64,000 nucleotides of DNA from Gammaproteobacteria bacterium AqS3 (lineage in GTDB: Bacteria; Pseudomonadota; Gammaproteobacteria; MEIF01; AqS3), in assembly GCA_001750645.1 (NCBI GenBank), contig MEIF01000006.1, forward strand, positions 1 to 64,000, written 5' to 3'. This document shows positions 1-64,000 of this stretch, one piece after another. The position numbers and the translations under genes are program-made. Position 1 is the first letter of the stretch, and each line of letters starts with the position of its first letter. The notes under the pieces are model-generated. The model saw nothing but the letters and a program-made list of their open reading frames with translations, was not told the DNA's origin and did not search any database.

Positions 1-32
1 TATTCAAGTTCTCTCTTCCTGTTGGCTTTCAT
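1..32 (-). CDS. Partial unidentified gene running off the left edge
   Basis: Only the first ten codons are visible on the minus strand, starting at an ATG whose complement is at 30-32 and reading MKANRKRELE. An excellent Shine-Dalgarno (GGGAGG, complement at 41-46) lies eight bases before the ATG, and a candidate promoter lies further upstream (83-111). This makes a real start likely. Too little protein is present to name a family. Confidence 0.5.
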   Translation of the reverse strand, partial: MKANRKRELE

Positions 33-82
33 CTCAGCGCCCTCCCGGTCTTGAACGCACCGCCCGCTGGCGGCGCCGGTGG

Positions 83-111
83 ATTATAGGTATATAGGCA
101 CGGCCTGTGAC
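83..111 (-). promoter_or_regulatory. Candidate sigma70 promoter for the left-edge gene
   Basis: Read on the minus strand, a perfect -10 TATAAT (83-88) sits 17 bases after GTCACA (106-111), which matches TTGACA at four of six positions. It points at the ATG at 32, after a leader of about 45 bases. The 33-194 interval holds nothing else I can support. Confidence 0.45.
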
Positions 112-194
112 TCGTTTTGATCGGGACTTGCAAAATAAATACCCGAATGCACAGCAAGCCTGCCTTATATGCACTAGGGCATGCAAGCCCCCTT

Positions 195-988
195 CTACGG
201 ATTGGGTGTGTGCGGCAGCAGGCCGGACTGACTCGAAATCGCCAGCAGCGCGCCGTCCTGGGAAAAGAAGCACTGGGAGCCCTGCATCACGCCGTTTGCA
301 AAGCCGGCGACTTGGGTGGTGCAGAGAATCCATTCGGTGGGGTGCAGGCTGCACAGGCGCAGGGTGTTGTCGAGGCTGGTGCCGCCCCGGGAGCGCTTGT
401 GCGCTCCGAGGAAGAAGTCCGATACAGCCGCCAGCAGAGCGGCGCTGACCGGCTGCCTGTGCCTGGCCCGGGTCCACACGTATTCCAGTCCGCTGTCGAA
501 ATCTTCCAGCACTGTGCGCCTTTCAAATTGACCGACCATATTTTCTGAATGGCCGAAGGCATCGGGCGGTTTCAGGGGGCACTGCTCCGGCGGGGCGACC
601 TCGGGCATGGTCATGAACTGTCGATCAGGTTCGCCCTCCCGCCTGCCGAGCGCCCCGATCACCCGCTGCAGCACCGTGTCTCCGCGCCGCAGCGTCGCCA
701 TGGCCTGAACAACGCTGCGCCCCCGGAAACGCGCTCGACTTCGATGTCCACGGTTTCGTCGAGAAACCCGGCGTTGAGGAAGTGAATGGCGGCCCAGAGC
801 AGCGGCTTTTCAAAATACCGCTCCAGGGCGTCGACCGCACTGGCCATTGCTGCCCCGCCCATCAGAAACTGGCGCTGTGCAGGTCCGACGCAGGCCTCGG
901 GTGGGACGGCCAGGCTGAAGCGATGCGGCTGCTCGGGGTTTTGCACAGCGTGCCAAAAAGCGGCTTTCTGATCGGCCGATGAATTCAT
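195..988 (-). pseudogene. Acyl-CoA thioesterase (TesB-like double hotdog), broken by one frameshift
   Basis: Two overlapping reading frames together give one TesB-like thioesterase of about 264 residues, which would hydrolyse acyl-CoA to free acid and CoA. The N-terminal piece (988 to about 720) runs from MNSSADQK to the DIEVERVSGG strand of hotdog domain 1. The C-terminal piece resumes at about 715 with VVQAMATLRRGD and ends at 195, and includes the domain 2 signature TSLDNTLRL with a following TEWIL. The break lies in a run of five G on the coding strand (complement 720-724). A sixth G, or a -1 slip, restores the conserved sequence. The gene follows tRNA-Val and tRNA-Asp on the same strand. 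It could be a recent mutation, a homopolymer sequencing error or, less likely, programmed slippage. Confidence 0.8.
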
Positions 989-1015
989 CTCGGGGGCTCT
1001 CTAATGTGGGGGATA

Positions 1016-1092
1016 TGGCGGACCGGACGGGACTCGAACCCGCGACCTCCGGCGTGACAGGCCGGCATTCTAACCAACTGAACTACCGGTCC
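1016..1092 (-). tRNA. tRNA-Asp (GTC)
   Basis: On the minus strand a complete cloverleaf of 77 bases is seen. The acceptor GGACCGG pairs with CCGGTCC. The anticodon loop is CTGTCAC with anticodon GTC, the T arm is GGTTCGAGTC, and discriminator G is followed by an encoded CCA. It matches the gammaproteobacterial tRNA-Asp pattern closely. It lies 17 bases downstream of tRNA-Val, probably in one transcript. Confidence 0.97.
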
Positions 1093-1109
1093 CGGTAGTG
1101 CCGACATGC

Positions 1110-1185
1110 TGGTGGGTGGAGAGGGATTTGAACCCCCGACCCCCGCCTTGTAAGGGCGGTGCTCTGCCGGCTGAGCTATCCACCC
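1110..1185 (-). tRNA. tRNA-Val (TAC)
   Basis: The minus-strand cloverleaf is 76 bases. The acceptor GGGTGGA pairs with TCCACCC, the anticodon loop is CTTACAA with anticodon TAC, the T arm is GGTTCAAATC, and ACCA is encoded at the 3' end. Upstream on this strand is TATAAAATGCCCCGC, a -10 followed by a GC-rich discriminator of the kind found on stringently controlled stable-RNA promoters. I see no convincing -35. Confidence 0.97.
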
Positions 1186-1333
1186 CGCACTAAATTAGAG
1201 CGGGGCATTTTATATCATCTGCCGGGGTCGGTTTGGCCGGCAAAAACCGAGCAAATCGGCTGTCGCTTCAGGCAGCGGCAACGGGGCGGCGACTTATAAT
1301 CCCGCCCGCAATCTGCGGGACGGGCGGTGCACA

Positions 1334-2992
1334 GTGAGCAATGAGGCAATGGAATTCGATGTGCTCGTGGTGGGCGCCGGTCCATCCGGGCTTGCGGCGG
1401 CGATTCGTCTGCGCCAGCTCAGTCTTGAGGCGGGCGTCGATCTGCAGGTCTGCGTTGTCGAAAAGGGCTCGGAAGTCGGCGCCCACATCCTGTCGGGGGC
1501 GGTGTTTGAGCCCACCGCACTCAATGAGCTGATCCCCGACTGGCGGGATCGGGACGCCCCGCTGAGGACAGCGGTCAGCGGCGACAAAATCTACTTTCTG
1601 ACCGGTCAAAAATCCTCGATTCGCGCCCCGGGAATGTTTGTCCCGCCGGCGATGCACAACTCGGGCAACTACATCGTCAGCATGGGCAATGTCTGTCGCT
1701 GGCTGGCGCGCCAGGCCGAGGAGCTGGGCGTGATGCTGTTTCCCGGCTTTGCCGCCAGCGAGTTTCTGAGAGGAGAGGACGGCGCCATCACGGGCGTGGC
1801 CACCGGCGATATGGGTCTGTCGCGCAGCGGTGAGCAGAAGGGGAATTTCGTTCCGGGATACCACCTGAAGGCCAAGTACACGCTGCTGGCCGAGGGGTGC
1901 CGGGGGCATCTCGGCAAGCAGTTGATCCGCGAATTTGATCTGGACGCCGAGGCCCAGGATCCGCAGCACTACGGCATCGGCCTGAAGGAGGTCTGGGAGG
2001 TTGCCCCCGAGCGGCACCAGCCCGGCCTGGTGGTGCACGGTGCCGGCTGGCCGCTGGCGGGGGACGCCACCGGCGGGTCTTTTCTCTATCACGCAGAGGA
2101 CAATCAGGTCTACCTGGGGCTGATCGTTGACCTGTCCTATTCAAATCCGCACCGCTCGCCGTTCCAGGATTTCCAGCTGCTCAAGCACCATCCGCTGTTC
2201 GCCGAGACGCTCAAGGGCGGGCGCAGGCTCAGCTACGGCGCCCGCGCGCTGGTCAAGGGCGGTCTGCAGAGCCTGCCCAAGATGAGCGCCCCCGGGGCGC
2301 TGCTGCTGGGCGATGACGCCGGGACGCTCAACGCCGCCAAGATCAAGGGCAATCACGTCGCGATGAAATCCGGCATGGTGGCCGCCGAAGTCGTGTTTGA
2401 GCAGCTTTCGGGTGAGGCGGCGGCGGGGGCGGATCTGACCGCCTACCGGGAGCGTTTTCTGGCGTCCTGGGCCGGGGACGAGCTGCATCGGGCGCGCAAT
2501 TTTGCCCCGGCCATGCACAAGTGGGGCACCTGGCTCGGCTCCGCATTCGCCTTCATTGACCAAAAACTGCTGCGCGGCAGGGCGCCGTTTACGCTGCGGG
2601 ACAGCCTGCCCGACCATGCGACCTTCAGGCCGGCCAGTTCCAGCCCGCCGATTGACTACCCCAAGCCTGACGGCGAGCTGAGTTTTGACCGGCTCTCCTC
2701 GGTGTTCCTGTCCAACACCAACCACGAGGAGGATCAGCCCTGTCACCTGCAGCTGACCGATGCCGATATTCCGATTCGCGACAATCTGCCGAAATTTGAC
2801 GAGCCCGCACAGCGCTACTGTCCTGCGGGGGTTTATGAAGTCGTCCGGGAGAATGGCGAGGCCGAACCCAGGTTTCAGATCAACGCGCAGAATTGCGTGC
2901 ACTGCAAAACCTGCGACATCAAGGATCCCGCGCAAAACATCACCTGGGTTGTTCCCGAGGGCGGCGGCGGCCCCAACTATCCCAACATGTAG
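1334..2992 (+). CDS. Electron transfer flavoprotein-ubiquinone oxidoreductase
   Basis: This is a 552-residue ETF-QO. It moves electrons from reduced ETF to the membrane ubiquinone pool through FAD and a 4Fe-4S cluster. The dinucleotide-binding motif VVGAGPSGLAAAIRL is at residues 12-26. The C-terminal cluster segment NCVHCKTCDIKDPAQNITW gives three closely spaced Cys, with a further Cys before them, and the protein ends in the family-typical GGGPNYPNM. The chosen start is GTG 1334; ATG 1349 is a shorter alternative. A TATAAT lies at 1295-1300 without a good -35. Length matches the family. etfBA lie 1.9 kb downstream on the same strand. Confidence 0.95.
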   Translation: MSNEAMEFDVLVVGAGPSGLAAAIRLRQLSLEAGVDLQVCVVEKGSEVGAHILSGAVFEPTALNELIPDWRDRDAPLRTAVSGDKIYFLTGQKSSIRAPGMFVPPAMHNSGNYIVSMGNVCRWLARQAEELGVMLFPGFAASEFLRGEDGAITGVATGDMGLSRSGEQKGNFVPGYHLKAKYTLLAEGCRGHLGKQLIREFDLDAEAQDPQHYGIGLKEVWEVAPERHQPGLVVHGAGWPLAGDATGGSFLYHAEDNQVYLGLIVDLSYSNPHRSPFQDFQLLKHHPLFAETLKGGRRLSYGARALVKGGLQSLPKMSAPGALLLGDDAGTLNAAKIKGNHVAMKSGMVAAEVVFEQLSGEAAAGADLTAYRERFLASWAGDELHRARNFAPAMHKWGTWLGSAFAFIDQKLLRGRAPFTLRDSLPDHATFRPASSSPPIDYPKPDGELSFDRLSSVFLSNTNHEEDQPCHLQLTDADIPIRDNLPKFDEPAQRYCPAGVYEVVRENGEAEPRFQINAQNCVHCKTCDIKDPAQNITWVVPEGGGGPNYPNM

Positions 2993-3020
2993 ATAGAGCT
3001 CCGGGGCGGCGGCGACCGGG

Positions 3021-4745
3021 TTATTGCTGCTCTTCGGAGCCGGTGAATTCGCGCAGCGCCACGGCAGCATCCTGAATGACCCCATCCCAGCGCCCCGCAG
3101 TTTTCTGGCGGAACAGCCTCAGGCTGGGATACCACTGCGAGGTCTCCTCCACGCCCCAGATCCAGTGCGCCCCGCGCGGCAGGATCACCCAGGCCGTCTT
3201 GCCGATCGCCCCGGCGATGTGCGCGGCCGGGGAATCTGAGCAGATCAGCAGGTCGAGGGAGTCGATCACGCGGGCCAGATTGGCCGAACTCTGCTCGACG
3301 TGCTCGCCGAGATCGATGACCTGGGTGTCCGCGTCCGCAGCGCTGATCTGTTCTGCGAATTCTCCGGTCTGCAGGCTGTAGATTTGGATGCCGAGGGCGC
3401 CCAAGAGGGGCGAGAGGGCTTCAAAGGGGATGCGGGTTCTGTGGTTCGCGGCCTGCAGCTTTTCAGGCGCCCAGACGATGCCGACGCGCTTGCGGCTGCG
3501 CTTGGTGCGGCGCTTCTCGAGCCCGCTTTTTTCCGGCAGGCGCCCGCAAAGGGGGTTGAGGTAGGGAAATTCAATCTCGGGCAGGCTGTCCGCCTTGAGC
3601 GTGGCGGGCAGCAGGTCCAGCGGGGTCTGCAGCTGGGTGGGGTATTTGCCGTAGACATCGTAGTGATCGACCACTCTGGGGCCCTCGGCCGTGGCGAGCA
3701 GGTTGACATCGCGCTTGGTGCAGGTGAGCGAAAAGCGCTCGATTCGATCCGTGATCTGCGGCAGAAACCGCAGGAAGGGAATCACTTCGGAGAGATTTTC
3801 CCTGCAGTGCACCGCCATCCGAATCGCCCCGACACGCGGGTTTCCATCCCAGTGATCCTGCGCCAGCTGCGGGCGACTGATCTGGTATTCCATGCTGTGC
3901 TGGCGCACGGAGTATTTCGCCCAGCCGCTTTTGAAATCGCCCAGGGCCAGCTGGATCTGTGCGAGCATCAAGTCGGCCGAAGATTCCCGGCGCATCATCT
4001 TGGCCTGGTTGACCAGGTTGTAGGCGCGCTCCTGCTCTCCGGTGATTTCATGGGCCAGGGTGGCCTGAATCAGGAAGGACGTAAAGCCGTTGACGCCTCG
4101 CTTGAGCAGTTCGCGCGAGAGCTGCCAGGCGCCTTCCTCATCGCCCATTGACGCAGTGAGCATGATCTTGGCTGTCAGTGTGTCAAGCAATTCGGGGTGC
4201 TCCCTGAGCAGCGCATCCAGAAGCGGGAGGGCATCCTCGTAGCGACCCAGGTGGTAGTAGGCCCGCGCCAGAATGGAGCGCAGGGAGGGCTCTCTCGGCA
4301 GCAGCTCCGTCTCCTCCAGCTGGCTGATGACCTGGTCATAAAAGCCGATGTTGAGATACATCTCGGCGAGGTTGCGCAGGGGCTCGACCATTGCGGTGTC
4401 CAGTTCCATGGCGCGGCGGAAGGCGAACTCGGCCTGCGTGATGTCGCCCAGATTCTGCAGGCACACGCCCAGGGTGTTGAAATACTGGGCGTTATGGGTG
4501 GTCAGCATGGCCCGGCGGATGTATTGATGCGCCTCGATGTACTGACGGGAGTTGGTCAGCAGCACGGCCATGATGTGGTTGGCGTCGGGGTCGGACGGAT
4601 TGTGTTTCAGCAGCTGCTTGCAGGCTTCCAGCGTCTCGGCCTGCTTGTTCTCGGAGTACAGGCGATAAGTCCGCGCCCGCAGGGCGGACAGGTTGAACTT
4701 CAGATTTTCGCCCAGCGGCGAAGCGGGCGCTGATTTGAGATCCAA
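3021..4745 (-). CDS. TPR protein with C-terminal heptosyltransferase-like domain
   Basis: The 574-residue protein has degenerate tetratricopeptide helices over about residues 20-270 (for example ANHIMAVLLTNSRQYIEAH and FNTLGVCLQNLGDITQAEF). Its C-terminal half ends with SDSPAAHIAGAIGKTAWVIL and a WYPSLRLFRQ motif, like the GT9-type domains that follow TPRs in many proteobacterial proteins. The acceptor and product are unknown; a role in surface glycosylation is inference. The start is TTG 4745 with AGAAGG upstream, and a TATAAT on the minus strand at 4779-4784. It is inserted in the opposite orientation between ETF-QO and etfBA. Confidence 0.75.
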   Translation of the reverse strand: MDLKSAPASPLGENLKFNLSALRARTYRLYSENKQAETLEACKQLLKHNPSDPDANHIMAVLLTNSRQYIEAHQYIRRAMLTTHNAQYFNTLGVCLQNLGDITQAEFAFRRAMELDTAMVEPLRNLAEMYLNIGFYDQVISQLEETELLPREPSLRSILARAYYHLGRYEDALPLLDALLREHPELLDTLTAKIMLTASMGDEEGAWQLSRELLKRGVNGFTSFLIQATLAHEITGEQERAYNLVNQAKMMRRESSADLMLAQIQLALGDFKSGWAKYSVRQHSMEYQISRPQLAQDHWDGNPRVGAIRMAVHCRENLSEVIPFLRFLPQITDRIERFSLTCTKRDVNLLATAEGPRVVDHYDVYGKYPTQLQTPLDLLPATLKADSLPEIEFPYLNPLCGRLPEKSGLEKRRTKRSRKRVGIVWAPEKLQAANHRTRIPFEALSPLLGALGIQIYSLQTGEFAEQISAADADTQVIDLGEHVEQSSANLARVIDSLDLLICSDSPAAHIAGAIGKTAWVILPRGAHWIWGVEETSQWYPSLRLFRQKTAGRWDGVIQDAAVALREFTGSEEQQ

Positions 4746-4804
4746 AAGCCTTCTCTGAGGTCGGCCCGAGCGGCAAAAATTATATAGTCAGGCGGAGCTT
4801 GGGT

Positions 4805-4833
4805 TTGACCGGTTGGGGGCGAGCGGGTATGAT
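4805..4833 (+). promoter_or_regulatory. Strong sigma70 promoter of etfBA
   Basis: TTGACC (4805-4810), a 17-base spacer and TATGAT (4828-4833) match the sigma70 consensus at five of six positions in each box with ideal spacing. The predicted transcript starts near 4840, about 20 bases before the etfB GTG. GGGGGA sits about seven bases before that start. Confidence 0.75.
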
Positions 4834-4860
4834 TTTCGCCGCCGAACTGGGGGATATGCC

Positions 4861-5610
4861 GTGAAGGTTCTAGTTGCAGTGAAGCGCGTGGTCGATTACA
4901 ACGTCAAAGTGCGCGCGAAATCCGATCAGAGCGGCGTTGACCTGGCCAACGTCAAAATGGCGATGAATCCCTTCTGCGAGATCGCAGTGGAGGAGGCGGT
5001 GCGGCTCAAGGAGGCCGGCAAGGTTGAGGAAATTGTCGCGGTCAGCGTCGGTCCTGATGCCGCTCAGGAGCAGCTTCGCACGGCGCTGGCGCTCGGCGCC
5101 GACCGCGCCATTTTGGTCCGGCACGAGGGCGAGAGCGAACCGCTCGGCGTGGCCAAAGTCCTGCACAAACTGGTTGAGCGCGAGCAGGCCGATATGGTGC
5201 TGCTCGGCAAGCAGGCCATTGACGATGACAACAACCAGACCGGGCAGATGCTCGCCGCCCTGATGAATCGCCCCCAGGGCACCTTTATTTCCGAATTGAA
5301 CATCGATGGCGAGCAGGTCTCAATCACCCGCGAGGTGGACGGCGGGCTGCAGAAGATTCGCTTTCAGCTTCCGGCGGTGATCACGGTTGACCTGCGACTC
5401 AACGAGCCCCGCTATGCGTCGCTGCCCAACATCATGAAGGCGCGTCAGAAGCCGCTGGACGCCGTTGACCCGGCTGAGCTGGGTGTGGATCTGGAGCCGC
5501 GCCTGGCGGTTCTCAAGGTGACCGACCCTCCGGTGCGTCAGGCCGGCATCGTGGTCGAAACGGTCGCCGATTTGGTGGACAAACTGCGCAACGAAGCTAA
5601 GGTAATTTAG
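4861..5610 (+). CDS. etfB: Electron transfer flavoprotein subunit beta
   Basis: EtfB (249 residues) is the AMP-binding subunit that pairs with EtfA to take electrons from acyl-CoA dehydrogenases. It begins [18 protein letters not shown] with GTG 4861, chosen over an upstream ATG at 4813 because family alignment starts here and a GGGGGA ribosome site precedes it. Diagnostic segments are [45 protein letters not shown] and [20 protein letters not shown], the last containing the recognition-loop region. etfA starts on the base after its stop. Confidence 0.97.
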
Positions 5611-6537
5611 ATGGCCAATCTTGTTATTGCAGAGCACGACGGTGCCGAACTCAAGGGTGCGACGCGCGCGGTGCTGAGCGCCGCCGCAGCCATTGGCGGG
5701 GAGACCGATGTCCTGGTTGCCGGCTCCGGCTGCGATGACGTGGTGCAGGCGGCTGCACAGCTGCCCGGAGTGCGCCGGCTGATCGTTGCCGACGCCCAGC
5801 ACTACGACCACTGCCTGGCCGAAAATGTCTCCGCCCTGGTGGTCGCCCTGGCCGGGGACTACTCCCACATCCTCGCCTCGGCCAGCACCGATGGCAAAAA
5901 CTTTATGCCGCGCGTGGCGGTGATGCTGGATGTGATGCAGATCTCTGACATCAGCGCCGTGATTGATGCCGAAACCTTTGAGCGCCCCATTTATGCGGGC
6001 AACTGCATGGCGACGGTGAAAAGCTCGGATGCCACCAAGGTGATCACCGTGCGCGCCAGCTCTTTTGACGGCGTTGCAGGCGAGGGCCGCCCGGAGCGCG
6101 TCGATGCCCCGGCGGTTGACGGTGCGGGGCTTTCCGAGTGGGTGGAGGACATCCTCTCTGAGTCCGAACGCCCTGAACTGTCGGCGGCCGATGTGGTCAT
6201 CTCGGGCGGGCGCGGCATGCAGAACGGCGATAACTTCAAGCTGCTCGAGGGCATCGCCGACAAGCTGGGGGCGGCGATAGGCGCCTCGAGGGCGGCGGTT
6301 GATGCGGGTTTTGTCCCCAATGACATGCAGGTCGGGCAGACCGGCAAGGTCGTCGCTCCGCAGCTCTACATTGCCGTCGGCATCTCCGGTGCGATCCAGC
6401 ACCTGGCCGGGATGAAGGACAGCAAGGTCATCGTTGCGATCAACAAAGATGCCGATGCACCGATATTTCAGGTCGCCGACTACGGCCTGGTCGCCGACCT
6501 GTTCCAGGTGCTGCCGGAATTCGAGCAGTCGCTGTAG
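5611..6537 (+). CDS. etfA: Electron transfer flavoprotein subunit alpha
   Basis: EtfA (308 residues) carries the FAD of the ETF heterodimer. The N-terminal Rossmann-like domain is followed by the C-terminal FAD domain with [53 protein letters not shown] and [20 protein letters not shown], all family signatures. It is directly coupled to etfB. After the stop, GCCGGG/CCCGGC (6549-6563) can form a short hairpin without a U tract; it lies between this gene and the convergent DUF6285 gene. Confidence 0.97.
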
Positions 6538-6587
6538 GCCGACCGGCGGCCGGGCAACCCGGCGGGCCTATCGGAGCCACCTGAATC

Positions 6588-6974
6588 CTAAGATTTCGGG
6601 GTCTGCCCCAGACGTTGCCGCAGCGCCGAGTAACCCGGGTTGTCAATCGAGAGCTGATCCACCGCACTTCGCAGCAGGTGCTCAATCAGGTCGGCGTCGT
6701 CCAGGTCGATTTCTCCGGAGCGGATGGCCAGAGCCAGGCGGCTGTTGAGCGCGTCCGGATCGGTTTCCTCCGGGGTGCGGAGCAGCGCTTGCAGGCGCTG
6801 CAGCTCCGCAGAGCGCTGCACCTCTGAGGCGAGCTCGCGCCGGATGATCCCCAGCGTCTTCTGGGCGACGAGCATCTTGAAGTCGACCGAGCCGTCCGAG
6901 CGGCGCGCACCATCGCCGAGAAACCCCTCGAGCGCTGCAAGCAGCTCGTTCAGATCGGGGCGGTTGGCGGCCAT
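6588..6974 (-). CDS. DUF6285 domain protein
   Basis: The protein is 128 residues, all-helical in appearance, with no signal peptide or Cys motif. The segment LLAALEGFLGD and the pattern LVAQKTLGIIRREL followed by ALNSRLALAIRSGEID resemble DUF6285 proteins, which commonly lie beside ACAD10-like phosphotransferases. Here its ATG overlaps the stop of that gene by one base, so the two are almost certainly co-translated. The biochemical role is unknown; an accessory role for the phosphotransferase or for acyl-CoA catabolism is inferred only from neighbours. Confidence 0.7.
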   Translation of the reverse strand: MAANRPDLNELLAALEGFLGDGARRSDGSVDFKMLVAQKTLGIIRRELASEVQRSAELQRLQALLRTPEETDPDALNSRLALAIRSGEIDLDDADLIEHLLRSAVDQLSIDNPGYSALRQRLGQTPKS

Positions 6975-7990
6975 TAGAGCAGCGCGTCCAGCAGGTCGAG
7001 AACGGTCTCCGAAACGCGCCGGCCGATGGCGGCGTGCTCGAGCGAGTGCGTGTGTCCATCCAGGTGAACCCGGGCCTGACGCTGGCAGATGATGCCCCAG
7101 CGCAGCGAGCCCCAGGCGATCCAGAAGTCGAGGTCATCGGGGCGCCAGTCGCCGCCGGAAATGGAGTTGTAGGCCGCCAGCAGCTCGGCGCGCTCGCCGA
7201 AGCCGCCGACCGTCTGCTCAATGTTGCCGAAGCGCCAGGAGTTGACGCACAGCCAGCCCAAGTCGGACAGTCTCGGACCGATGTGGAACAGCTCCCAGTC
7301 AAGCACCCCGGCCAGTCCCGCCTCGGGATGCACGACCAGATTGCCGTTGCGAAAGTCTCCGTGCTGCGGGCACGCCGGCATGTCGCCTCCCGGGCTGCGC
7401 TCCCCCAGGCGGCGAAAGGCGTATTCAAACACCGGGATGTGCTCGCCGTGAGACAGATAAACCTCAAAGTTCTGCTCCAGCAGCTCATCGATCGAGACCG
7501 CCTGAGCCCAGTCGGGCTTTTCGACGGCGTGCAGCATGGCGAGCTGCTCGCCGCACTGGTGCGCCAAAACCCTGCGGGCTTCGGCAAAGGCGTCGTCTCG
7601 GGCAATGCGCTTGCCGAGGGTTTCACCCTCAATGCAGGTCATCAGATAGCCCTCGCCGAGTTCGTCGGCCGGGTCAAGTGCGGCGATGATTTCAGGGGCG
7701 GCCACTCCGCCGTCCCGGGCGCGTCTTTGAATGTCGATTTCGTTGTGCATGGCCATTGCCCCTGGGCGGGCCTCGGCATGCACGCGCCGGCGCAGGATGA
7801 GATCGGGATGTCCCAACAGCACCACGCGCCAGGTTTCCGCACTCGCACCGCCGGTCAATATGCGGGCTGACTGCAGCTGCGCATCGGTGCCGAGAACGCG
7901 CCGAATCAACCCGGCGATTCGATCAAAAACGGCGTCTGAATCGGCCAATGACTGCGGGTGGAGGCAGGGGCGGTCGTTATAATGGCACAT
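6974..7990 (-). CDS. ACAD10-like phosphotransferase (aminoglycoside phosphotransferase fold)
   Basis: The protein is about 338 residues with the APH/choline-kinase-like fold. LTGGASAETWRV is the nucleotide loop, LILRRR holds the ATP-binding Lys/Arg region, PACPQHGDFRNGNLVVHPEAG is the catalytic loop (HGDxxxxN) and GVLDWELFHIGP is the metal-binding segment. Relatives act on 4-hydroxyacyl-CoA-type substrates with acyl-CoA dehydrogenases; the substrate here is inference. ATG 7990 was chosen for its GCAGG upstream; TTG 7948 is possible. Either start lies within 70 bases of the divergent ndk, whose TATAAT (7978-7983) would fall inside this coding region if 7990 is right. Confidence 0.85.
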   Translation of the reverse strand: MCHYNDRPCLHPQSLADSDAVFDRIAGLIRRVLGTDAQLQSARILTGGASAETWRVVLLGHPDLILRRRVHAEARPGAMAMHNEIDIQRRARDGGVAAPEIIAALDPADELGEGYLMTCIEGETLGKRIARDDAFAEARRVLAHQCGEQLAMLHAVEKPDWAQAVSIDELLEQNFEVYLSHGEHIPVFEYAFRRLGERSPGGDMPACPQHGDFRNGNLVVHPEAGLAGVLDWELFHIGPRLSDLGWLCVNSWRFGNIEQTVGGFGERAELLAAYNSISGGDWRPDDLDFWIAWGSLRWGIICQRQARVHLDGHTHSLEHAAIGRRVSETVLDLLDALL

Positions 7991-8015
7991 CTGACCTGCG
8001 CTCAGGACGCCTGAT

Positions 8016-8447
8016 ATGTCGCAGCTGCAGCGCACTTTCTCAATTATCAAACCCGATGCAGTCATGCGCGGGCTCACCGAGACGATACAGAAACACCTTG
8101 AGGGCGAGGGCTTGCGCATCGTCGCCCAGAAAAAAATCACACTTGAAGCATCCGTTGCCGAGCAGTTCTATGCCGAGCACGTCGACAGGCCGTTCTTCAG
8201 GGATTTGGTCGGGTACATGACTTCGGGCGAAATCGTCGTTCAGGTGCTGCAGGGTGATGATGCGATTGCGCACCATCGCCAAGTCATGGGCGCCACCAAT
8301 CCCGAGGAGGCCGACCCCGGAACACTGCGCGCCCTCTACGGTGAGTCGCGCGAGCGCAATTCGGTGCACGGCTCGGATTCGCCCGAGGCCGCCCGGCGCG
8401 AGATCGAGATGTTCTTTCCCGGAGAGGCTGCACCGCAATCGGCGTGA
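8016..8447 (+). CDS. ndk: Nucleoside diphosphate kinase
   Basis: Ndk (143 residues) transfers the gamma phosphate from ATP to nucleoside diphosphates through a phospho-His. The start MSQLQRTFSIIKPDAVMRG is typical. ATNPEEADPGTLRALYGES and RNSVHGSDSPEAARREIEMFF carry the NxxHGSDS active-site motif with the catalytic His. A TATAAT lies at 7978-7983. It overlaps the next gene, rlmN, at the stop. Confidence 0.97.
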   Translation: MSQLQRTFSIIKPDAVMRGLTETIQKHLEGEGLRIVAQKKITLEASVAEQFYAEHVDRPFFRDLVGYMTSGEIVVQVLQGDDAIAHHRQVMGATNPEEADPGTLRALYGESRERNSVHGSDSPEAARREIEMFFPGEAAPQSA

Positions 8448-9553
8448 TGCTTGCCAGCGATTCCCCGCCTGGGCGTCTGAATCTATTGGGCTGTACCCAG
8501 GCCAGGCTCGCCCGGCTGATGCAGGAGTGGGGTCAGCCGAAGTGGCGCTCCGGGGTTCTCGTCCAGTGGATGCACCAGAGGGGGGTGCTCGACTTCGGGC
8601 AAATGACTGACCTGCCCAAGACGCTGCGCGCCCAGCTGGCCGAGCGGTGCTGCGCCAAAGCCCCCCAGGTCGAGCGCGTCCTCAATGCCTCCGACGGTGT
8701 GCGCAAATGGCTGATCCGTGCCGATGACAGCCTGATCGAGGCCGTGCTCATCCCCGAGGGCAGCCGGCGCACACTGTGCGTCTCCTCCCAGGTCGGCTGC
8801 GGTCTCAACTGCAGCTTTTGTGCAACCGGCATGCAGGGGTTTGCCCGCAATCTCTCGAGCGATGAGATCATCGGCCAGGTCTGGCTGGTGCAGCGGGAGC
8901 TGGAGCGCATCGGCGAGCGCGTCAGCAATGTGGTGATGATGGGCATGGGAGAGCCGCTGCTGAACTTTGAGGCGGTCACTGATGCCATGGATCTGATGCA
9001 GTCGGATCATGCCTACGGGATTTCCAAGCAGCGCGTGACGCTGAGCACTTCGGGGCTGGTGCCGCAGATCAATCGGCTCGGCGAGATCGGCTGCGAGGTT
9101 TCGCTGGCGCTTTCGCTGCACGCACCGGACGATGAATTGCGAAATCAGCTGGTTCCGATCAATCGAAAATATCCCATTGCCGAATTGCTGGCTTCGGCGC
9201 ACCGCTATGTGCGCACTCAGAAGGGGCGGCGCACCGTGACGATCGAATACATCCTGCTGGGCGGGGTCAACGATGCCCCCGGGCAGGCCGAAAGGCTGGC
9301 CGCCCGGCTGCGCGATCTGCCCTGCAAAGTCAACCTGATTCCCTATAACGCGGTCGACGGTCTGCCCTACCGCGCCCCGGGAGAGCGGGAGGCGGCAGTC
9401 TTTCAAAATATTCTGCGCGGGCAGGGGCTCGTCGTCACGCTGCGCCGTCCGCGCGGCGCCGATATCGATGCGGCCTGCGGCCAGCTGGCCGGCTCGGTGC
9501 GCGAGATCACCCGGCGCCAGGCGCGCGCTGCCGCATCCGGAAGGGTTTCGTGA
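8447..9553 (+). CDS. rlmN: 23S rRNA (A2503-C2)/tRNA (A37-C2) methyltransferase RlmN
   Basis: This radical-SAM enzyme makes 2-methyladenosine in 23S rRNA and some tRNAs. The cluster motif CxxxCxxC is seen in [17 protein letters not shown], and [11 protein letters not shown] is the Gly-rich SAM segment. [20 protein letters not shown] is typical of the family, and the C-terminal Cys that cycles through methyl transfer is in [12 protein letters not shown] 8447 overlaps the ndk stop (TGATG); GTG 8444 is an equally in-frame alternative. In many gammaproteobacteria pilF and rodZ follow, but here ispG comes next. Confidence 0.96.
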
Positions 9554-10677
9554 AGTACGCCGGGGCATCCATTGAGCGGCGCCGCTGCCGTCAGGTGCAG
9601 GTGGGGAGCGTCCCCGTAGGCGGCGATGCCCCGATCAGCGTGCAGACCATGACCAATACCGACACGCTGGATGTCGCCTCCACGCTGCGGCAGATCGACC
9701 GAATCCAGGCCGCCGGAGCCGACATGGTGCGGGTCTCCGTCCCCAGCCTGGAGGCGGCCGAGTCATTCCGACAGATTCGCAGCGGCACCCGGATACCGCT
9801 GATCGCCGACGTGCACTTTGACTACCGCATCGCCCTGCGCGTGATCGAATTGGGCGCCGACTGTCTGCGCATCAACCCGGGCAATATCGGTCGTCGAGAG
9901 CGCATTGCCGAAGTGGTGGGCGCCGCCGCCGATGCCGGCACTGTGCTGCGAATCGGCGTGAATGCAGGCTCTCTGGAAAAGGATCTGCAGGCCAAGTACG
10001 GCGAGCCCTGCCCGGACGCCCTGGTTGAGTCGGCCATGCGCCAGGTCGACATACTCGACGAGCTGGGCTTTGACAGCTACAAGCTCAGCATCAAGGCTTC
10101 CGAAGTGTTTATGGCCGTTGAGAGCTACCGGCGGATTGCCAGGCAGATCGATGCCCCGCTGCATCTGGGCATCACCGAGGCCGGGGCGGCGCGCGCGGGC
10201 ACCGTCAAATCGGCCATCGGCCTGGGGGTGCTGCTGATGGAGGGCATCGGTGACACGCTGCGGATTTCGCTGGCGGCTGATCCGGTTGAGGAGGTCAAGG
10301 TCGGCTTTGAACTGCTCAAGTCGCTGCACCTGCGCACCCGGGGCGTAAACATCATTGCCTGCCCCAGCTGCTCGAGACAAAACTTTGATGTCATCGCCAC
10401 GGTCAACGAACTTGAGCGGCGCCTGGAGGACATCACCGACCCGCTTGAACTCGCCGTCATTGGCTGCTACGTCAACGGCCCCGGAGAGTCCCGGGCGGCC
10501 GATATCGGCGTCACCGGTGCGGATCCCCGGCATCTGATGTACGTCGGCGGAGAGCCGTCGGCAAAGCTGGGCACAGGGGAGCTCATTGACCGCCTTGAGG
10601 CGGAAGTCCGGGCGCGCATTGAGCAAAACCGCAGAGAAAAAACCTCCGGCGGCGATATTCCGGTGCACCAGCAGTGA
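9550..10677 (+). CDS. ispG: 4-hydroxy-3-methylbut-2-enyl diphosphate synthase (IspG/GcpE)
   Basis: IspG (375 residues) does the penultimate MEP-pathway step, turning MEcPP into HMBPP with a 4Fe-4S cluster. [28 protein letters not shown] and [12 protein letters not shown] form the TIM-barrel part. Cluster Cys are in [13 protein letters not shown] and [11 protein letters not shown]. The GTG start at 9550 overlaps the rlmN stop by four bases (GTGA). The protein ends with a short hydrophilic tail. Confidence 0.97.
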
Positions 10678-11993
10678 AGTCGCTCCAGTCGGTGCGCGGC
10701 ATGCACGACCTGCTGCCCGAGCAGGCCGAATCCATGCAGCGGCTGGTGCAGGGCGCCTCGGATGTTCTGGCCGGCTTCGGCTACCGCCTGATTCAGCTGC
10801 CGCTGATTGAGCAGTTCGAGTTGTTTGCGCGCTCGGTGGGGGAGCACACCGATGTCATCGGCAAGGAGATGTACACCCTGGCACAGAGTGACGGCGATCC
10901 CCTGGTGCTGCGTCCCGAGGGCACTGCGGGCTGTGTGCGCGCGGCGATCCAGCACGGGCTGGTGCGCACGCCGCAGCAGAGGCTCTGGTATCACGGGCCG
11001 ATGTTTCGCCACGAGCGCCCGCAAAAGGGACGCCAGCGCCAGTTCTGGCAGCTCGGCGTCGAGGCGCTGGGCATGCAGGGGGTCGCCTCTGAGGCTGAGC
11101 TGCTGCTGCTGGGCGCCTCGCTGTGGCGCGCCATGGGACTGAAGGGGCTGCGTCTGGAAATCAATCATCTGGGCGGGGCGGAGAGTCGGGCGCACTACCG
11201 CCAGGCGCTGCAGGAATGGCTGCTGGTGCGCGCCGATCAGTGGGACGGGGAGATCATGGAGCGGGCGCGCAGCAATCCGCTGCGCGTGCTGGACAGCAAG
11301 GACGAGGCCGTCCGCACCGCACTCGGGGAGGCTCCGCAGATCAGCGAGTTTCTCAGCGACGCCGAGCGCGCCGGTTTTGCCGAGCTGCTTGAGGTGCTCA
11401 GGGAGAACGATCTTGACCCGCAGGTCAACACGCATCTGGTGCGCGGGCTGGACTATTACACCGGCGTGGTGTTCGAGTGGAGCAGCGATCGCCTCGGGGC
11501 CCAGAGTGCGGTGTGCGCCGGAGGGCGGTATGACGAGCTGGTCGAGCAGCTCGGCGGGCAGCCGACACCCTGCCTGGGTTTTGCCCTGGGCTGGGAGCGC
11601 GTCATGCTGCACCTGGATGCGCAGGCCGAGGCCGAGACCGAAGCCGCTGCGGGCGACTCGCGCGACAGTGCAGTGGACGCCGTATTGATTCCTCTGGGCG
11701 AGGCCTCGGCATCCCGACGAGCCATCCTTATGGCGAACCAATTGCGCACCGAATTGCCTGGGCTGCACTTGGTGATGGACATCGGCGGCGGCAACCTGGC
11801 CAAAAAGCTGCGCCGTGCGGATCGGCTGCGCGCCCGACAGGTGCTGCTGCTGGGCGAAGACGAAATGGAGCGGGGCGTGGTGAGCGTAAAGTTGTTGTAC
11901 GATGCGCCGCCTCAAGGGCAGTTTGAGGTGGCGCAGGGAAGTGCGCTGCTGGAATATTTAAGAACATCCATACATGAGCGGGGCAGTGGCTAG
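10674..11993 (+). CDS. hisS: Histidyl-tRNA synthetase
   Basis: This is a class II synthetase of 439 residues. Motif 1 lies in the first 60 residues after [30 protein letters not shown] and [19 protein letters not shown] form motif 2. [14 protein letters not shown] is the His-specific loop, [13 protein letters not shown] is motif 3, and the C-terminal anticodon-binding domain includes [19 protein letters not shown]. The GTG start overlaps the ispG stop (GTGA), as in the conserved ispG-hisS arrangement. Confidence 0.97.
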
Positions 11994-11995
11994 CC

Positions 11996-12904
11996 GTGGT
12001 TGAGACCTACGAAACTCAGGAAGAGGAAGTACTCGCGCTGCGGTATTTCTGGGAGGAAAACCGAGGCTTCATTCTGGGGTCGGTTGCCGCATTGATGATC
12101 GGCGCCGGGGGTTGGAGTTTTGCCGAATTTGGTTTCAACGACGCGCGCGAGAAAGCTGCTGAAAATTGGCAGCAAATTGTCGGGGTGCTGCAGGAGGCCG
12201 AGGGCGACATCATTGACAGCGGCGAGCGCGAGCAGCTCAACTCGCTGGCCACGGACATGCTCGGCCTGCAGTTTGCCGGGATCTACGAGGACTACGCCCG
12301 GCTGCTGCTGGCACGGCTGGCCCTGGATGCCGGCGATACCGAGGGCGCCCGCAATTACCTGACCGATCTGGCCGAGCGCACGGTGTGGCCGTGGTCTTCG
12401 GTCGAGCAGCATTCCAGTTCCGCACTGGCGCGTCTGACACTGGGGCGCATCGCACTGTCAGACGGCGATTTGTCTGGTGCGCGCTCCTATCTGGATTCGC
12501 TGCCCGATGAGGCGGGCGCACTCGCCGAGGACCTGGCCGGTGACATCGCCCTGGCCGAGGGCGATGAAGAGCTGGCTCGTGCCTCTTATGAGCGGGCCCT
12601 GGAGGATCCAAACGGTCTGGGAGAAGCCCTCGGCGTCATGGTCGAGCTGAAGCTGGCCGCCCTGAAGAAGACGCAGGGATTTGTCGCATCAAGTTCTGAG
12701 GCAGCCGAGGAAACCGAGGCGGAAGATGCGGCGGCTGAACCGGAAGCCGAAGCGGCTGAACCGGCAGCCGAAGCGGATGCTGAGACGCAAGCCAATGCTG
12801 AAGCCGATTCACCTTCCCCGGAGAAGGAGAAAGAGAAAGAAACAGCTGTTGAATCTCCCAAGGCGGAAGAAGCCTCAGAGGACGCACCGGGCGGGACGTC
12901 TTGA
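11996..12904 (+). CDS. yfgM: YfgM-like inner-membrane TPR protein with acidic C-terminal tail
   Basis: YfgM is a SecYEG-associated periplasmic chaperone-like protein anchored by one membrane helix, seen here at about residues 25-42 (ILGSVAALMIGAGGW) after the cytoplasmic segment VLALRYFWEEN. TPR-like helices follow (YARLLLARLALDAGD, ARLTLGRIALSDGDLSGA). The E. coli protein is about 206 residues; this one is 302. From about residue 228 it adds some 75 residues rich in Ala, Glu and Lys (AEPEAEAAEPAAEADAE). GTG 11996 starts two bases after the hisS stop. bamB overlaps its end. The tail resembles those on S3, S17 and L15 in this window. Confidence 0.88.
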   Translation: MVETYETQEEEVLALRYFWEENRGFILGSVAALMIGAGGWSFAEFGFNDAREKAAENWQQIVGVLQEAEGDIIDSGEREQLNSLATDMLGLQFAGIYEDYARLLLARLALDAGDTEGARNYLTDLAERTVWPWSSVEQHSSSALARLTLGRIALSDGDLSGARSYLDSLPDEAGALAEDLAGDIALAEGDEELARASYERALEDPNGLGEALGVMVELKLAALKKTQGFVASSSEAAEETEAEDAAAEPEAEAAEPAAEADAETQANAEADSPSPEKEKEKETAVESPKAEEASEDAPGGTS

Positions 12905-14121
12905 TGGCGCTGACCGCTGTGCGCTATTGCATTGCGCTCCTGGCGCTGCTCCTGCTCATCTCGGCCTGCAAGGGCAAGGGCGGCGGCGAGGGGGAGGAGG
13001 GGGATCCGGGGGAGATTCAGGAAACCGCAGCTGTCCCGGCACTCAATCTGCAGGAGATCCCCCAGGTGAGGCTTCTGGATATGGTCTGGCGCGAGGGCAA
13101 ATCCAAGGGCAAGGATCTTTCGATGATGCCGCCGTCTTCGGCGACGCTGCTCTATGACGAGCAGCAGATCGTGGTTTCAACCCAGCGCGGCGAGCTGTCG
13201 GCGCTGGACGCCGAAACCGGAAAAGAGCGCTGGACGATTGAGGTCAGCACGGATGACATACTGGCCGACTACGCCTTCGGCCGCTTTCTCGTCAGCACGC
13301 GCGGGGGAGAGATTGTGGCCTACAGCAATGAGGGCGAGCTGCTCTGGCGCAGCGCCACCGGAAGGGAGCTGCTCACTCCGCCCCGCAGCGACGGCAATGT
13401 GGTGCTGGTACACGCCGGGTCGTCGGAATTGATTGCCCTGGACATTGAAACCGGAGAGGAGCGCTGGGTCTACCGTCATGAGAAGCCCGGGCTGGTGGTG
13501 CGGGGGGATGCGGCGCCGCTGATCCGCCAGGGCGCCGCTGTGCTGGGGCTGGCCAGCGGGGCAGTGGCCCTGCACAATCCCGACTCCGGCATGCAGCTGG
13601 CCAAGTTTCAGATTGCCAGCTCGGTCGGGGGCAATGAATTGCGCCAGTTGGTCGACGTTGATCACGCCCCGGTATTTGTGCGCGAGCTGATGATCGCGGG
13701 GGCGTATCAATACACCACGCGCGCCATTGACATGCGCAGCGGTCAGGTCGCCTGGGAGCTGGAGATGGGCGCACCCCAGGGCATCGTGGTGACCGACGCC
13801 GGCAACCTGATCCTGATCAATGATGAAAACGAAGTCCTGCACGTTGACTCCTCCACCGGAGAGGTGCTCTGGCGCATCGAGGGGCTGGATCAATACCGCC
13901 CAGCCCTGCCCATTGCCATCGGTGATCAGGTGGTCATTCCGCTGCGCGAGAGAAATGTCTTTCTGTTTGCGGACCTGGCCAGCGGCGAGCTGTCGGGTCT
14001 GCAGAGGAAGGGCGTGCACGATCACATGCCCGAGGTGGCCTACGTCACCACGGACGGGTCAAAGCTCTATACCGTCAGCGCGTTCGGGGAGGTGGGGCAT
14101 TGGCAGATGATGAATCCCTGA
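12904..14121 (+). CDS. bamB: Outer membrane assembly lipoprotein BamB
   Basis: BamB is the beta-propeller lipoprotein of the outer-membrane protein insertion machine. A signal peptide ends in the lipobox LISAC near residue 19, followed by a Gly/Glu-rich linker. PQQ-like propeller blades follow, for example LSALDAETGKERWTIEV, LIALDIETGEERWVYRHEKP and VLHVDSSTGEVLWRIEGLDQ. ATG 12904 overlaps the yfgM stop (TGATG). der begins inside its last 22 bases. The hisS-yfgM-bamB-der order is conserved in gammaproteobacteria. Confidence 0.95.
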   Translation: MALTAVRYCIALLALLLLISACKGKGGGEGEEGDPGEIQETAAVPALNLQEIPQVRLLDMVWREGKSKGKDLSMMPPSSATLLYDEQQIVVSTQRGELSALDAETGKERWTIEVSTDDILADYAFGRFLVSTRGGEIVAYSNEGELLWRSATGRELLTPPRSDGNVVLVHAGSSELIALDIETGEERWVYRHEKPGLVVRGDAAPLIRQGAAVLGLASGAVALHNPDSGMQLAKFQIASSVGGNELRQLVDVDHAPVFVRELMIAGAYQYTTRAIDMRSGQVAWELEMGAPQGIVVTDAGNLILINDENEVLHVDSSTGEVLWRIEGLDQYRPALPIAIGDQVVIPLRERNVFLFADLASGELSGLQRKGVHDHMPEVAYVTTDGSKLYTVSAFGEVGHWQMMNP

Positions 14122-15488
14122 GCACGCGTCCCGCCCGCGTGGTGATCGCGGGCCGTCCGAATGTCGGCAAGTCGACCCTGTTCAATCGGCTTTCCAATAC
14201 GCAGCGCGCCTTGATCGGCTCGGTTCCGGGGGTGACCCGAGACCTGCGCAGCATGCTCGTCGATTTTGACGGAACCGCAGTTGAGCTGATCGACTCCGGC
14301 GGCATTGAGCGCTCCGCAGGGCTTCAGGGGCGCATCAGCGAGCTGGCGCATTCGGCGCTTGCCTCTGCGGACATCATTGTCTTGGTGTTTGATGCGCGCG
14401 AGGGACTGTTGCGTCCGGACGAGGAGGTCATTGCCAGCGTGCGCCGGATTGATCGGCCGGTGCTCGTGGCCTTCAACAAGATCGACGGTGTTGCCAGTGC
14501 GGCTCTGGCGGAATTGGCGGTGCCCCCATGGCCGCATCAGGGCATTTGCGCGCGCACCGGCCGGGGTGTCCGGCAGCTCCGCCTGCGCATCGGCGAGATG
14601 CTGACCCAATTGGGGGCGCCCTCTGCGGAAATGCTCAAGGAGCGCGATCGCGATCCCTTCACGGTTTCGCTGTTGGGTCGGCCCAATGTCGGCAAATCGA
14701 CCCTGCTGAACCAGCTGCTGGGCCGGGAGCGGGCGCTCACTTCAAGCGAGGCGGGCACCACGGTTGACGAGGTCGAGGGTCTGTTCGAGCACGCCGGGCG
14801 CAGTTACAGGCTGTTTGATACCGCAGGCGTGCGCCGCCGCACCCGCATTGCCGGCGTTGCCGAGGAGGCCGGGGTGGTGCGCAGCCTCAATTGGCTGCGG
14901 GGCAGCGACATCGGCGTCCTGCTGATCGATGCAGTCGAGGGCATGGTTGAGCAGGATGCCCGGCTGCTCGGCCTGATAGACGCCTGCGAGCATCCCTGCG
15001 TGCTCACGATCAACAAATGGGATCGACTCGATGACGCCCGGCGTCAGAGTTTGACGCGCAGTCTGGATCGGCGCGCGCGCTTTGCGCGCAATATTCCCCG
15101 GGTGCAGATCTCAGCGCTCAGCGGGCGCGGCGTGCCCGATCTGGTGCAGGCGCTGGATCGACTCCGAACCGCTCATGAACAGCGCGGAGCGCTGTCCACG
15201 GCGCTGATCAACCGACTGCTTGAACGCGCCGTGGCCGAACATCCGCCGCCGGGGCGGGGCGGGGGGCGTCAGCCGCGTCTGCGCTTCGCCCACAGCAGCA
15301 GTTCAGGGCGCATTGTGGTGCGGGGCACCCGCACTGCCGATGTGGATGCGACCTATCGGCGCTATTTGCGCGGCTTCTTTGAGCGGGCGCTCGATCTGCC
15401 GCGCTTGGAGGTCGAGCTCATCGAGGCGCACAACCCCTATGCCCAGCGCAGCAGCCGCAGCAGCCGGCGCAAATCCAAGCCCGCGTAA
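14100..15488 (+). CDS. der: Ribosome-associated double GTPase Der (EngA)
   Basis: Der helps 50S subunit maturation. It has two tandem GTPase domains: G1 motifs GRPNVGKSTLFNR (about residue 17) and GRPNVGKSTLLNQ (about 196), G3 regions DSGGIE and DTAGVRRR, and G4 motifs NKID and NKWD. A C-terminal KH-like domain contains QPRLRFAHSSSSGRIVVRG and a basic end. The start is TTG 14100, inside bamB, with a strong GGGGAGG about seven bases upstream. Length (462) is typical. It is the last gene of the run, facing gltA. Confidence 0.96.
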   Translation: MADDESLSTRPARVVIAGRPNVGKSTLFNRLSNTQRALIGSVPGVTRDLRSMLVDFDGTAVELIDSGGIERSAGLQGRISELAHSALASADIIVLVFDAREGLLRPDEEVIASVRRIDRPVLVAFNKIDGVASAALAELAVPPWPHQGICARTGRGVRQLRLRIGEMLTQLGAPSAEMLKERDRDPFTVSLLGRPNVGKSTLLNQLLGRERALTSSEAGTTVDEVEGLFEHAGRSYRLFDTAGVRRRTRIAGVAEEAGVVRSLNWLRGSDIGVLLIDAVEGMVEQDARLLGLIDACEHPCVLTINKWDRLDDARRQSLTRSLDRRARFARNIPRVQISALSGRGVPDLVQALDRLRTAHEQRGALSTALINRLLERAVAEHPPPGRGGGRQPRLRFAHSSSSGRIVVRGTRTADVDATYRRYLRGFFERALDLPRLEVELIEAHNPYAQRSSRSSRRKSKPA

Positions 15489-15558
15489 CGGCATAACGAG
15501 AGAGGGCTCACGGAACTCTGTGCCGGCTGAATGGGGGAGCCGCCTGCGGAGGTTGGAC

Positions 15559-16845
15559 CTAGATCCGCTTGGGCTGCCCAACCTGAGCGGGAACGCTGCG
15601 GCGCTCCTGGCCGACATAGAGCTGGCGGGGGCGGCTGATGCGATAGCCCTGGACAATCATTTCATTCCAGTGGGACAGCCAGCCGGCGCAGCGCCCCAGG
15701 GCGAAGATCAGCGGAAACATGGTCTTCGGAAGATTCAGGGCGCTCATGATGATGCCCGAGTAAAAGTCCACGTTGGGATAGAGGTTGCGCTCGATGAAGT
15801 AGTCATTCTGTCGGGCGATCTCGGCGAGCCTGAGCGCCAGCTGAAACAGGCCGTTGTCGGCCTGTCCGGTCATGGCCAGCATCTCCTCGCACCTGCCGCG
15901 GATGATGAGCGCGCGCGGGTCAAAGTTCTTGTAGACCCGGTGTCCGAAGCCCATCAGTCGAAAGGGATCGCTGCTGTCGGCCGCCCGTTCTATGTACTCC
16001 TCGATCGAATCAACCGAGCCGATTTCCTCAAGCATGTTCAGCACCGCCTCATTGGCGCCGCCGTGTGCCGGACCCCAGAGCGAGCCGATCCCGGAGGCCA
16101 GAGCCGCAAAGGGGTTGGTGTCGGATGATGCACAGACACGCACCGTTGCGGTTGAGGCGTTCTGCTCGTGGTCGGCGTGCAGGATCAGCAGTTTGTCAAC
16201 GGCTTCGGCCAGCTTCGGATCCGGGCGCTCGCCCGAGAGCATGTAGAGGAAGTTCTCGACATAGCCGAATTCGGGCTGGGGCTCTATCAATTCCTGGCCG
16301 AGATTGTGTCGATGGCACAGCGCCACGAGCGTCGGCATCTTGGCGATCATTTGACAGGCAATGTGATAGCGGGTGGTTTCATCCTGAATGTCAATCTCGG
16401 AGTGATACAGCCCCGCCATGCCATACAGGGCGGCTCCGAGAATCGACATGGGATGGGCGTCCTGGGGGAAACTCTGGACGATTCTCTTGAGGTTGTCGCG
16501 CACGGGGGTGCGCTGCAGGATGTCATCGACATAAGTGTCCAGCCGAGCCTGATCGGGCAGCTCGCCGTGCATCAGCAGATAGGAGACACTCAGATAGGAG
16601 CAGTGCTCGGCCAGCTCCTCAATCGGATAGCCGCGGTGCAGCAGCACGCCGGCCTCGCCATCGATGTAGGTAATCGCCGATTGGCACGAGGCCGTGGCCA
16701 GAAAGCCCGGATCGTAGGCGAACACATCGTGCTGCAGGAGCGGCGCTATGGCGATGACATCCTGCCCCAGGCGGGCAGTCTCAACATCTAACTCCAGTGT
16801 TTCGCCGTTAGGCAACCGCAGTGTGACGCGGGGGGTATCGCCCAT
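15559..16845 (-). CDS. gltA: Citrate synthase (type II)
   Basis: Citrate synthase condenses oxaloacetate and acetyl-CoA. The 428-residue product has the type II N-terminal domain (LRLPNGETLELDVETARLG) seen in hexameric Gram-negative enzymes. Active-site regions are LHADHEQNASTATVR, WGPAHGGANEAVLNML (catalytic His) and MGFGHRVYKNFDPRA, with the catalytic Asp in NVDFYSGIIMSALNLP. It is transcribed away from rpsL. The 70-base gap to der at its 3' end shows no clear terminator. Confidence 0.97.
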   Translation of the reverse strand: MGDTPRVTLRLPNGETLELDVETARLGQDVIAIAPLLQHDVFAYDPGFLATASCQSAITYIDGEAGVLLHRGYPIEELAEHCSYLSVSYLLMHGELPDQARLDTYVDDILQRTPVRDNLKRIVQSFPQDAHPMSILGAALYGMAGLYHSEIDIQDETTRYHIACQMIAKMPTLVALCHRHNLGQELIEPQPEFGYVENFLYMLSGERPDPKLAEAVDKLLILHADHEQNASTATVRVCASSDTNPFAALASGIGSLWGPAHGGANEAVLNMLEEIGSVDSIEEYIERAADSSDPFRLMGFGHRVYKNFDPRALIIRGRCEEMLAMTGQADNGLFQLALRLAEIARQNDYFIERNLYPNVDFYSGIIMSALNLPKTMFPLIFALGRCAGWLSHWNEMIVQGYRISRPRQLYVGQERRSVPAQVGQPKRI

Positions 16846-16880
16846 GCGCTCAGTTCCCTCGCCTCTCTGTGGCGGGGCGA

Positions 16881-16908
16881 ATTATAGTCATTGGCTTCAG
16901 TCGCCCAA
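16881..16908 (-). promoter_or_regulatory. Candidate gltA promoter
   Basis: On the minus strand TTGGGC (16903-16908) lies 16 bases before a perfect TATAAT (16881-16886), about 36 bases upstream of the gltA ATG. The -35 keeps only the TTG core plus partial similarity, so activity could need an activator. Confidence 0.5.
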
Positions 16909-16945
16909 GGCGGGCGTCGCCGAACCGAAATTCACTGGGTTCGTA

Positions 16946-16974
16946 TTGACGCAATGCCGACTGATGCATAAAAT
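16946..16974 (+). promoter_or_regulatory. str operon promoter (rpsL-rpsG-fusA)
   Basis: TTGACG (16946-16951), a 17-base spacer and TAAAAT (16969-16974) are near consensus. The bases after the -10 are ACGCCCGC, a GC-rich discriminator identical to that of the rpsJ promoter at 20097-20125. This suggests shared growth-rate or stringent control. The rpsL ATG is 34 bases past the -10. Confidence 0.8.
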
Positions 16975-17007
16975 ACGCCCGCATCGCCGAAGACACTGGT
17001 ATTTCTG

Positions 17008-17382
17008 ATGGCCACTGTCAATCAACTGGTTCGCAAACCCAGACGCCGCAAAGTCTCCAAGAGCGACGTGCCCGGCTTGCGAGGCAGCCCGCAGCGTCGC
17101 GGCGTGTGTGTTCGCGTCTTCACCGTGACACCCAAAAAACCCAATTCAGCACAGCGCAAAGTTTGCCGCGTCAGACTGACCACCGGCTATGAAGTCACCT
17201 CCTACATCGGCGGCGAGGGCCACCGGCTGCAGGAGCACTCGGTGGTCCTGGTGCGCGGCGGTCGTGTCAAGGATCTCCCCGGGGTGCGCTATCACACTGT
17301 TCGCGGGGCGCTTGACGCCACGGGTGTCGAAAAGCGCCGTCGCGGTCGCTCCAAGTACGGCACCAAAAAACCCAAAGATTGA
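17008..17382 (+). CDS. rpsL: 30S ribosomal protein S12
   Basis: S12 (124 residues) sits at the decoding centre. [17 protein letters not shown] holds the two Lys and [17 protein letters not shown] the third position linked to streptomycin response; all three are the wild-type Lys. It is first in the str operon, directly behind a strong promoter. rpoC, its usual upstream neighbour, is absent; gltA diverges instead. Confidence 0.98.
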
Positions 17383-17451
17383 ACAGCGCCGTCGACCGCA
17401 GCTGTCTGTTTGGGGTGCGTCCTGATGGTCGGCATTCAGAGGTAGTGAACT

Positions 17452-17922
17452 GTGTCACGTAGAAATGTTGCCGCCAAGCGGGAGACGCTCCCCGATCCGA
17501 AATACAACGACGTGATGCTCGCGAAGTTCATCAATCACGTCATGCGCCGGGGCAAGAAGTCGCTGGCGGAGCGCATCGTCTACGGCGCCCTGGACGTGGT
17601 CAAGGTGCGCACCAGTGAAGATGCCCTGGAGATATTCAAGCGCGCCCTGGAGAACGTCGGCCCCCGCGTTGAGGTCAAGTCGAAACGAATGGGCGGCGCC
17701 ACATATCAGGTGCCGGTTGAGGTGCGCGAGAGTCGCCGCATTGCCCTGGCCATGCGCTGGCTGGTTGAATGCGCTCGCGTGCGCAGAGACAAGACCATGG
17801 CTCAGCGCCTCGCCAACGAGTTGATCGAGGCGGCCAATCAGCGTGGTGGAGCCGTGCGCAGATGCGAGGAAATGCGTCGCATGGCGGAGGCCAACAAGGC
17901 CTTTGCCCACTACCGTTACTGA
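17452..17922 (+). CDS. rpsG: 30S ribosomal protein S7
   Basis: S7 (156 residues) nucleates the 30S head and in E. coli represses its own operon. [20 protein letters not shown] is the N-terminal arm, [20 protein letters not shown] and [20 protein letters not shown] are rRNA-contact regions, and [13 protein letters not shown] is the end. The GTG start at 17452 comes 69 bases after rpsL. Confidence 0.98.
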
Positions 17923-17959
17923 GCTGAAAAACAGCTGAACATTCGTTTAGGAGAGCGCC

Positions 17960-20080
17960 GTGGCTAGAGAAACAGCCTTATCAAAATATCGCAACATCGG
18001 AATCTGCGCGCACGTGGATGCGGGCAAGACCACCACGACCGAGCGCGTGCTTTTTTACACAGGGCTGTCGCACAAGATCGGCGAGGTTCACGACGGCGCC
18101 GCAGTCATGGACTGGATGGACCAGGAGCGGGAGCGGGGCATCACCATCACCTCGGCTGCGACGACCTGCTTCTGGCAGGGCATGGACGGAACGCGCGACC
18201 GCTACCGCATCAACATTATTGACACCCCGGGGCACGTTGATTTCACCATCGAAGTCGAGCGCTCGCTGCGTGTTTTGGACGGCGCAGTGGTGGTGTTCTG
18301 CGGTGTTTCCGGAGTTGAGCCGCAGTCCGAGACGGTATGGCGCCAGGCCAATCGCTACCGCGTTCCGCGCATTGTTTTTGTCAACAAGATGGATCGCGAC
18401 GGAGCCAACTTTTTGCGTGTCGTCAAGCAGATTGAAACTCGCCTGCGCGCCCGTCCCGTGGTCGTGCAGCTGCCCATCGGATCCGAAAAGGACTTCAAGG
18501 GGGTCATTGATCTGGTCAAGATGAAGGCCATTTACTGGAACGAGGAGGACAAGGGCGCGACCTTTGAATACCTCGATATTCCCGAGGATCTGAAGCCCCA
18601 GGCGGACGAATACCGGGAGAAACTTCTCGAGGCGGTTTCCGACTGCAGCGATGAGGTCATGGAAAAGTACCTCGGCGGAGAGGATGTCAGCGAGGAGGAA
18701 CTCATTGCCGGCCTGCGCTCCGGTGTGCTCGGCAATGACGTCGTGCCGGCTCTGTGCGGCTCTGCCTTCAAGAACAAGGGCGTGCAGGCGATGCTGGATG
18801 CCGTGGTCGACTATCTCCCGGCGCCGGACGAAGTCGAGGCGATCAGGGGCGAGCTCGACGGCGGCGAGGAGGCGCTGCGCCACTCTTCGGATGATGCGCC
18901 CTTTTCATCGCTGGCCTTCAAGATCGCCACCGACCCCTACGTCGGCACGCTGACCTTCATTCGGGTCTATTCCGGCGTGCTCAAGAGCGGCGATTCGGTC
19001 TACATTCCCAACAAGCACAACCGCGAGCGCGTCGGGCGCATGCTGCAGATGCACTCCAATGATCGATCCGAGATCAAGGAGGTGCGCGCCGGCGACATTG
19101 CCGCACTGGTCGGCCTGAAGAATGTCGTGACCGGCGAGACCCTGTGTGATCCGGATGAGGTGATCACGCTGGAGCGCATGGAGTTTCCCGAACCCGTCAT
19201 CTCGATAGCGGTCGAGCCCAAGACCAAATCTGATCAGGAAAAGATGGGCGTGGCTCTGGGCAAGCTGGCGCAGGAAGACCCGTCATTCCGTGTTCAGACC
19301 GATGAGGAATCGGGACAGACCGTGATTTCCGGCATGGGCGAGCTGCATCTGGACATCATCATCGATCGCATGAAGCGGGAATTCAACGTCGAGGCCAATA
19401 CCGGAAATCCGCAGGTGGCGTATCGCGAAACCATACGCAAGCCGGTTGAGCAGGAGGGCAAATTTGTTCGGCAGAGCGGCGGGCGCGGACAGTACGGCCA
19501 CGTGTGGATCAAGCTTGAACCGCTGCCCGAGGATACCGAGGAGAATTTCGAGTTTGTCGATGCCATTGTCGGCGGGGTGGTTCCGCGCGAATACATCTCG
19601 GCGGTCAGCAAGGGGATCGAAGAGCAGATGGGGAACGGCGTGCTGGCGGGCTATCCGCTGCTGCGCATCAAGGCGACGCTTTATGACGGCTCCTATCACG
19701 ATGTCGACTCGAGCGAGCTGGCCTTCAAGGTGGCGGGATCAATAGCGTTGCGCACCGGGGCTTTGGCGGCTGATCCGGCGCTGCTTGAGCCGATCATGGA
19801 CGTTGAGGTTGTGACTCCGGACGACTATGCCGGAGACGTGGTCGGCGATTTGAACCGCAGGAGGGGGCAGATTCAGGGCATTGAGGACAACCCCTCGGGG
19901 CAGCAGGTGCGCGCCCATGTTCCGCTCGCCGAGATGTTCGGCTACGCAACCTCGCTGCGCTCGCAGACACAGGGAAGGGCGACCTTCACGATGGAGTTTC
20001 TCAAGTACGACGAGGCCCCCGCAAATATTGCCCAACCCATGATCGATGAATACATTCAGCGTCGCAGCGAGGGCAATTGA
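17960..20080 (+). CDS. fusA: Elongation factor G
   Basis: EF-G (706 residues) is the GTPase that drives translocation. G1 is [15 protein letters not shown], followed by the switch 2 motif DTPGHVDF and G4 NKMD. Domain IV carries [18 protein letters not shown] and the end has [20 protein letters not shown]. The GTG start at 17960 follows AGGAGAG. The tuf gene that usually follows is missing; the next feature is the rpsJ promoter. Confidence 0.98.
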
Positions 20081-20096
20081 TTCACCGGCTGTGCTC

Positions 20097-20125
20097 TTGA
20101 CGCTGCAAGGGGTGTTCTCTACAAT
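20097..20125 (+). promoter_or_regulatory. S10 operon promoter
   Basis: TTGACG (20097-20102), a 17-base spacer and TACAAT (20120-20125) form a near-consensus promoter 16 bases after the fusA stop, where tuf would be expected. It is followed by ACGCCCGC, the same discriminator as the rpsL promoter. The predicted leader to rpsJ is about 120 bases. Confidence 0.82.
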
Positions 20126-20172
20126 ACGCCCGCTAAACACTGGACGGGTAGTCATTGCCCTCCGGTGCATAC

Positions 20173-20216
20173 GAGAAGCCCGGTCTGGGGAGGTTTCCTC
20201 TCAGGCCGGGTTTCTC
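20173..20216 (+). promoter_or_regulatory. S10 leader hairpin (candidate attenuator or L4-responsive element)
   Basis: GAGAAGCCCGGTCTG (20173-20187) pairs over all 15 bases with CAGGCCGGGTTTCTC (20202-20216), using two G-U wobbles. It is followed by GTGTTTTATT. It lies in the untranslated leader, 36 bases before the rpsJ ATG. In E. coli the S10 leader is the target of L4 feedback. Equivalence here is inference; a simple attenuator is the other reading. Confidence 0.55.
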
Positions 20217-20251
20217 TGTGTTTTATTGGACCGGATTATTACTGGGGAAGG

Positions 20252-20578
20252 ATGAGCGTGGAAAATCAGTGCATTCGCATCAAGCTCAAATCTTTTGATC
20301 ATCGCCTGATCGATACCGCCGCACGAGAAATTGTTGACACGGTCCGCCGCACTGGCGCCATCGTTCGGGGTCCGATCCCGCTTCCGGTTCGGATACAGAA
20401 ATACACCGTTCTGACATCGCCGCACAAATACAAAGATGCACGGGATCAGTTTGAGACCAGAACCCATAAGCGAATGCTGGATATTGTTCGATACACCGAA
20501 GACACCATGGACTCACTGATGAACCTGAAACTGTCAACCGGTGTCGAAGTCCAAATTAGCCTGGATGCGGTTGAATAA
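20252..20578 (+). CDS. rpsJ: 30S ribosomal protein S10
   Basis: S10 (108 residues) is a head protein and, as NusE, a transcription antitermination partner of Nus[21 protein letters not shown] and [19 protein letters not shown] are diagnostic. ATG 20252 follows GGGGAAGG; an in-frame ATG at 20165 would add 29 unrelated residues and lies within the leader. The end VQISLDAVE is slightly longer than in E. coli. Confidence 0.97.
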
Positions 20579-20580
20579 AA

Positions 20581-21234
20581 ATGAAGACGGGACTGCTGGG
20601 AATAAAAATGGGAATGACGAGGTGGTTCCAGGAGACGGGAGGGGCGGTATCGGTCACCGCCATCAAAATTCCGCGCAATCGCGTGGTGCAGATCAAGACC
20701 CAAGAGCGTGACTCTTATTCCGCCATTCAGTTGACAGCCGTCGGCGTGCTCGACAAGAAGAGCCGCATCGGGCGTCCCCGGAGCGGGCATTTGGCCGCTT
20801 ATCAGGCCGAGGAGGGCGGGCGCTGGCTGGCCGAATTTCGCACCGATGCAGACCCCGAGTGGAGTTCGGGCGATGAAATCAGCGCATCCGACCTGTTTGA
20901 AACCGGCCACCTTGTCGATGTTTCGGGCGTCACCAAGGGCAAGGGGTTTGCCGGTGTGATCAAGCGCTGGAATTTCAAGACCCAGGACGCCACCCACGGC
21001 AATTCGCTCTCACATCGGGCGCCCGGATCGATCGGCCAGTGCCAGACGCCCGGCAAGGTCTGGAAGGGCAAGAAGATGGCCGGGCGCATGGGCGGAAGCC
21101 GCCAGACCGTTCAAAACCTTGAGATAGTTGACATTGATTCCGAGTACGGAATTATTCTCGTGCGGGGTGCAGTGCCCGGGGCTGTCGGAGCCCGAGTCAC
21201 GGTTCGTCCGGCCGTCAAGTCGAGGAAGAAGTAA
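20581..21234 (+). CDS. rplC: 50S ribosomal protein L3
   Basis: L3 (217 residues) reaches into the peptidyl-transferase region. LGIKMGMTRWFQETG opens the protein, and GSIGQCQTPGKVWKGKKMAG is the loop containing the Gln that PrmB methylates in E. coli. It starts two bases after the rpsJ stop. Confidence 0.98.
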   Translation: MKTGLLGIKMGMTRWFQETGGAVSVTAIKIPRNRVVQIKTQERDSYSAIQLTAVGVLDKKSRIGRPRSGHLAAYQAEEGGRWLAEFRTDADPEWSSGDEISASDLFETGHLVDVSGVTKGKGFAGVIKRWNFKTQDATHGNSLSHRAPGSIGQCQTPGKVWKGKKMAGRMGGSRQTVQNLEIVDIDSEYGIILVRGAVPGAVGARVTVRPAVKSRKK

Positions 21235-21238
21235 CAGA

Positions 21239-21844
21239 ATGGAGATCTCGACGGCTGGTGGAAAAACGGTGGAGGTCTCCGAGACTGTGTTTGGTGCGGA
21301 GTACAACCCGGCTCTGGTGCATCAAGTCGTCACCGCAATGCTCAATACCGCCCGTGCGGGCACCAAAAACAACAAGTCGCGCTCCGACGTCGCCGGCGGC
21401 GGGGCCAAGCCCTGGCGTCAAAAGGGCAGTGGCCAAGCCCGGGCGGGGACGCGCAGCAGCCCGATATTCAGAAGCGGCGGGGTCACTTTCGCCGCACGGC
21501 CGCGTGACTACAGCCAGAAAGTCAACCGCAAAATGTACCGGGGGGCGCTGATCAGCGTGCTCTCGCAGTTGAACAGTGCGGGGGCGATCAAAGTGATCGA
21601 TGAATTGGCCTTGGACGAGCCCAAGACCGCCAAGGCCGTGACCCTGCTGAACCAGCTGGATTTTGAGCAGGGACTCCTCGTTGATGTCGAACTCGACAGG
21701 AATGTATTTCTGGCTGTGCGCAATCTGCCGCACATTGAGGCCGTGGATGTTCAGGGTGTTACCCCTCTGCTGCTCGTGCAGTTTTCCCAAGTGGTCATTA
21801 CCGCAGGGGCCATCGGCCAGCTCAACGAAAGGCTGGCATCGTGA
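21239..21844 (+). CDS. rplD: 50S ribosomal protein L4
   Basis: L4 (201 residues, the E. coli length) lines the exit tunnel and in E. coli represses the S10 operon through its leader. NNKSRSDVAGGGAKPWRQKG and GQARAGTRSSPIFRSGGVTF are the tunnel loop. ATG 21239 is four bases after the rplC stop; an in-frame ATG at 21128 would lie inside rplC. Confidence 0.97.
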   Translation: MEISTAGGKTVEVSETVFGAEYNPALVHQVVTAMLNTARAGTKNNKSRSDVAGGGAKPWRQKGSGQARAGTRSSPIFRSGGVTFAARPRDYSQKVNRKMYRGALISVLSQLNSAGAIKVIDELALDEPKTAKAVTLLNQLDFEQGLLVDVELDRNVFLAVRNLPHIEAVDVQGVTPLLLVQFSQVVITAGAIGQLNERLAS

Positions 21845-22161
21845 ATCTGGAGCGCTGCTACACCGTGCTGCGGGAACCGCACCTGACGGAAAAGGTGGCC
21901 AATCTGGGCGGCGGCAGTTTTTCGGGCGAGCTGGAAGCCGCCGCAGTGCATGTGGCCTTTAAGGTGGCTCCCGACGCCACCAAGCGAGAGATCGCCAAGG
22001 CGGTTGAAGAAATTTTCAAGGTCAAGGTGGAGCGCGTTCGCGTGGTCAATATCCGCGGCAAGCGCGGCGTTAACCGCAGCGGTCGGTATCAGCGCAATTC
22101 GGTGCGCAAAGCCTATGTCCGGCTCAAGTCGGGCGATTCCATTGATTTCACCAAGTTTTAA
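21841..22161 (+). CDS. rplW: 50S ribosomal protein L23
   Basis: L23 (106 residues) sits at the tunnel exit and docks trigger factor and [37 protein letters not shown] and [16 protein letters not shown] are family segments. GTG 21841 overlaps the rplD stop by four bases. Confidence 0.97.
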
Positions 22162-22172
22162 GGGGGCAGGGC

Positions 22173-23033
<861 letters not shown>

Positions 23034-23034
23034 G

Positions 23035-23316
23035 ATGGCGCGCTCGCTCAAGAAAGGCCCGTTTGTCGACCTGCACTTGGTCAAAAAAGTGCAGGCGGCG
23101 CTTGAGTCGGGTGACCTCAACAGAAAGCCGATCAAGACGTGGTCTCGGCGCTCGATGATCGTCCCCGAGATGGTTGGGCTGACCATTTCAGTCCACAACG
23201 GGCGCCAGCACGTCCCGGTGTTCATTACCGAAGACATGGTTGGACACAAACTGGGGGAATTTGCCCCGACCCGCACTTTCCACGGTCACTCGGGTGACCG
23301 CAAGACGGGGCGCTGA
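23035..23316 (+). CDS. rpsS: 30S ribosomal protein S19
   Basis: S19 (93 residues) is in the 30S head near the A-site finger. [19 protein letters not shown] and [20 protein letters not shown] are conserved, and [15 protein letters not shown] is near the end. ATG 23035 was chosen one base after the rplB stop; an upstream in-frame ATG at 22999 lies within rplB. Confidence 0.98.
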
Positions 23317-23675
23317 TGAAAACGCCGATCACTGCGAGCAAGCAAATCCAGGCCGTTGTGCGCAGGGTGCCCATGTCGGCTCAGAAGCTGCGTCTGGTGG
23401 CCGATCAAATCCGCAGCTTGGGGATTGAGGAGGCGCGCACGCGAATGCAGCTGAGCAACAAAAAGGGTGCGCTCTATCTGGCCAAGGCGCTCGACTCGGC
23501 GATTTCGAATGCCGAGCACAACCACGGCGTCGAGGATTTTCACAATTACCGCATCTGCACCTTGATGGTGGATGAGGGCGCCACGCTCAAGCGCGGCCGC
23601 TTTCGCGCCCGCGGGCGCGGTTCGCGCATCCTCAAGCGCACCTGCCACATTACCTTGCGGATTCAGGAGGCATAG
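23316..23675 (+). CDS. rplV: 50S ribosomal protein L22
   Basis: L22 (119 residues) forms part of the exit tunnel constriction. [20 protein letters not shown] and [18 protein letters not shown] lead to the tunnel loop [18 protein letters not shown], where macrolide-resistance changes occur in other bacteria; nothing aberrant is visible. Start and stop touch the neighbouring genes. Confidence 0.97.
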
Positions 23676-23677
23676 GC

Positions 23678-24610
23678 ATGGGTCAGAAAGTACATCCGAT
23701 CGGCATGCGTCTGGGGATTGTGCGCAGTCACGACTCGGTTTGGTTTGCCACCGGCGATGCCTATCGGGAGCAGCTGCTGATCGATATTCAGCTGCGCACG
23801 CATATCTTGGAGCGGCTGCGCGAGGCCTCGGTGAGCCGAGTGGTCATTGAGCGTCCGCCGCAGAATCTGGTGGTGACGATCCACAGTGCGCGCCCCGGAA
23901 CCGTGCTGGGTCAGAAAGGCCAGGCGATTGACGCCCTGCGCGCCACCCTGGAAAAGATGACCGGCATTCCGGTCGATCTCAAAGTCGTCTCAATTGAGCA
24001 GCCTGATCTGGAGGCCAAGCTGGTGGCTGAAAATATTGCCCGCCAGCTGGAGACCCGGGTCGCGTTCAGACGCGCCCTCAAGCGGGGCATTCAGCACAGC
24101 ATGCGCTCAGGTGCGAAGGGCATCCGTGTCCAGGCGTCGGGTCGTCTCGGCGGTGCCGACATCGCTCGCACCGAGGCCTTTCACGAGGGCAGTGTGCCGC
24201 TGCACACCCTGCGGGCCGATATCGATTACGCGGTTTGCGAGGCGCACACCACTTATGGAGTGATCGGTGTCAAGGTCTGGATTTTCCGCGGGGAGATCAA
24301 GAATCCTGCCGAATCAGTCCGACCGGGCAGATTCCCAGAGGCGGGAAATGCTCAAGGCGAAGATAATGCCCGCTCTGGCGATGAAACCGTTCAGGTGGAG
24401 GCGCCCTCCGTGCAGTCGGGTCAGTCGGGTCAGTCGGGGCAGTCAGGCCAGCCATCTGCCGCAGAGGCATCAGATGGGGAAGTTTCCAAGGCGACACCTG
24501 AGGAAACCATCGAAGATGAGGCCGCACTCGGCGAAACCTCTGAAGAAGCTCCCGGGGAAGCGGCGGATGATGCCGATTCCGGTTCCGAACAAGCGGCGGA
24601 GGACAAGTAA
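23678..24610 (+). CDS. rpsC: 30S ribosomal protein S3 with long acidic C-terminal tail
   Basis: S3 forms the mRNA entry channel and helps unwind m[23 protein letters not shown], the KH-domain segment [14 protein letters not shown] and the C-terminal domain ending [13 protein letters not shown] (about residue 206) are normal. The protein then continues to 310 residues, against 233 in E. coli. The extra stretch of about 100 residues has four SGQ steps (24413-24448) followed by an Ala/Glu/Asp-rich end. rplP starts three bases after its stop, so the tail is not a misread junction. Confidence 0.96.
24413..24448 (+). repeat. Four 9-bp direct repeats inside the rpsC tail
   Basis: Four successive units of the type CAGTCGGGT encode [12 protein letters not shown]. 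The first three differ by one base at most, which suggests recent slippage growth. The length is in frame, so copy-number change would only lengthen or shorten the tail. Confidence 0.85.
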
Positions 24611-24612
24611 CC

Positions 24613-25026
24613 GTGCTGCAGCCCAAACAGAGCAAGTTTCGCAAACGGCACAAGGGGCGCAACCGTGGCATGGCGCAGCGGGGTGACCGAGTCTCCTTTG
24701 GCGAATACGGCCTCAAGGCACTTTCTCGGGGGCTGATGACTGCCCGGCAGATTGAGGCGGGGCGGCGTGCCTTGACGCGCAGCATTCGTCGCGGCGGCAA
24801 AGTTTGGATTCGGGTTTTTCCCGATAAGCCGGTGACCCGCAAGCCGCTTGAGGTTCGCATGGGATCGGGCAAGGGCAACGTTGAGTTTTATGCGGCGGTG
24901 ATCAAGCCCGGTCGCGTGCTCTACGAGCTGGAAGGCGTTGACGAGGAATCGGCGCGGGAAGCCTTCCGCCTGGCTGCCGGAAAGATGCCCTTTCGCACGG
25001 CTTTCGTGCGCAGACAGTTGATGTGA
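24613..25026 (+). CDS. rplP: 50S ribosomal protein L16
   Basis: L16 (137 residues) organises the A-site region of 23S r[43 protein letters not shown] and [22 protein letters not shown] are conserved. The start is GTG 24613. Confidence 0.97.
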
Positions 25027-25035
25027 GCTGGGAAG

Positions 25036-25242
25036 ATGAGTAAGCGAGAGACTAAAGAATTGCGCGATCTGAGCTCTGAGGAGCTGCTCGGTCGGATACT
25101 GGAATGGCGCCAAGAGCAGTTTCGGCTGCGCGCCCGTCGCGCAGTTTCGGGCGAGGACGAAGCCCCGCACCGTCACCGAATTCTGCGCGTATCCATTGCG
25201 CGTGCCAAGACGCTGCTGAGGGAACGGGAGGACAAAGAATGA
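25036..25242 (+). CDS. rpmC: 50S ribosomal protein L29
   Basis: L29 (68 residues) is a small two-helix protein near the tunnel exit beside L23. The pattern KELRDLSSEELLGRILEWRQEQFRLR and the end RVSIARAKTLLRERED match the family. rpsQ overlaps its stop by four bases (ATGA). Confidence 0.96.
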   Translation: MSKRETKELRDLSSEELLGRILEWRQEQFRLRARRAVSGEDEAPHRHRILRVSIARAKTLLREREDKE

Positions 25243-25658
25243 CTGCAGCCGCCAAAAGCAGCAAAACATTGACCGGTCGTGTTGTCAGTGATCGAATGAG
25301 CAAGACCATCACGGTTCAGATCCTGCGCAAGGTCAAGCACCCGCTTTACAAGAAGGTTGTCGTGCGCACCACTCGACTGCATGTCCACGATGCTGATGAG
25401 ATCGCCCGCATCGGCGACACAGTGTTGATCCGGGAAGTGCGTCCCATATCGCGCACCAAATCCTGGACGATTGAGCGCGTGCTGACCCAGGCCTCGGATG
25501 AAGCTGCCGGCAGCGCTCCGGATAACCCGGATAAAGAGTCTCCAGCGGAGGCGGCGCCGACAGTTGACGCCTCTGAAGGGCAGGGGGCTGCTGATGAGCA
25601 AAATTCTGCTGCGGAACCTGTCGAGACCGAAGCAGCCGAGCCGGAGAAGCAGTCGTGA
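25239..25658 (+). CDS. rpsQ: 30S ribosomal protein S17 with acidic C-terminal tail
   Basis: S17 is an OB-fold protein that binds 16S helices early in assembly. [20 protein letters not shown] and [20 protein letters not shown] are normal, as is [15 protein letters not shown]. The core ends at about residue 84, the full length of E. coli S17. Here 55 more residues follow, rich in Ala, Glu, Asp and Pro with almost no basic residues. ATG 25239 overlaps rpmC; rplN GTG overlaps its stop. Confidence 0.95.
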
Positions 25659-26023
25659 TCCAAACCGAGAGCCTGGTCAATGTTGCCGACAACAGCGGAG
25701 CGCGCAAGGTGCTTTGCATCAAGGTTCTGGGCGGCTCAAAGCGGCGCTACGCGCGCATCGGCGACATCATTGCCGTGGCCATCAAGGAAGCCTCGCCCAC
25801 GGGTCGAGTCCGCAAGGGGGAAGTGGCCAAGGCTGTGGTTGTGCGCACGCGCTTTGGCGTGCGCCGCCCGGACGGCTCTGCGATCAAGTTCGATGACAAT
25901 GCCGTGGTCTTGATCAACCCCAACTCGGACGAGCCGATTGGCAGCCGTATTTTTGGGCCGGTTACTCGCGAGCTGCGCGGGCGCTATATGCGCATCGTCT
26001 CGCTGGCCCCGGAGGTGCTGTGA
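25655..26023 (+). CDS. rplN: 50S ribosomal protein L14
   Basis: L14 (122 residues) lies at the subunit interface and is the RsfS silencing target. [40 protein letters not shown] and [21 protein letters not shown] are conserved. GTG start with a four-base overlap of rpsQ. Confidence 0.98.
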
Positions 26024-26352
26024 AACGTATTCGCATCGGCGATGAGGTGATTGTTCTGACCGGTCGTGCAAAGGGTCAGCGCGGCACAGTGCGCGAGCTG
26101 CGCGCCAATGGGCGCTGCATCGTCAGCGGCGTGAACATGGTCAAGAAGCACCGCCGCGCGGTGCCGTCTCGCCAGATCACTGCGGGCATTGTTGAAATTG
26201 AGGCATCGCTGCCGCTGTCCAACGTGGCTCACTATGATGCGGCCAGCGACAAGCCGAGTCGCGTCGGAATTCGCGTTGCAGAGGACGGAACCCGGGTGCG
26301 CTATTACAAGCGCAGCGGAGAGCCGGTGCCCGAACCGGAGAAGTCGCAATGA
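26020..26352 (+). CDS. rplX: 50S ribosomal protein L24
   Basis: L24 (110 residues) is a primary assembly initiator on 23S rRNA. The KOW motif is in [20 protein letters not shown], and [18 protein letters not shown] follows. The GTG start at 26020 overlaps the rplN stop. Confidence 0.96.
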
Positions 26353-26885
26353 ACATGCACGAGCACTACCGCAGCACGGTGGTTCCGCAATTGATGGAGG
26401 AGCTCTCCATTGCCAATATTTACGGGGTTCCCCGAGTTGAGAAAGTCACGCTCAACATGGGTGTCGGCGAGAGCGTCATGGATCGCAACATGCTCAGGAA
26501 TGCGGTTGAGGAGCTCGCCTTGATCTCCGGTCAGCAGCCGGTGATTACCAAGGCGCGCAAATCGGTCGCCAGCTTCAAAATTCGCCAGGGGTTTCCGATC
26601 GGCTGCAAGGTGACGCTGCGGCGTCAGCGGATGTACAACTTTCTCGAGCGGCTGGTACACATCGCCCTGCCTCGAGTGCGCGATTTTCGCGGATTGAACC
26701 CGCGCAGCTTTGATGCGACCGGAAACTACACCTTTGGGGTGCGTGAACAGATCATCTTCACGGAAATCGATTTTGACAACATCAGCCGCATCCGCGGTCT
26801 GGATATCTGCATTACAACCAGTGCTCGCAGCAGCAGTGAGGGGCTGGCATTGCTCAAAGCGCTGCATTTTCCGTTCAGGAGTTGA
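26349..26885 (+). CDS. rplE: 50S ribosomal protein L5
   Basis: L5 (178 residues) binds 5S rRNA and contacts P-site t[43 protein letters not shown] and [20 protein letters not shown] are diagnostic. ATG 26349 overlaps the rplX stop. Confidence 0.98.
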
Positions 26886-26887
26886 CC

Positions 26888-27193
26888 ATGGCAAAGAAAT
26901 CCATCATTGAGAGGGAGAAGAAGCGCCAGCGATTGGTGGCACGCCACGCCACCCGCCGCGCCGAAATTCAGAAGGTTTTGCGCGATCCCGACGCGACAGA
27001 AGAGGAGCGCTGGACTGCGCGCATGAAGCTGCAAAAGCTGCCGCGCAATTCCTCGCCGGTTCGGCTTCAGAACCGCTGTCAGTTGACCGGTCGGCCGCAT
27101 GCCTATCTGCGTCGCTTTGGCCTGGGGCGCAACAAGATGCGTGAACATGCCTCGCAGGGGCATATTCCCGGCGTAGTGCGCTCGAGTTGGTGA
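26888..27193 (+). CDS. rpsN: 30S ribosomal protein S14 (zinc-free type)
   Basis: S14 (101 residues) is the long E. coli-type form without the CxxC zinc knuckles. MAKKSIIEREKKRQRLV opens it; RNSSPVRLQNRCQLTGRPH and LRRFGLGRNKMREHASQG are conserved. ATG 26888 was chosen over the in-frame TTG at 26882. Confidence 0.97.
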   Translation: MAKKSIIEREKKRQRLVARHATRRAEIQKVLRDPDATEEERWTARMKLQKLPRNSSPVRLQNRCQLTGRPHAYLRRFGLGRNKMREHASQGHIPGVVRSSW

Positions 27194-27206
27194 GGGGGTC
27201 TGGCTC

Positions 27207-27605
27207 ATGACGATGCAATCACCTCTCGCTGATATGTTGGTGCGGATTCGCAACGCCCAGGCGCGCCTGCAGCCCAGCACGACCATGCCGGCCTCCAAGT
27301 TAAAGTCCGCAGTTGCGAAAGTGCTGCTGGACGAGGGATATATCCAGAGTTTCTCTGAGCGGGGAGAAACAGTCTCCGAGCGTGAGCTGGTGATTGGCCT
27401 GAAATACTATGCCGGCAAGCCGGTGATCAGCGAAATCCAAATGATCAGTCGCCCCGGGCTGCGCCAGTACTGCGGGCGCAAGTCGATTCCGCGTGTCAAG
27501 AACGATTACGGAATCACCATCATGAGCACCAGCCAAGGCATCATGAGCGGGCAGCGCGCGCGCAAATTGGGCATTGGCGGCGAAATTCTCTGCGAGGTGT
27601 TTTAG
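27207..27605 (+). CDS. rpsH: 30S ribosomal protein S8
   Basis: S8 (132 residues) binds 16S central domain and in E. coli represses the spc operon at rplE. DMLVRIRNAQARLQPSTTMP and YGITIMSTSQGIMSGQRARK are family hallmarks. A second in-frame ATG two codons later is an alternative start. Confidence 0.98.
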   Translation: MTMQSPLADMLVRIRNAQARLQPSTTMPASKLKSAVAKVLLDEGYIQSFSERGETVSERELVIGLKYYAGKPVISEIQMISRPGLRQYCGRKSIPRVKNDYGITIMSTSQGIMSGQRARKLGIGGEILCEVF

Positions 27606-28160
27606 ATGGCGTTGTCAGAAATCAAAAGCTCGCACATCGGTCGTCTTCCGGTTGCATGCCCCTCGGGTGTTGAAGTGCGCTTTCAGGATCGTCGTCTGAC
27701 GATCAAGGGAAAAAACGGCGAGCTGTCGCTGGATGTGCACGAGCTGGTTCAGCTGCGGCAGGAAGGCGCCGAACTGCGTTTTTCCCCGGCGGACGGCAGC
27801 ACCGAGGCGCGCGCCCTGACCGGAACCATGCGCGCATTGGCGGCCAACATGGTCACTGGGGTCAGCGAGGGCTATGAGCGCGCACTTGAGCTGGTGGGCG
27901 TCGGCTATCGCGTCAACGTTCAGGGGCGCAGGGTCGAGCTGGCGCTCGGTTTTTCCCATCCGATCAGCTACCCGCTGCCCGACGGCATAGAGGCCAGCAC
28001 GGAGGGCGCCACCACACTCATACTCAAGGGAACCGACAAGCAGCTGCTCGGTCAGGTTGCCAGCGAGATTCGTCGGTTTCGTCCGCCTGAGCCTTACAAG
28101 GGCAAGGGTGTTCGATACCGGGGCGAATACGTTCGCAAGAAGGAGGGCAAGAAGAAATAA
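27606..28160 (+). CDS. rplF: 50S ribosomal protein L6
   Basis: L6 (184 residues) has two similar domains near the sarcin-ricin loop. [20 protein letters not shown] and [20 protein letters not shown] are conserved, with the C-terminal [19 protein letters not shown]. It starts on the base after rpsH ends. Confidence 0.98.
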
Positions 28161-28510
28161 TGTCTGGGAACAGCAAACAAATTGCTCGTCTGCGCCGTGC
28201 GCGCCGCGGTCGTGCCAAAATTCGGCAACTGGCCATGCCGCGTCTCTCGGTGTTTCGAAGCGGACGGCACATCTATGCGCAGGTGTTTTCGCCCAATCTT
28301 GAGCGCGTTCTGGCCTCGGCCTCGACTCTGGAGTCCGGCGTGGGCGGCGGCAGAAACATTGCCAGCGCCGCCGAGGTCGGAGAGCGCGTTGCCAAGCGCA
28401 GCCTTGATGCCGGCATTGAGGCTGTCGCGTTTGATCACTCCGGCTACAAGTATCACGGTCGCATCAAAGCGCTGGCCGACGGTGCTCGCGGTGCCGGGCT
28501 GAAGTTTTAG
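28160..28510 (+). CDS. rplR: 50S ribosomal protein L18
   Basis: L18 (116 residues) delivers 5S rRNA to the large subunit. [20 protein letters not shown] is the basic N-terminus. [20 protein letters not shown] and [19 protein letters not shown] are family segments. ATG shares its first base with the end of the rplF stop. Confidence 0.97.
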
Positions 28511-28521
28511 GAGGATTCATC

Positions 28522-29055
28522 ATGAGAGGTACCAGCCAGCAGCAGCATGAACTTGAAGCGCCCGAACGCGATGAGATCGAGCAGAAGACCATTGCAGTCA
28601 ATCGAGTCGCCAAGGTCGTCGATGGCGGTCGGGTTTTCAGTTTCAACGCCCTGGTCGTGGTCGGCGATGGTCGCCGTCAGGTCGGCATTGGTCGCGGTCG
28701 TGCCCGCGAGAACTCAGTGGCCAGACAAAAAGCCTTGGAGAGTGCGCGTCGCAACATGATTCAGGTCAGCCTCGACGACGGCACTCTGCACTATCCGATC
28801 TTGGCGCGCTATGGAGCCACGCGCGTATTCATGAAGCCGGCATCTCCAGGCACGGGAATCATTGCCGGCGGCGCTGTGCGCGCCGTTCTGGAATTGGCCG
28901 GGGTGCATGACGTGCTGACCAAAATTTACGGCTCGTACAACTCGGTCAATGTCGTTCGCGCCACTTTCAACGCACTCGCAGAGATGCAGACACCTGAAGA
29001 GATTGCCGCCAAACGGGGCAAGGCTCTCGAATCGCTGAGGTCGCCCCGTGCCTGA
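28522..29055 (+). CDS. rpsE: 30S ribosomal protein S5
   Basis: S5 (177 residues) affects decoding fidelity and mRNA helicase activity. It carries [20 protein letters not shown] and [16 protein letters not shown], where spectinomycin-related changes map in other species, and [20 protein letters not shown]. The N-terminus is about ten residues longer than in E. coli and Gln/Glu-rich. Confidence 0.97.
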
Positions 29056-29236
29056 TGGCAAAACCATCCGAGTTCGCCAAGACCGCAGCCTGATCGGCCG
29101 CAATAAGGTGCAGCGCGCCTGCATCCGCGGGTTGGGTCTGCGTCGCATTGGTCATGTCGTTGAGTTGAAGCGCACACCAGAGGTGCTCGGCATGATCAAA
29201 AAAATTGAGTTCATGGTCACGGTTCTGGAGGACTAG
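29048..29236 (+). CDS. rpmD: 50S ribosomal protein L30
   Basis: L30 (62 residues) shows the family line [20 protein letters not shown] followed by [20 protein letters not shown]. The GTG start at 29048 lies eight bases inside rpsE; no better start is in frame. Confidence 0.96.
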
Positions 29237-29240
29237 AGCG

Positions 29241-30221
29241 ATGACGGATGAAAATAAGGCACTCGGCCTGAATGCACTGCAGCCGGCGCCAGGCAGCAAA
29301 AAGACTCGCCGGCGAGTGGGGCGCGGTCGCGGCAGCAAGCTCGGCAAGACGGCCGGACGCGGGCACAAGGGGCAGAATTCGCGCTCCGGCGGCGGCGTGC
29401 CGGCATGGTTTGAAGGCGGACAGATGCCCATCCACATGCGCCTGCCCAAGTTCGGTTTTTCCTCGCGCATCGGTCGAGTGACTGCCGAGGTTCGTCTCGG
29501 CGAGCTCAATCGCATTGAGGGGGAGACCGTCAACCTGAACTCACTGATCGCAGCGGGGGTCGTGCGGCGTGACATGCTGCGCGCGCGTATCGTTCTCAGC
29601 GGTGCAGTGGAACGCAGATTCCGCATTGAGGAAGGGGACAGTCTTGCGGTGACGCGCGGAGCCCGTGCAGCTATTGAGGCGGCGGGAGGCGAGGTTGTTG
29701 AGGCCCCCGTTTTCGTCCGGTCAAAACCGAAGAAACCAGCTGCGCAGGCTGACCAAACGGCTGAGCCCTCCGTTCCCGAGGGCGCCTGCGAAGCACCGCC
29801 CGAAACAGCCGCTGCCGCTTCCATTGAGGGAACGGATGATCAGGCGGAGGCGGCAGTGTCTGCCGAGGCAAAAGAGTCGGAGGCGGCTGAGGCTGAAGCG
29901 GCAGCTGTCGAGGCTGCGGATCAAACAGAAACAGCGGAATCTGCCGAATCCGAGGAAGCGGCTGCCGAGGCCAAAGAGCCAGAGGCGGCAGAAACTGAAG
30001 CCGCGGTTGTCGAGGCTGCGGATCAAACAGAAACAGCGGAATCTGCCGAATCCGAGGAAGCGGTTGCCGAGGCCACGGAACCAGAGGCGACTGAAGTTAA
30101 AACGGCGGATGCGGCACCTCAAGCGGAAGCCACTGCGGGTGCCGAACCCGAAAATGTCGCTGTCGAGCAAGCATCCGATGAATCGGATGGTTCGGCAGAA
30201 TCAGGGAAAGAGGGTCGTTAA
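29241..30221 (+). CDS. rplO: 50S ribosomal protein L15 with very long acidic tail
   Basis: L15 is a late-assembly large-subunit protein. The basic N-terminus [40 protein letters not shown] and [10 protein letters not shown] are normal, and the core ends at about residue 158 ([10 protein letters not shown]). The protein then runs to 326 residues, over twice the E. coli length of 144. The added part of about 165 residues is dominated by Ala and Glu, with Ser, Thr and Asp. It contains a 34-residue tandem duplication. ATG 29241 follows rpmD by four bases and secY begins three bases after the stop. Confidence 0.95.
29907..30110 (+). repeat. 102-bp tandem duplication in the rplO tail
   Basis: A unit starting GTCGAGGCTGCGGATCAAAC at 29907 recurs at 30009, exactly 102 bases later. 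About the first 55 bases are identical and the rest diverges. It encodes repeated segments of the form [17 protein letters not shown]. Being a multiple of three, it keeps the frame. Confidence 0.85.
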
Positions 30222-30224
30222 GCC

Positions 30225-31526
30225 TTGGTTCAGGGTGCTGCCAGCGAACGAACGGGGCTCAGCGAGTTATTCGCCCGGCTGCGATTTCTTCTCATTGCCA
30301 TCATCATCTACCGCATTGGCACGCACATTCCGGTTCCGGGCATTCACCCGGGGCGGCTGGCGGAACTGTTCAGCCAAACCGAGGGCACTCTGGTGCAGCT
30401 GTTCAATGTGTTTTCCGGCGGCGCTCTTGAGCGCATGAGCATTTTTGCGCTCAACATCATCCCCTACATTTCGGCCTCGATTGTTATGCAGATGTTTGCG
30501 GTGGTTAACCCGCACTTGTCGCAGCTGCGCAAGGAGGGCGAACAGGGGCGCAAGAAGATTTCACAGTACACGCGCTATTTGACGGTGGTCTTTGCCCTGA
30601 TCCAGTCGGCCAGCCTGGTGTTCGGACTGTCCGCACAAGGGCTGGCGATCAACCCCGGTCTGGGCTTTTATGTCGTGGCCACCACGGCGCTGGTGACGGG
30701 AACCGTGTTTTTGATGTGGCTCGGCGAGCAGATCACCGAGCGCGGCCTCGGCAACGGCATCTCGATGCTGATTTTCGCCAGCATTGTCGCGGCCTTTCCC
30801 TCAGCGGTTGGCCAGGCACTTGAGTCGGCGCGTCAGGGTGATCTGTCGCTGCTGCTGCTTCTCGGCGTGATGTTTCTCGCGGTTGTGGTCATGGGGGTGG
30901 TGGTCTTTATCGAGCGCGGACAGCGCCGCATTCCGGTCAACTACACCCAGCGGGCTCAAGCGCAGGCGCAGGGCAACACCAGCTATCTGCCGCTGAAGAT
31001 CAACATGTCTGGGGTTATTCCGGCAATCTTTGCCAGCAGCCTGCTGTTGTTTCCGGCCACGATCAGCCAGTGGGCCGGAAGCGATGGAAGCAATGCCTGG
31101 CTTCAGGAATTTGCCCTGCTGATTAGTCCGGGTCAGCCTTTGTATGTTATTCTATTCGCCGTTTTAATCGCCGGTTTTTGCTTCTTCTACACCGCATTGA
31201 TGTATGACCCGGGCGAGGTGGCGGACAACCTAAAGCGTTCCGGCGGGTTTGTTCCAGGTATTCGCCCCGGCAGCCACACAGCTGCTCACATTGATACGGT
31301 GCTAACACGTCTGACATTGTTCGGCGCACTCTATATGGTGATAATCTGCCTGCTGCCGCAGGCACTTGCCGAAGGTGCGGGGATGCCGTTTTACTTCGGC
31401 GGAACCTCGGTGCTCATCGTTGTCGTGGTGGTGATGGACTTTATGAATCATGTGCAGGCCCATTTGGTTTCGCATCAATATGGGGCCTTGATGAAGAACG
31501 CAAATTTGGCAGGCTATCGGCGATAG
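30225..31526 (+). CDS. secY: Protein translocase subunit SecY
   Basis: SecY (433 residues) is the channel of the Sec translocon, with ten membrane helices. [20 protein letters not shown] is TM1 and the plug region follows. Cytoplasmic loops include [33 protein letters not shown] and [15 protein letters not shown]. The start is TTG 30225, three bases after rplO. It lies in its usual place between rplO and rpmJ. Confidence 0.97.
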
Positions 31527-31542
31527 GAATCAGGGAATTAAT

Positions 31543-31668
31543 ATGAAAGTCAGGGCATCGGTCAAGAAAATGTGTCGCGATTGCAGAGTGATCAAACGCA
31601 AGGGGGTCTTGCGCGTGATTTGCAGCAATCCGCAGAACAAGCACCGTCACAAGCAGAGGCAGGGTTAA
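31543..31668 (+). CDS. rpmJ: 50S ribosomal protein L36
   Basis: L36 is a 41-residue zinc-ribbon protein. [20 protein letters not shown] and [15 protein letters not shown] give the CxxC...CxxxxH zinc site, so this is the zinc-binding paralogue. The stop TAA overlaps the rpsM ATG by one base (TAATG). Confidence 0.95.
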
Positions 31669-32030
31669 TGGCGCGCGTAGCTGGAGTCAACATTCCCGAT
31701 AAGAAGCATGTCCGCATTGCTTTGACCTACATCTACGGCATTGGCCAATCGCGTGCCCTGTCGCTGTGCCAGCAGGCTCGGGTCGAGCCCGGCAAGCGCG
31801 TCGAGGAACTCAGTGATGCCGAGCTGGAGCGTGTGCGCGCATTGATCACCGGCGCCGACTTCTCAGTCGAAGGTGATTTGCGGCGCGAAAACACCATGAA
31901 TATTAAGCGCCTTCAAGATCTCAAATGCTATCGCGGCCAGCGGCATCGCCGGCATCTTCCGGTTCGCGGTCAGCGCAGCAAAACCAACGCACGCACGCGC
32001 AAAGGCCCGCGTCGTCCGGTGCGTCGGTAG
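31668..32030 (+). CDS. rpsM: 30S ribosomal protein S13
   Basis: S13 (120 residues) bridges the subunits. [34 protein letters not shown] and the basic end [18 protein letters not shown] are conserved. ATG 31668 was chosen; an upstream in-frame ATG at 31572 lies inside rpmJ. Confidence 0.98.
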
Positions 32031-32044
32031 TCGGGAGAGAATTA

Positions 32045-32446
32045 ATGTCCAAGGGAACCAGAGCAACTTCCGGCAGCAAAGCCAAGAGGTTCAAGCGCAA
32101 CGTCGTGGATGCCATTGCGCACATCCACGCATCGTTTAACAACACCATCATCAATATCAGTGATCGCCAGGGGAATACCCTGACCTGGGCCTCCTCGGGC
32201 AGCTGCGGCTTCAAGGGCAACCGCAAGGGCACCCCCTTTGCAGCCCAGATGGTCGCAGAGCGGGTGGGTCAGCGCGCCCTTGAGATGGGAGTGCAGCATC
32301 TTGATGTTCGGGTTAGCGGCCCCGGCAACGGGCGAGAATCTTCGATTCGCACGCTGCATGTCGTCGGGCTGAAGATCTCGTCCATCACGGATGTCAGCGG
32401 CATGCCACACAACGGCTGTCGTGCTCCGAAGAAACGCAGGGCATAG
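32045..32446 (+). CDS. rpsK: 30S ribosomal protein S11
   Basis: S11 (133 residues) lines the mRNA path on the platform. [40 protein letters not shown] and the end [20 protein letters not shown] are diagnostic. ATG 32045 follows GGGAGAG. Confidence 0.98.
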
Positions 32447-32458
32447 GAGGCAGGCGGT

Positions 32459-33085
32459 ATGGCGCGTTACATTGGACCGAAATGCAAGCTCTCGCGCCGC
32501 GAGGGTGTCGACTTGGAACTCAAGAGCGCCTCGCGCGATTGGGAGACCAAGTGCCGAACGGCCTCGCAGCCGCCGGGCCAGCACGGTGCAAGAGGCTCGC
32601 GGCGCTCTGATTTTGGCGATCAGTTCCGCGAAAAACAGAAAGTCAAGCGCATCTACGGCATTCTTGAGAAGCAGTTTCGGCGTTACTACCTGCGTGCAGC
32701 CCGCACGCGCGGAACCACCGGCGAAAAACTCCTGCACCTCCTGGAGGGGCGGCTGGATAACGTCGTCTATCGCATGGGTTTTGCGGTAACCCGGGCTGAA
32801 GCCCGCCAGCTGGTGTCACACAAGGGCATTGAGGTCAATGGGCGCATCGTCAACATTCCCTCTTATCAGGTCAGCGTCGGCGACACCATATCCGTCAGCG
32901 AGCGCGCCCGGAGCCAGCTGCGCATTCGCAATGCGATTGACGTTAACCGTGAAAATCGGGAGCCGATCCGCTGGATTGAAGTGGACGATGAAAATCTCAC
33001 CGGCAGCCTCAAGGCGCTGCCAGACCGCGACGAATTATCGGAGAACATCCGCGAGCAAATGATCGTTGAGTTGTATTCGAAGTAG
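32459..33085 (+). CDS. rpsD: 30S ribosomal protein S4
   Basis: S4 (208 residues) starts 30S assembly and in E. coli represses the alpha operon. [40 protein letters not shown] and the S4 RNA-binding domain [19 protein letters not shown] are conserved. The N-terminus lacks a zinc-type Cys cluster. Start after GGAGGCAGG. Confidence 0.98.
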
Positions 33086-33108
33086 GAATATTAGGAGGAA
33101 ACACGTTT

Positions 33109-34059
33109 ATGAACATGCTTTTGAAAGCCAACGAACCCCAGGTGCGGGCGGTTGATGAAACCACGGCACGCATTGTGCTTGAGCCCTTGGAGTCGGGCTA
33201 CGGCTATACATTGGGGAACGCACTGCGGCGTGTGCTGCTGTCTTCGATCGAGGGGGCGTCCGTGACCGATGTGCGCATCACGGGCATCAAACACGAGTAC
33301 ACCGTGCTGGACGAGCTGGAGGAAGACGTTCTGCAGATTTTGATGAATCTGAAAAACCTCATCATCCGCTTGGATGATGTTGACGACATTGAATTGATCC
33401 TGCGCGGTGAGGGTCCCGGAATTGTCAGAGCCGGAGACATCGAGAGTGCGGCCAATGTTCATATCTACAACCCGGACATGCCGATCGCCACCCTCGGAAA
33501 GGGGGGCAAGTTGGAGGCTTTCATCCAGGTGCGCAAGGGTGTCGGCTACGACCCCGCTGACTATCGCTCTCGACCCGAGAACGTGATCGGGCAGATTCCG
33601 GTTGATGCTTATTACAGCCCGATTCGGCGCGTGGCCTACCAGGTTGAATCAGCGCGCCATAAGGAACGCGCCGACTTTGACCGGCTGGTGATGACTGTGC
33701 AGACCAATGGCACGATTGAAGCTTGGGATGCAGTCGTTCAGGCGGCCAAGATCCTGCAGCATCAGATGGCGGCGATCACCGGTGAAGATCTGGTTGCCGG
33801 CACGGCAGTTCCGGTGGCGCCCAAACGGGCTGACTTGATGATGCCAATCGACGGCGTCAAGGGACTGAGTCCTCGCACCTGCCAGGCACTCAAAAAAGAA
33901 GGCGTCAATTTCCTGGGTGACCTGGTCGCCAGCGATCGCGATCAGCTGGAGAGCACGCCAAAGATTGGCAAAAAGACCCTCGATGAGATCAAGGCCAGCC
34001 TTGAAGAGCTGGGCTTGGAATTGGGCATGGAAATTGACTGGCCCACGGCCGAGAATTGA
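33109..34059 (+). CDS. rpoA: RNA polymerase alpha subunit
   Basis: RpoA (316 residues) dimerises to seed RNA polymerase. The N-terminal domain has LEPLESGYGYTLGNALRRVL, and the C-terminal domain, which contacts UP elements and activators, begins near IDGVKGLSPRTCQALKKEGV and includes IGKKTLDEIKASLEELGLEL. A strong TAGGAGG precedes the ATG. It is slightly shorter than E. coli RpoA (329). Confidence 0.98.
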   Translation: MNMLLKANEPQVRAVDETTARIVLEPLESGYGYTLGNALRRVLLSSIEGASVTDVRITGIKHEYTVLDELEEDVLQILMNLKNLIIRLDDVDDIELILRGEGPGIVRAGDIESAANVHIYNPDMPIATLGKGGKLEAFIQVRKGVGYDPADYRSRPENVIGQIPVDAYYSPIRRVAYQVESARHKERADFDRLVMTVQTNGTIEAWDAVVQAAKILQHQMAAITGEDLVAGTAVPVAPKRADLMMPIDGVKGLSPRTCQALKKEGVNFLGDLVASDRDQLESTPKIGKKTLDEIKASLEELGLELGMEIDWPTAEN

Positions 34060-34068
34060 GCGAAGACG

Positions 34069-34440
34069 ATGAGACACCGGGATGCTGGCCGCAAATTCAA
34101 CCGAAACAGCGCACATCGCCGCGCCATGTTTCGCAATATGTCCAAATCGCTGTTTGAGCATGAAGTCATTCAGACCACATTGCCCAAGGCCAAAGAGCTG
34201 CGCCGCTATGCCGAGCCGCTGATCACGCTGGCCAAGAACGACACCCCCAACAATCGCCGGCTGGCGTTTTTCAAAACGGGCTGCAGCCGCACCGTCACCA
34301 AACTGTTTGCCGAGATTGGCCCGCGCTACCGCGACCGGCCGGGAGGCTATTTGCGGGTCCTCAAGGGGGGCTACCGCAGAGGCGATGCCGCACCGCTTGC
34401 TTGGGTCGAGTTGGTGGATCGCCCCGATCAAGAAATCTAA
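34069..34440 (+). CDS. rplQ: 50S ribosomal protein L17
   Basis: L17 (123 residues) is usually last in the alpha operon. [39 protein letters not shown] and the end [15 protein letters not shown] are conserved. No terminator is evident after it; the aminotransferase starts ten bases later. Confidence 0.97.
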
Positions 34441-34450
34441 GGATCAGGCG

Positions 34451-35629
34451 ATGCCGGCTTTCAAGGCGCCCAATAGAATCCTGATGGGGCCGGGTCCTTC
34501 CAACATTGCACCGCGTGTCCTGGAGGCTCTGTCAGAGCCGGTTATCGGACATCTCGACCCCGAATTCTCGCAGCTGATGGAGCGCGTCAAGCACTTGCTG
34601 CGCCAGACTTTCCTGACTGAAAACTCATTGACCATGCCGGTTTCCGCCCCCGGTTCGGCTGGCATGGAAACCTGTTTCGTCAATTTGATCGAGCCCTCCG
34701 ACAAGGTGCTGGTCTGCATCAACGGGGTGTTTGGCGGACGCATGCTTGAAAACATTGAGCGCATCGGGGCTGAGGCGGTGGTGCTTGAGCAGCCGTGGGG
34801 TGAGGCTGTCGATCCTGAGCGTGTTCGCAAATTGCTGCGGGAACATTCCCAGATCTGCGCACTCGCTTTCGTGCATGCAGAGACCTCCACCGGCGCCCTA
34901 AGCGATGCACAAACCTTGGCGGGCATCGCGCGCGAGTACGGCGCCATCACCATCGTTGACTGCGTCACCTCCCTGGCGGGGGTTCCCCTGCGAACCGATG
35001 ATTGGGGACTGGATGCGGTCTATTCGGGGACGCAGAAATGCCTTTCCTGTGTTCCGGGCATTTCGCCGGTCACGTTCGGGCCGCGCGCACTTGAGCGTTT
35101 GCAGCGGCGCACCACCAAAGTGCCGAGCTGGTTCCTTGATCTCAATCTGGTCATGCAGTACTGGGATGGCGGGGACGGTGCGCGAACCTATCATCACACG
35201 GCGCCGGTCAATGCCCTCTACGCCCTGCACGAGGCTCTGGTGCAGCTGCACGAAGAGGGGCTTGAGCGCTCATGGGCGCGCCATCGGCATCATCATGGGG
35301 CTCTGCGCAGCGGGCTGGAGGCGCTCGGTTTTGAGTTCGCCGTCTCGGATGCGTCCGCGCGACTGCCGCAGCTCAATGCGGTGCGCGTTCCCCCCGGAAT
35401 AGAGGAGGCACAGGTGCGCAGCCGGCTGCTGAGCGAATTTTCTCTGGAGATCGGTCCGGGACTGGGTCCTTGGGCTGGAGAGGTCTGGCGCATCGGTCTG
35501 ATGGGCACGAGCTGCACGGCTGAATCAGTGCTGACATTTCTATCGGCTTACGGAGAAATTAGCGGTGCGGGGGATGCCGGTGTGCGCTCCGCCGGCGAGT
35601 ACTACGAGACAGCCGAAGGCGCAGATTAG
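34451..35629 (+). CDS. Class V PLP aminotransferase (alanine-glyoxylate / serine-pyruvate type)
   Basis: The 392-residue enzyme resembles AGXT-family aminotransferases that use alanine or serine with glyoxylate or pyruvate. RILMGPGPSNIAPRVLEAL is the substrate loop, ETSTGALSD and CVTSLAGVPLRTDDWGLDAV contain the PLP-contacting Asp, and SGTQKCLSC holds the Schiff-base Lys. RIGLMGTSCT near the end carries the carboxylate-binding Arg. Exact substrates cannot be told from sequence. ATG 34451 lies ten bases after rplQ, so it may be read through from the alpha operon. Its stop overlaps the uppP stop on the other strand. Confidence 0.85.
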   Translation: MPAFKAPNRILMGPGPSNIAPRVLEALSEPVIGHLDPEFSQLMERVKHLLRQTFLTENSLTMPVSAPGSAGMETCFVNLIEPSDKVLVCINGVFGGRMLENIERIGAEAVVLEQPWGEAVDPERVRKLLREHSQICALAFVHAETSTGALSDAQTLAGIAREYGAITIVDCVTSLAGVPLRTDDWGLDAVYSGTQKCLSCVPGISPVTFGPRALERLQRRTTKVPSWFLDLNLVMQYWDGGDGARTYHHTAPVNALYALHEALVQLHEEGLERSWARHRHHHGALRSGLEALGFEFAVSDASARLPQLNAVRVPPGIEEAQVRSRLLSEFSLEIGPGLGPWAGEVWRIGLMGTSCTAESVLTFLSAYGEISGAGDAGVRSAGEYYETAEGAD

Positions 35630-36450
35630 GCGATCAATAACACGCCGAGCAGCACGCTGCCCAAGACGATGCGATACAGCACAAAGGGCAGAATTCCAAT
35701 GCGCTGCACCACTGAAAGCAAAATGCCGATTCCTGCCAGGGCCGTGACACAGGAGGCCAGGGCGGTGACGGCAAAAGTCAGGGCATTCTCAATGTCCAGC
35801 TGGAGTGCCTCATAAGTCACAGCAGCCAGGATTGCCGGAGCCCCCATCAAAACCGAAAACCGGGCTCCGAACTGCGGCGCTGCCCCCAGCAGCAATAAGA
35901 CTGTCAATGCAGCCCCAGCTCGTGAAGTCCCCGGGATCAAGGCCAGGGTCTGTCCCAGGCCGATGAGCAGTGCGTGCCCGTATGACAGATCGGTCGCGTT
36001 AAAAAGCCTCCCCCGGTTCAGCTGCAGCGCCAGCAGCAAAAGCACGCCGAATATGAGTGTGGTTGATGCGGTGGTAAGCGGATCACGCAGCAGCAGTTGA
36101 CCGTCTTCCTCGAGAAGGCCGATGACCAGGCCGGCGGGAATGAGCGGCAGTGTTGCAATAACCAGAAGGAAAAAAGTATGCAGGTGGGAGCGCTGGACAT
36201 CGTTTAGCGAAGTTCCCCGAGCGAGCAGCAGCAGGGAGCCTGCCTGTCCCTGCCAATCTCGACGGCAGTAGATCAATACGGCTATGAGCCCGCCCAAATG
36301 TGCGGCGACAGACAGTGACTGGCCCGGATCGTTAAGTCCCAGCCACTGTGCTGCCAGCAGCAGATGGCCGCTGCTTGACACGGGCCAGAATTCGGTCAGC
36401 CCCTGGATGAGAGCGATGATGAAAATTTCCAGCCAAGACAGTTCGTTCAA
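35626..36450 (-). CDS. uppP: Undecaprenyl-diphosphatase
   Basis: UppP/BacA (274 residues) recycles the peptidoglycan lipid carrier at the inner membrane and can confer bacitracin resistance when abundant. LIQGLTEFWPVSSSGHLLLA is motif 1 with catalytic Glu/Ser/His. PGTSRAGAALTVLLLLG is motif 2, with Ala where many relatives have Ser (PGTSRSG). Several hydrophobic helices span the rest. The TTG start overlaps the tsaB stop (TTGA), placing it third in an operon with the AT-hook gene and tsaB. Confidence 0.94.
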   Translation of the reverse strand: MNELSWLEIFIIALIQGLTEFWPVSSSGHLLLAAQWLGLNDPGQSLSVAAHLGGLIAVLIYCRRDWQGQAGSLLLLARGTSLNDVQRSHLHTFFLLVIATLPLIPAGLVIGLLEEDGQLLLRDPLTTASTTLIFGVLLLLALQLNRGRLFNATDLSYGHALLIGLGQTLALIPGTSRAGAALTVLLLLGAAPQFGARFSVLMGAPAILAAVTYEALQLDIENALTFAVTALASCVTALAGIGILLSVVQRIGILPFVLYRIVLGSVLLGVLLIA

Positions 36451-37109
36451 GATTGACGTTGCCGCCAGCTGTCGGCTCCGTGAGCGTAAATCGGCTGCAG
36501 CGATTCCAGCGGCGCCGGGGGGCTGCGCATGATTAAATTCCAGAGGGCTTTCAGATTGAGTTCAAAGTTGACTGGGGTGCAGCCTGGCAGATCAGTATTG
36601 GCAATAAACGATGTGTCTCCGATGATTCGATAACCCTGCTCGTGCCAATCTTCATCAGCAGAAAATGCGGCGCCGATTTGCATGGCGCCCAGCGGCTCAG
36701 GGCATTCGCCGCCGCAGTCAAACCGCTGCCAGCACAGCCGGGAGCGTCGAGCGTCAATTAAGGCGATGACGCGCGGGTGTGCTCCGACACCACAGGCCAG
36801 CCAGGCCAGTGAACTGATTGGAACTGTCTCGCATTCGCACGAAATAGCCCAGGCCTGTGCAGCGGCCACACCCAGCCGCACACCGGTGTAAGAGCCGGGT
36901 CCGACAGACACGGCCAGTGTTTGAATATCGCACCAGCCGATCTCGGCTTGCTTCAGAAGATCCTCAACGGTTCCCAGCAGGGTATCTGCATTGCGCGGCG
37001 GCAGGGTGCGCACGAGCGCCCGCTCCGAACTGAGGTAGAGAACAATCGAAGGGGCTTCGGTTGAAGTCTCCAAAACCAGCACCGGAGTGCTGGGGGTGGA
37101 ATAACTCAA
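36447..37109 (-). CDS. tsaB: tRNA threonylcarbamoyladenosine biosynthesis protein TsaB
   Basis: TsaB (220 residues) partners TsaD and TsaE to make t6A37 in ANN-decoding tRNAs. VLVLETSTEAPSIVLY is the ASKHA phosphate loop and LAVSVGPGSYTGVRLGVAAA is the family hallmark. YAHGADSWRQRQS forms the end. The TTG start overlaps the stop of the AT-hook gene by four bases (TTGA). There is no HxxxH metal motif, as expected for TsaB rather than TsaD. Confidence 0.93.
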   Translation of the reverse strand: MSYSTPSTPVLVLETSTEAPSIVLYLSSERALVRTLPPRNADTLLGTVEDLLKQAEIGWCDIQTLAVSVGPGSYTGVRLGVAAAQAWAISCECETVPISSLAWLACGVGAHPRVIALIDARRSRLCWQRFDCGGECPEPLGAMQIGAAFSADEDWHEQGYRIIGDTSFIANTDLPGCTPVNFELNLKALWNLIMRSPPAPLESLQPIYAHGADSWRQRQS

Positions 37110-38233
37110 GCTTGTTTTTTGGGACGTCCGGGCTTTCTCTTGGCGACAGCTCCGGATGCCTTATTGGTCGATCCCTTTGGCCGACCCGGCTTTTTCTTGG
37201 CGACAGGAGCAGCGTCCGTATTGCCGGATTCTTTTGGTTGCCCGGACTCTCCTATGGCGACAGCCGCAGAGGTTTGGTTTTTGGATCCCTTTGGCCGGCC
37301 TGGCTTTTTCTTGGCGACGGTCGCAGAGGTTTGGCTGCTGGATCCCTTTGGCCGACCTGGCTTTTTCTTGGCGACAGGAGCAGCGTCTGTATTGCCGGAC
37401 TCTTTTGGTTTCCCGGGCTCTTCTTTGGCGACAGCCGCAGAGGTTTGGCTGCTGGAGCCCTTTGGCCGGCCTGGCTTTTTCTTGGCGACGGTCGCAGAGG
37501 TTTGGTCGCTCGATGCCTTCGGCCGGCCTGGCTTTTTCTTGGCGACAGCTTTGGCGCTTGAACTGGTGGAACCTTTCGGCCGCCCGGGTTTTCTTTTCGG
37601 AGATGCGGCTGCTTCTTTGCGCCCGGGTTTGGCGGGATCGGCTGCGGCAACAGCACTCTCCTTTAATTTGTCTTTCTGCTTTTCAAATTTTTGGATGCTC
37701 TTGCCGAATCGCGCCAAGCGCTTTTTGACCTTTGATGCGGTAGTCCGTTCACTCTCCCGCTCTAGCTTTTGCTTCATGGTCGCCAGCTTTTTGACGAGAG
37801 ATTTCTTGGCGGTGTCGGCGTACTGTTTGCGCCATTTCTTCTCGGCGGCTTCAGCAGACTTTTTCAGAGCGGCGATCTTGTCGTCAATTTTGGCTATGCG
37901 CAGGTTATTGCGCAGCTCGGCCAATTTGGTCTTGGATGTTTTCAGGGTTCTTTCAGCTTCGGTGAACTTGCGTTTGCGCAATGCGGTGGCACCGTTTTTG
38001 AGGGCGGCTCGGGCCTTGGTGACCAATGCCTGGTTATTGCTGACCTCTTTCATTTGCTTCTGCACAGTGAGCTGAACTTCACGGGCAAAACTTCCGACCG
38101 CACTCTTTCTCTTTGCGGTGGATCGCCGCTTTGCGGAGTTTTTCGATCCGGGGGGTCTTCCCCTGCGGCGTTTGACGGTGGTGGATGGGATGGATGTGTT
38201 CGCAGCGGGGCGTCCAGGCTTTTTCGGCGTCAT
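37106..38233 (-). CDS. AT-hook / histone H1-like nucleoid protein (AlgP-like architecture)
   Basis: The 375-residue, highly basic protein has no signal or membrane segment. Nine AT-hook cores GRP are present at residues 7, 25, 217, 236, 254, 292, 312, 350 and 369. Two degenerate hooks (GKP at 274, GQP at 331) fill the gaps, so the C-terminal part has a regular period of about 19 residues. Typical unit: KKKPGRPKGSS. Residues 50-195 are Lys/Glu-rich and probably helical or coiled coil. AT-hooks bind the minor groove of AT-rich DNA. The layout resembles AlgP of Pseudomonas, though the repeat differs. It is first in an operon with tsaB and uppP. A TATAAT lies on the minus strand at 38269-38274 with TTAACA 19 bases upstream. 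Confidence 0.82.
   Translation of the reverse strand: MTPKKPGRPAANTSIPSTTVKRRRGRPPGSKNSAKRRSTAKRKSAVGSFAREVQLTVQKQMKEVSNNQALVTKARAALKNGATALRKRKFTEAERTLKTSKTKLAELRNNLRIAKIDDKIAALKKSAEAAEKKWRKQYADTAKKSLVKKLATMKQKLERESERTTASKVKKRLARFGKSIQKFEKQKDKLKESAVAAADPAKPGRKEAAASPKRKPGRPKGSTSSSAKAVAKKKPGRPKASSDQTSATVAKKKPGRPKGSSSQTSAAVAKEEPGKPKESGNTDAAPVAKKKPGRPKGSSSQTSATVAKKKPGRPKGSKNQTSAAVAIGESGQPKESGNTDAAPVAKKKPGRPKGSTNKASGAVAKRKPGRPKKQA
37121..37585 (-). repeat. 57-bp repeat array encoding the AT-hooks
   Basis: The 3' third of the AT-hook gene consists of about nine units near 57 bp (19 codons). A higher-order 171-bp duplication is visible: the segment starting GCGACAGGAGCAGCGTC at 37200 on the plus strand recurs at 37371 with few changes. 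Tandem growth by unequal crossover is likely. Confidence 0.85.
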
Positions 38234-38292
38234 GGGAGTGATTTCCGAGGGTCTGCAAAATGTGCGGCATTATAACCAAGGAGGCATAAAAA

Positions 38293-38388
38293 ATGTTAAA
38301 CTCCAAAAGTCTGTCATGCAGTTATGCGAAAAACGGCTCCAATAAAACTGCGGCAGAATTTCCGCTGACTGTTTTGTTGATCCAATAA
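38293..38388 (+). CDS. Possible 31-residue small ORF upstream of the lipoprotein
   Basis: ATG 38293 is preceded by a perfect AAGGAGG (38278-38284) at eight bases. The frame stays open to TAA at 38386, giving MLNSKSLSCSYAKNG followed by 16 further residues. No membrane helix or regulatory amino-acid run is visible. It overlaps the divergent promoter of the AT-hook gene. It could be a leader peptide for the lipoprotein gene 37 bases downstream, or chance. Confidence 0.3.
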   Translation: MLNSKSLSCSYAKNGSNKTAAEFPLTVLLIQ

Positions 38389-38425
38389 CTACAGCTCATC
38401 CAATGTGAACGTGGAGGATAAGAAA

Positions 38426-38902
38426 ATGAAAAAACTGGTGTCAATGATATTGCTGGTCGGCCTGCTGGCGGCGTGTTCAGGTGGCGATGATGGGGTCAAA
38501 GAAGAACCCGTCGCTGAGGCAGCCGATGTGATCCCCGAGGTTGTTGTCCAAGCCATTGCCGATCTGAGCGAAAATTTGGAAGTCCCGGAAACAGACATTT
38601 CCCTGATGGATTTCAAGGCGGTGAGCTGGTCTGACACCAGTCTCGGCTGTCCCGAGGAAATTAGGGTGTATTCGCCGGTGATGAAGGACGGGTACCGCAT
38701 TCGACTGAAAAGCGGTGATGCAACCTACCACTATCACGCCGGTTCGGACATGAAATTCTCCCTCTGCGACCAGGAAAATCGACAAGAGCCTGCCGAAATC
38801 AAGGAGGGGGAGCCTTCCGGAGAGGCAATGAAAAAAGCGGCGCCTTCTGACATGAAGATGAAAGAGAGTGAAACGGCTTCCAAGAAAGGGTATGGAAAGT
38901 AA
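38426..38902 (+). CDS. Small lipoprotein with SLGCP motif
   Basis: The 158-residue product begins with a lipoprotein signal (KKLVSMILLVGLLAAC, lipobox LAAC). A conserved-looking core follows: VSWSDTSLGCPEEIRVYSPV, GYRIRLKSGDATYHYHAG and a later Cys in FSLCDQ. This resembles small bacterial proteins carrying W-x-D-x-SLGCP and YHYH elements, whose function is unknown. The end is Lys/Glu/Met-rich. ATG 38426 has GGAGG ten bases upstream; a GTG at 38405 is in frame but less likely. Confidence 0.7.
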   Translation: MKKLVSMILLVGLLAACSGGDDGVKEEPVAEAADVIPEVVVQAIADLSENLEVPETDISLMDFKAVSWSDTSLGCPEEIRVYSPVMKDGYRIRLKSGDATYHYHAGSDMKFSLCDQENRQEPAEIKEGEPSGEAMKKAAPSDMKMKESETASKKGYGK

Positions 38903-39369
38903 AGGGAACTAGACCTACACATATACCTATTCAGTCTTCTCTGCACCCAGTCAAAGCCGTGATCAGGGTTTTCCCGGGCTCCCCCTGAGCCTTTCAGTCC
39001 CAGTCCCGGCACTGGCCTTGCTTGCAAATACTTCAAAGCCTGTCCACTCCCTGAAATTCATCTCAGCTTTTCACTCGCCTTTTCTCGGACGGACCGGCGG
39101 CGAGCACAGTGAATCTCGTCACGTCACCCCTGCAAACAAAAGCAAACAGGGTTTGGAAATGCCGAGGGGGGGGGGATGCAGAATGACCTTGACCCCTCGC
39201 ATGACGGTTGCCAGAGCGCCTTTGTCCTTCGCCATCGTCGCTTCATTGATGTCAAGGGCGTCTGCACTGACGGGGGAGCCTCTCGCCCAATGTTCGGGAC
39301 ATCTGAGGCTGGGGGCTTGATTCAGCCCAGCCAATATAATGCCGCCCGCCTCGGAGCCAACCAAGGGTC
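38903..39369 (+). other. 467-bp intergenic stretch before uvrA
   Basis: No gene can be supported here. A run of ten G lies at 39166-39175. A TATAAT at 39335-39340, followed by GCCGCCCGCC, sits 30 bases before the uvrA ATG and may be its -10, but no -35 fits. I found no CTGT-N8-ACAG LexA site, although uvrA is SOS-controlled in E. coli. A reverse-strand frame of 81 codons (39119-39364) has no recognisable homology. Confidence 0.5.
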
Positions 39370-42315
<2,946 letters not shown>

Positions 42316-42655
42316 GGCTCGGGGCTGACAGCCCGTCATACGTGTTGAGAGCTGTGCACACGCCAAGGCGCTGGGCAGAGGGATCAAGGCATGATCCAGT
42401 TTGAGCAGGGAGTTGAAGACCCACTTCGGGCGGTGAATAGTTGGCGATGGATGGGATGTATTCGGATGAAAAAATCGTGTATCATTGCCGAACAGTCATG
42501 CCCGCCTCTGGCACATAATCAATATGACAGTCTCCAAAATGACAACAACAAAAACAACAAAATCTCAATATCAATACAGCAGCTATCGAAAGCTCCTTCA
42601 TATTGACGATGCTATACTCCTTATCGGAAACCTTAATCAACATAGGTGGTCTCCC
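42316..42655 (+). other. 340-bp AT-richer leader before the autotransporter gene
   Basis: After uvrA the base composition drops. Around 42,530-42,600 there is an A-rich stretch (CAACAACAAAAACAACAAAA). TATACT at 42613-42618 could be a -10 but lacks a spaced -35. AGGTGG precedes the ATG at 42656. An in-frame ATG at 42485 would add 57 residues without signal-peptide character, so I treat this part as untranslated leader. Confidence 0.4.
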
Positions 42656-45600
42656 ATGAAAATATTCTCCCTTTTAATAAACCTTCACTTGCTTCGACTC
42701 CTGTCGTTATCAGCAGCCCTGCTGTTGACGGCAGGAGTTTCCTCTGCATCCGAGGCGGCTGCTGAGGCAGCTTCTGAGGCGGCTGAGAACACACCGCAGT
42801 TGCGAAAGACTGTCGAGGAGGGAGGAACTCAGACTTTCAAAGTCTCACTGAGAACCGTCCCGACCGAAGAGATAACAGTCAATGCATCAGTGGTTAACGG
42901 CCCCATTGTGATTTCGCCGGTCTCTCTGACTTTCACTGCTGAAAATTGGGATGTTCCCCAGGTCGTGACGGTCAGTGCTGATCAAGATGAGGACTCCGAC
43001 AATACCGAGGCTCATGTCGGCCTGATCGCCAGCGGCGGCGAATATGAAAACAAGACCGGGCTGATCGCTTTTGACGTGATTGACGATGACGCTCCTCCGG
43101 GACTTCCAGGTGAGGGTGCGGTTTTGTCGTCGCCCTCCGGCAGCCCTTCATACACTTTGATCGTGGGATCTCCGCCAGAAGTGCAGGAGGGTGCATCCGC
43201 AGATCCCAGCACTGGTTTGAATGTCAAATTGAGTGGTGCACCGACGGGGTCTGTGACTGTGACGGTGGCCAGCGGAGACACCGACGCGATCAAGTTTGTC
43301 AATTCACCGCTCACGTTTGATGCCAGCAACTGGAACGAATTCCAGACTGCCAGTGCAGTGGCCCCTCACGATGCCAACGCCATTGAAGAGAGCGTCACCG
43401 TCACCGTAACCGCAGCGGGCGGAGGCTACGACGGCATTACCTCCCAGGCCGAGGCCAAGACGTTGGAAGATGATGTCACCGGAGTGGTGGTGTCGGCATC
43501 GGAAATCACCATGGAAGAGCAAGCGTCCGCAGCCTTTTCAGTTATGCTGAATTCGCAGCCAACGGAAGGTCTTGATGTTGTTGTTGCGGTGTCAGCAGTT
43601 GACAGCGCCGGTGAGTCAACCGATGCAATCAGTATCGCAACAGATGGTGCTTCCAATAATCTGGCCTTCAGCTACGACAACTGGAATGTCCCCCAGACAG
43701 TCAACATCTCAGCGGCCAGGGATGCCGATGCAGTCGACACTCAGTCAATCATCCAGATAAGCGCCAGCAACGGTGCCGACTATCAGAATGTCCAGCATGC
43801 CTTCCCGGTGATGGTCACTGATCTGGACACCCAGGGATTGAACGTGTCCGCCTCTGCCTTGTCGATTGAAGAGGGCAATGATGTCACCTTTGATATTCAG
43901 CTGGACACGCAGCCAATTGGCGATGTCAGCGTTTCGATCAGCAAGTCTGAAAATGCGGATCTGGAAATCCAGCCCGCCTCGCTGATCTTCACTTCTTCCA
44001 ATTGGAACGCTTCGCAGACGGTGACCGTGTCTGCCACCCAAGACGACGATGCCGTGGCTGATGAGGCTAAGATCTCAATTGCCGCCTCGGGTGCCGATTA
44101 CGACGGTCAGACGGGTCAGGTGGATGTCAGCATCACTGATGACGATGAGGCTGCGCTGTTCATGACTGTCACTGAGGTCGAAGTCCTTGAAGGTGAAAGA
44201 GCCAGCTTTGATGTGCATTTGACCAGTGAGCCCACGGTTGAGGTTAGGGTTGACTTGGCCAGCGATGACCCCAGTGTGGTGGATATGTCTCAAGATCCAT
44301 TGACCTTTGATGCCTCAAACTGGCGCATCGCCAAGAGGGTTGTCGTGCAGACCGTGCAGGACGACATCATGGTCGACAGAACCACGCGGATCAGACTCTC
44401 GGCTTCCGGCGGTGAGTACGACGGCGTAACGGGCAGTGTCAACGTCACAGTTACCGACGACGACCTGCTTCATGCAGCTGCCAAGGCCGCTGCGGCGATC
44501 CAAAATGCCATGGCTGAGCAAGCCCGCGCAATCCAGGCAGCTGCACAGAGTGCGATCAGTGCTCGCTTTGAGTCTTCGCCAGGGGAGCGCACCGCAACTT
44601 TGGCGGGACGTCAGGTCACCCTCAGCCGTTCAATGCTGGGTGAGCTGGTTTCGGGCTTTGTTCAATCTGCCGCCTCGCGCACGGAAGAGGAGCGTTTTGA
44701 TCCGAATCGCTTCGGCAGCGACCGGCAGGACTTCAACTGGCTTGGATCAATCCCTCTGCGCGATGGACGTCCGGCCTTTGCCACAGTTGATCAGGTCAGC
44801 GACAGCAGTTCCGTGCCATTCCTGGGCAGCTTCACCTATGCACTTGACGGTGCTGACGGGTCTCCACTGTGGACGCTGTGGGGCGGTCGGGCTGACACGC
44901 GCAGATTCTCGGGAAGCTTCGAAGATCAGCTGATGCAGTATGACGGCTCGCAGAACTCCATATTCATGGGCTTTGACGGTCGCTTGAGCAGCAACACGAT
45001 GATGGGTGTTGCACTGTCGGCCAACAACGGCCTGACCGAGTACACGGTCGACGGCTTGGATGCCAACCTCAGAACCAACCTGATGGCGGTTCTGCCCTAC
45101 ATCAATATTGAAATGCCTGGAGGCGGCTCGATGCAGTTGATTGTCGGCAACGGCAATGGCGAGATGGAAGTCAACCAGAACCAGGGCATACAGGGATTGG
45201 TTGATCTGAGCATGGAGATGGTGTCTGTGGGCGGTCGCTGGCCGGTGGCTCAGCTGGGTCGCAGCACGCTGTCCATGACAGGCAACTACGGCATGAGCCG
45301 GATGGAAACTGGCCAGGTGTCCATGCAGTGGAACAACGAAAAGACGGTTTCCTTCAAGAACCTTGTGGCTGAGATTTCTCAGTTGAGCAGCGGGATTGAG
45401 CTGGCGCACGAGGGCTTCGGCAGCGCCTGGACGGTCTCGCCCAGAATCGGCATGACCCTGCGGCATGACAAGGGCGACGGGGTTACCGGTGAAGGTGTCG
45501 AGATCAACGGTGCTCTGCAGATGTCCGGCCCGAGTGATCGCGTCAGCGTTGAGGTTAATGCCCATTACCTGGGTGCGCACTCAGTTGAAGCGCTCAGCGA

Positions 45601-46000
45601 GTGGGGTGCCAGCCTGGAGTTCCGCCTGAACTCTCTCGAAGGCGGTCGCGGCTTGGCCATCGCAGTTGGTCCGGAATGGGGTGCTGAGCGCAGCGATATG
45701 CTGGCTCGCGAGGAAGCCTTCAACAACCTGAATCGCAATAGCTTCCAGGGCAACCAGCCGCAGCGTCGCGGTGCATTGTCTGCCAGCATGGGCTACGGCA
45801 TGGAAGGACTGGGCGGTCTGCTCACCCCGTATGCCGAATTCACCTCCACTCAGGGAGGCTATGCCAGCAGCCGGTTTATCAGCGGCCTGAAGTTCCAGGA
45901 CAGCAGTCTCCTGGAAGCGCGGTTGTTTGCTGAACAGCAGAGCAGCCAGGGCGGCCAAGACACCAACGGCATGGGCTTTGAACTGAAGAAACTGTTCTAA
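42656..46000 (+). CDS. Calx-beta-like repeat surface protein with autotransporter-type beta-barrel
   Basis: The 1114-residue protein has a signal peptide (LRLLSLSAALLLTAGVSSAS) and an Ala/Glu segment. Five repeats of about 100-115 residues follow between residues 50 and 600. Each shows a version of VEEG...F.V.L...P, then LTFTAENWDVPQVVTVSADQ, then SGGEYDGVTG and DDD, like Calx-beta (calcium-binding) repeats. A helical linker rich in Ala (about 600-635) leads to a barrel-like domain from about 690 with alternating strands such as WTLWGGRADTRRF, ending in Phe (FELKKLF), typical of outer-membrane barrels. This suggests type V self-secretion with the repeats displayed outside. The passenger ligand is unknown. 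A hairpin at 46062-46088 follows. Confidence 0.82.
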   Translation: MKIFSLLINLHLLRLLSLSAALLLTAGVSSASEAAAEAASEAAENTPQLRKTVEEGGTQTFKVSLRTVPTEEITVNASVVNGPIVISPVSLTFTAENWDVPQVVTVSADQDEDSDNTEAHVGLIASGGEYENKTGLIAFDVIDDDAPPGLPGEGAVLSSPSGSPSYTLIVGSPPEVQEGASADPSTGLNVKLSGAPTGSVTVTVASGDTDAIKFVNSPLTFDASNWNEFQTASAVAPHDANAIEESVTVTVTAAGGGYDGITSQAEAKTLEDDVTGVVVSASEITMEEQASAAFSVMLNSQPTEGLDVVVAVSAVDSAGESTDAISIATDGASNNLAFSYDNWNVPQTVNISAARDADAVDTQSIIQISASNGADYQNVQHAFPVMVTDLDTQGLNVSASALSIEEGNDVTFDIQLDTQPIGDVSVSISKSENADLEIQPASLIFTSSNWNASQTVTVSATQDDDAVADEAKISIAASGADYDGQTGQVDVSITDDDEAALFMTVTEVEVLEGERASFDVHLTSEPTVEVRVDLASDDPSVVDMSQDPLTFDASNWRIAKRVVVQTVQDDIMVDRTTRIRLSASGGEYDGVTGSVNVTVTDDDLLHAAAKAAAAIQNAMAEQARAIQAAAQSAISARFESSPGERTATLAGRQVTLSRSMLGELVSGFVQSAASRTEEERFDPNRFGSDRQDFNWLGSIPLRDGRPAFATVDQVSDSSSVPFLGSFTYALDGADGSPLWTLWGGRADTRRFSGSFEDQLMQYDGSQNSIFMGFDGRLSSNTMMGVALSANNGLTEYTVDGLDANLRTNLMAVLPYINIEMPGGGSMQLIVGNGNGEMEVNQNQGIQGLVDLSMEMVSVGGRWPVAQLGRSTLSMTGNYGMSRMETGQVSMQWNNEKTVSFKNLVAEISQLSSGIELAHEGFGSAWTVSPRIGMTLRHDKGDGVTGEGVEINGALQMSGPSDRVSVEVNAHYLGAHSVEALSEWGASLEFRLNSLEGGRGLAIAVGPEWGAERSDMLAREEAFNNLNRNSFQGNQPQRRGALSASMGYGMEGLGGLLTPYAEFTSTQGGYASSRFISGLKFQDSSLLEARLFAEQQSSQGGQDTNGMGFELKKLF

Positions 46001-46061
46001 GGCATTCGGCAGTGATGCCGATGCTAGAGAGCAGCTTCTTCAGCGGCCCTCCTCAATAGAT

Positions 46062-46088
46062 CTCACAGAAGTTATCGGCTTCTGTGAG
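46062..46088 (+). terminator. Hairpin after the autotransporter gene
   Basis: CTCACAGAAG (46062-46071) and CTTCTGTGAG (46079-46088) form a perfect 10-bp stem with loop TTATCGG, 61 bases past the stop. The following GTTCTGTT is only moderately T-rich, so termination may be partial. Confidence 0.6.
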
Positions 46089-46418
46089 GTTCTGTTATGG
46101 ATACATCGGAATAGGGCGCACAGTTTGATCGGTTGCATCACTGATCCGCACTTATACGCACTCTAAACAGTCTGGCTTTGATCAGTTTTGACGGGCTTTT
46201 TTACGGAAGTCAGGGCAGAGAGTGAAACTGCGACGCTTGACCGGCTGTTTGCCCGCCCAAGGTTTTCTGAATGAATGTCAAGCAATCCAAGGCATCACCC
46301 GTATCTGACATCGGGCAGCGCCCACGGAACATTCTTTTGTTCGTCAAGAGTGTCCCAGAGTTTCCTGGATTGGATCTCATGCCGCTCGCCGGCGAGTGTA
46401 TGACCGTTAGAAAAACAC

Positions 46419-46443
46419 CCGCCGGCTGCGGCGGTTTTTTTTT
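46419..46443. terminator. Bidirectional rho-independent terminator
   Basis: CCGCCG, loop GCTG and CGGCGG (46419-46434) are followed by nine T (46435-46443) on the plus strand. Read on the minus strand the same stem is followed by GTGTTTTT, so it can end the M16 peptidase transcript, whose stop is 40 bases away, as well as any plus-strand read-through. Confidence 0.8.
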
Positions 46444-46482
46444 GGGGGGGGGGGTGGTTTCCGAGGGGGCGTCCTGACTGCC

Positions 46483-49482
46483 CTAGGCGAGCTCTTCGCG
46501 CACGCTGCTGACCCATTTTCCAGCCTGACTGCGGGTGCGGTTGTTGCCGATGAGCAGCGCGGTGCTCGGGGTGCTGGTGTTGAGCAGGTAGGTCTCGGCG
46601 GCGGCCAGGACGTAGTCCCGATCCAAGTCGAAGTAGCTCGCTCTGCGGGCTTTGCGCTGGCTGGCGGGGCTGTGCCAGAGGCTCGCGTGCAGGGCGTCCT
46701 GGGCGAGGCTCAGCGGTGTCGATGAGCTTTCGCTGCGGCCCAGTGCGGCGATGACGGCCTCATCAAAGTCGGTCTGCGACACGCCCTCATGCACCAGCTG
46801 CGTCAGCGATTCGGAAAAAATTCCCAGGGTGCGCTCCAGATGGGGGTCGCGGTAGCTGTAGAGCAGCATGACCCCGACCTGGGAGTCAAACCCGGCTCCG
46901 CCGCCGTATGCGCCGCCCTTCTCGCGCAGCTCCCGGTGCAGGTGGCTGTGGTTGAGCAGCGCGGCGACCACGTGCAGGGCGGCGGCATCCTTGAAGGCAT
47001 ACCTCTCGTCCAGCGGGCAGGGGATGGCTCTGGCGCAGTAGTTGACCTCGCCGGGGATCAGCCAGGCGGTGTCCTCGACTTGGGGCTGGGCGTACAGACC
47101 CCTGTGCGAGTCCAGCGGCCCGCCGCTCGGGCGCAGCCTGCTGATCCAGCTGTTCGGGGGGGCCAGCTGCACGTAGCTGGAGGCTGCGGAGTCCAGTTCG
47201 GCTTCGGCGGGACCGGCGATCTGCTCGGCGCATTGGCTCAGCGAATTCATTGCCGCGCGCTCGCCGATCAAACCGATCTGGCGCGGGGCGGCACGAAGCA
47301 GCTGCTGCTGCAGGGCGCCCATGCGTCCGGCAAATTCCCGCATGCCGGCGGGGGTTTCGATGTCCCGCTTGAACTGATCCCAGCGCACAATGCCGTCCAG
47401 CCCGCTGCATTGCAGTCTCAGCATGCTCAGCGGGTGGTGTGCTGCGGCGGCCTGTCCCATTGCCAGCCGGTGACCCGAGCGGCCGATGCTGCGCCGCATG
47501 GCGTTGTGTTTCTGCACCGTCAGTTCCAGAATGCGGTCGGCCTCGTCCCAGCGCAGACCGCCGAGCCATTCGTCGATCAGGTCGATCACCTTCTTGTGCT
47601 TGCTGCGCAGCCCCCAGTTGGAGATGCGGAGGTAGCCGTGCATGTTCTGATCGCAGTCGACTGCGTGATCAATGCCGAACGGTCCGATGTCCACAAAAGT
47701 GGAGAGCCCGCCGCTGTTGGCGAGCTTGCGCCGGGTCCACTCGGCGTAGTCCATCTCGCCGACACCCAGCTGGTCGGCAAACTGGGTGAAGCGGTGCAGC
47801 TCTTTCAGCTCCTCGAAGTCAAAGGAGCCGAGCGGGAGGTTGACGGAGACGTGTACCAGGCCGTTGGCGGGGATCGAATGGCGGTACACGCTGGCCGTGC
47901 TCATCTTGATGCGACTGCCCGGCGGCAGCCGGGTCGGCTCGCGCCGGATGTCGGACAGCTCCAGCGTCGGCAGCACGCTGTTGTCCTGTGTCTCTTCCTG
48001 CTGCTGCGAGAGCGCGCGGTTCAGCCTGCGGATCCGCTCGCGCTCCGCAGGGCTGAGCGCCTTGCCGCGCTGCGAGAGCTCGCGCCGCTGCCGGCGCGCC
48101 TCGCGCTCGGCGAGCTGGATGTCCGGGGTCAGGTGCAGCTCAAGCCGGTGGGGGTTGTCCAGCAGGTAGCGGCGGATCAGCTGCGGGATCCAATCCGGAT
48201 CCCTGCTGCGCATGATCAGCCGCTTCAGCGCCTTGTCGGTGTCGATGCGCGCAGCCGCATCGCTGCCGTAGAGCAGGGCGGGCAGTGCCTCGAGCAGCAG
48301 GTCCAGCCCCCAGGGGCCGCCGCCGCCGTCGAGGGCGCGCTGGTCCAGCTCGAACTGGTGCAGGCTGGTCTCGATGAGCTCGGGGTCGATGCCGTTGTCG
48401 GACAGGTCGGTGAGCGTCCGCTCGATGAGCGCCGTGACTGCGTCGGGATCCTGGACATCCTCCAGCCCGCAGGTCAGCGTGATGTCGGACATCTCGTGCA
48501 TCAGCGAGTCGAGCCCGGCCCGCGTCCCCAGCCCGCTGCGCTGCAGTGCGCGGCGCAGCGGGGCGCTGCTGTCCCCCAGCAGGCAGCTGTAGAGCAGCTG
48601 CATGGCGAGCACCTGATCGATGTCGTCGCTGGGGCAGAGCACCCAGGCCAGGACGTGCATGGATTTGGTCTGGGTGCCGTAGTCGGGAAAGCTGGTGCGC
48701 ACCGAGCGCGGGGCCTCGAACGGGGTCTGGCGCTCGTAGCGCCGCGCCGCGCCGACGCTCTTGGCGCCGGACAGGTAGGGAGCCACCCGCTCCTGGATGT
48801 CCTGTGCTGCAATGCTGCCGCAGGTCAGGATCAGGGCGTTGGCGGGGCAGTAGTGGCGCCGGTGGAAGGTGCGCAGCTGGGCGTGGGTCAGCTGGGCGAT
48901 GGCCTCGGGCTCGCCGCCGCTGCTGTGGCGCAGCGGGGTGTCGGGAAACAGCCCGGCGCTGAGGTGGTTCCACAGGTGGTGCGTGGGGGAGTCGCGCGCA
49001 CCCTTCATCTCGTTGAACACCACGCCGTTGATGCTGAGGGTGTCGTTATCGGACAGCACCAGGCGGTGCCCCTCCTGGGCGAATGACAGCGCCGTCAGGC
49101 GCGGGGCGAACACCGCGTCCAGGTAGACGTCCATCAGGTTGAAGTAGTCCTTGCGGTGGTTGGTGGCGAACGGATAGGCGGTCCAGTCCGAGGCCGTCAT
49201 GGCATTCATGTAGGTGTGCAGCGAGCGGCGCAGCATGCCGAAGAATGGGTCGTTGACCGGGTAGCGGCGGCTGCCGCACAGGACGGTGTGCTCGAGGATG
49301 TGGGCCACGCCGGTGTCGTCCTCGGGCAGCGTGCGAAACGCCACCATGAAGGCGTTTTCCTCGCCGCCGTGCGTGAGGTGGAAATGCTTGGCTCCGCTGG
49401 GGTGCTCAAATTCGTCGACCTGCATGCGGATGCCGTGCAGCCGGTTTTGATGGGTCTGTCTGAAACCGAAGGTGTTCTGCAA
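46483..49482 (-). CDS. M16 (insulinase/presequence-protease type) zinc metallopeptidase
   Basis: The 999-residue peptidase is of the M16C type that degrades peptides in a closed chamber. The inverted zinc motif HxxEH is HILEH at residues 61-65, inside [20 protein letters not shown]. It is followed by [20 protein letters not shown] and YPFAT, hallmark of PreP/Cym1 proteins. The C-terminal half has the second, inactive pair of domains (for example [18 protein letters not shown]). No signal peptide is seen, so it is probably cytoplasmic. The TTG start at 49482 was chosen because the family alignment begins here; ATG 49425 is the alternative. Confidence 0.9.
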
Positions 49483-49508
49483 GGTCGGAGGTGCCGCCGC
49501 AGGAAGGG

Positions 49509-49546
49509 GCGCATTATTCCATCACTGGGGGTGGGCGATAATGCGC
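49509..49546. promoter_or_regulatory. Inverted repeat with back-to-back -10-like boxes
   Basis: GCGCATTAT (49509-49517) and ATAATGCGC (49538-49546) are perfect 9-bp arms 20 bases apart, in the 90-base space between the divergent M16 peptidase and CoA racemase genes. Each arm contains an outward-facing AATAAT/GATAAT -10-like box. It could be two symmetrical promoters, an operator, or both. Confidence 0.45.
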
Positions 49547-49572
49547 ACCGTCGAAAAGACGGCAGGACTGCG

Positions 49573-50700
49573 ATGGGACCTCTCAAAGGCGTGCGAATTC
49601 TCGAACTGGCCGGCATCGGCCCCGGCCCGTTTGCCGCCATGGTGCTGGCCGATCTGGGAGCCGAGGTGATCCGCATTGATCGGCGCAGCGGGGTCGGAGG
49701 TGGCAGCCGCCGGGACGTGCTGAACCGCGGGCGCCGCTCGATCGCCCTGGACCTGAAAAAACCCGAGGCGGTTGCGGCGGTGCTGCGATTGGCCGAGCGC
49801 TCCGATGCGCTGATCGAGGGCTTCCGCCCCGGCGTGACCGAGCGGCTCGGCCTGGGTCCCGAGGTCGTCGCCGAGTGCAATCCCAGACTGGTCTACGGAC
49901 GCATGACCGGCTGGGGCCAGACCGGCCCGCTGTCCCAGGCGGCCGGACACGACATCAACTACATCGCCCTCTCCGGCGCCTTGGGTGCGATCGCGCGCCA
50001 GGGCGAGGCGCCGCTGCCGCCGCTCAACCTGGTCGGCGATTTTGGCGGCGGCGGGATGTTTCTGGCGCTCGGCGTGGTGGCCGGCGTGCTGGAGGCGCGC
50101 AGCTCGGGCAAGGGTCAGGTCGTCGACGTCGCCATGACCGAGGGCTCGGCGATCCTGATGGCCATGCTCTACTCCATGCACGCCGGCGGGATGTGGTCGC
50201 TCGAGCCCGGCACCAACCTGCTGGACAGCGGCGCGCACTTCTACGACACCTACCGCTGCAGCGACGGCGAGTACATCGCCCTGGGCTCGATCGAGCCGCA
50301 GTTCTACGCCGAGCTGCGCGAGAAGGCCGGCCTGTCCGGCGCCGAGTTCGACGCCCAGATGGACCGGGAGGCCTGGCCCGAGCTCAAGGTCAAGCTCGCC
50401 GAGGTCATTGCGCGGAAATCCCGCGATGAATGGTGCGAGCTGATGGAGGGCAGCGATGTCTGCTTTGCCCCCGTGCTCAACATGGCCGAGGCGCCGAAGC
50501 ACCCGCACAACGTCGCGCGCGGGTCGTTCATCGAGGTGGAGGGTGCGGTGCAGCCGGCTCCGGCACCGAGGTTTTCGCGCACCGAGTGCGATGCACCGGC
50601 GCCGTCGGCGATCATCGGCGAGCACACCGACGAGGTGCTGGGCGAGTTCGGCTTCGGCGCAGATGAAATCGAGGCGCTGCGGGAAGCCGAGGCGATCTGA
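49573..50700 (+). CDS. Alpha-methylacyl-CoA racemase (CaiB/BaiF CoA-transferase family III)
   Basis: The 375-residue protein has the AMACR pattern. [20 protein letters not shown] and [11 protein letters not shown] open it, and [20 protein letters not shown] with [14 protein letters not shown] contains the His and Asp acid/base pair of the racemases. AMACR inverts 2-methylacyl-CoA esters so they can enter beta-oxidation. A formyl-type CoA-transferase is the alternative, but the GHDINY motif favours racemase. ATG 49573 fits the family start. Confidence 0.88.
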
Positions 50701-50731
50701 GAGGGCTGCGTGCTTCGGCGGGAGCGGCTGG

Positions 50732-51013
50732 ATGTCGGGTGACGCCGAACTGACGCTGGTGCTCTACGGCCGCCGGCAGTGCCATCTGTGCGATCTGGCC
50801 GAGCGCGAGCTCGCCGTGCTGCGGCAGGCCGGCGCCGCCGAATGGCAGCTGCGGTGCGTCGATGTCGACACCTCCCCGGAACTGGCGGCGCGCTACGGTC
50901 TGCGCGTTCCGGTGCTGCGCTGTCCCGACGGCAGCGAGCTGGACTGGCCGTTCCGCGCTGCGCAGATCCGCCGCGCGCTGGGAGCGGGCGCCGCCGGGGG
51001 GTCGGCCTCGTGA
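50732..51013 (+). CDS. Glutaredoxin-like (DUF836-type) thioredoxin-fold protein
   Basis: The 93-residue protein has [20 protein letters not shown] with a CxxC redox pair, then [20 protein letters not shown] with the cis-Pro loop. Such proteins are small, cytoplasmic and of unknown partner. It overlaps ttcA by four bases (GTGA), suggesting a link to its Fe-S/thiol chemistry, which is inference. Confidence 0.85.
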
Positions 51014-51927
51014 ACCGGCGCGCCCCCGACCCCCGCCTGTTTCGGCAGCTGCGCCGGCAGGTCGGCACCGCCGTCGAGCGCTATCAGATGATCGCCGAGG
51101 GCGATCTCGTCATGGTCTGTCTGTCCGGCGGCAAGGACTCCTACCTGATGCTCGACGTGCTGATGAGCCTGCAGCGCGCCGCCCCGGTCGACTTCGAGCT
51201 GATTGCGGTCAATCTGGATCAAAAACAGCCCGGCTTTCCCGAGCACGTCCTGCCCGAATACCTCGAGCGGCTCGGCGTGCGCTGGCGCATCGTCGAGCAG
51301 GACACCTACAGCATCGTCAAGCGCGTCGTCCCCGAGGGCAAGACGATGTGCTCGCTCTGCAGCCGGCTGCGGCGCGGCGTGCTCTACCGCACCGCCGAGG
51401 AGCTCGGCGCCAGCAAGATCGCCCTGGGGCACCACCGCGAGGACGCCATTGAGACGCTGTTCCTCAACATGTTCAACGGCGGGACGCTCAAGACCATGCC
51501 GCCGGCGCTGCGCAGCGACGACGGCCGCCATGTCGTCATCCGCCCGCTCTACCAGTGCCGCGAGAAGGACATTGCCCGCTATGCGCGCGGCGCCGGCTAC
51601 CCGATCATTCCCTGCGACCTGTGCGGCTCCCAGGAACACCTGGCCAGGGCGCAGCTGAAGCGGATGCTCGCCGAGTGGGATCGCCGGCACCCCGGGCGGC
51701 TCGAGAGCCTGGCGCGCAGCATTACCAAAGTGACCCCGTCGCACCTGGCCGACGACGCGCTGTTCGATTTCGCCGGGCTGTCGGCCGCCGACGGCGGGGG
51801 CGTTGGCGAGGCCGTCACCGGCTGGCTGAAATCGCGCGAGATCCTCGCCAGCGACGCCGGGGCGCCGGGCGGTGCGGCTGATGGCGCCGCTGATCGGGAC
51901 GAGGCTGACTCGGTCAAATTAATCTGA
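51010..51927 (+). CDS. ttcA: tRNA-cytidine(32) 2-sulfurtransferase TtcA
   Basis: TtcA (305 residues) makes 2-thiocytidine 32 in tRNA using ATP and a 4Fe-4S cluster. [18 protein letters not shown] is the PP-loop. [20 protein letters not shown] supplies the first Cxx[16 protein letters not shown] follows, and [15 protein letters not shown] is a second Cys pair. GTG 51010 overlaps the upstream glutaredoxin-like gene. The final 30 residues are Ala/Asp/Gly-rich and not conserved. Confidence 0.94.
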
Positions 51928-52133
51928 GCACTCCGCAGTCAATGAACGCACCTGCCGCAGGGCAATGGCACCGTGGTCGGAGCCCCGCAGCGAGGGGCAG
52001 CTCGGGGCGAAAGTCGTCAAGACAGCCGACGGGGAGGCCCCGCAGGGGTTCATTGCCGACGCCGTGGGGCGGGGAACTTCTGCTGAGACACTGCCCGCAG
52101 CAATCTATTCTTTAGCAGGTAATAAGAGTGAAC

Positions 52134-52379
52134 TTAAGCGGTTTGGCTTCGCGCAGTTGGGATGCGCTCTTTTAGGGGGGAGTCAGAGCAGAGCAGAGAA
52201 TTTGACCAGCCGGTCTTTCGGTCAGGGTTTGCCAAATGATCACGGAGCAATACGAGACACTGGCCGCAGCCCTCTCCCAAGCCGAAGCGCAGACGAAGAT
52301 CATTGGCCTCTGTGCAGCCCTCTTGGATGGCTTGATCGATCTCGCTAATACGCACACCCGTGCAGTTGCAGAAGAACAT
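52134..52379 (-). CDS. bfd: Bacterioferritin-associated ferredoxin (Bfd-like 2Fe-2S protein)
   Basis: The 81-residue protein begins MFFCNCTGVRISEIDQAI and has FGLGEGCGQC, giving the four Cys (4, 6, 38, 41) of the Bfd 2Fe-2S fold. Bfd reduces bacterioferritin to release stored iron. The last 22 residues are not family-like. A Fur-like site lies about 45 bases upstream (52422-52440) with TAAAAT between it and the gene, as expected for iron repression. No bacterioferritin gene is in the window. Confidence 0.8.
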   Translation of the reverse strand: MFFCNCTGVRISEIDQAIQEGCTEANDLRLRFGLGEGCGQCLVLLRDHLANPDRKTGWSNSLLCSDSPLKERIPTARSQTA

Positions 52380-52421
52380 GACCAGTCCGGGGACGCTTCA
52401 AAAGCGGCGGATTTTAGCATG

Positions 52422-52440
52422 AATGCGAATGGTTCTCATT
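52422..52440 (-). promoter_or_regulatory. Candidate Fur box upstream of bfd
   Basis: Read on the minus strand, AATGAGAACCATTCGCATT matches the 7-1-7 inverted pattern TGATAATnATTATCA at about eleven of fourteen positions. A -10-like TAAAAT (complement 52411-52416) follows toward bfd, so repressor binding would cover the promoter. Confidence 0.55.
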
Positions 52441-52540
52441 TATATTCAAATTTCGGGAATTTATATATATAAGAACACGCTTGTGATTCGCTGTGATTTG
52501 CTCGGTTTCAATACTGCAGGCCGCATCGACTTGATAACCC

Positions 52541-53761
52541 TCAGCGCCGGACTTCAACGACACTCAGCTGAAAATGCCTGGCGATATAAGTCGGGGTTAG
52601 GTCGCGACCGATGTCGGCGAATCCGAACAGGGCTCTGGGAAACTTCAGGGTCAGACTGTAGCTGCCATCGGGTTCAATCGGCCCGCCAGAATTACCTGTT
52701 CCAGCTGTGCCGCCGTCGGTTTCGGCGCGCAGCCGAAAGTTGGCCAGTCGGTATGAGCCCTTCCAGACGTATGAGACTTTCAGCTCGTGGGTGCTGATCA
52801 CGCTGGCGCGGTAAATCGTCAGCGCCCGACTGACAGCGCTGCGCTCATCATCCAGGTGCCTGGCCAGGCGAATTCGATCCTCCTTGTCGCGGGCGCTTTT
52901 CGCGTCTTCGAAAGTCTCCTCAATGCCGACTTTGCGAAACAGGTCATCGTCTTGGGGGACGCCGGCGGGCCGCCAATTGCGCGCATGTCTGCGCAACACG
53001 GTTTCGTAGTCGGGATTGCGCTGATTGGGCGAGTAGTAGCCGAGCAGATTCTGCCCCTGCTGCTGAAGCAGTTTCAGGCGGGCCGGGCTCACAGGATGCA
53101 ACTGCACAAGCGGCGACGATTCTTCGGGGGTCTGCCCGGACGACCACAGCGTGTGAGCGGAGCGAGGGTCGTATCCGGCCAAGGCGGTGTAGAGCTGCCC
53201 CATGATGTCCGCCTCCTGCTCCTGCTTGGGCGTGAATGAAATGGTTTGAAACGGCGCCCCTGATGTCGACTGGGCCAATTGCCGGGTCAGTTGATGCGCG
53301 TGGCGGATGTGCCCGCCGTGATTGGCAGCCAGATGTCCGAGAGCGTGGGCAAAGGCGGCTGCGACGGCATCATCCCTGAACTGCTCGACCAGACCGGAAT
53401 GCACGAACAGGTATGTCCCCCCGGTGGTGAACAGGCCGGGTTTGTCGTTTTGCAGCACGATGAGTTTCCAGTCTTCGGAGCGAAAGTGCGAGGCCGCCAG
53501 CACGCGCTGGAAAATGCGGCGGGCCTGGGCGACGGTGGCGCGGTTGGTCTGTCCCACAGCGCCCCGCAGGGCGAGCGCTCTGAGAACCTCGGCGGCCAGG
53601 GCATTGCCTGCGCGCGCACCGGGCTGGCGTTCAACTGCGCGATAGAGGGTTTCCAGCGGGCGCTCGGGGGATGCCAGGGCGCTGAAGTCGCGTTCGGGCG
53701 AAGTGTCGACGGCCGCACAGCCGGTGCATAAAAGCAGCACGCCCGACCACACTCGCACCAA
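52541..53761 (-). CDS. M48-family-like lipoprotein lacking the catalytic Glu
   Basis: The 406-residue protein has a lipoprotein signal (GVLLLCTGC) and an M48-like peptidase domain. The zinc helix reads AFAHALGHLAANH: HALGH at residues 139-143 replaces HExxH, with Ala (GCT, 53342-53344 on the complement) where the catalytic Glu belongs. The downstream Glu ligand remains in QEQEADIMG. Catalysis is therefore probably lost while zinc binding may persist. The C-terminal 180 residues hold no domain I know. It may be a chaperone-like relative of BepA/LoiP. The start is TTG 53761. Confidence 0.78.
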   Translation of the reverse strand: MVRVWSGVLLLCTGCAAVDTSPERDFSALASPERPLETLYRAVERQPGARAGNALAAEVLRALALRGAVGQTNRATVAQARRIFQRVLAASHFRSEDWKLIVLQNDKPGLFTTGGTYLFVHSGLVEQFRDDAVAAAFAHALGHLAANHGGHIRHAHQLTRQLAQSTSGAPFQTISFTPKQEQEADIMGQLYTALAGYDPRSAHTLWSSGQTPEESSPLVQLHPVSPARLKLLQQQGQNLLGYYSPNQRNPDYETVLRRHARNWRPAGVPQDDDLFRKVGIEETFEDAKSARDKEDRIRLARHLDDERSAVSRALTIYRASVISTHELKVSYVWKGSYRLANFRLRAETDGGTAGTGNSGGPIEPDGSYSLTLKFPRALFGFADIGRDLTPTYIARHFQLSVVEVRR

Positions 53762-53844
53762 TGCTTCACCCTTTATTCGCCGGGCTATATTAGCCGCAGG
53801 GCGTGCGGGTAAAATTGCCGAGTTGCGTTTGCCGGCGCCGGGTC

Positions 53845-54327
53845 ATGGCTGAAAACAAAAACATCATCAATCAGCGCGATCGGCTTGCCAGTCCCTGCAT
53901 GGGCATCTGCACGACAACTTACGGCGATCCGGTTTGCAAGGGCTGCAAGCGGTTTGTCCACGAGATCGCCGACTGGAGCGCCTACAGCGAGGGGCAGCGC
54001 ACAGCGGTTAGTGAGCGGCTTCAGAATCAGGCGCGAAATGCGGTGCTGAGCTACTTTCGCATCGTGGATGAGAAGGCTCTCTGGAGTTATGTCGAGCAGG
54101 AAAACCGGGTGCGCTACTACCCTGATTGGTGCCCCGAGCACACGGTTTTTCAATTGCTGTTCTACCGCATTTTTTCCGGGTTTGAGGCGCTCAGAGAGTG
54201 CGGTGTCGAGCCGCTTCCAGAATACCGGTCACAGAGCCTTGAAGAATTGGTTCAGCACGTCGATTCGCTCTACAACCGGCTCGGTCAGGACTATTACAAC
54301 GATCACGTCGTTTCTCAGCAGGGGTAG
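53845..54327 (+). CDS. DUF1289 protein
   Basis: The 160-residue protein carries the DUF1289 pattern LASPCMGICTTTYGDPVCKG, then CKRFVHEIADWSAYSE, with four Cys likely to bind metal or a cluster. The following 90 residues (VRYYPDWCPEHTVFQLLFYR) are helical. Function is unknown. ATG 53845 was chosen; the upstream ATG at 53803 adds a Cys/Arg-rich piece outside the family. It diverges from the M48-like lipoprotein gene. Confidence 0.82.
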   Translation: MAENKNIINQRDRLASPCMGICTTTYGDPVCKGCKRFVHEIADWSAYSEGQRTAVSERLQNQARNAVLSYFRIVDEKALWSYVEQENRVRYYPDWCPEHTVFQLLFYRIFSGFEALRECGVEPLPEYRSQSLEELVQHVDSLYNRLGQDYYNDHVVSQQG

Positions 54328-54340
54328 CAGGGCGGCGTTT

Positions 54341-55069
54341 TTAGCGGATTGGGAATTCGATCAGCTCGCAGCGTTTGTCATCAGCCTCGATACACCAGCC
54401 CGTTCTGTCCCAGTCGCCCAGAACAAACCGGCGGCGGCTGCCCGCCAATTGGTGCACGGCGGGGCGGTGCGTGTGGCCGTGAATGAGCAGCCGGACATCG
54501 TATTCGGCCATGACGGCATCGACGGCGGCAGGTGCGACATCAAGGATCATCTCGCTGCCCGACTGTCTCAGGGTTCCCGCGGCCTGCCGGCTCTCCTCGC
54601 GCATGCCCACGGCCAGTTTGCGACGCTCGTCAAGAGGGCGACCGAGAAATGCTGCGCACCATTCGGGACGACGCATGCGCTCGCGCGCCGCTTGGTAGTC
54701 AATGTCATCGGTGCACAGCTGATCACCGTGGATCAGCAGCGCCGGCTCGCCGGCGACCTCAAGCATTAAATACTCGGGCAGAACCGTAGCGCCGGAGCGC
54801 GCTGTGAAACCCTCGCCGATCAGGAAATCGCGGTTGCCGTGCTGAATGCCGACGCTCATGCCTCGGCGAGCGCACTCGCTGATTCCCTCCAGTACGGGAT
54901 CGACCCAGGACTCGTTTTCGTCGTCTCCAATCCAGGCGTCGAACAGGTCCCCCAAGATCAGCAGCTCGTCAAAATGGCGCGTGCGCACCCGCAGCAATTC
55001 AAGCAGTGCAGCGATGCGCTCGGGGGCATTGGCATGCAGGTGAAGATCGGAGATCAGGAGGCGCTTCAC
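54341..55069 (-). CDS. lpxH: UDP-2,3-diacylglucosamine diphosphatase LpxH
   Basis: LpxH (242 residues) cleaves UDP-2,3-diacylglucosamine to lipid X in lipid A synthesis, at the inner membrane face. The calcineurin-like metal motifs are LLISDLHLHA, LGDLFDAWIGDD, HGNRDF, IHGDQL and LIHGHTHRPAVH. I prefer GTG 55069, which gives the normal length; a TTG at 55096 adds nine residues including two Cys. Confidence 0.94.
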   Translation of the reverse strand: MKRLLISDLHLHANAPERIAALLELLRVRTRHFDELLILGDLFDAWIGDDENESWVDPVLEGISECARRGMSVGIQHGNRDFLIGEGFTARSGATVLPEYLMLEVAGEPALLIHGDQLCTDDIDYQAARERMRRPEWCAAFLGRPLDERRKLAVGMREESRQAAGTLRQSGSEMILDVAPAAVDAVMAEYDVRLLIHGHTHRPAVHQLAGSRRRFVLGDWDRTGWCIEADDKRCELIEFPIR

Positions 55070-55128
55070 ACAGGCGGGTGCATCGCATTGCGGCAATAAT
55101 AGCCGCCGCCCGCAGACTGCACTGCCGA

Positions 55129-56523
55129 ATGCTGCGCATTTTCAACAGTCACAGCGGCGTTCTCGAGACTTTTGCACCGCTCGACCCCCCGAAACTGGGC
55201 ATTTATGTCTGCGGCATCACGGTCTATGACCGCTGCCATCTCGGGCATGCGCGGTCTTTCGTGGCCTTTGACGCAATCGTTCGTTATCTGCGTTTTAGCG
55301 GGTATCAGGTCAACTATGTGCGCAACATCACCGACATTGACGACAAGATGATTGCAGCGGCGCTGCAGAACACGGAGCCCGTTGCAGAGCTGGCACAGCG
55401 CATGATTGATCTCATGGATCGGGACCTTCACCGTCTCGGCCTGGCCGCACCCGACGCCGAACCGCGCGCCACCGGCCACATTGCTCAGATGATTGACATG
55501 ATCGAGCGTCTGATCGCCGCCGCTCACGCCTACCCCTCCGGCGGAGATGTCTACTTCAGCGTGCGCAGCGATCCCGAATACGGCAGCCTGAGCCGGCGCG
55601 GGCTGGATGCGATGCAGCCCGAAGACCCGGACACCGAGCGCCGCAAGCGGGACCCTCTGGACTTTGCCCTGTGGAAGGCCGAGAAGCCCGGCGAGCCGGC
55701 TTGGGATTCGCCCTGGGGGCGGGGCCGGCCGGGCTGGCACATCGAGTGCTCGGCGATGTCGGAGCACCACTTGGGCGAGAGTTTTGACATACACGGCGGC
55801 GGGGTGGATCTGAAATTTCCCCACCACGAAAACGAGATCGCCCAGAGTCGCTGCGGCAGCCCCGGGGAGTTCGCCCGGATCTGGATGCACACCGGGCCGC
55901 TGCAGGCCTCCGATGGCGAGAAGATGTCCAAGTCTCTGGGCAATCAGACGGTGCTGTCCGATGTGCTCGATGCGCATCCGGCCGAGGCGGTCTACCTGTT
56001 TCTGCTGGGCGCGCACTACCGCAGTCCGATGGAGTATTCCGACGCGCTGATTGCCGAGGCCGCGCGCGGGCTGCGCAGGCTATACGGTGCACTGCGAGCG
56101 GCGCCTCCCGGCGGCAGCGTGATCGACAGCGAAGTCGAGCGCTTTCGCACCGTGATGGACGATGATTTCAACACCGCCGAGGCTCGCTCAGTGCTGTTTG
56201 ATCTCGCCCGGCAGATCAACAGAGAGAGCGGCGGGGCAGCTCGGCGAGCGGCCGATCTGGCGGCGACGCTGCGACATCTGGGCGGGGTGTTCGGTCTGCT
56301 CCAGGCGGATCCGGAAGATTTCCTGCGGCGCAGCGGCAGCGGGAGCGGGAGCGGGGCGAGGGAGTCGCTCAATGAAGCTGACATCGAGGCGCTGATTGCC
56401 GAGCGCACCGGCGCCCGCAGCGAGGGGGATTTCGCCCGCGCCGACGCCATTCGCGATCAGCTCGCCGCCCAGGGCGTGGTGCTGCTGGACAGCGCTGAGG
56501 GCACGCGCTGGGAGCGCAGCTGA
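55129..56523 (+). CDS. cysS: Cysteinyl-tRNA synthetase
   Basis: This is a class I synthetase of 464 residues. YVCGITVYDRCHLGHARSFV has the zinc Cys and the HIGH-type motif HLGH. HIECSAMSEHHLGESFDIHG gives further zinc ligands, and ASDGEKMSKSLGNQ contains KMSKS. A Gly/Ser run (SGSGSGSG) links the C-terminal helical domain that ends WERS. ATG 55129 diverges from lpxH. Confidence 0.97.
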   Translation: MLRIFNSHSGVLETFAPLDPPKLGIYVCGITVYDRCHLGHARSFVAFDAIVRYLRFSGYQVNYVRNITDIDDKMIAAALQNTEPVAELAQRMIDLMDRDLHRLGLAAPDAEPRATGHIAQMIDMIERLIAAAHAYPSGGDVYFSVRSDPEYGSLSRRGLDAMQPEDPDTERRKRDPLDFALWKAEKPGEPAWDSPWGRGRPGWHIECSAMSEHHLGESFDIHGGGVDLKFPHHENEIAQSRCGSPGEFARIWMHTGPLQASDGEKMSKSLGNQTVLSDVLDAHPAEAVYLFLLGAHYRSPMEYSDALIAEAARGLRRLYGALRAAPPGGSVIDSEVERFRTVMDDDFNTAEARSVLFDLARQINRESGGAARRAADLAATLRHLGGVFGLLQADPEDFLRRSGSGSGSGARESLNEADIEALIAERTGARSEGDFARADAIRDQLAAQGVVLLDSAEGTRWERS

Positions 56524-56527
56524 GGCT

Positions 56528-56576
56528 CTGTCAAAACTGTCAAAACCCTGCCGGTCAGCTGCCGGTCAGCTGCCGG
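56528..56576 (+). repeat. Short direct repeats between cysS and folD
   Basis: CTGTCAAAA occurs twice in tandem (56528-56545), and CTGCCGGTCAG occurs twice (56548-56569) plus a partial third copy (56570-56576) that enters the folD 3' end. These look like slippage products in a convergent 3' region; no terminator hairpin with a T run is seen. Confidence 0.7.
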
Positions 56577-57429
56577 GATGAATTCCGGCGGTGCGCTCGG
56601 CGGCCTGCAGCGTGTTTTCGATCAGCGCCGATATCGTCATCGGCCCGACCCCGCCGGGCACCGGCGTATAGGCTGAGACGCGCTCAATCAGGGCGGCATT
56701 CAGATCGATGTCGCCGCAGCGGTCAGCGGGGTGGTAGCCGGCGTCGATCGCCACCGCATCATCGGCTATCCACTCGCCTGGAATGAAGCGGGGGCGCCCC
56801 AGGGCGGCCACCACCAGATCGGCGCTGCGCACGACATCGGCAAGGTCGCGCGTGCGCGAGTGGCAGATGCTGACGGTGCAGTTGGCATTCAGCAGCATGG
56901 CCGCCATCGGCTTGCCGAGAATCGGGCTGCGGCCGACGACGACGGCGTGACGGCCGGAGAGCTCAATGCCGTAGTGCGCCAGCATTCGCATGATGCCGGT
57001 CGGCGTCGCCGAGCCGTAGGCGTCCAGACCCATGCTGAGCCGGCCAAAACCGGTGCAGGTGACCCCGTCGGTGTCCTTCTCCGCGCGGATGGCGTCAAAG
57101 CAGGCGCGCTCGTCGATCTGCCCGGGCACGGGGTGCTGCAGCAGGATGCCGCTGACCGAGGGGTCCTGGTTGAGCTGCTCGATCTGCTCCAGCAGGGCTT
57201 CGGTGGTGGTGTCCTGGCCGAGGACAATGGCGCGCGAATCGATGCCGATCTTGCGGCAGGCGTTCTGTTTCATGCGCACATAAGTGGCCGATGCGGGGTC
57301 CTCTCCGACCAAAATCGTCGCCAGAACGGGCGCCTGGGCGCCGGAGCGGAGCAGCTGTGAGACCCGCACGGACATGGCTTCGGCGCGTTCGGCGGCGAGT
57401 CGGGAACCATTAAGCTCCAGGGCGGGCAC
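56566..57429 (-). CDS. folD: Methylenetetrahydrofolate dehydrogenase/cyclohydrolase FolD
   Basis: FolD (287 residues) interconverts methylene-, methenyl- and formyl-tetrahydrofolate with NADP. TYVRMKQNACRKIGIDSR has the catalytic Lys, GILLQHPVPGQID the folate site, VVVGRSPILGKPMAAMLL the NADP loop and TPVPGGVGPMTISALIENTL the end. The start is GTG 57429. It converges on cysS. Confidence 0.96.
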   Translation of the reverse strand: MPALELNGSRLAAERAEAMSVRVSQLLRSGAQAPVLATILVGEDPASATYVRMKQNACRKIGIDSRAIVLGQDTTTEALLEQIEQLNQDPSVSGILLQHPVPGQIDERACFDAIRAEKDTDGVTCTGFGRLSMGLDAYGSATPTGIMRMLAHYGIELSGRHAVVVGRSPILGKPMAAMLLNANCTVSICHSRTRDLADVVRSADLVVAALGRPRFIPGEWIADDAVAIDAGYHPADRCGDIDLNAALIERVSAYTPVPGGVGPMTISALIENTLQAAERTAGIHPGS

Positions 57430-57455
57430 AGCGACTCTGCGTGCGGAAGCGGGGG

Positions 57456-59534
57456 CTATTGTAGTGTCGGCTCTTGCAGTGCAGACTGGCTCTGCAGCCA
57501 GTCCCGCAGAATCTCAGGGCAGCGCTCGGGGTTCTCGCTGAGCCTGCGGCGCATCGCGCGCGCTCCGGGGACGGCGCACCAGAGACCGGGCAGGTGCCGG
57601 GCAATGCGGGCTGCGGAAGTTCCGTAGCGAATGCACTGATCGGTCAGGTATTCCAGCACGGCGGCGACGGCCTCGCTGCGGCTCTGCATCGGAGGCGGCT
57701 CGCCAAAGTAGAGCGGATCCACCTGCTGCAGCAGCCACCAGTCTGCACACGGGGCGCGTCCAAACATGACCCCGTCGATGTCGGTTTCCTCCAGCACGGA
57801 CAGGCCCTGCTGATGGGAAGTCAGCCCGCCGTTGAGGACGATCGTCAAATGCGGAAAGTCGCCCTTGAGTCGGGAGACCCGCTCATAGTCCAGCGGCGGA
57901 ACGCTGCGGTTCTGCGCCGGGCTGAGCCCCCTGGAAAGCGCCTTGCGGGCGTGAATGATGAATATGCGACAGCCGGCCTGCCCGGTCAGCTCGACCAGTC
58001 GGAGCAAGTCCTCATAGCTGTCGAGTTCGTCAATGCCGAGCCGGGTCTTGATGCTGACCGGCACCGGGGCGGCCTCAGTCATTGCGGCGACGCACTCGGC
58101 CAGGAGTTTGGGCTGGGCGAACAGGCAGGCTCCGAAGTTCCCGCTGCCGGCTCTGCTGCTGGGGCAGCCGACATTGATGTTGATCTCGCTGTAGCCCCAC
58201 TGGCGCCCCATCTTGGCACAGCGCGCCATGTCGACCGGGTCGCTTCCGCCCAATTGCAGCGCCACCGGGTGCTCCCGGGGGGAGTGTTCCAGGCGACCTG
58301 CGGCATCGCCCCGCAGCACCACCGTGCCCGGAACCGCCGGCGCCGCCGAGGGCGCCTGGGTGTTCTCGATGGCGGCGCCGGGATCCAGGAAGACCTGCCG
58401 GCTGTCGGCGTCGCCGATGCGTATCGTCCCGGCCCCGCCGGCGCCGCTGGTGCGCAGGGTTGAGCCGTCCCGCAGCAGGATGCCCGCCCCCGAGAGCCGC
58501 AGACTGCCGCCGGGCTCGCCGGCGACGTCGCCGCCGGCATCGAGGGCGCCGCCAATGCGCGCACTGCCGGCGCCGGCGTCGAGGGTGATGCGCCCGCCCC
58601 CCGAGGCCATGCTGCGCGCCGAGACCACGCCGTCGAGGTTGATGACCTGGTCCAGCACCCCCTCGGCGTGGTGCGCCGAGATCATGACCGTCTCGGCGGC
58701 GATGCTGCCGGCCTCGGTCTGCGTGATGCCGGCGTCGCCCCCGGCCCAGCCGCCCGGCTGCGCCTCGAAGTGGATCAGCCCGTCGCCGGTGAAGTCGAGA
58801 AAGAAGCTGTGGGCGCTGCCGAGCTGGACGGTTCCGCCCGCCGCGGCGATGCGTCCGCGGTTCTCGACCTGGGCGCCGATCAGCCCGATGAAGCCGCCGC
58901 CGGAGGAGCGGATCTCGCCCTGGTTGATCAGGCGGCTCTCGGCCGAGCGGCTGCCGTGGGTCAGCGACAGGCGCTCGCCGGCCATGAACCTGCCGAATTC
59001 ATCCTCCGAGCTGACATCGGCGCTGGTCAGCACCATCGAGCCGACGTCCAGCTGCGCCCCCTCGCCGATCAGCACGCCGTGCGGGTTGATCAGAAACACG
59101 CCGGCATTGGATTTCAGCTCGCCGAGAATGCTGGACACGACGCCCGAGCGGTCGCGGTTGAGCACCCAGCCCTGATCGGGCTGGATGAATTCGACGCGCT
59201 CGTCGGCGTCGATTCCGAAGCTGCCCCAGTCGATGATGGCGCGCGCGCTCTGCTGGCGGATGGTCAGCGACTGGGGGTCGCGCTCGAACTGGGCCTCGCC
59301 GCGGCGCAGGTTTTCGCTCTCGGGCAGGGCGTAGGCGGCGCCGGCCGGCAGCAGCAGTCCGGCTGCGATGGCGCGGCGACCCGGGCTGCGGCGCAGGGCG
59401 CTGCGGGTGATGGGGGTGATGCGGGTGATGCGGGTGGGCTGGTGTGAACGATTGCGGTCGGAGGGGCTGCTCTTTACGCGCGCGCGTGCGCGTGTAGTAG
59501 CGTTTGAATTAGAAATTCCCTCTTCCGAAGCCAT
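57456..59534 (-). CDS. dusA: Chimeric ORF: haemagglutinin-type TPS secretion domain fused to DusA lacking its N-terminus
   Basis: One uninterrupted 692-residue frame joins two unrelated proteins. Residues 1-70 are an Arg-rich extended signal peptide ending AAGLLLPAGAAYA. Residues 70-400 are the TPS domain of filamentous-haemagglutinin exoproteins: SILGELKSNAGVFLINPHGV, RLINQGEIRSSGGGFIGLIG and HFEAQPGG. From about residue 412 it is tRNA-dihydrouridine synthase A: EHPVALQLGGSDP, ININVGCPSSRAGSGNFGAC (catalytic Cys470), HARKALSRGLSPAQNR and PHLTIVLNGG, to a normal C-terminus. The first 60 or so DusA residues, including the FMN-binding start, are missing. Neither half looks functional as is: secretion would export the enzyme part, and DusA lacks its cofactor site. 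A genomic deletion or assembly join is likely. Confidence 0.85.
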   Translation of the reverse strand: MASEEGISNSNATTRARARVKSSPSDRNRSHQPTRITRITPITRSALRRSPGRRAIAAGLLLPAGAAYALPESENLRRGEAQFERDPQSLTIRQQSARAIIDWGSFGIDADERVEFIQPDQGWVLNRDRSGVVSSILGELKSNAGVFLINPHGVLIGEGAQLDVGSMVLTSADVSSEDEFGRFMAGERLSLTHGSRSAESRLINQGEIRSSGGGFIGLIGAQVENRGRIAAAGGTVQLGSAHSFFLDFTGDGLIHFEAQPGGWAGGDAGITQTEAGSIAAETVMISAHHAEGVLDQVINLDGVVSARSMASGGGRITLDAGAGSARIGGALDAGGDVAGEPGGSLRLSGAGILLRDGSTLRTSGAGGAGTIRIGDADSRQVFLDPGAAIENTQAPSAAPAVPGTVVLRGDAAGRLEHSPREHPVALQLGGSDPVDMARCAKMGRQWGYSEININVGCPSSRAGSGNFGACLFAQPKLLAECVAAMTEAAPVPVSIKTRLGIDELDSYEDLLRLVELTGQAGCRIFIIHARKALSRGLSPAQNRSVPPLDYERVSRLKGDFPHLTIVLNGGLTSHQQGLSVLEETDIDGVMFGRAPCADWWLLQQVDPLYFGEPPPMQSRSEAVAAVLEYLTDQCIRYGTSAARIARHLPGLWCAVPGARAMRRRLSENPERCPEILRDWLQSQSALQEPTLQ
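58299..58322 (-). other. Junction of the haemagglutinin and DusA parts
   Basis: Similarity switches within GTVVLRGDAAGRLEHSPREH (about residues 403-422). VVLRGDA would fit the beta-helix side. GDAAGRL followed by a SPREHPVAL segment fits DusA, where HGDA-type sequence precedes it. A few bases of microhomology around RGDA could explain the join. Confidence 0.6.
59475..59494. repeat. Alternating purine-pyrimidine tract
   Basis: Twenty bases alternate strictly (core ACGCGCGCGTGCGCGTGT) within the 5' end of the chimeric ORF, where they encode Arg/Ala/Thr codons. Such tracts can adopt Z-DNA and are slippage-prone. Confidence 0.7.
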
Positions 59535-60402
59535 GTAAACCGATTCAGTCTAGCGGCGGGCGCCGCAGCGCCAATTCCTGGCATGCAAACTTGCCGACAA
59601 AAAAATATATGCGTCTCGCCCGCTTCGGCATCGCTGAAAATTCTCCAGATAAAACACGAATAACAACAAGCCCCCATGCGGGGGCTGTCGTCAGATTCAA
59701 ACCCGAACTTAAGGGGGTTTGGGGCTTTTTTATTCGCGTGAATATGCCCGAAACAGCGGCATATTGCAACACGAAAATATTGGTTTCTGCTGAACCGGGT
59801 GCATCTCGCTGATCGGCGTGCGGATCGCCTTTGCGGGTGCGTCGGGCTTCGCGCCCCCTGTTATTCTGCCGGTTTTCGGCTTTCGGCACCATTATCCAGA
59901 TATTAAAAAATTAATAAATTTCAGTACATTCAGGGGTTTATAAAATATTCCAAAAACCGGCGGTTTTCTCGGTGCAATGCCGCCAATGCGCGGATTCCCG
60001 TGCCGTATCACCCGCCAATGACTGCACTTTTTGGCCTGAAAATATTTTTCAGCGCAGCGGGATAAAAAAGCGAATCATCTGAAAAATGGCAGGGATACGC
60101 CCCAGCCCCTCCGGTTTGGGTGTTTTCACACAAGATATTCAGCGGCTGTGCACTCTCCCTTTTGGGCGGCGGGACTGCACGCTGAGAGCGTTTTTTTGGC
60201 GTTTCCAGGGGGTCTCCACACCCCCTTCGACGGAGCGAGCAGGTCGATTGAAACCCCTATGAAATCTCTATGAATCGGCTGTGCACAAGCTGTGGGGTCG
60301 TGCTCCTGACGAACATCTGGGCGCTGGGCTGGGGCAAGCTGTCGAAACGCTGGGGATACGGGCGCGCAAATCGTGCGGGCTGCGCGGCCGCCGAAACCCG
60401 CC
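59535..60402. other. 868-bp intergenic region, AT-rich centre
   Basis: No gene is supported. 59,890-60,070 is markedly AT-rich (TATTAAAAAATTAATAAATT near 59,901), unlike its surroundings. Hairpins occur at 59669-59686, 59699-59720 and 60207-60226 (AGGGGGT/ACCCCCT). The region lies upstream of the chimeric ORF and downstream of metE, both on the minus strand. The composition fits the promoter region of an acquired surface-protein gene. A plus-strand frame at 60270-60509 has no ribosome site or homology. Confidence 0.5.
59669..59731 (+). terminator. Overlapping hairpins with T run (plus strand)
   Basis: AGCCCCC/GGGGGCT (59669-59686, loop ATGC) is followed by AAACCC/GGGTTT (59699-59720). GGGGC and six T (59726-59731) come next. 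AAGCCCC (59668-59674) could instead pair with GGGGCTT (59721-59727), giving an exclusive alternative that ends at the T run. No plus-strand gene is nearby to use it, so its role is unclear. Confidence 0.4.
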
Positions 60403-62685
60403 CTACTCGGCGTGCCGGCGACGCACGATCTTGGTGGCCTCGACCATATTGCCCAGCGCCGAGCGCACCTCGGGCCAGGCGCGCGTCTTCAGGCCGCAGT
60501 CGGGGTTGACCCAGACGCGCTCGGCGGGCAGGTGCCGGCAGATCTGATCGAGCAGCTCGACGATGTGCTCCCGCTCGGGCACCAGCGGGCTGTGAATGTC
60601 GTAGACCCCCGGGCCGATGTCATTGGGGTATTCGAAGTCGGTCAGCGAGGCCAGCAGCTCCATGTCGGAGCGCGAGTTCTCAATGGTGATGACGTCGGCG
60701 TCCATGTCGGCGATGGACTGCATGATGTCGTTGAACTCGCTGTAGCACATGTGCGAGTGGATCTGCGTGGCATCCTCGGCGACGCAGACCGACAGGCGAA
60801 AGCTGCGCACCGCCCAGTCGAGATAGACCGACCAGTCGCTGCGGCGCAGCGGCAGCCCCTCGCGCAGCGCCGGCTCGTCGACCTGGATGATGCCGATGCC
60901 GGCGGCCTCAAGGTCGCGCACCTCGTCGCGAATCGCCAGCGCCAGCTGGCCGGCGGTCTCGTGCAGGGGCTGGTCGTCGCGCACGAATGACCAGCACAGC
61001 ATCGTGATCGGGCCGGTCAGCATGCCCTTGACCGGCCGCTCGCTGAGCGACTGGGCGTGCTGAATCCACTGCACCGTCATCGGCTCCGGGCGGTATACGT
61101 CGCCGTAGAGGATCGGCGGCTTGACGCAGCGCGAGCCGTAGCTCTGCACCCAGCCGAAGCGCGAGACGGCATAGCCCCCGAGCAGCTCGCCGAAGTACTC
61201 GACCATGTCGTTGCGCTCGGCCTCGCCGTGCACCAGGACGTCGAGATCGAGCTCGATCTGCTCGCTGATGTGGTGCTCGATGGCGGCGCGCATGCGGGCC
61301 TCGTACTCGGCCTGGTCGATCTCCCCTGTGCGCAGCTGGGCGCGGGTGCGGCGGATGTCCTCGGTCTGGGGAAACGAGCCGATGGTCGTGGTCGGGAAAA
61401 GCGGCAGATCCAGGCGGGCGCGCTGCACCGGGGCGCGCTCGGAATACGGGCTGCGGCGCGAGTAGTCCGCCTCGGACAGGCCGGCCATGCGGCTGCGCAC
61501 CGCCTCCCGGTGCGTCAGCGGCGAGCTGCGGCGCGTTTCGACGGCACGGCTGTTGGCGTCGAGCTCGGCCTCGCCCTCGGCGTCGAGCGCGCCGTTGAGT
61601 CCCTGGGTGATCAGCGAGATCTCGCGCACCTTCTGCACCGCAAAGGCCAGCCACTCGCGCACCTGGGGGTCCATCGTGTCCTCCTGATCCAGATCGACCG
61701 GGGTGTGCAGCAGCGAGCAGCTCGGGGCGACCCACAGCCGGTCGCCGCGGGTCTCCTGCAGCGGCCTGAGCCGCTCGATGATCGAGGCGCAGTCGCTGCG
61801 CCAGACGTTGCGGCCGTTGATCACGCCGGCGGAGAGCACCTGATCGGGGCGCAGCAGCGCATCGGCGTGCACCAGCTGCTCGGGGGCGCGGACGCCGTCC
61901 AGGTGCAGCCCGTCAATCGGCAGCGCCGCAGCGGTCTCCATGTTCTCGCGCAGCGCCCCGAAGTAGGTCGCCAGCAGCGTGCGCACCCCGGCGCCGGAGA
62001 GCGACTGGTAGGCGTGCGCAAAGGCCTCGCGCCACTGATCCGACAGGTCCAGGCAGAGCACCGGCTCGTCGATCTGCACCCAGCGCTCGCCGAGCTGGTC
62101 GAGGATCTGCCTGTAGACCGGCAGCAGCCGCTCGAGCAGCTCGAGCTTGTCGCCCTGGTGGCTGCGGTTCTTGCCCAGCCACAGGTAGCTCAGCGGCCCC
62201 AGCAGCACCGGCTTGGCGGCGATGCCGAGCGCCTCGGCCTCGGCGAGCTCGTCCTGCAGCATCGTGCTGCCCAGGTGGAACTGCTGATCGGCGTCGAATT
62301 CCGGGACGAGGTAGTGGTAGTTGGTGTCGAACCACTTGGTCATCTCGCAGGCCGCGGCGTCGGCGCCGCTGGGCGCCCGCCCGCGCGCCATGCGGAACAT
62401 GGTGTCAAGGTCGACCGGATCCGGGCTGCGGTGGCCGAAGCGGGGCGGCACCGCACCGAGCATGCAGGAGGTGTTGAGGACCTGATCGTAGAAGGCGAAG
62501 TCGCCGACCGGCACCAGCTCAATGCCCATATCGGCCTGCAGCTGCCAGTGCTTTTTGCGCAGCTCCGACCCGACCTTGAGCAGCTCGTCCTGGCCGGATT
62601 GGCCGGCCCAGTAGGCCTCCAGCGCCATCTTGAGCTCTCGCCGGGCGCCGATTCGGGGGAAGCCCAGATTGTGATTTTTGGCCAT
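60403..62685 (-). CDS. metE: Cobalamin-independent methionine synthase
   Basis: MetE (760 residues) methylates homocysteine with 5-methyltetrahydropteroyl-triglutamate. MAKNHNLGFPRIGARRELKM is the typical start, and LPLFPTTTIGSFPQTEDIR begins the C-terminal barrel. HSHMCYSEF supplies zinc His and Cys, ITIENSRSDMELL the Glu, and VWVNPDCGLKTR the last Cys. ATG 62685 was chosen; the frame stays open upstream to 62826, but that part overlaps the permease gene. Only 79 bases separate it from the permease, so I see no room for a cobalamin riboswitch. Confidence 0.97.
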   Translation of the reverse strand: MAKNHNLGFPRIGARRELKMALEAYWAGQSGQDELLKVGSELRKKHWQLQADMGIELVPVGDFAFYDQVLNTSCMLGAVPPRFGHRSPDPVDLDTMFRMARGRAPSGADAAACEMTKWFDTNYHYLVPEFDADQQFHLGSTMLQDELAEAEALGIAAKPVLLGPLSYLWLGKNRSHQGDKLELLERLLPVYRQILDQLGERWVQIDEPVLCLDLSDQWREAFAHAYQSLSGAGVRTLLATYFGALRENMETAAALPIDGLHLDGVRAPEQLVHADALLRPDQVLSAGVINGRNVWRSDCASIIERLRPLQETRGDRLWVAPSCSLLHTPVDLDQEDTMDPQVREWLAFAVQKVREISLITQGLNGALDAEGEAELDANSRAVETRRSSPLTHREAVRSRMAGLSEADYSRRSPYSERAPVQRARLDLPLFPTTTIGSFPQTEDIRRTRAQLRTGEIDQAEYEARMRAAIEHHISEQIELDLDVLVHGEAERNDMVEYFGELLGGYAVSRFGWVQSYGSRCVKPPILYGDVYRPEPMTVQWIQHAQSLSERPVKGMLTGPITMLCWSFVRDDQPLHETAGQLALAIRDEVRDLEAAGIGIIQVDEPALREGLPLRRSDWSVYLDWAVRSFRLSVCVAEDATQIHSHMCYSEFNDIMQSIADMDADVITIENSRSDMELLASLTDFEYPNDIGPGVYDIHSPLVPEREHIVELLDQICRHLPAERVWVNPDCGLKTRAWPEVRSALGNMVEATKIVRRRHAE

Positions 62686-62764
62686 GGATTCTGCTCGGTT
62701 CGCTGCAAGCGGCGCGCATTGTAGTGGCGTTGCACCGCCGGCCTGCCGCAGCGCCGGCCGCAGG

Positions 62765-64000
62765 CTAGGACTCGCGCGCCTCCCTGACCCCCCAGAGCAG
62801 CCAGATCCCGGCGGCGAGGAAGGCAAAGATGATCAGCATCCCGCCCCGCTGGCTCTGCGTCAGGGCGGTCAGCAGGCCGATGGCCAGCGGCGCCGCAAAG
62901 GCGGTCACCTGGCCGGAGAGTGCGTAGAGGCCGAAGAAGCGCGTCACCGACTCGGGCGGGGCGATGCGCACCAGCAGCGAGCGGCTGTTGGCATAGGCCG
63001 CCGTGATGAACAGCGCGTAGAGGAAGGACATGCCGACGTAGAGCAGCTGTGCCGGCGTGTTGAACCACGGCAGCGGCAGGACCTGGGCGTCAAAGCCGTC
63101 GATGTCGGCGAACAGGAAGCCCTGGGGCGTCAGCAGCAGGGTGAAGATGAGCGTCGCGGCGATGATGCCCAGATCGATGAGCAGGGCACGGCGCGACCCC
63201 ATGGCGTTCTCCATGACCCCGCCCATGAGACCGCCGATGACGGCGACCACGCTCAGCACGATGCCCAGCAGCAGCGGCTCGATGATGCCCCAGCCGAACA
63301 GCGCCACCCCGTAGATGGTGCCGAAGGTCATGATCGCCATCTTGCCGTCGTTGAACAGCATGCGCGCCAGCAGGTAGCGGATGATGTTGGCGTAGCGCCG
63401 CGCCTCGCGCACGGTCTCGAGCAGGTCCTGCAGCCCCAGCCGCATGGCCCTGCCGAACGGCGCCCCGGCAGGGGCGTCGGGCACCCAGAGCATCAGCGGC
63501 AGCGTGAAGATCAGCAGCCAGACCGCGCAGATCGGCCCGACGATGCGGCGGTCCTCGGCGGTCGACGGATCCAGCCCGAACCAGGGCGAATCCGGCAGTA
63601 TCGCCCAGTCAAACAGCCCGCTGGCCGGCAGCGCAATGCCGAAGAACACCAGCACCAGAAGGGTCACCGAGCCGGCATTGCCCATGGCCAGCCCCCGCCC
63701 CGAGGCGCGCCCGAGCGTGTTGGGGGCGACCGTGACCAGCATGGCGTTGTGCAGCACCTCGCTGAAGGCGTAGCAGATGCCGGCGAGCGTCAGCGTCAGG
63801 GCGATCAGCAGCACCGCAGCGCCGGCGGCGCCGGGAACCGCAAACCACAGAATGAAGACCGCCGGGGCCATGACCAGCGCCGCAATGGCGATGCCGGGCT
63901 TGCGCCGGCCGAGGTGATCGGCCATGGCGCCGAGGAAGGGGGCGCACAGCGCCACGACCGCACCGCTGACGCCGTTGATGTAGCCCCACAGAGCCTGACC
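62765..64000 (-). CDS. MFS permease, UMF1/Atg22-like family (5' end beyond the window)
   Basis: The visible 411 codons run off the right edge without a start; the frame continues upstream of 63955 as QALWGYINGVSGAVVALCAP. Membrane helices are numerous (for example SVTLLVLVFFGIALPASG and GIVLSVVAVIGGLMGGVM). Loop motifs include GAMADHLGRRKPGI and YANIIRYLLARMLFNDGKMA, typical of the bacterial UMF1 family. The substrate is unknown. It precedes metE on the same strand and may share a transcript. Confidence 0.85.
   Translation of the reverse strand, partial: GQALWGYINGVSGAVVALCAPFLGAMADHLGRRKPGIAIAALVMAPAVFILWFAVPGAAGAAVLLIALTLTLAGICYAFSEVLHNAMLVTVAPNTLGRASGRGLAMGNAGSVTLLVLVFFGIALPASGLFDWAILPDSPWFGLDPSTAEDRRIVGPICAVWLLIFTLPLMLWVPDAPAGAPFGRAMRLGLQDLLETVREARRYANIIRYLLARMLFNDGKMAIMTFGTIYGVALFGWGIIEPLLLGIVLSVVAVIGGLMGGVMENAMGSRRALLIDLGIIAATLIFTLLLTPQGFLFADIDGFDAQVLPLPWFNTPAQLLYVGMSFLYALFITAAYANSRSLLVRIAPPESVTRFFGLYALSGQVTAFAAPLAIGLLTALTQSQRGGMLIIFAFLAAGIWLLWGVREARES

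Follow-up and report, generated by a model that had tools for sequence, protein, structure and literature searches.

The glutamate of the HExxH motif acts in zincin peptidases as the general base that activates water. In the 64,000-nucleotide stretch of gammaproteobacterium AqS3 DNA analysed here (the window), a gene for an M48 homologue, P0001, carries HALGH at that position. The locus raises the question of whether P0001 is an M48-fold protein that holds zinc without cutting, a gene being lost, a protease of another kind, or an error in the sequence.

The gene and its altered motif

The M48 homologue was encoded by a 406-aa ORF at 52541-53761 on the minus strand, with a TTG start and, as an alternative start, GTG as the next codon. 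HALGH lay at window positions 53333-53347 of the minus strand (CAC GCT CTC GGA CAT), representing residues 139-143 with the zinc ligands H139 and H143, in the sequence context AAAFAHALGHLAANHGG. Ala140, at the catalytic Glu position, was encoded by GCT at 53342-53344 (minus strand), two bases off GAA and two off GAG. The alignment of HALGH with the subfamily of relatives described below was clean, with A138, H139, H143, A146 and H148 in register. A frameshift behind HALGH was ruled out, as Ala140 was a substitution inside this in-register alignment, and a true active site elsewhere in the protein was ruled out by the lack of a second HExxH in the 406 residues. A His-rich stretch was also observed at 53294-53347 (minus strand), where H151, H154 and H156 followed the conserved H148; the intact relatives were poorer in His after H148, L173 and L174 having one further His there.

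The catalytic-Glu column was read across 108 M48 rows, a panel recruited through similarity searches with P0001 and its relatives and so not a random M48 sample. ORFs of at least 120 aa were taken, identical ORFs were dropped, and the 108 rows represented 108 distinct cores (107 once contained fragments were removed). The paralogues L001-L003 from the same genome were inside the panel; L005 was outside it and was read separately. Glu occupied the column in 104 of the 108 rows, the other 4 being fragment rows without the column that were counted as gaps, and Ala occurred in the query alone. A smaller first panel yielded Glu in 81 of 85 rows, with 4 gaps. The His139 and His143 columns were likewise conserved in 104/108 rows (4 gaps each), and the Glu181 and His222 columns in 106/108 (2 gaps each). 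Because the query itself carries Ala, a bias against Ala in the panel was not expected. The Glu-to-Ala change is far outside the variation within this similarity-gathered panel. The sequence-only reading, which had reported HALGH instead of HExxH in an M48-like protein, the replacement of the catalytic Glu by Ala, and a GCT codon two bases from both Glu codons, was exact in these respects.

Metal site, fold and termini

On the combined evidence of profile, ligands with plug, and predicted fold, P0001 is a member of the M48 homology family. Pfam matched residues 78-233 (53063-53530, minus strand) to Peptidase_M48 (PF01435) with a score of 52.7 bits (cut-off 20.3; E 6e-14), and the closest solved structures by sequence were the M48 protein 3c37 and BepA. 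An AlphaFold2 model from a 5-row alignment reached a mean pLDDT of 59.8, a 3-row version being poorer (49.8). In ten-residue blocks, pLDDT was 71-95 at residues 71-140 and 181-210 and 41-66 at 141-180; around the motif, the mean was 93 at 131-140 and 66 at 141-150, and the modelled region just after the motif (residues 141-180) is uncertain. VIA-align placed the model closest to BepA (6ait_A; Z 18.0, 191 residues, rmsd 2.9), followed by 3c37_B (Z 16.0) and Ste24p (Z 8.3), a comparison that bears on the M48 core, with residues 271-406 barely covered. Pfam reported M48 alone up to E 1, with no TPR domain, and the NCBIfam models for BepA (18.1 bits against a cut-off of 570) and LoiP (16.5 bits against 365) fell far below their cut-offs.

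In the available excerpts of PMC7950410, zinc in BepA is held by H136, H140, E201 and the plug residue His246, and HPx4R is conserved across the M48 Pfam family. All of the zinc ligands known from BepA were present in P0001, as H139, H143, E181 and H222. The third ligand, E181, was identified from its panel column in E-Q-E-A-D together with the conserved D185 (residues 181-185; 53207-53221, minus strand). The H-P-x4-R active-site plug (residues 222-228; 53078-53098, minus strand), which provides the fourth zinc ligand in BepA according to the same excerpts, kept H222, P223 and R228 in the panel alignment. The earlier impression that the zinc ligands were kept thus extended to H139, H143, E181 of ExxAD and H222 of HPx4R, and Glu140 was the sole loss from the metal-site and catalytic set.

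The edge strand had also changed. In BepA, N105-A106-F107 form the substrate-binding edge strand, where Cys is tolerated, whereas A106P and F107P impair degradation and reduce the promotion of assembly (excerpts of PMC8423444). The corresponding columns N109-A110-F111 read G-L-F in P0001 (residues 109-111; 53429-53437, minus strand), with N and A gone, and a strand was still placed at 110-112 in the predicted model. As Cys is tolerated at the BepA positions, loss of the NAF residues alone is no proof of loss of the strand.

An outer-membrane lipoprotein had been proposed from the sequence, and this was plausible with one reservation. The lipobox-like L-C-T-G-C (53717-53731, minus strand) contained Cys15, which was invariant in the five intact full-length relatives and was followed by Ala at +2; however, the site has Cys at -3, which we take to be atypical and to miss the usual lipobox pattern. 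LoiP/YggG is an M48 lipoprotein, a type to which P0001 may belong; P0001 differs from it in its extra C-terminal part and its lack of Glu. This part, residues 261-406 (52544-52981, minus strand), was modelled at low confidence as a helix at 290-313 followed by five predicted beta strands, and here the AGEGGG segment of the relatives was missing. When the region after residue 260 was compared with L153, 5 of 1000 shuffles reached the score, and with L173, 775 of 1000; L153 compared with L173 gave 58 of 1000, indicating divergence even between intact members. Residues 300-406 gave 361 of 500 shuffles against L082 and 48 of 500 against L081. The subfamily profile match on P0001 ended at residue 257, and the C-terminal 168 residues returned only themselves from 369 class genomes at E 0.01.

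A sparse subfamily and its genome setting

P0001 belonged to a sparse gammaproteobacterial M48 subfamily, whose other full-length members were 412-424 aa long with an N-terminal lipobox-like Cys. Five were intact, namely L153, L173, L174, L082 (from a Thiogranum MAG) and L081 (from a Methylococcales symbiont of Hymedesmia). HE stood at the motif in all seven readable copies, which were these five, including the closest, L153, and the broken L037 and L062; the motif was HEIAH or HEMAH in the five and L037, and HEMVH in L062. No motif was found in the broken-copy loci L063-L066, L070, L076, L077 and L080, nor in L115. Because all seven readable copies have HE, the Ala is private to the lineage of the window; it was seen in one genome, which is the sole representative of its order in the comparison set. 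The sequence-only reading would have been refuted by orthologues with intact HExxH that imply a recent loss; the orthologue half of this holds, in seven of seven readable copies, while the loss itself may be recent or old.

Core identity of P0001 to six subfamily members was 30-37%, and the subfamily and P0001 both had a YY..N block following the core. The six aligned members have [NQ]AF and AGEGGG, whereas P0001 has HALGH, GLF and no AGEGGG. A five-member profile matched residues 68-257 at 143 bits. In the M48 tree, P0001 grouped with L082, L081, L037, L063 and L115 with support of 99/96, a grouping to be read with caution because of the length of the P0001 branch; this tree predates L153, L173 and L174, and a second tree covered the subfamily only.

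Searches with P0001 of 56 relatives and of 369 class genomes, which are overlapping sets, returned mostly generic M48 proteins. Among the 369 class genomes, from which L037 (genome G108) was recovered, a family-level score was reached only by the query's own genome and G108 (509 bits, next 134), with a partial match in G246. A single-protein search of genome contigs with P0001 returned no relative, whereas an alignment-based search returned two, L082 and L081. L153 was found in G792 at E 2.4e-34 (next best 3.7e-14 among 243 genomes), and L173 and L174 were found when 3 of 278 genomes, including G792, matched at E 1e-42. Among 185 relatives of the L082 genome, no further genome carried the subfamily, G530 being the same place as G108. 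Plasmid records held no match with P0001; with P0003, 225 plasmid records, 20 of them listed, gave partial M48 matches below 60% identity, none covering 80%. Phage records gave partial M48 matches only (10 records), and viral contigs gave no match with A3 or P0004 and two generic M48 matches with A6.

The same gene was stop-interrupted or split in several genomes of 1.0-1.5 Mb belonging to one family, forming a decay series (L037, L062-L066, L070, L076, L077 and L080, in G108, G370 and G374-G378). The locus L115 (G246:C2:1525395-1525709), a 240-aa open frame, matched the N-terminal part of the subfamily (profile positions 10-112) and had no HExxH region; it is possibly a rearranged remnant. 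The L173 and L174 genomes, which belong to one family, shared a gene order of coaD-like, M48 lipoprotein, TetR-like and RsmD-like genes, labels that we assigned by resemblance; the surroundings of the window copy differed.

The host genome is a 3.16 Mb draft in 234 contigs. The search for an active M48 paralogue that the sequence-only reading had proposed was fruitful, as four other M48 genes had an intact HExxH: L001 (HEVSH), L002 (HEFAH), L003 (HEFAH) and L005 (HELGH). We take L001 to be HtpX-like by resemblance, and L002, which has a long BepA-like C-terminal part, to be BepA-like by length and resemblance. The M48 gene was flanked by a BFD-like gene (Fer2_BFD; 52134-52379, minus strand) and by a DUF1289 gene, taken from 53845, on the opposite strand; further neighbours encoded PP-loop and metallophosphatase proteins. 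None of these neighbours hints at the function of the M48 protein, and no conserved partner gene is known. Upstream of the BFD-like gene, a Fur-box-like sequence, AATGAGAACCATTCGCATT, was seen at 52422-52440 (minus strand). The resemblance to the Fur consensus suggests that the BFD-like ferredoxin gene may be under iron control.

A candidate pseudoprotease and its alternatives

The reading that we favoured, to which we give an even chance, is that P0001 is a pseudoprotease, an exported, probably lipid-anchored, zinc-holding and non-cutting protein of the M48 fold. E. coli BepA (YfgC) provides the closest comparison, as it shares the M48 fold, the four zinc ligands and HPx4R, and its E137Q mutant is the laboratory parallel of the Glu missing in P0001; P0001 differs from BepA in having no detected TPR, no catalytic Glu and a lipobox-like N-terminus. 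By this likeness, P0001 would be expected to hold zinc, its plug in the docked position, without cutting. In the excerpts available, BepA E137Q is protease-dead and retains substrate crosslinking (PMC7950410, PMC8423444), is dominant-negative and does not complement (PMC7950410), and promotes LptD maturation weakly, yet crosslinks to LptD (PMC8423444). Taken with zincin chemistry, the E137Q mutant suggests that P0001 is probably non-proteolytic. As E137Q is dominant-negative and weak in assembly, an M48 protein without Glu is not automatically a chaperone. The chaperone-like role first proposed for P0001 is the weakest part of the sequence-only reading, given also the lack of a TPR domain, the lost N and A of NAF, and the genome's own BepA-like gene.

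Set against the pseudoprotease reading are the occurrence of Ala in one genome only, the loss of 28 of 66 subfamily invariants, and the breakage of the same gene in symbiont genomes. The lost invariants and the broken copies also argue for a once-active M48 lipoprotease gene under relaxed selection, in the course of being lost, with E140A as one tolerated hit and function absent or fading; we consider this a serious though less probable alternative. Of the 23 panel-core columns with a conservation of 85% or more, P0001 kept 18, the lowest of 82 rows, tied with three HE-bearing rows. The changed columns were N109G, A110L, G116T, E140A and R178P, of which the R178 position is Thr in L037, L081 and L082. 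Where the intact subfamily members showed no variation (66 columns), it kept 38, and in a leave-one-out comparison each of the five intact members kept 71 of 76-86, against 43 of 86 for P0001 compared with four members. The AGEGGG segment, invariant in the subfamily, was absent, the family is sparse, and GC3 (0.732) lay near the bottom of the range found in six neighbour genes (0.696-0.895). The terminal branch measured 4.48 against medians of 0.5 (M48 tree) and 0.49 (subfamily tree), about nine times the median, although estimates for such long branches are approximate and the alignment of the C-terminal part is poor. Fast evolution across the genome is a candidate cause of the long branch: the BepA-like gene of the same genome is also on a long branch (2.3), whereas its FolD branch was ordinary (1.08 against a median of 0.95), in a tree that is weakly supported and whose group is possibly a different FolD type.

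Relaxed selection is countered by the intact ORF, the complete set of zinc ligands with the plug, and core invariants that were better kept than the flanks. GC by codon position (0.671/0.489/0.732) was coding-like, and the 406 codons contained no stops, whereas neutral drift ought to have disrupted the frame over a branch of this length. These features suggest that the frame was under selection during most of the branch, although the loss of Glu itself is not dated thereby. In addition, a Glu codon requires two changes to become GCT, the simplest route being E-to-A and one silent substitution, arguing against a very fresh hit; GCT is rare in the neighbourhood, accounting for 16 of the 205 Ala codons counted in five neighbour genes. 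The retained ligands, HPx4R and fold, together with the three non-conserved His residues (H151, H154 and H156) shortly past the motif helix, would also suit a P0001 that is still a protease, with another residue or a substrate group as general base or with slow cleavage. This is improbable, as BepA E137Q is protease-dead in the excerpts of PMC7950410 and PMC8423444, the edge-strand N and A have changed as well, and no acidic residue replaces Glu140. A sequencing or assembly error is very improbable: the genome is a draft of many contigs and Ala was seen in one sequence only, but either Glu codon is two bases away, the frame is intact, the divergence spans the whole protein beyond codon 140, and the gene lies away from the ends of its 65 kb contig.

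Under the favoured pseudoprotease reading, the zinc ion would still be held through H139, H143, E181 and the plug His222. With Ala in place of the general-base Glu, water activation for peptide hydrolysis would be impossible, and without turnover the HPx4R plug would probably stay docked on the zinc. The M48 domain could then be a rigid module that binds a partner or an unfolded polypeptide in the envelope. We infer that P0001 binds zinc, has lost proteolysis, is exported and, though non-catalytic, still has a function. More tentatively, P0001 may be a zinc-loaded envelope pseudoprotease that arose from an HExxH lipoprotein subfamily through Glu loss and edge-strand remodelling and that acts as a scaffold or a regulator of the genome's intact M48 enzymes.

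ADAM7 (HQLGH) and ADAM29 (HHLGH) are metallo-pseudopeptidases with the His ligands kept and Glu replaced (excerpts of PMC11266112); like P0001 they retain HxxxH with the general base replaced, but they belong to another family, M12. That 2024 review of metallo-pseudopeptidases lists members of M1, M12, M13, M14, M16, M24 and M41, and M48 occurs 0 times in its main text as available (PMC11266112). No natural bacterial M48 protein without Glu was recognised in the open-access literature among the matches listed, and the available parts of PMC8621943 and PMC7804941, which combine M48 with pseudoprotease or non-peptidase topics, named none. This is weak evidence that a natural Glu-less M48 protein is novel.

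The claim is modest because the Ala is found in one genome and gene decay may be under way. In the literature, as far as the excerpts extend, BepA-type M48 proteins mix cutting with assembly help, and laboratory mutants have been used to tell the two apart. A naturally occurring M48 protein with an intact zinc site and plug and no general base would provide a ready test of the non-cutting role of the fold.
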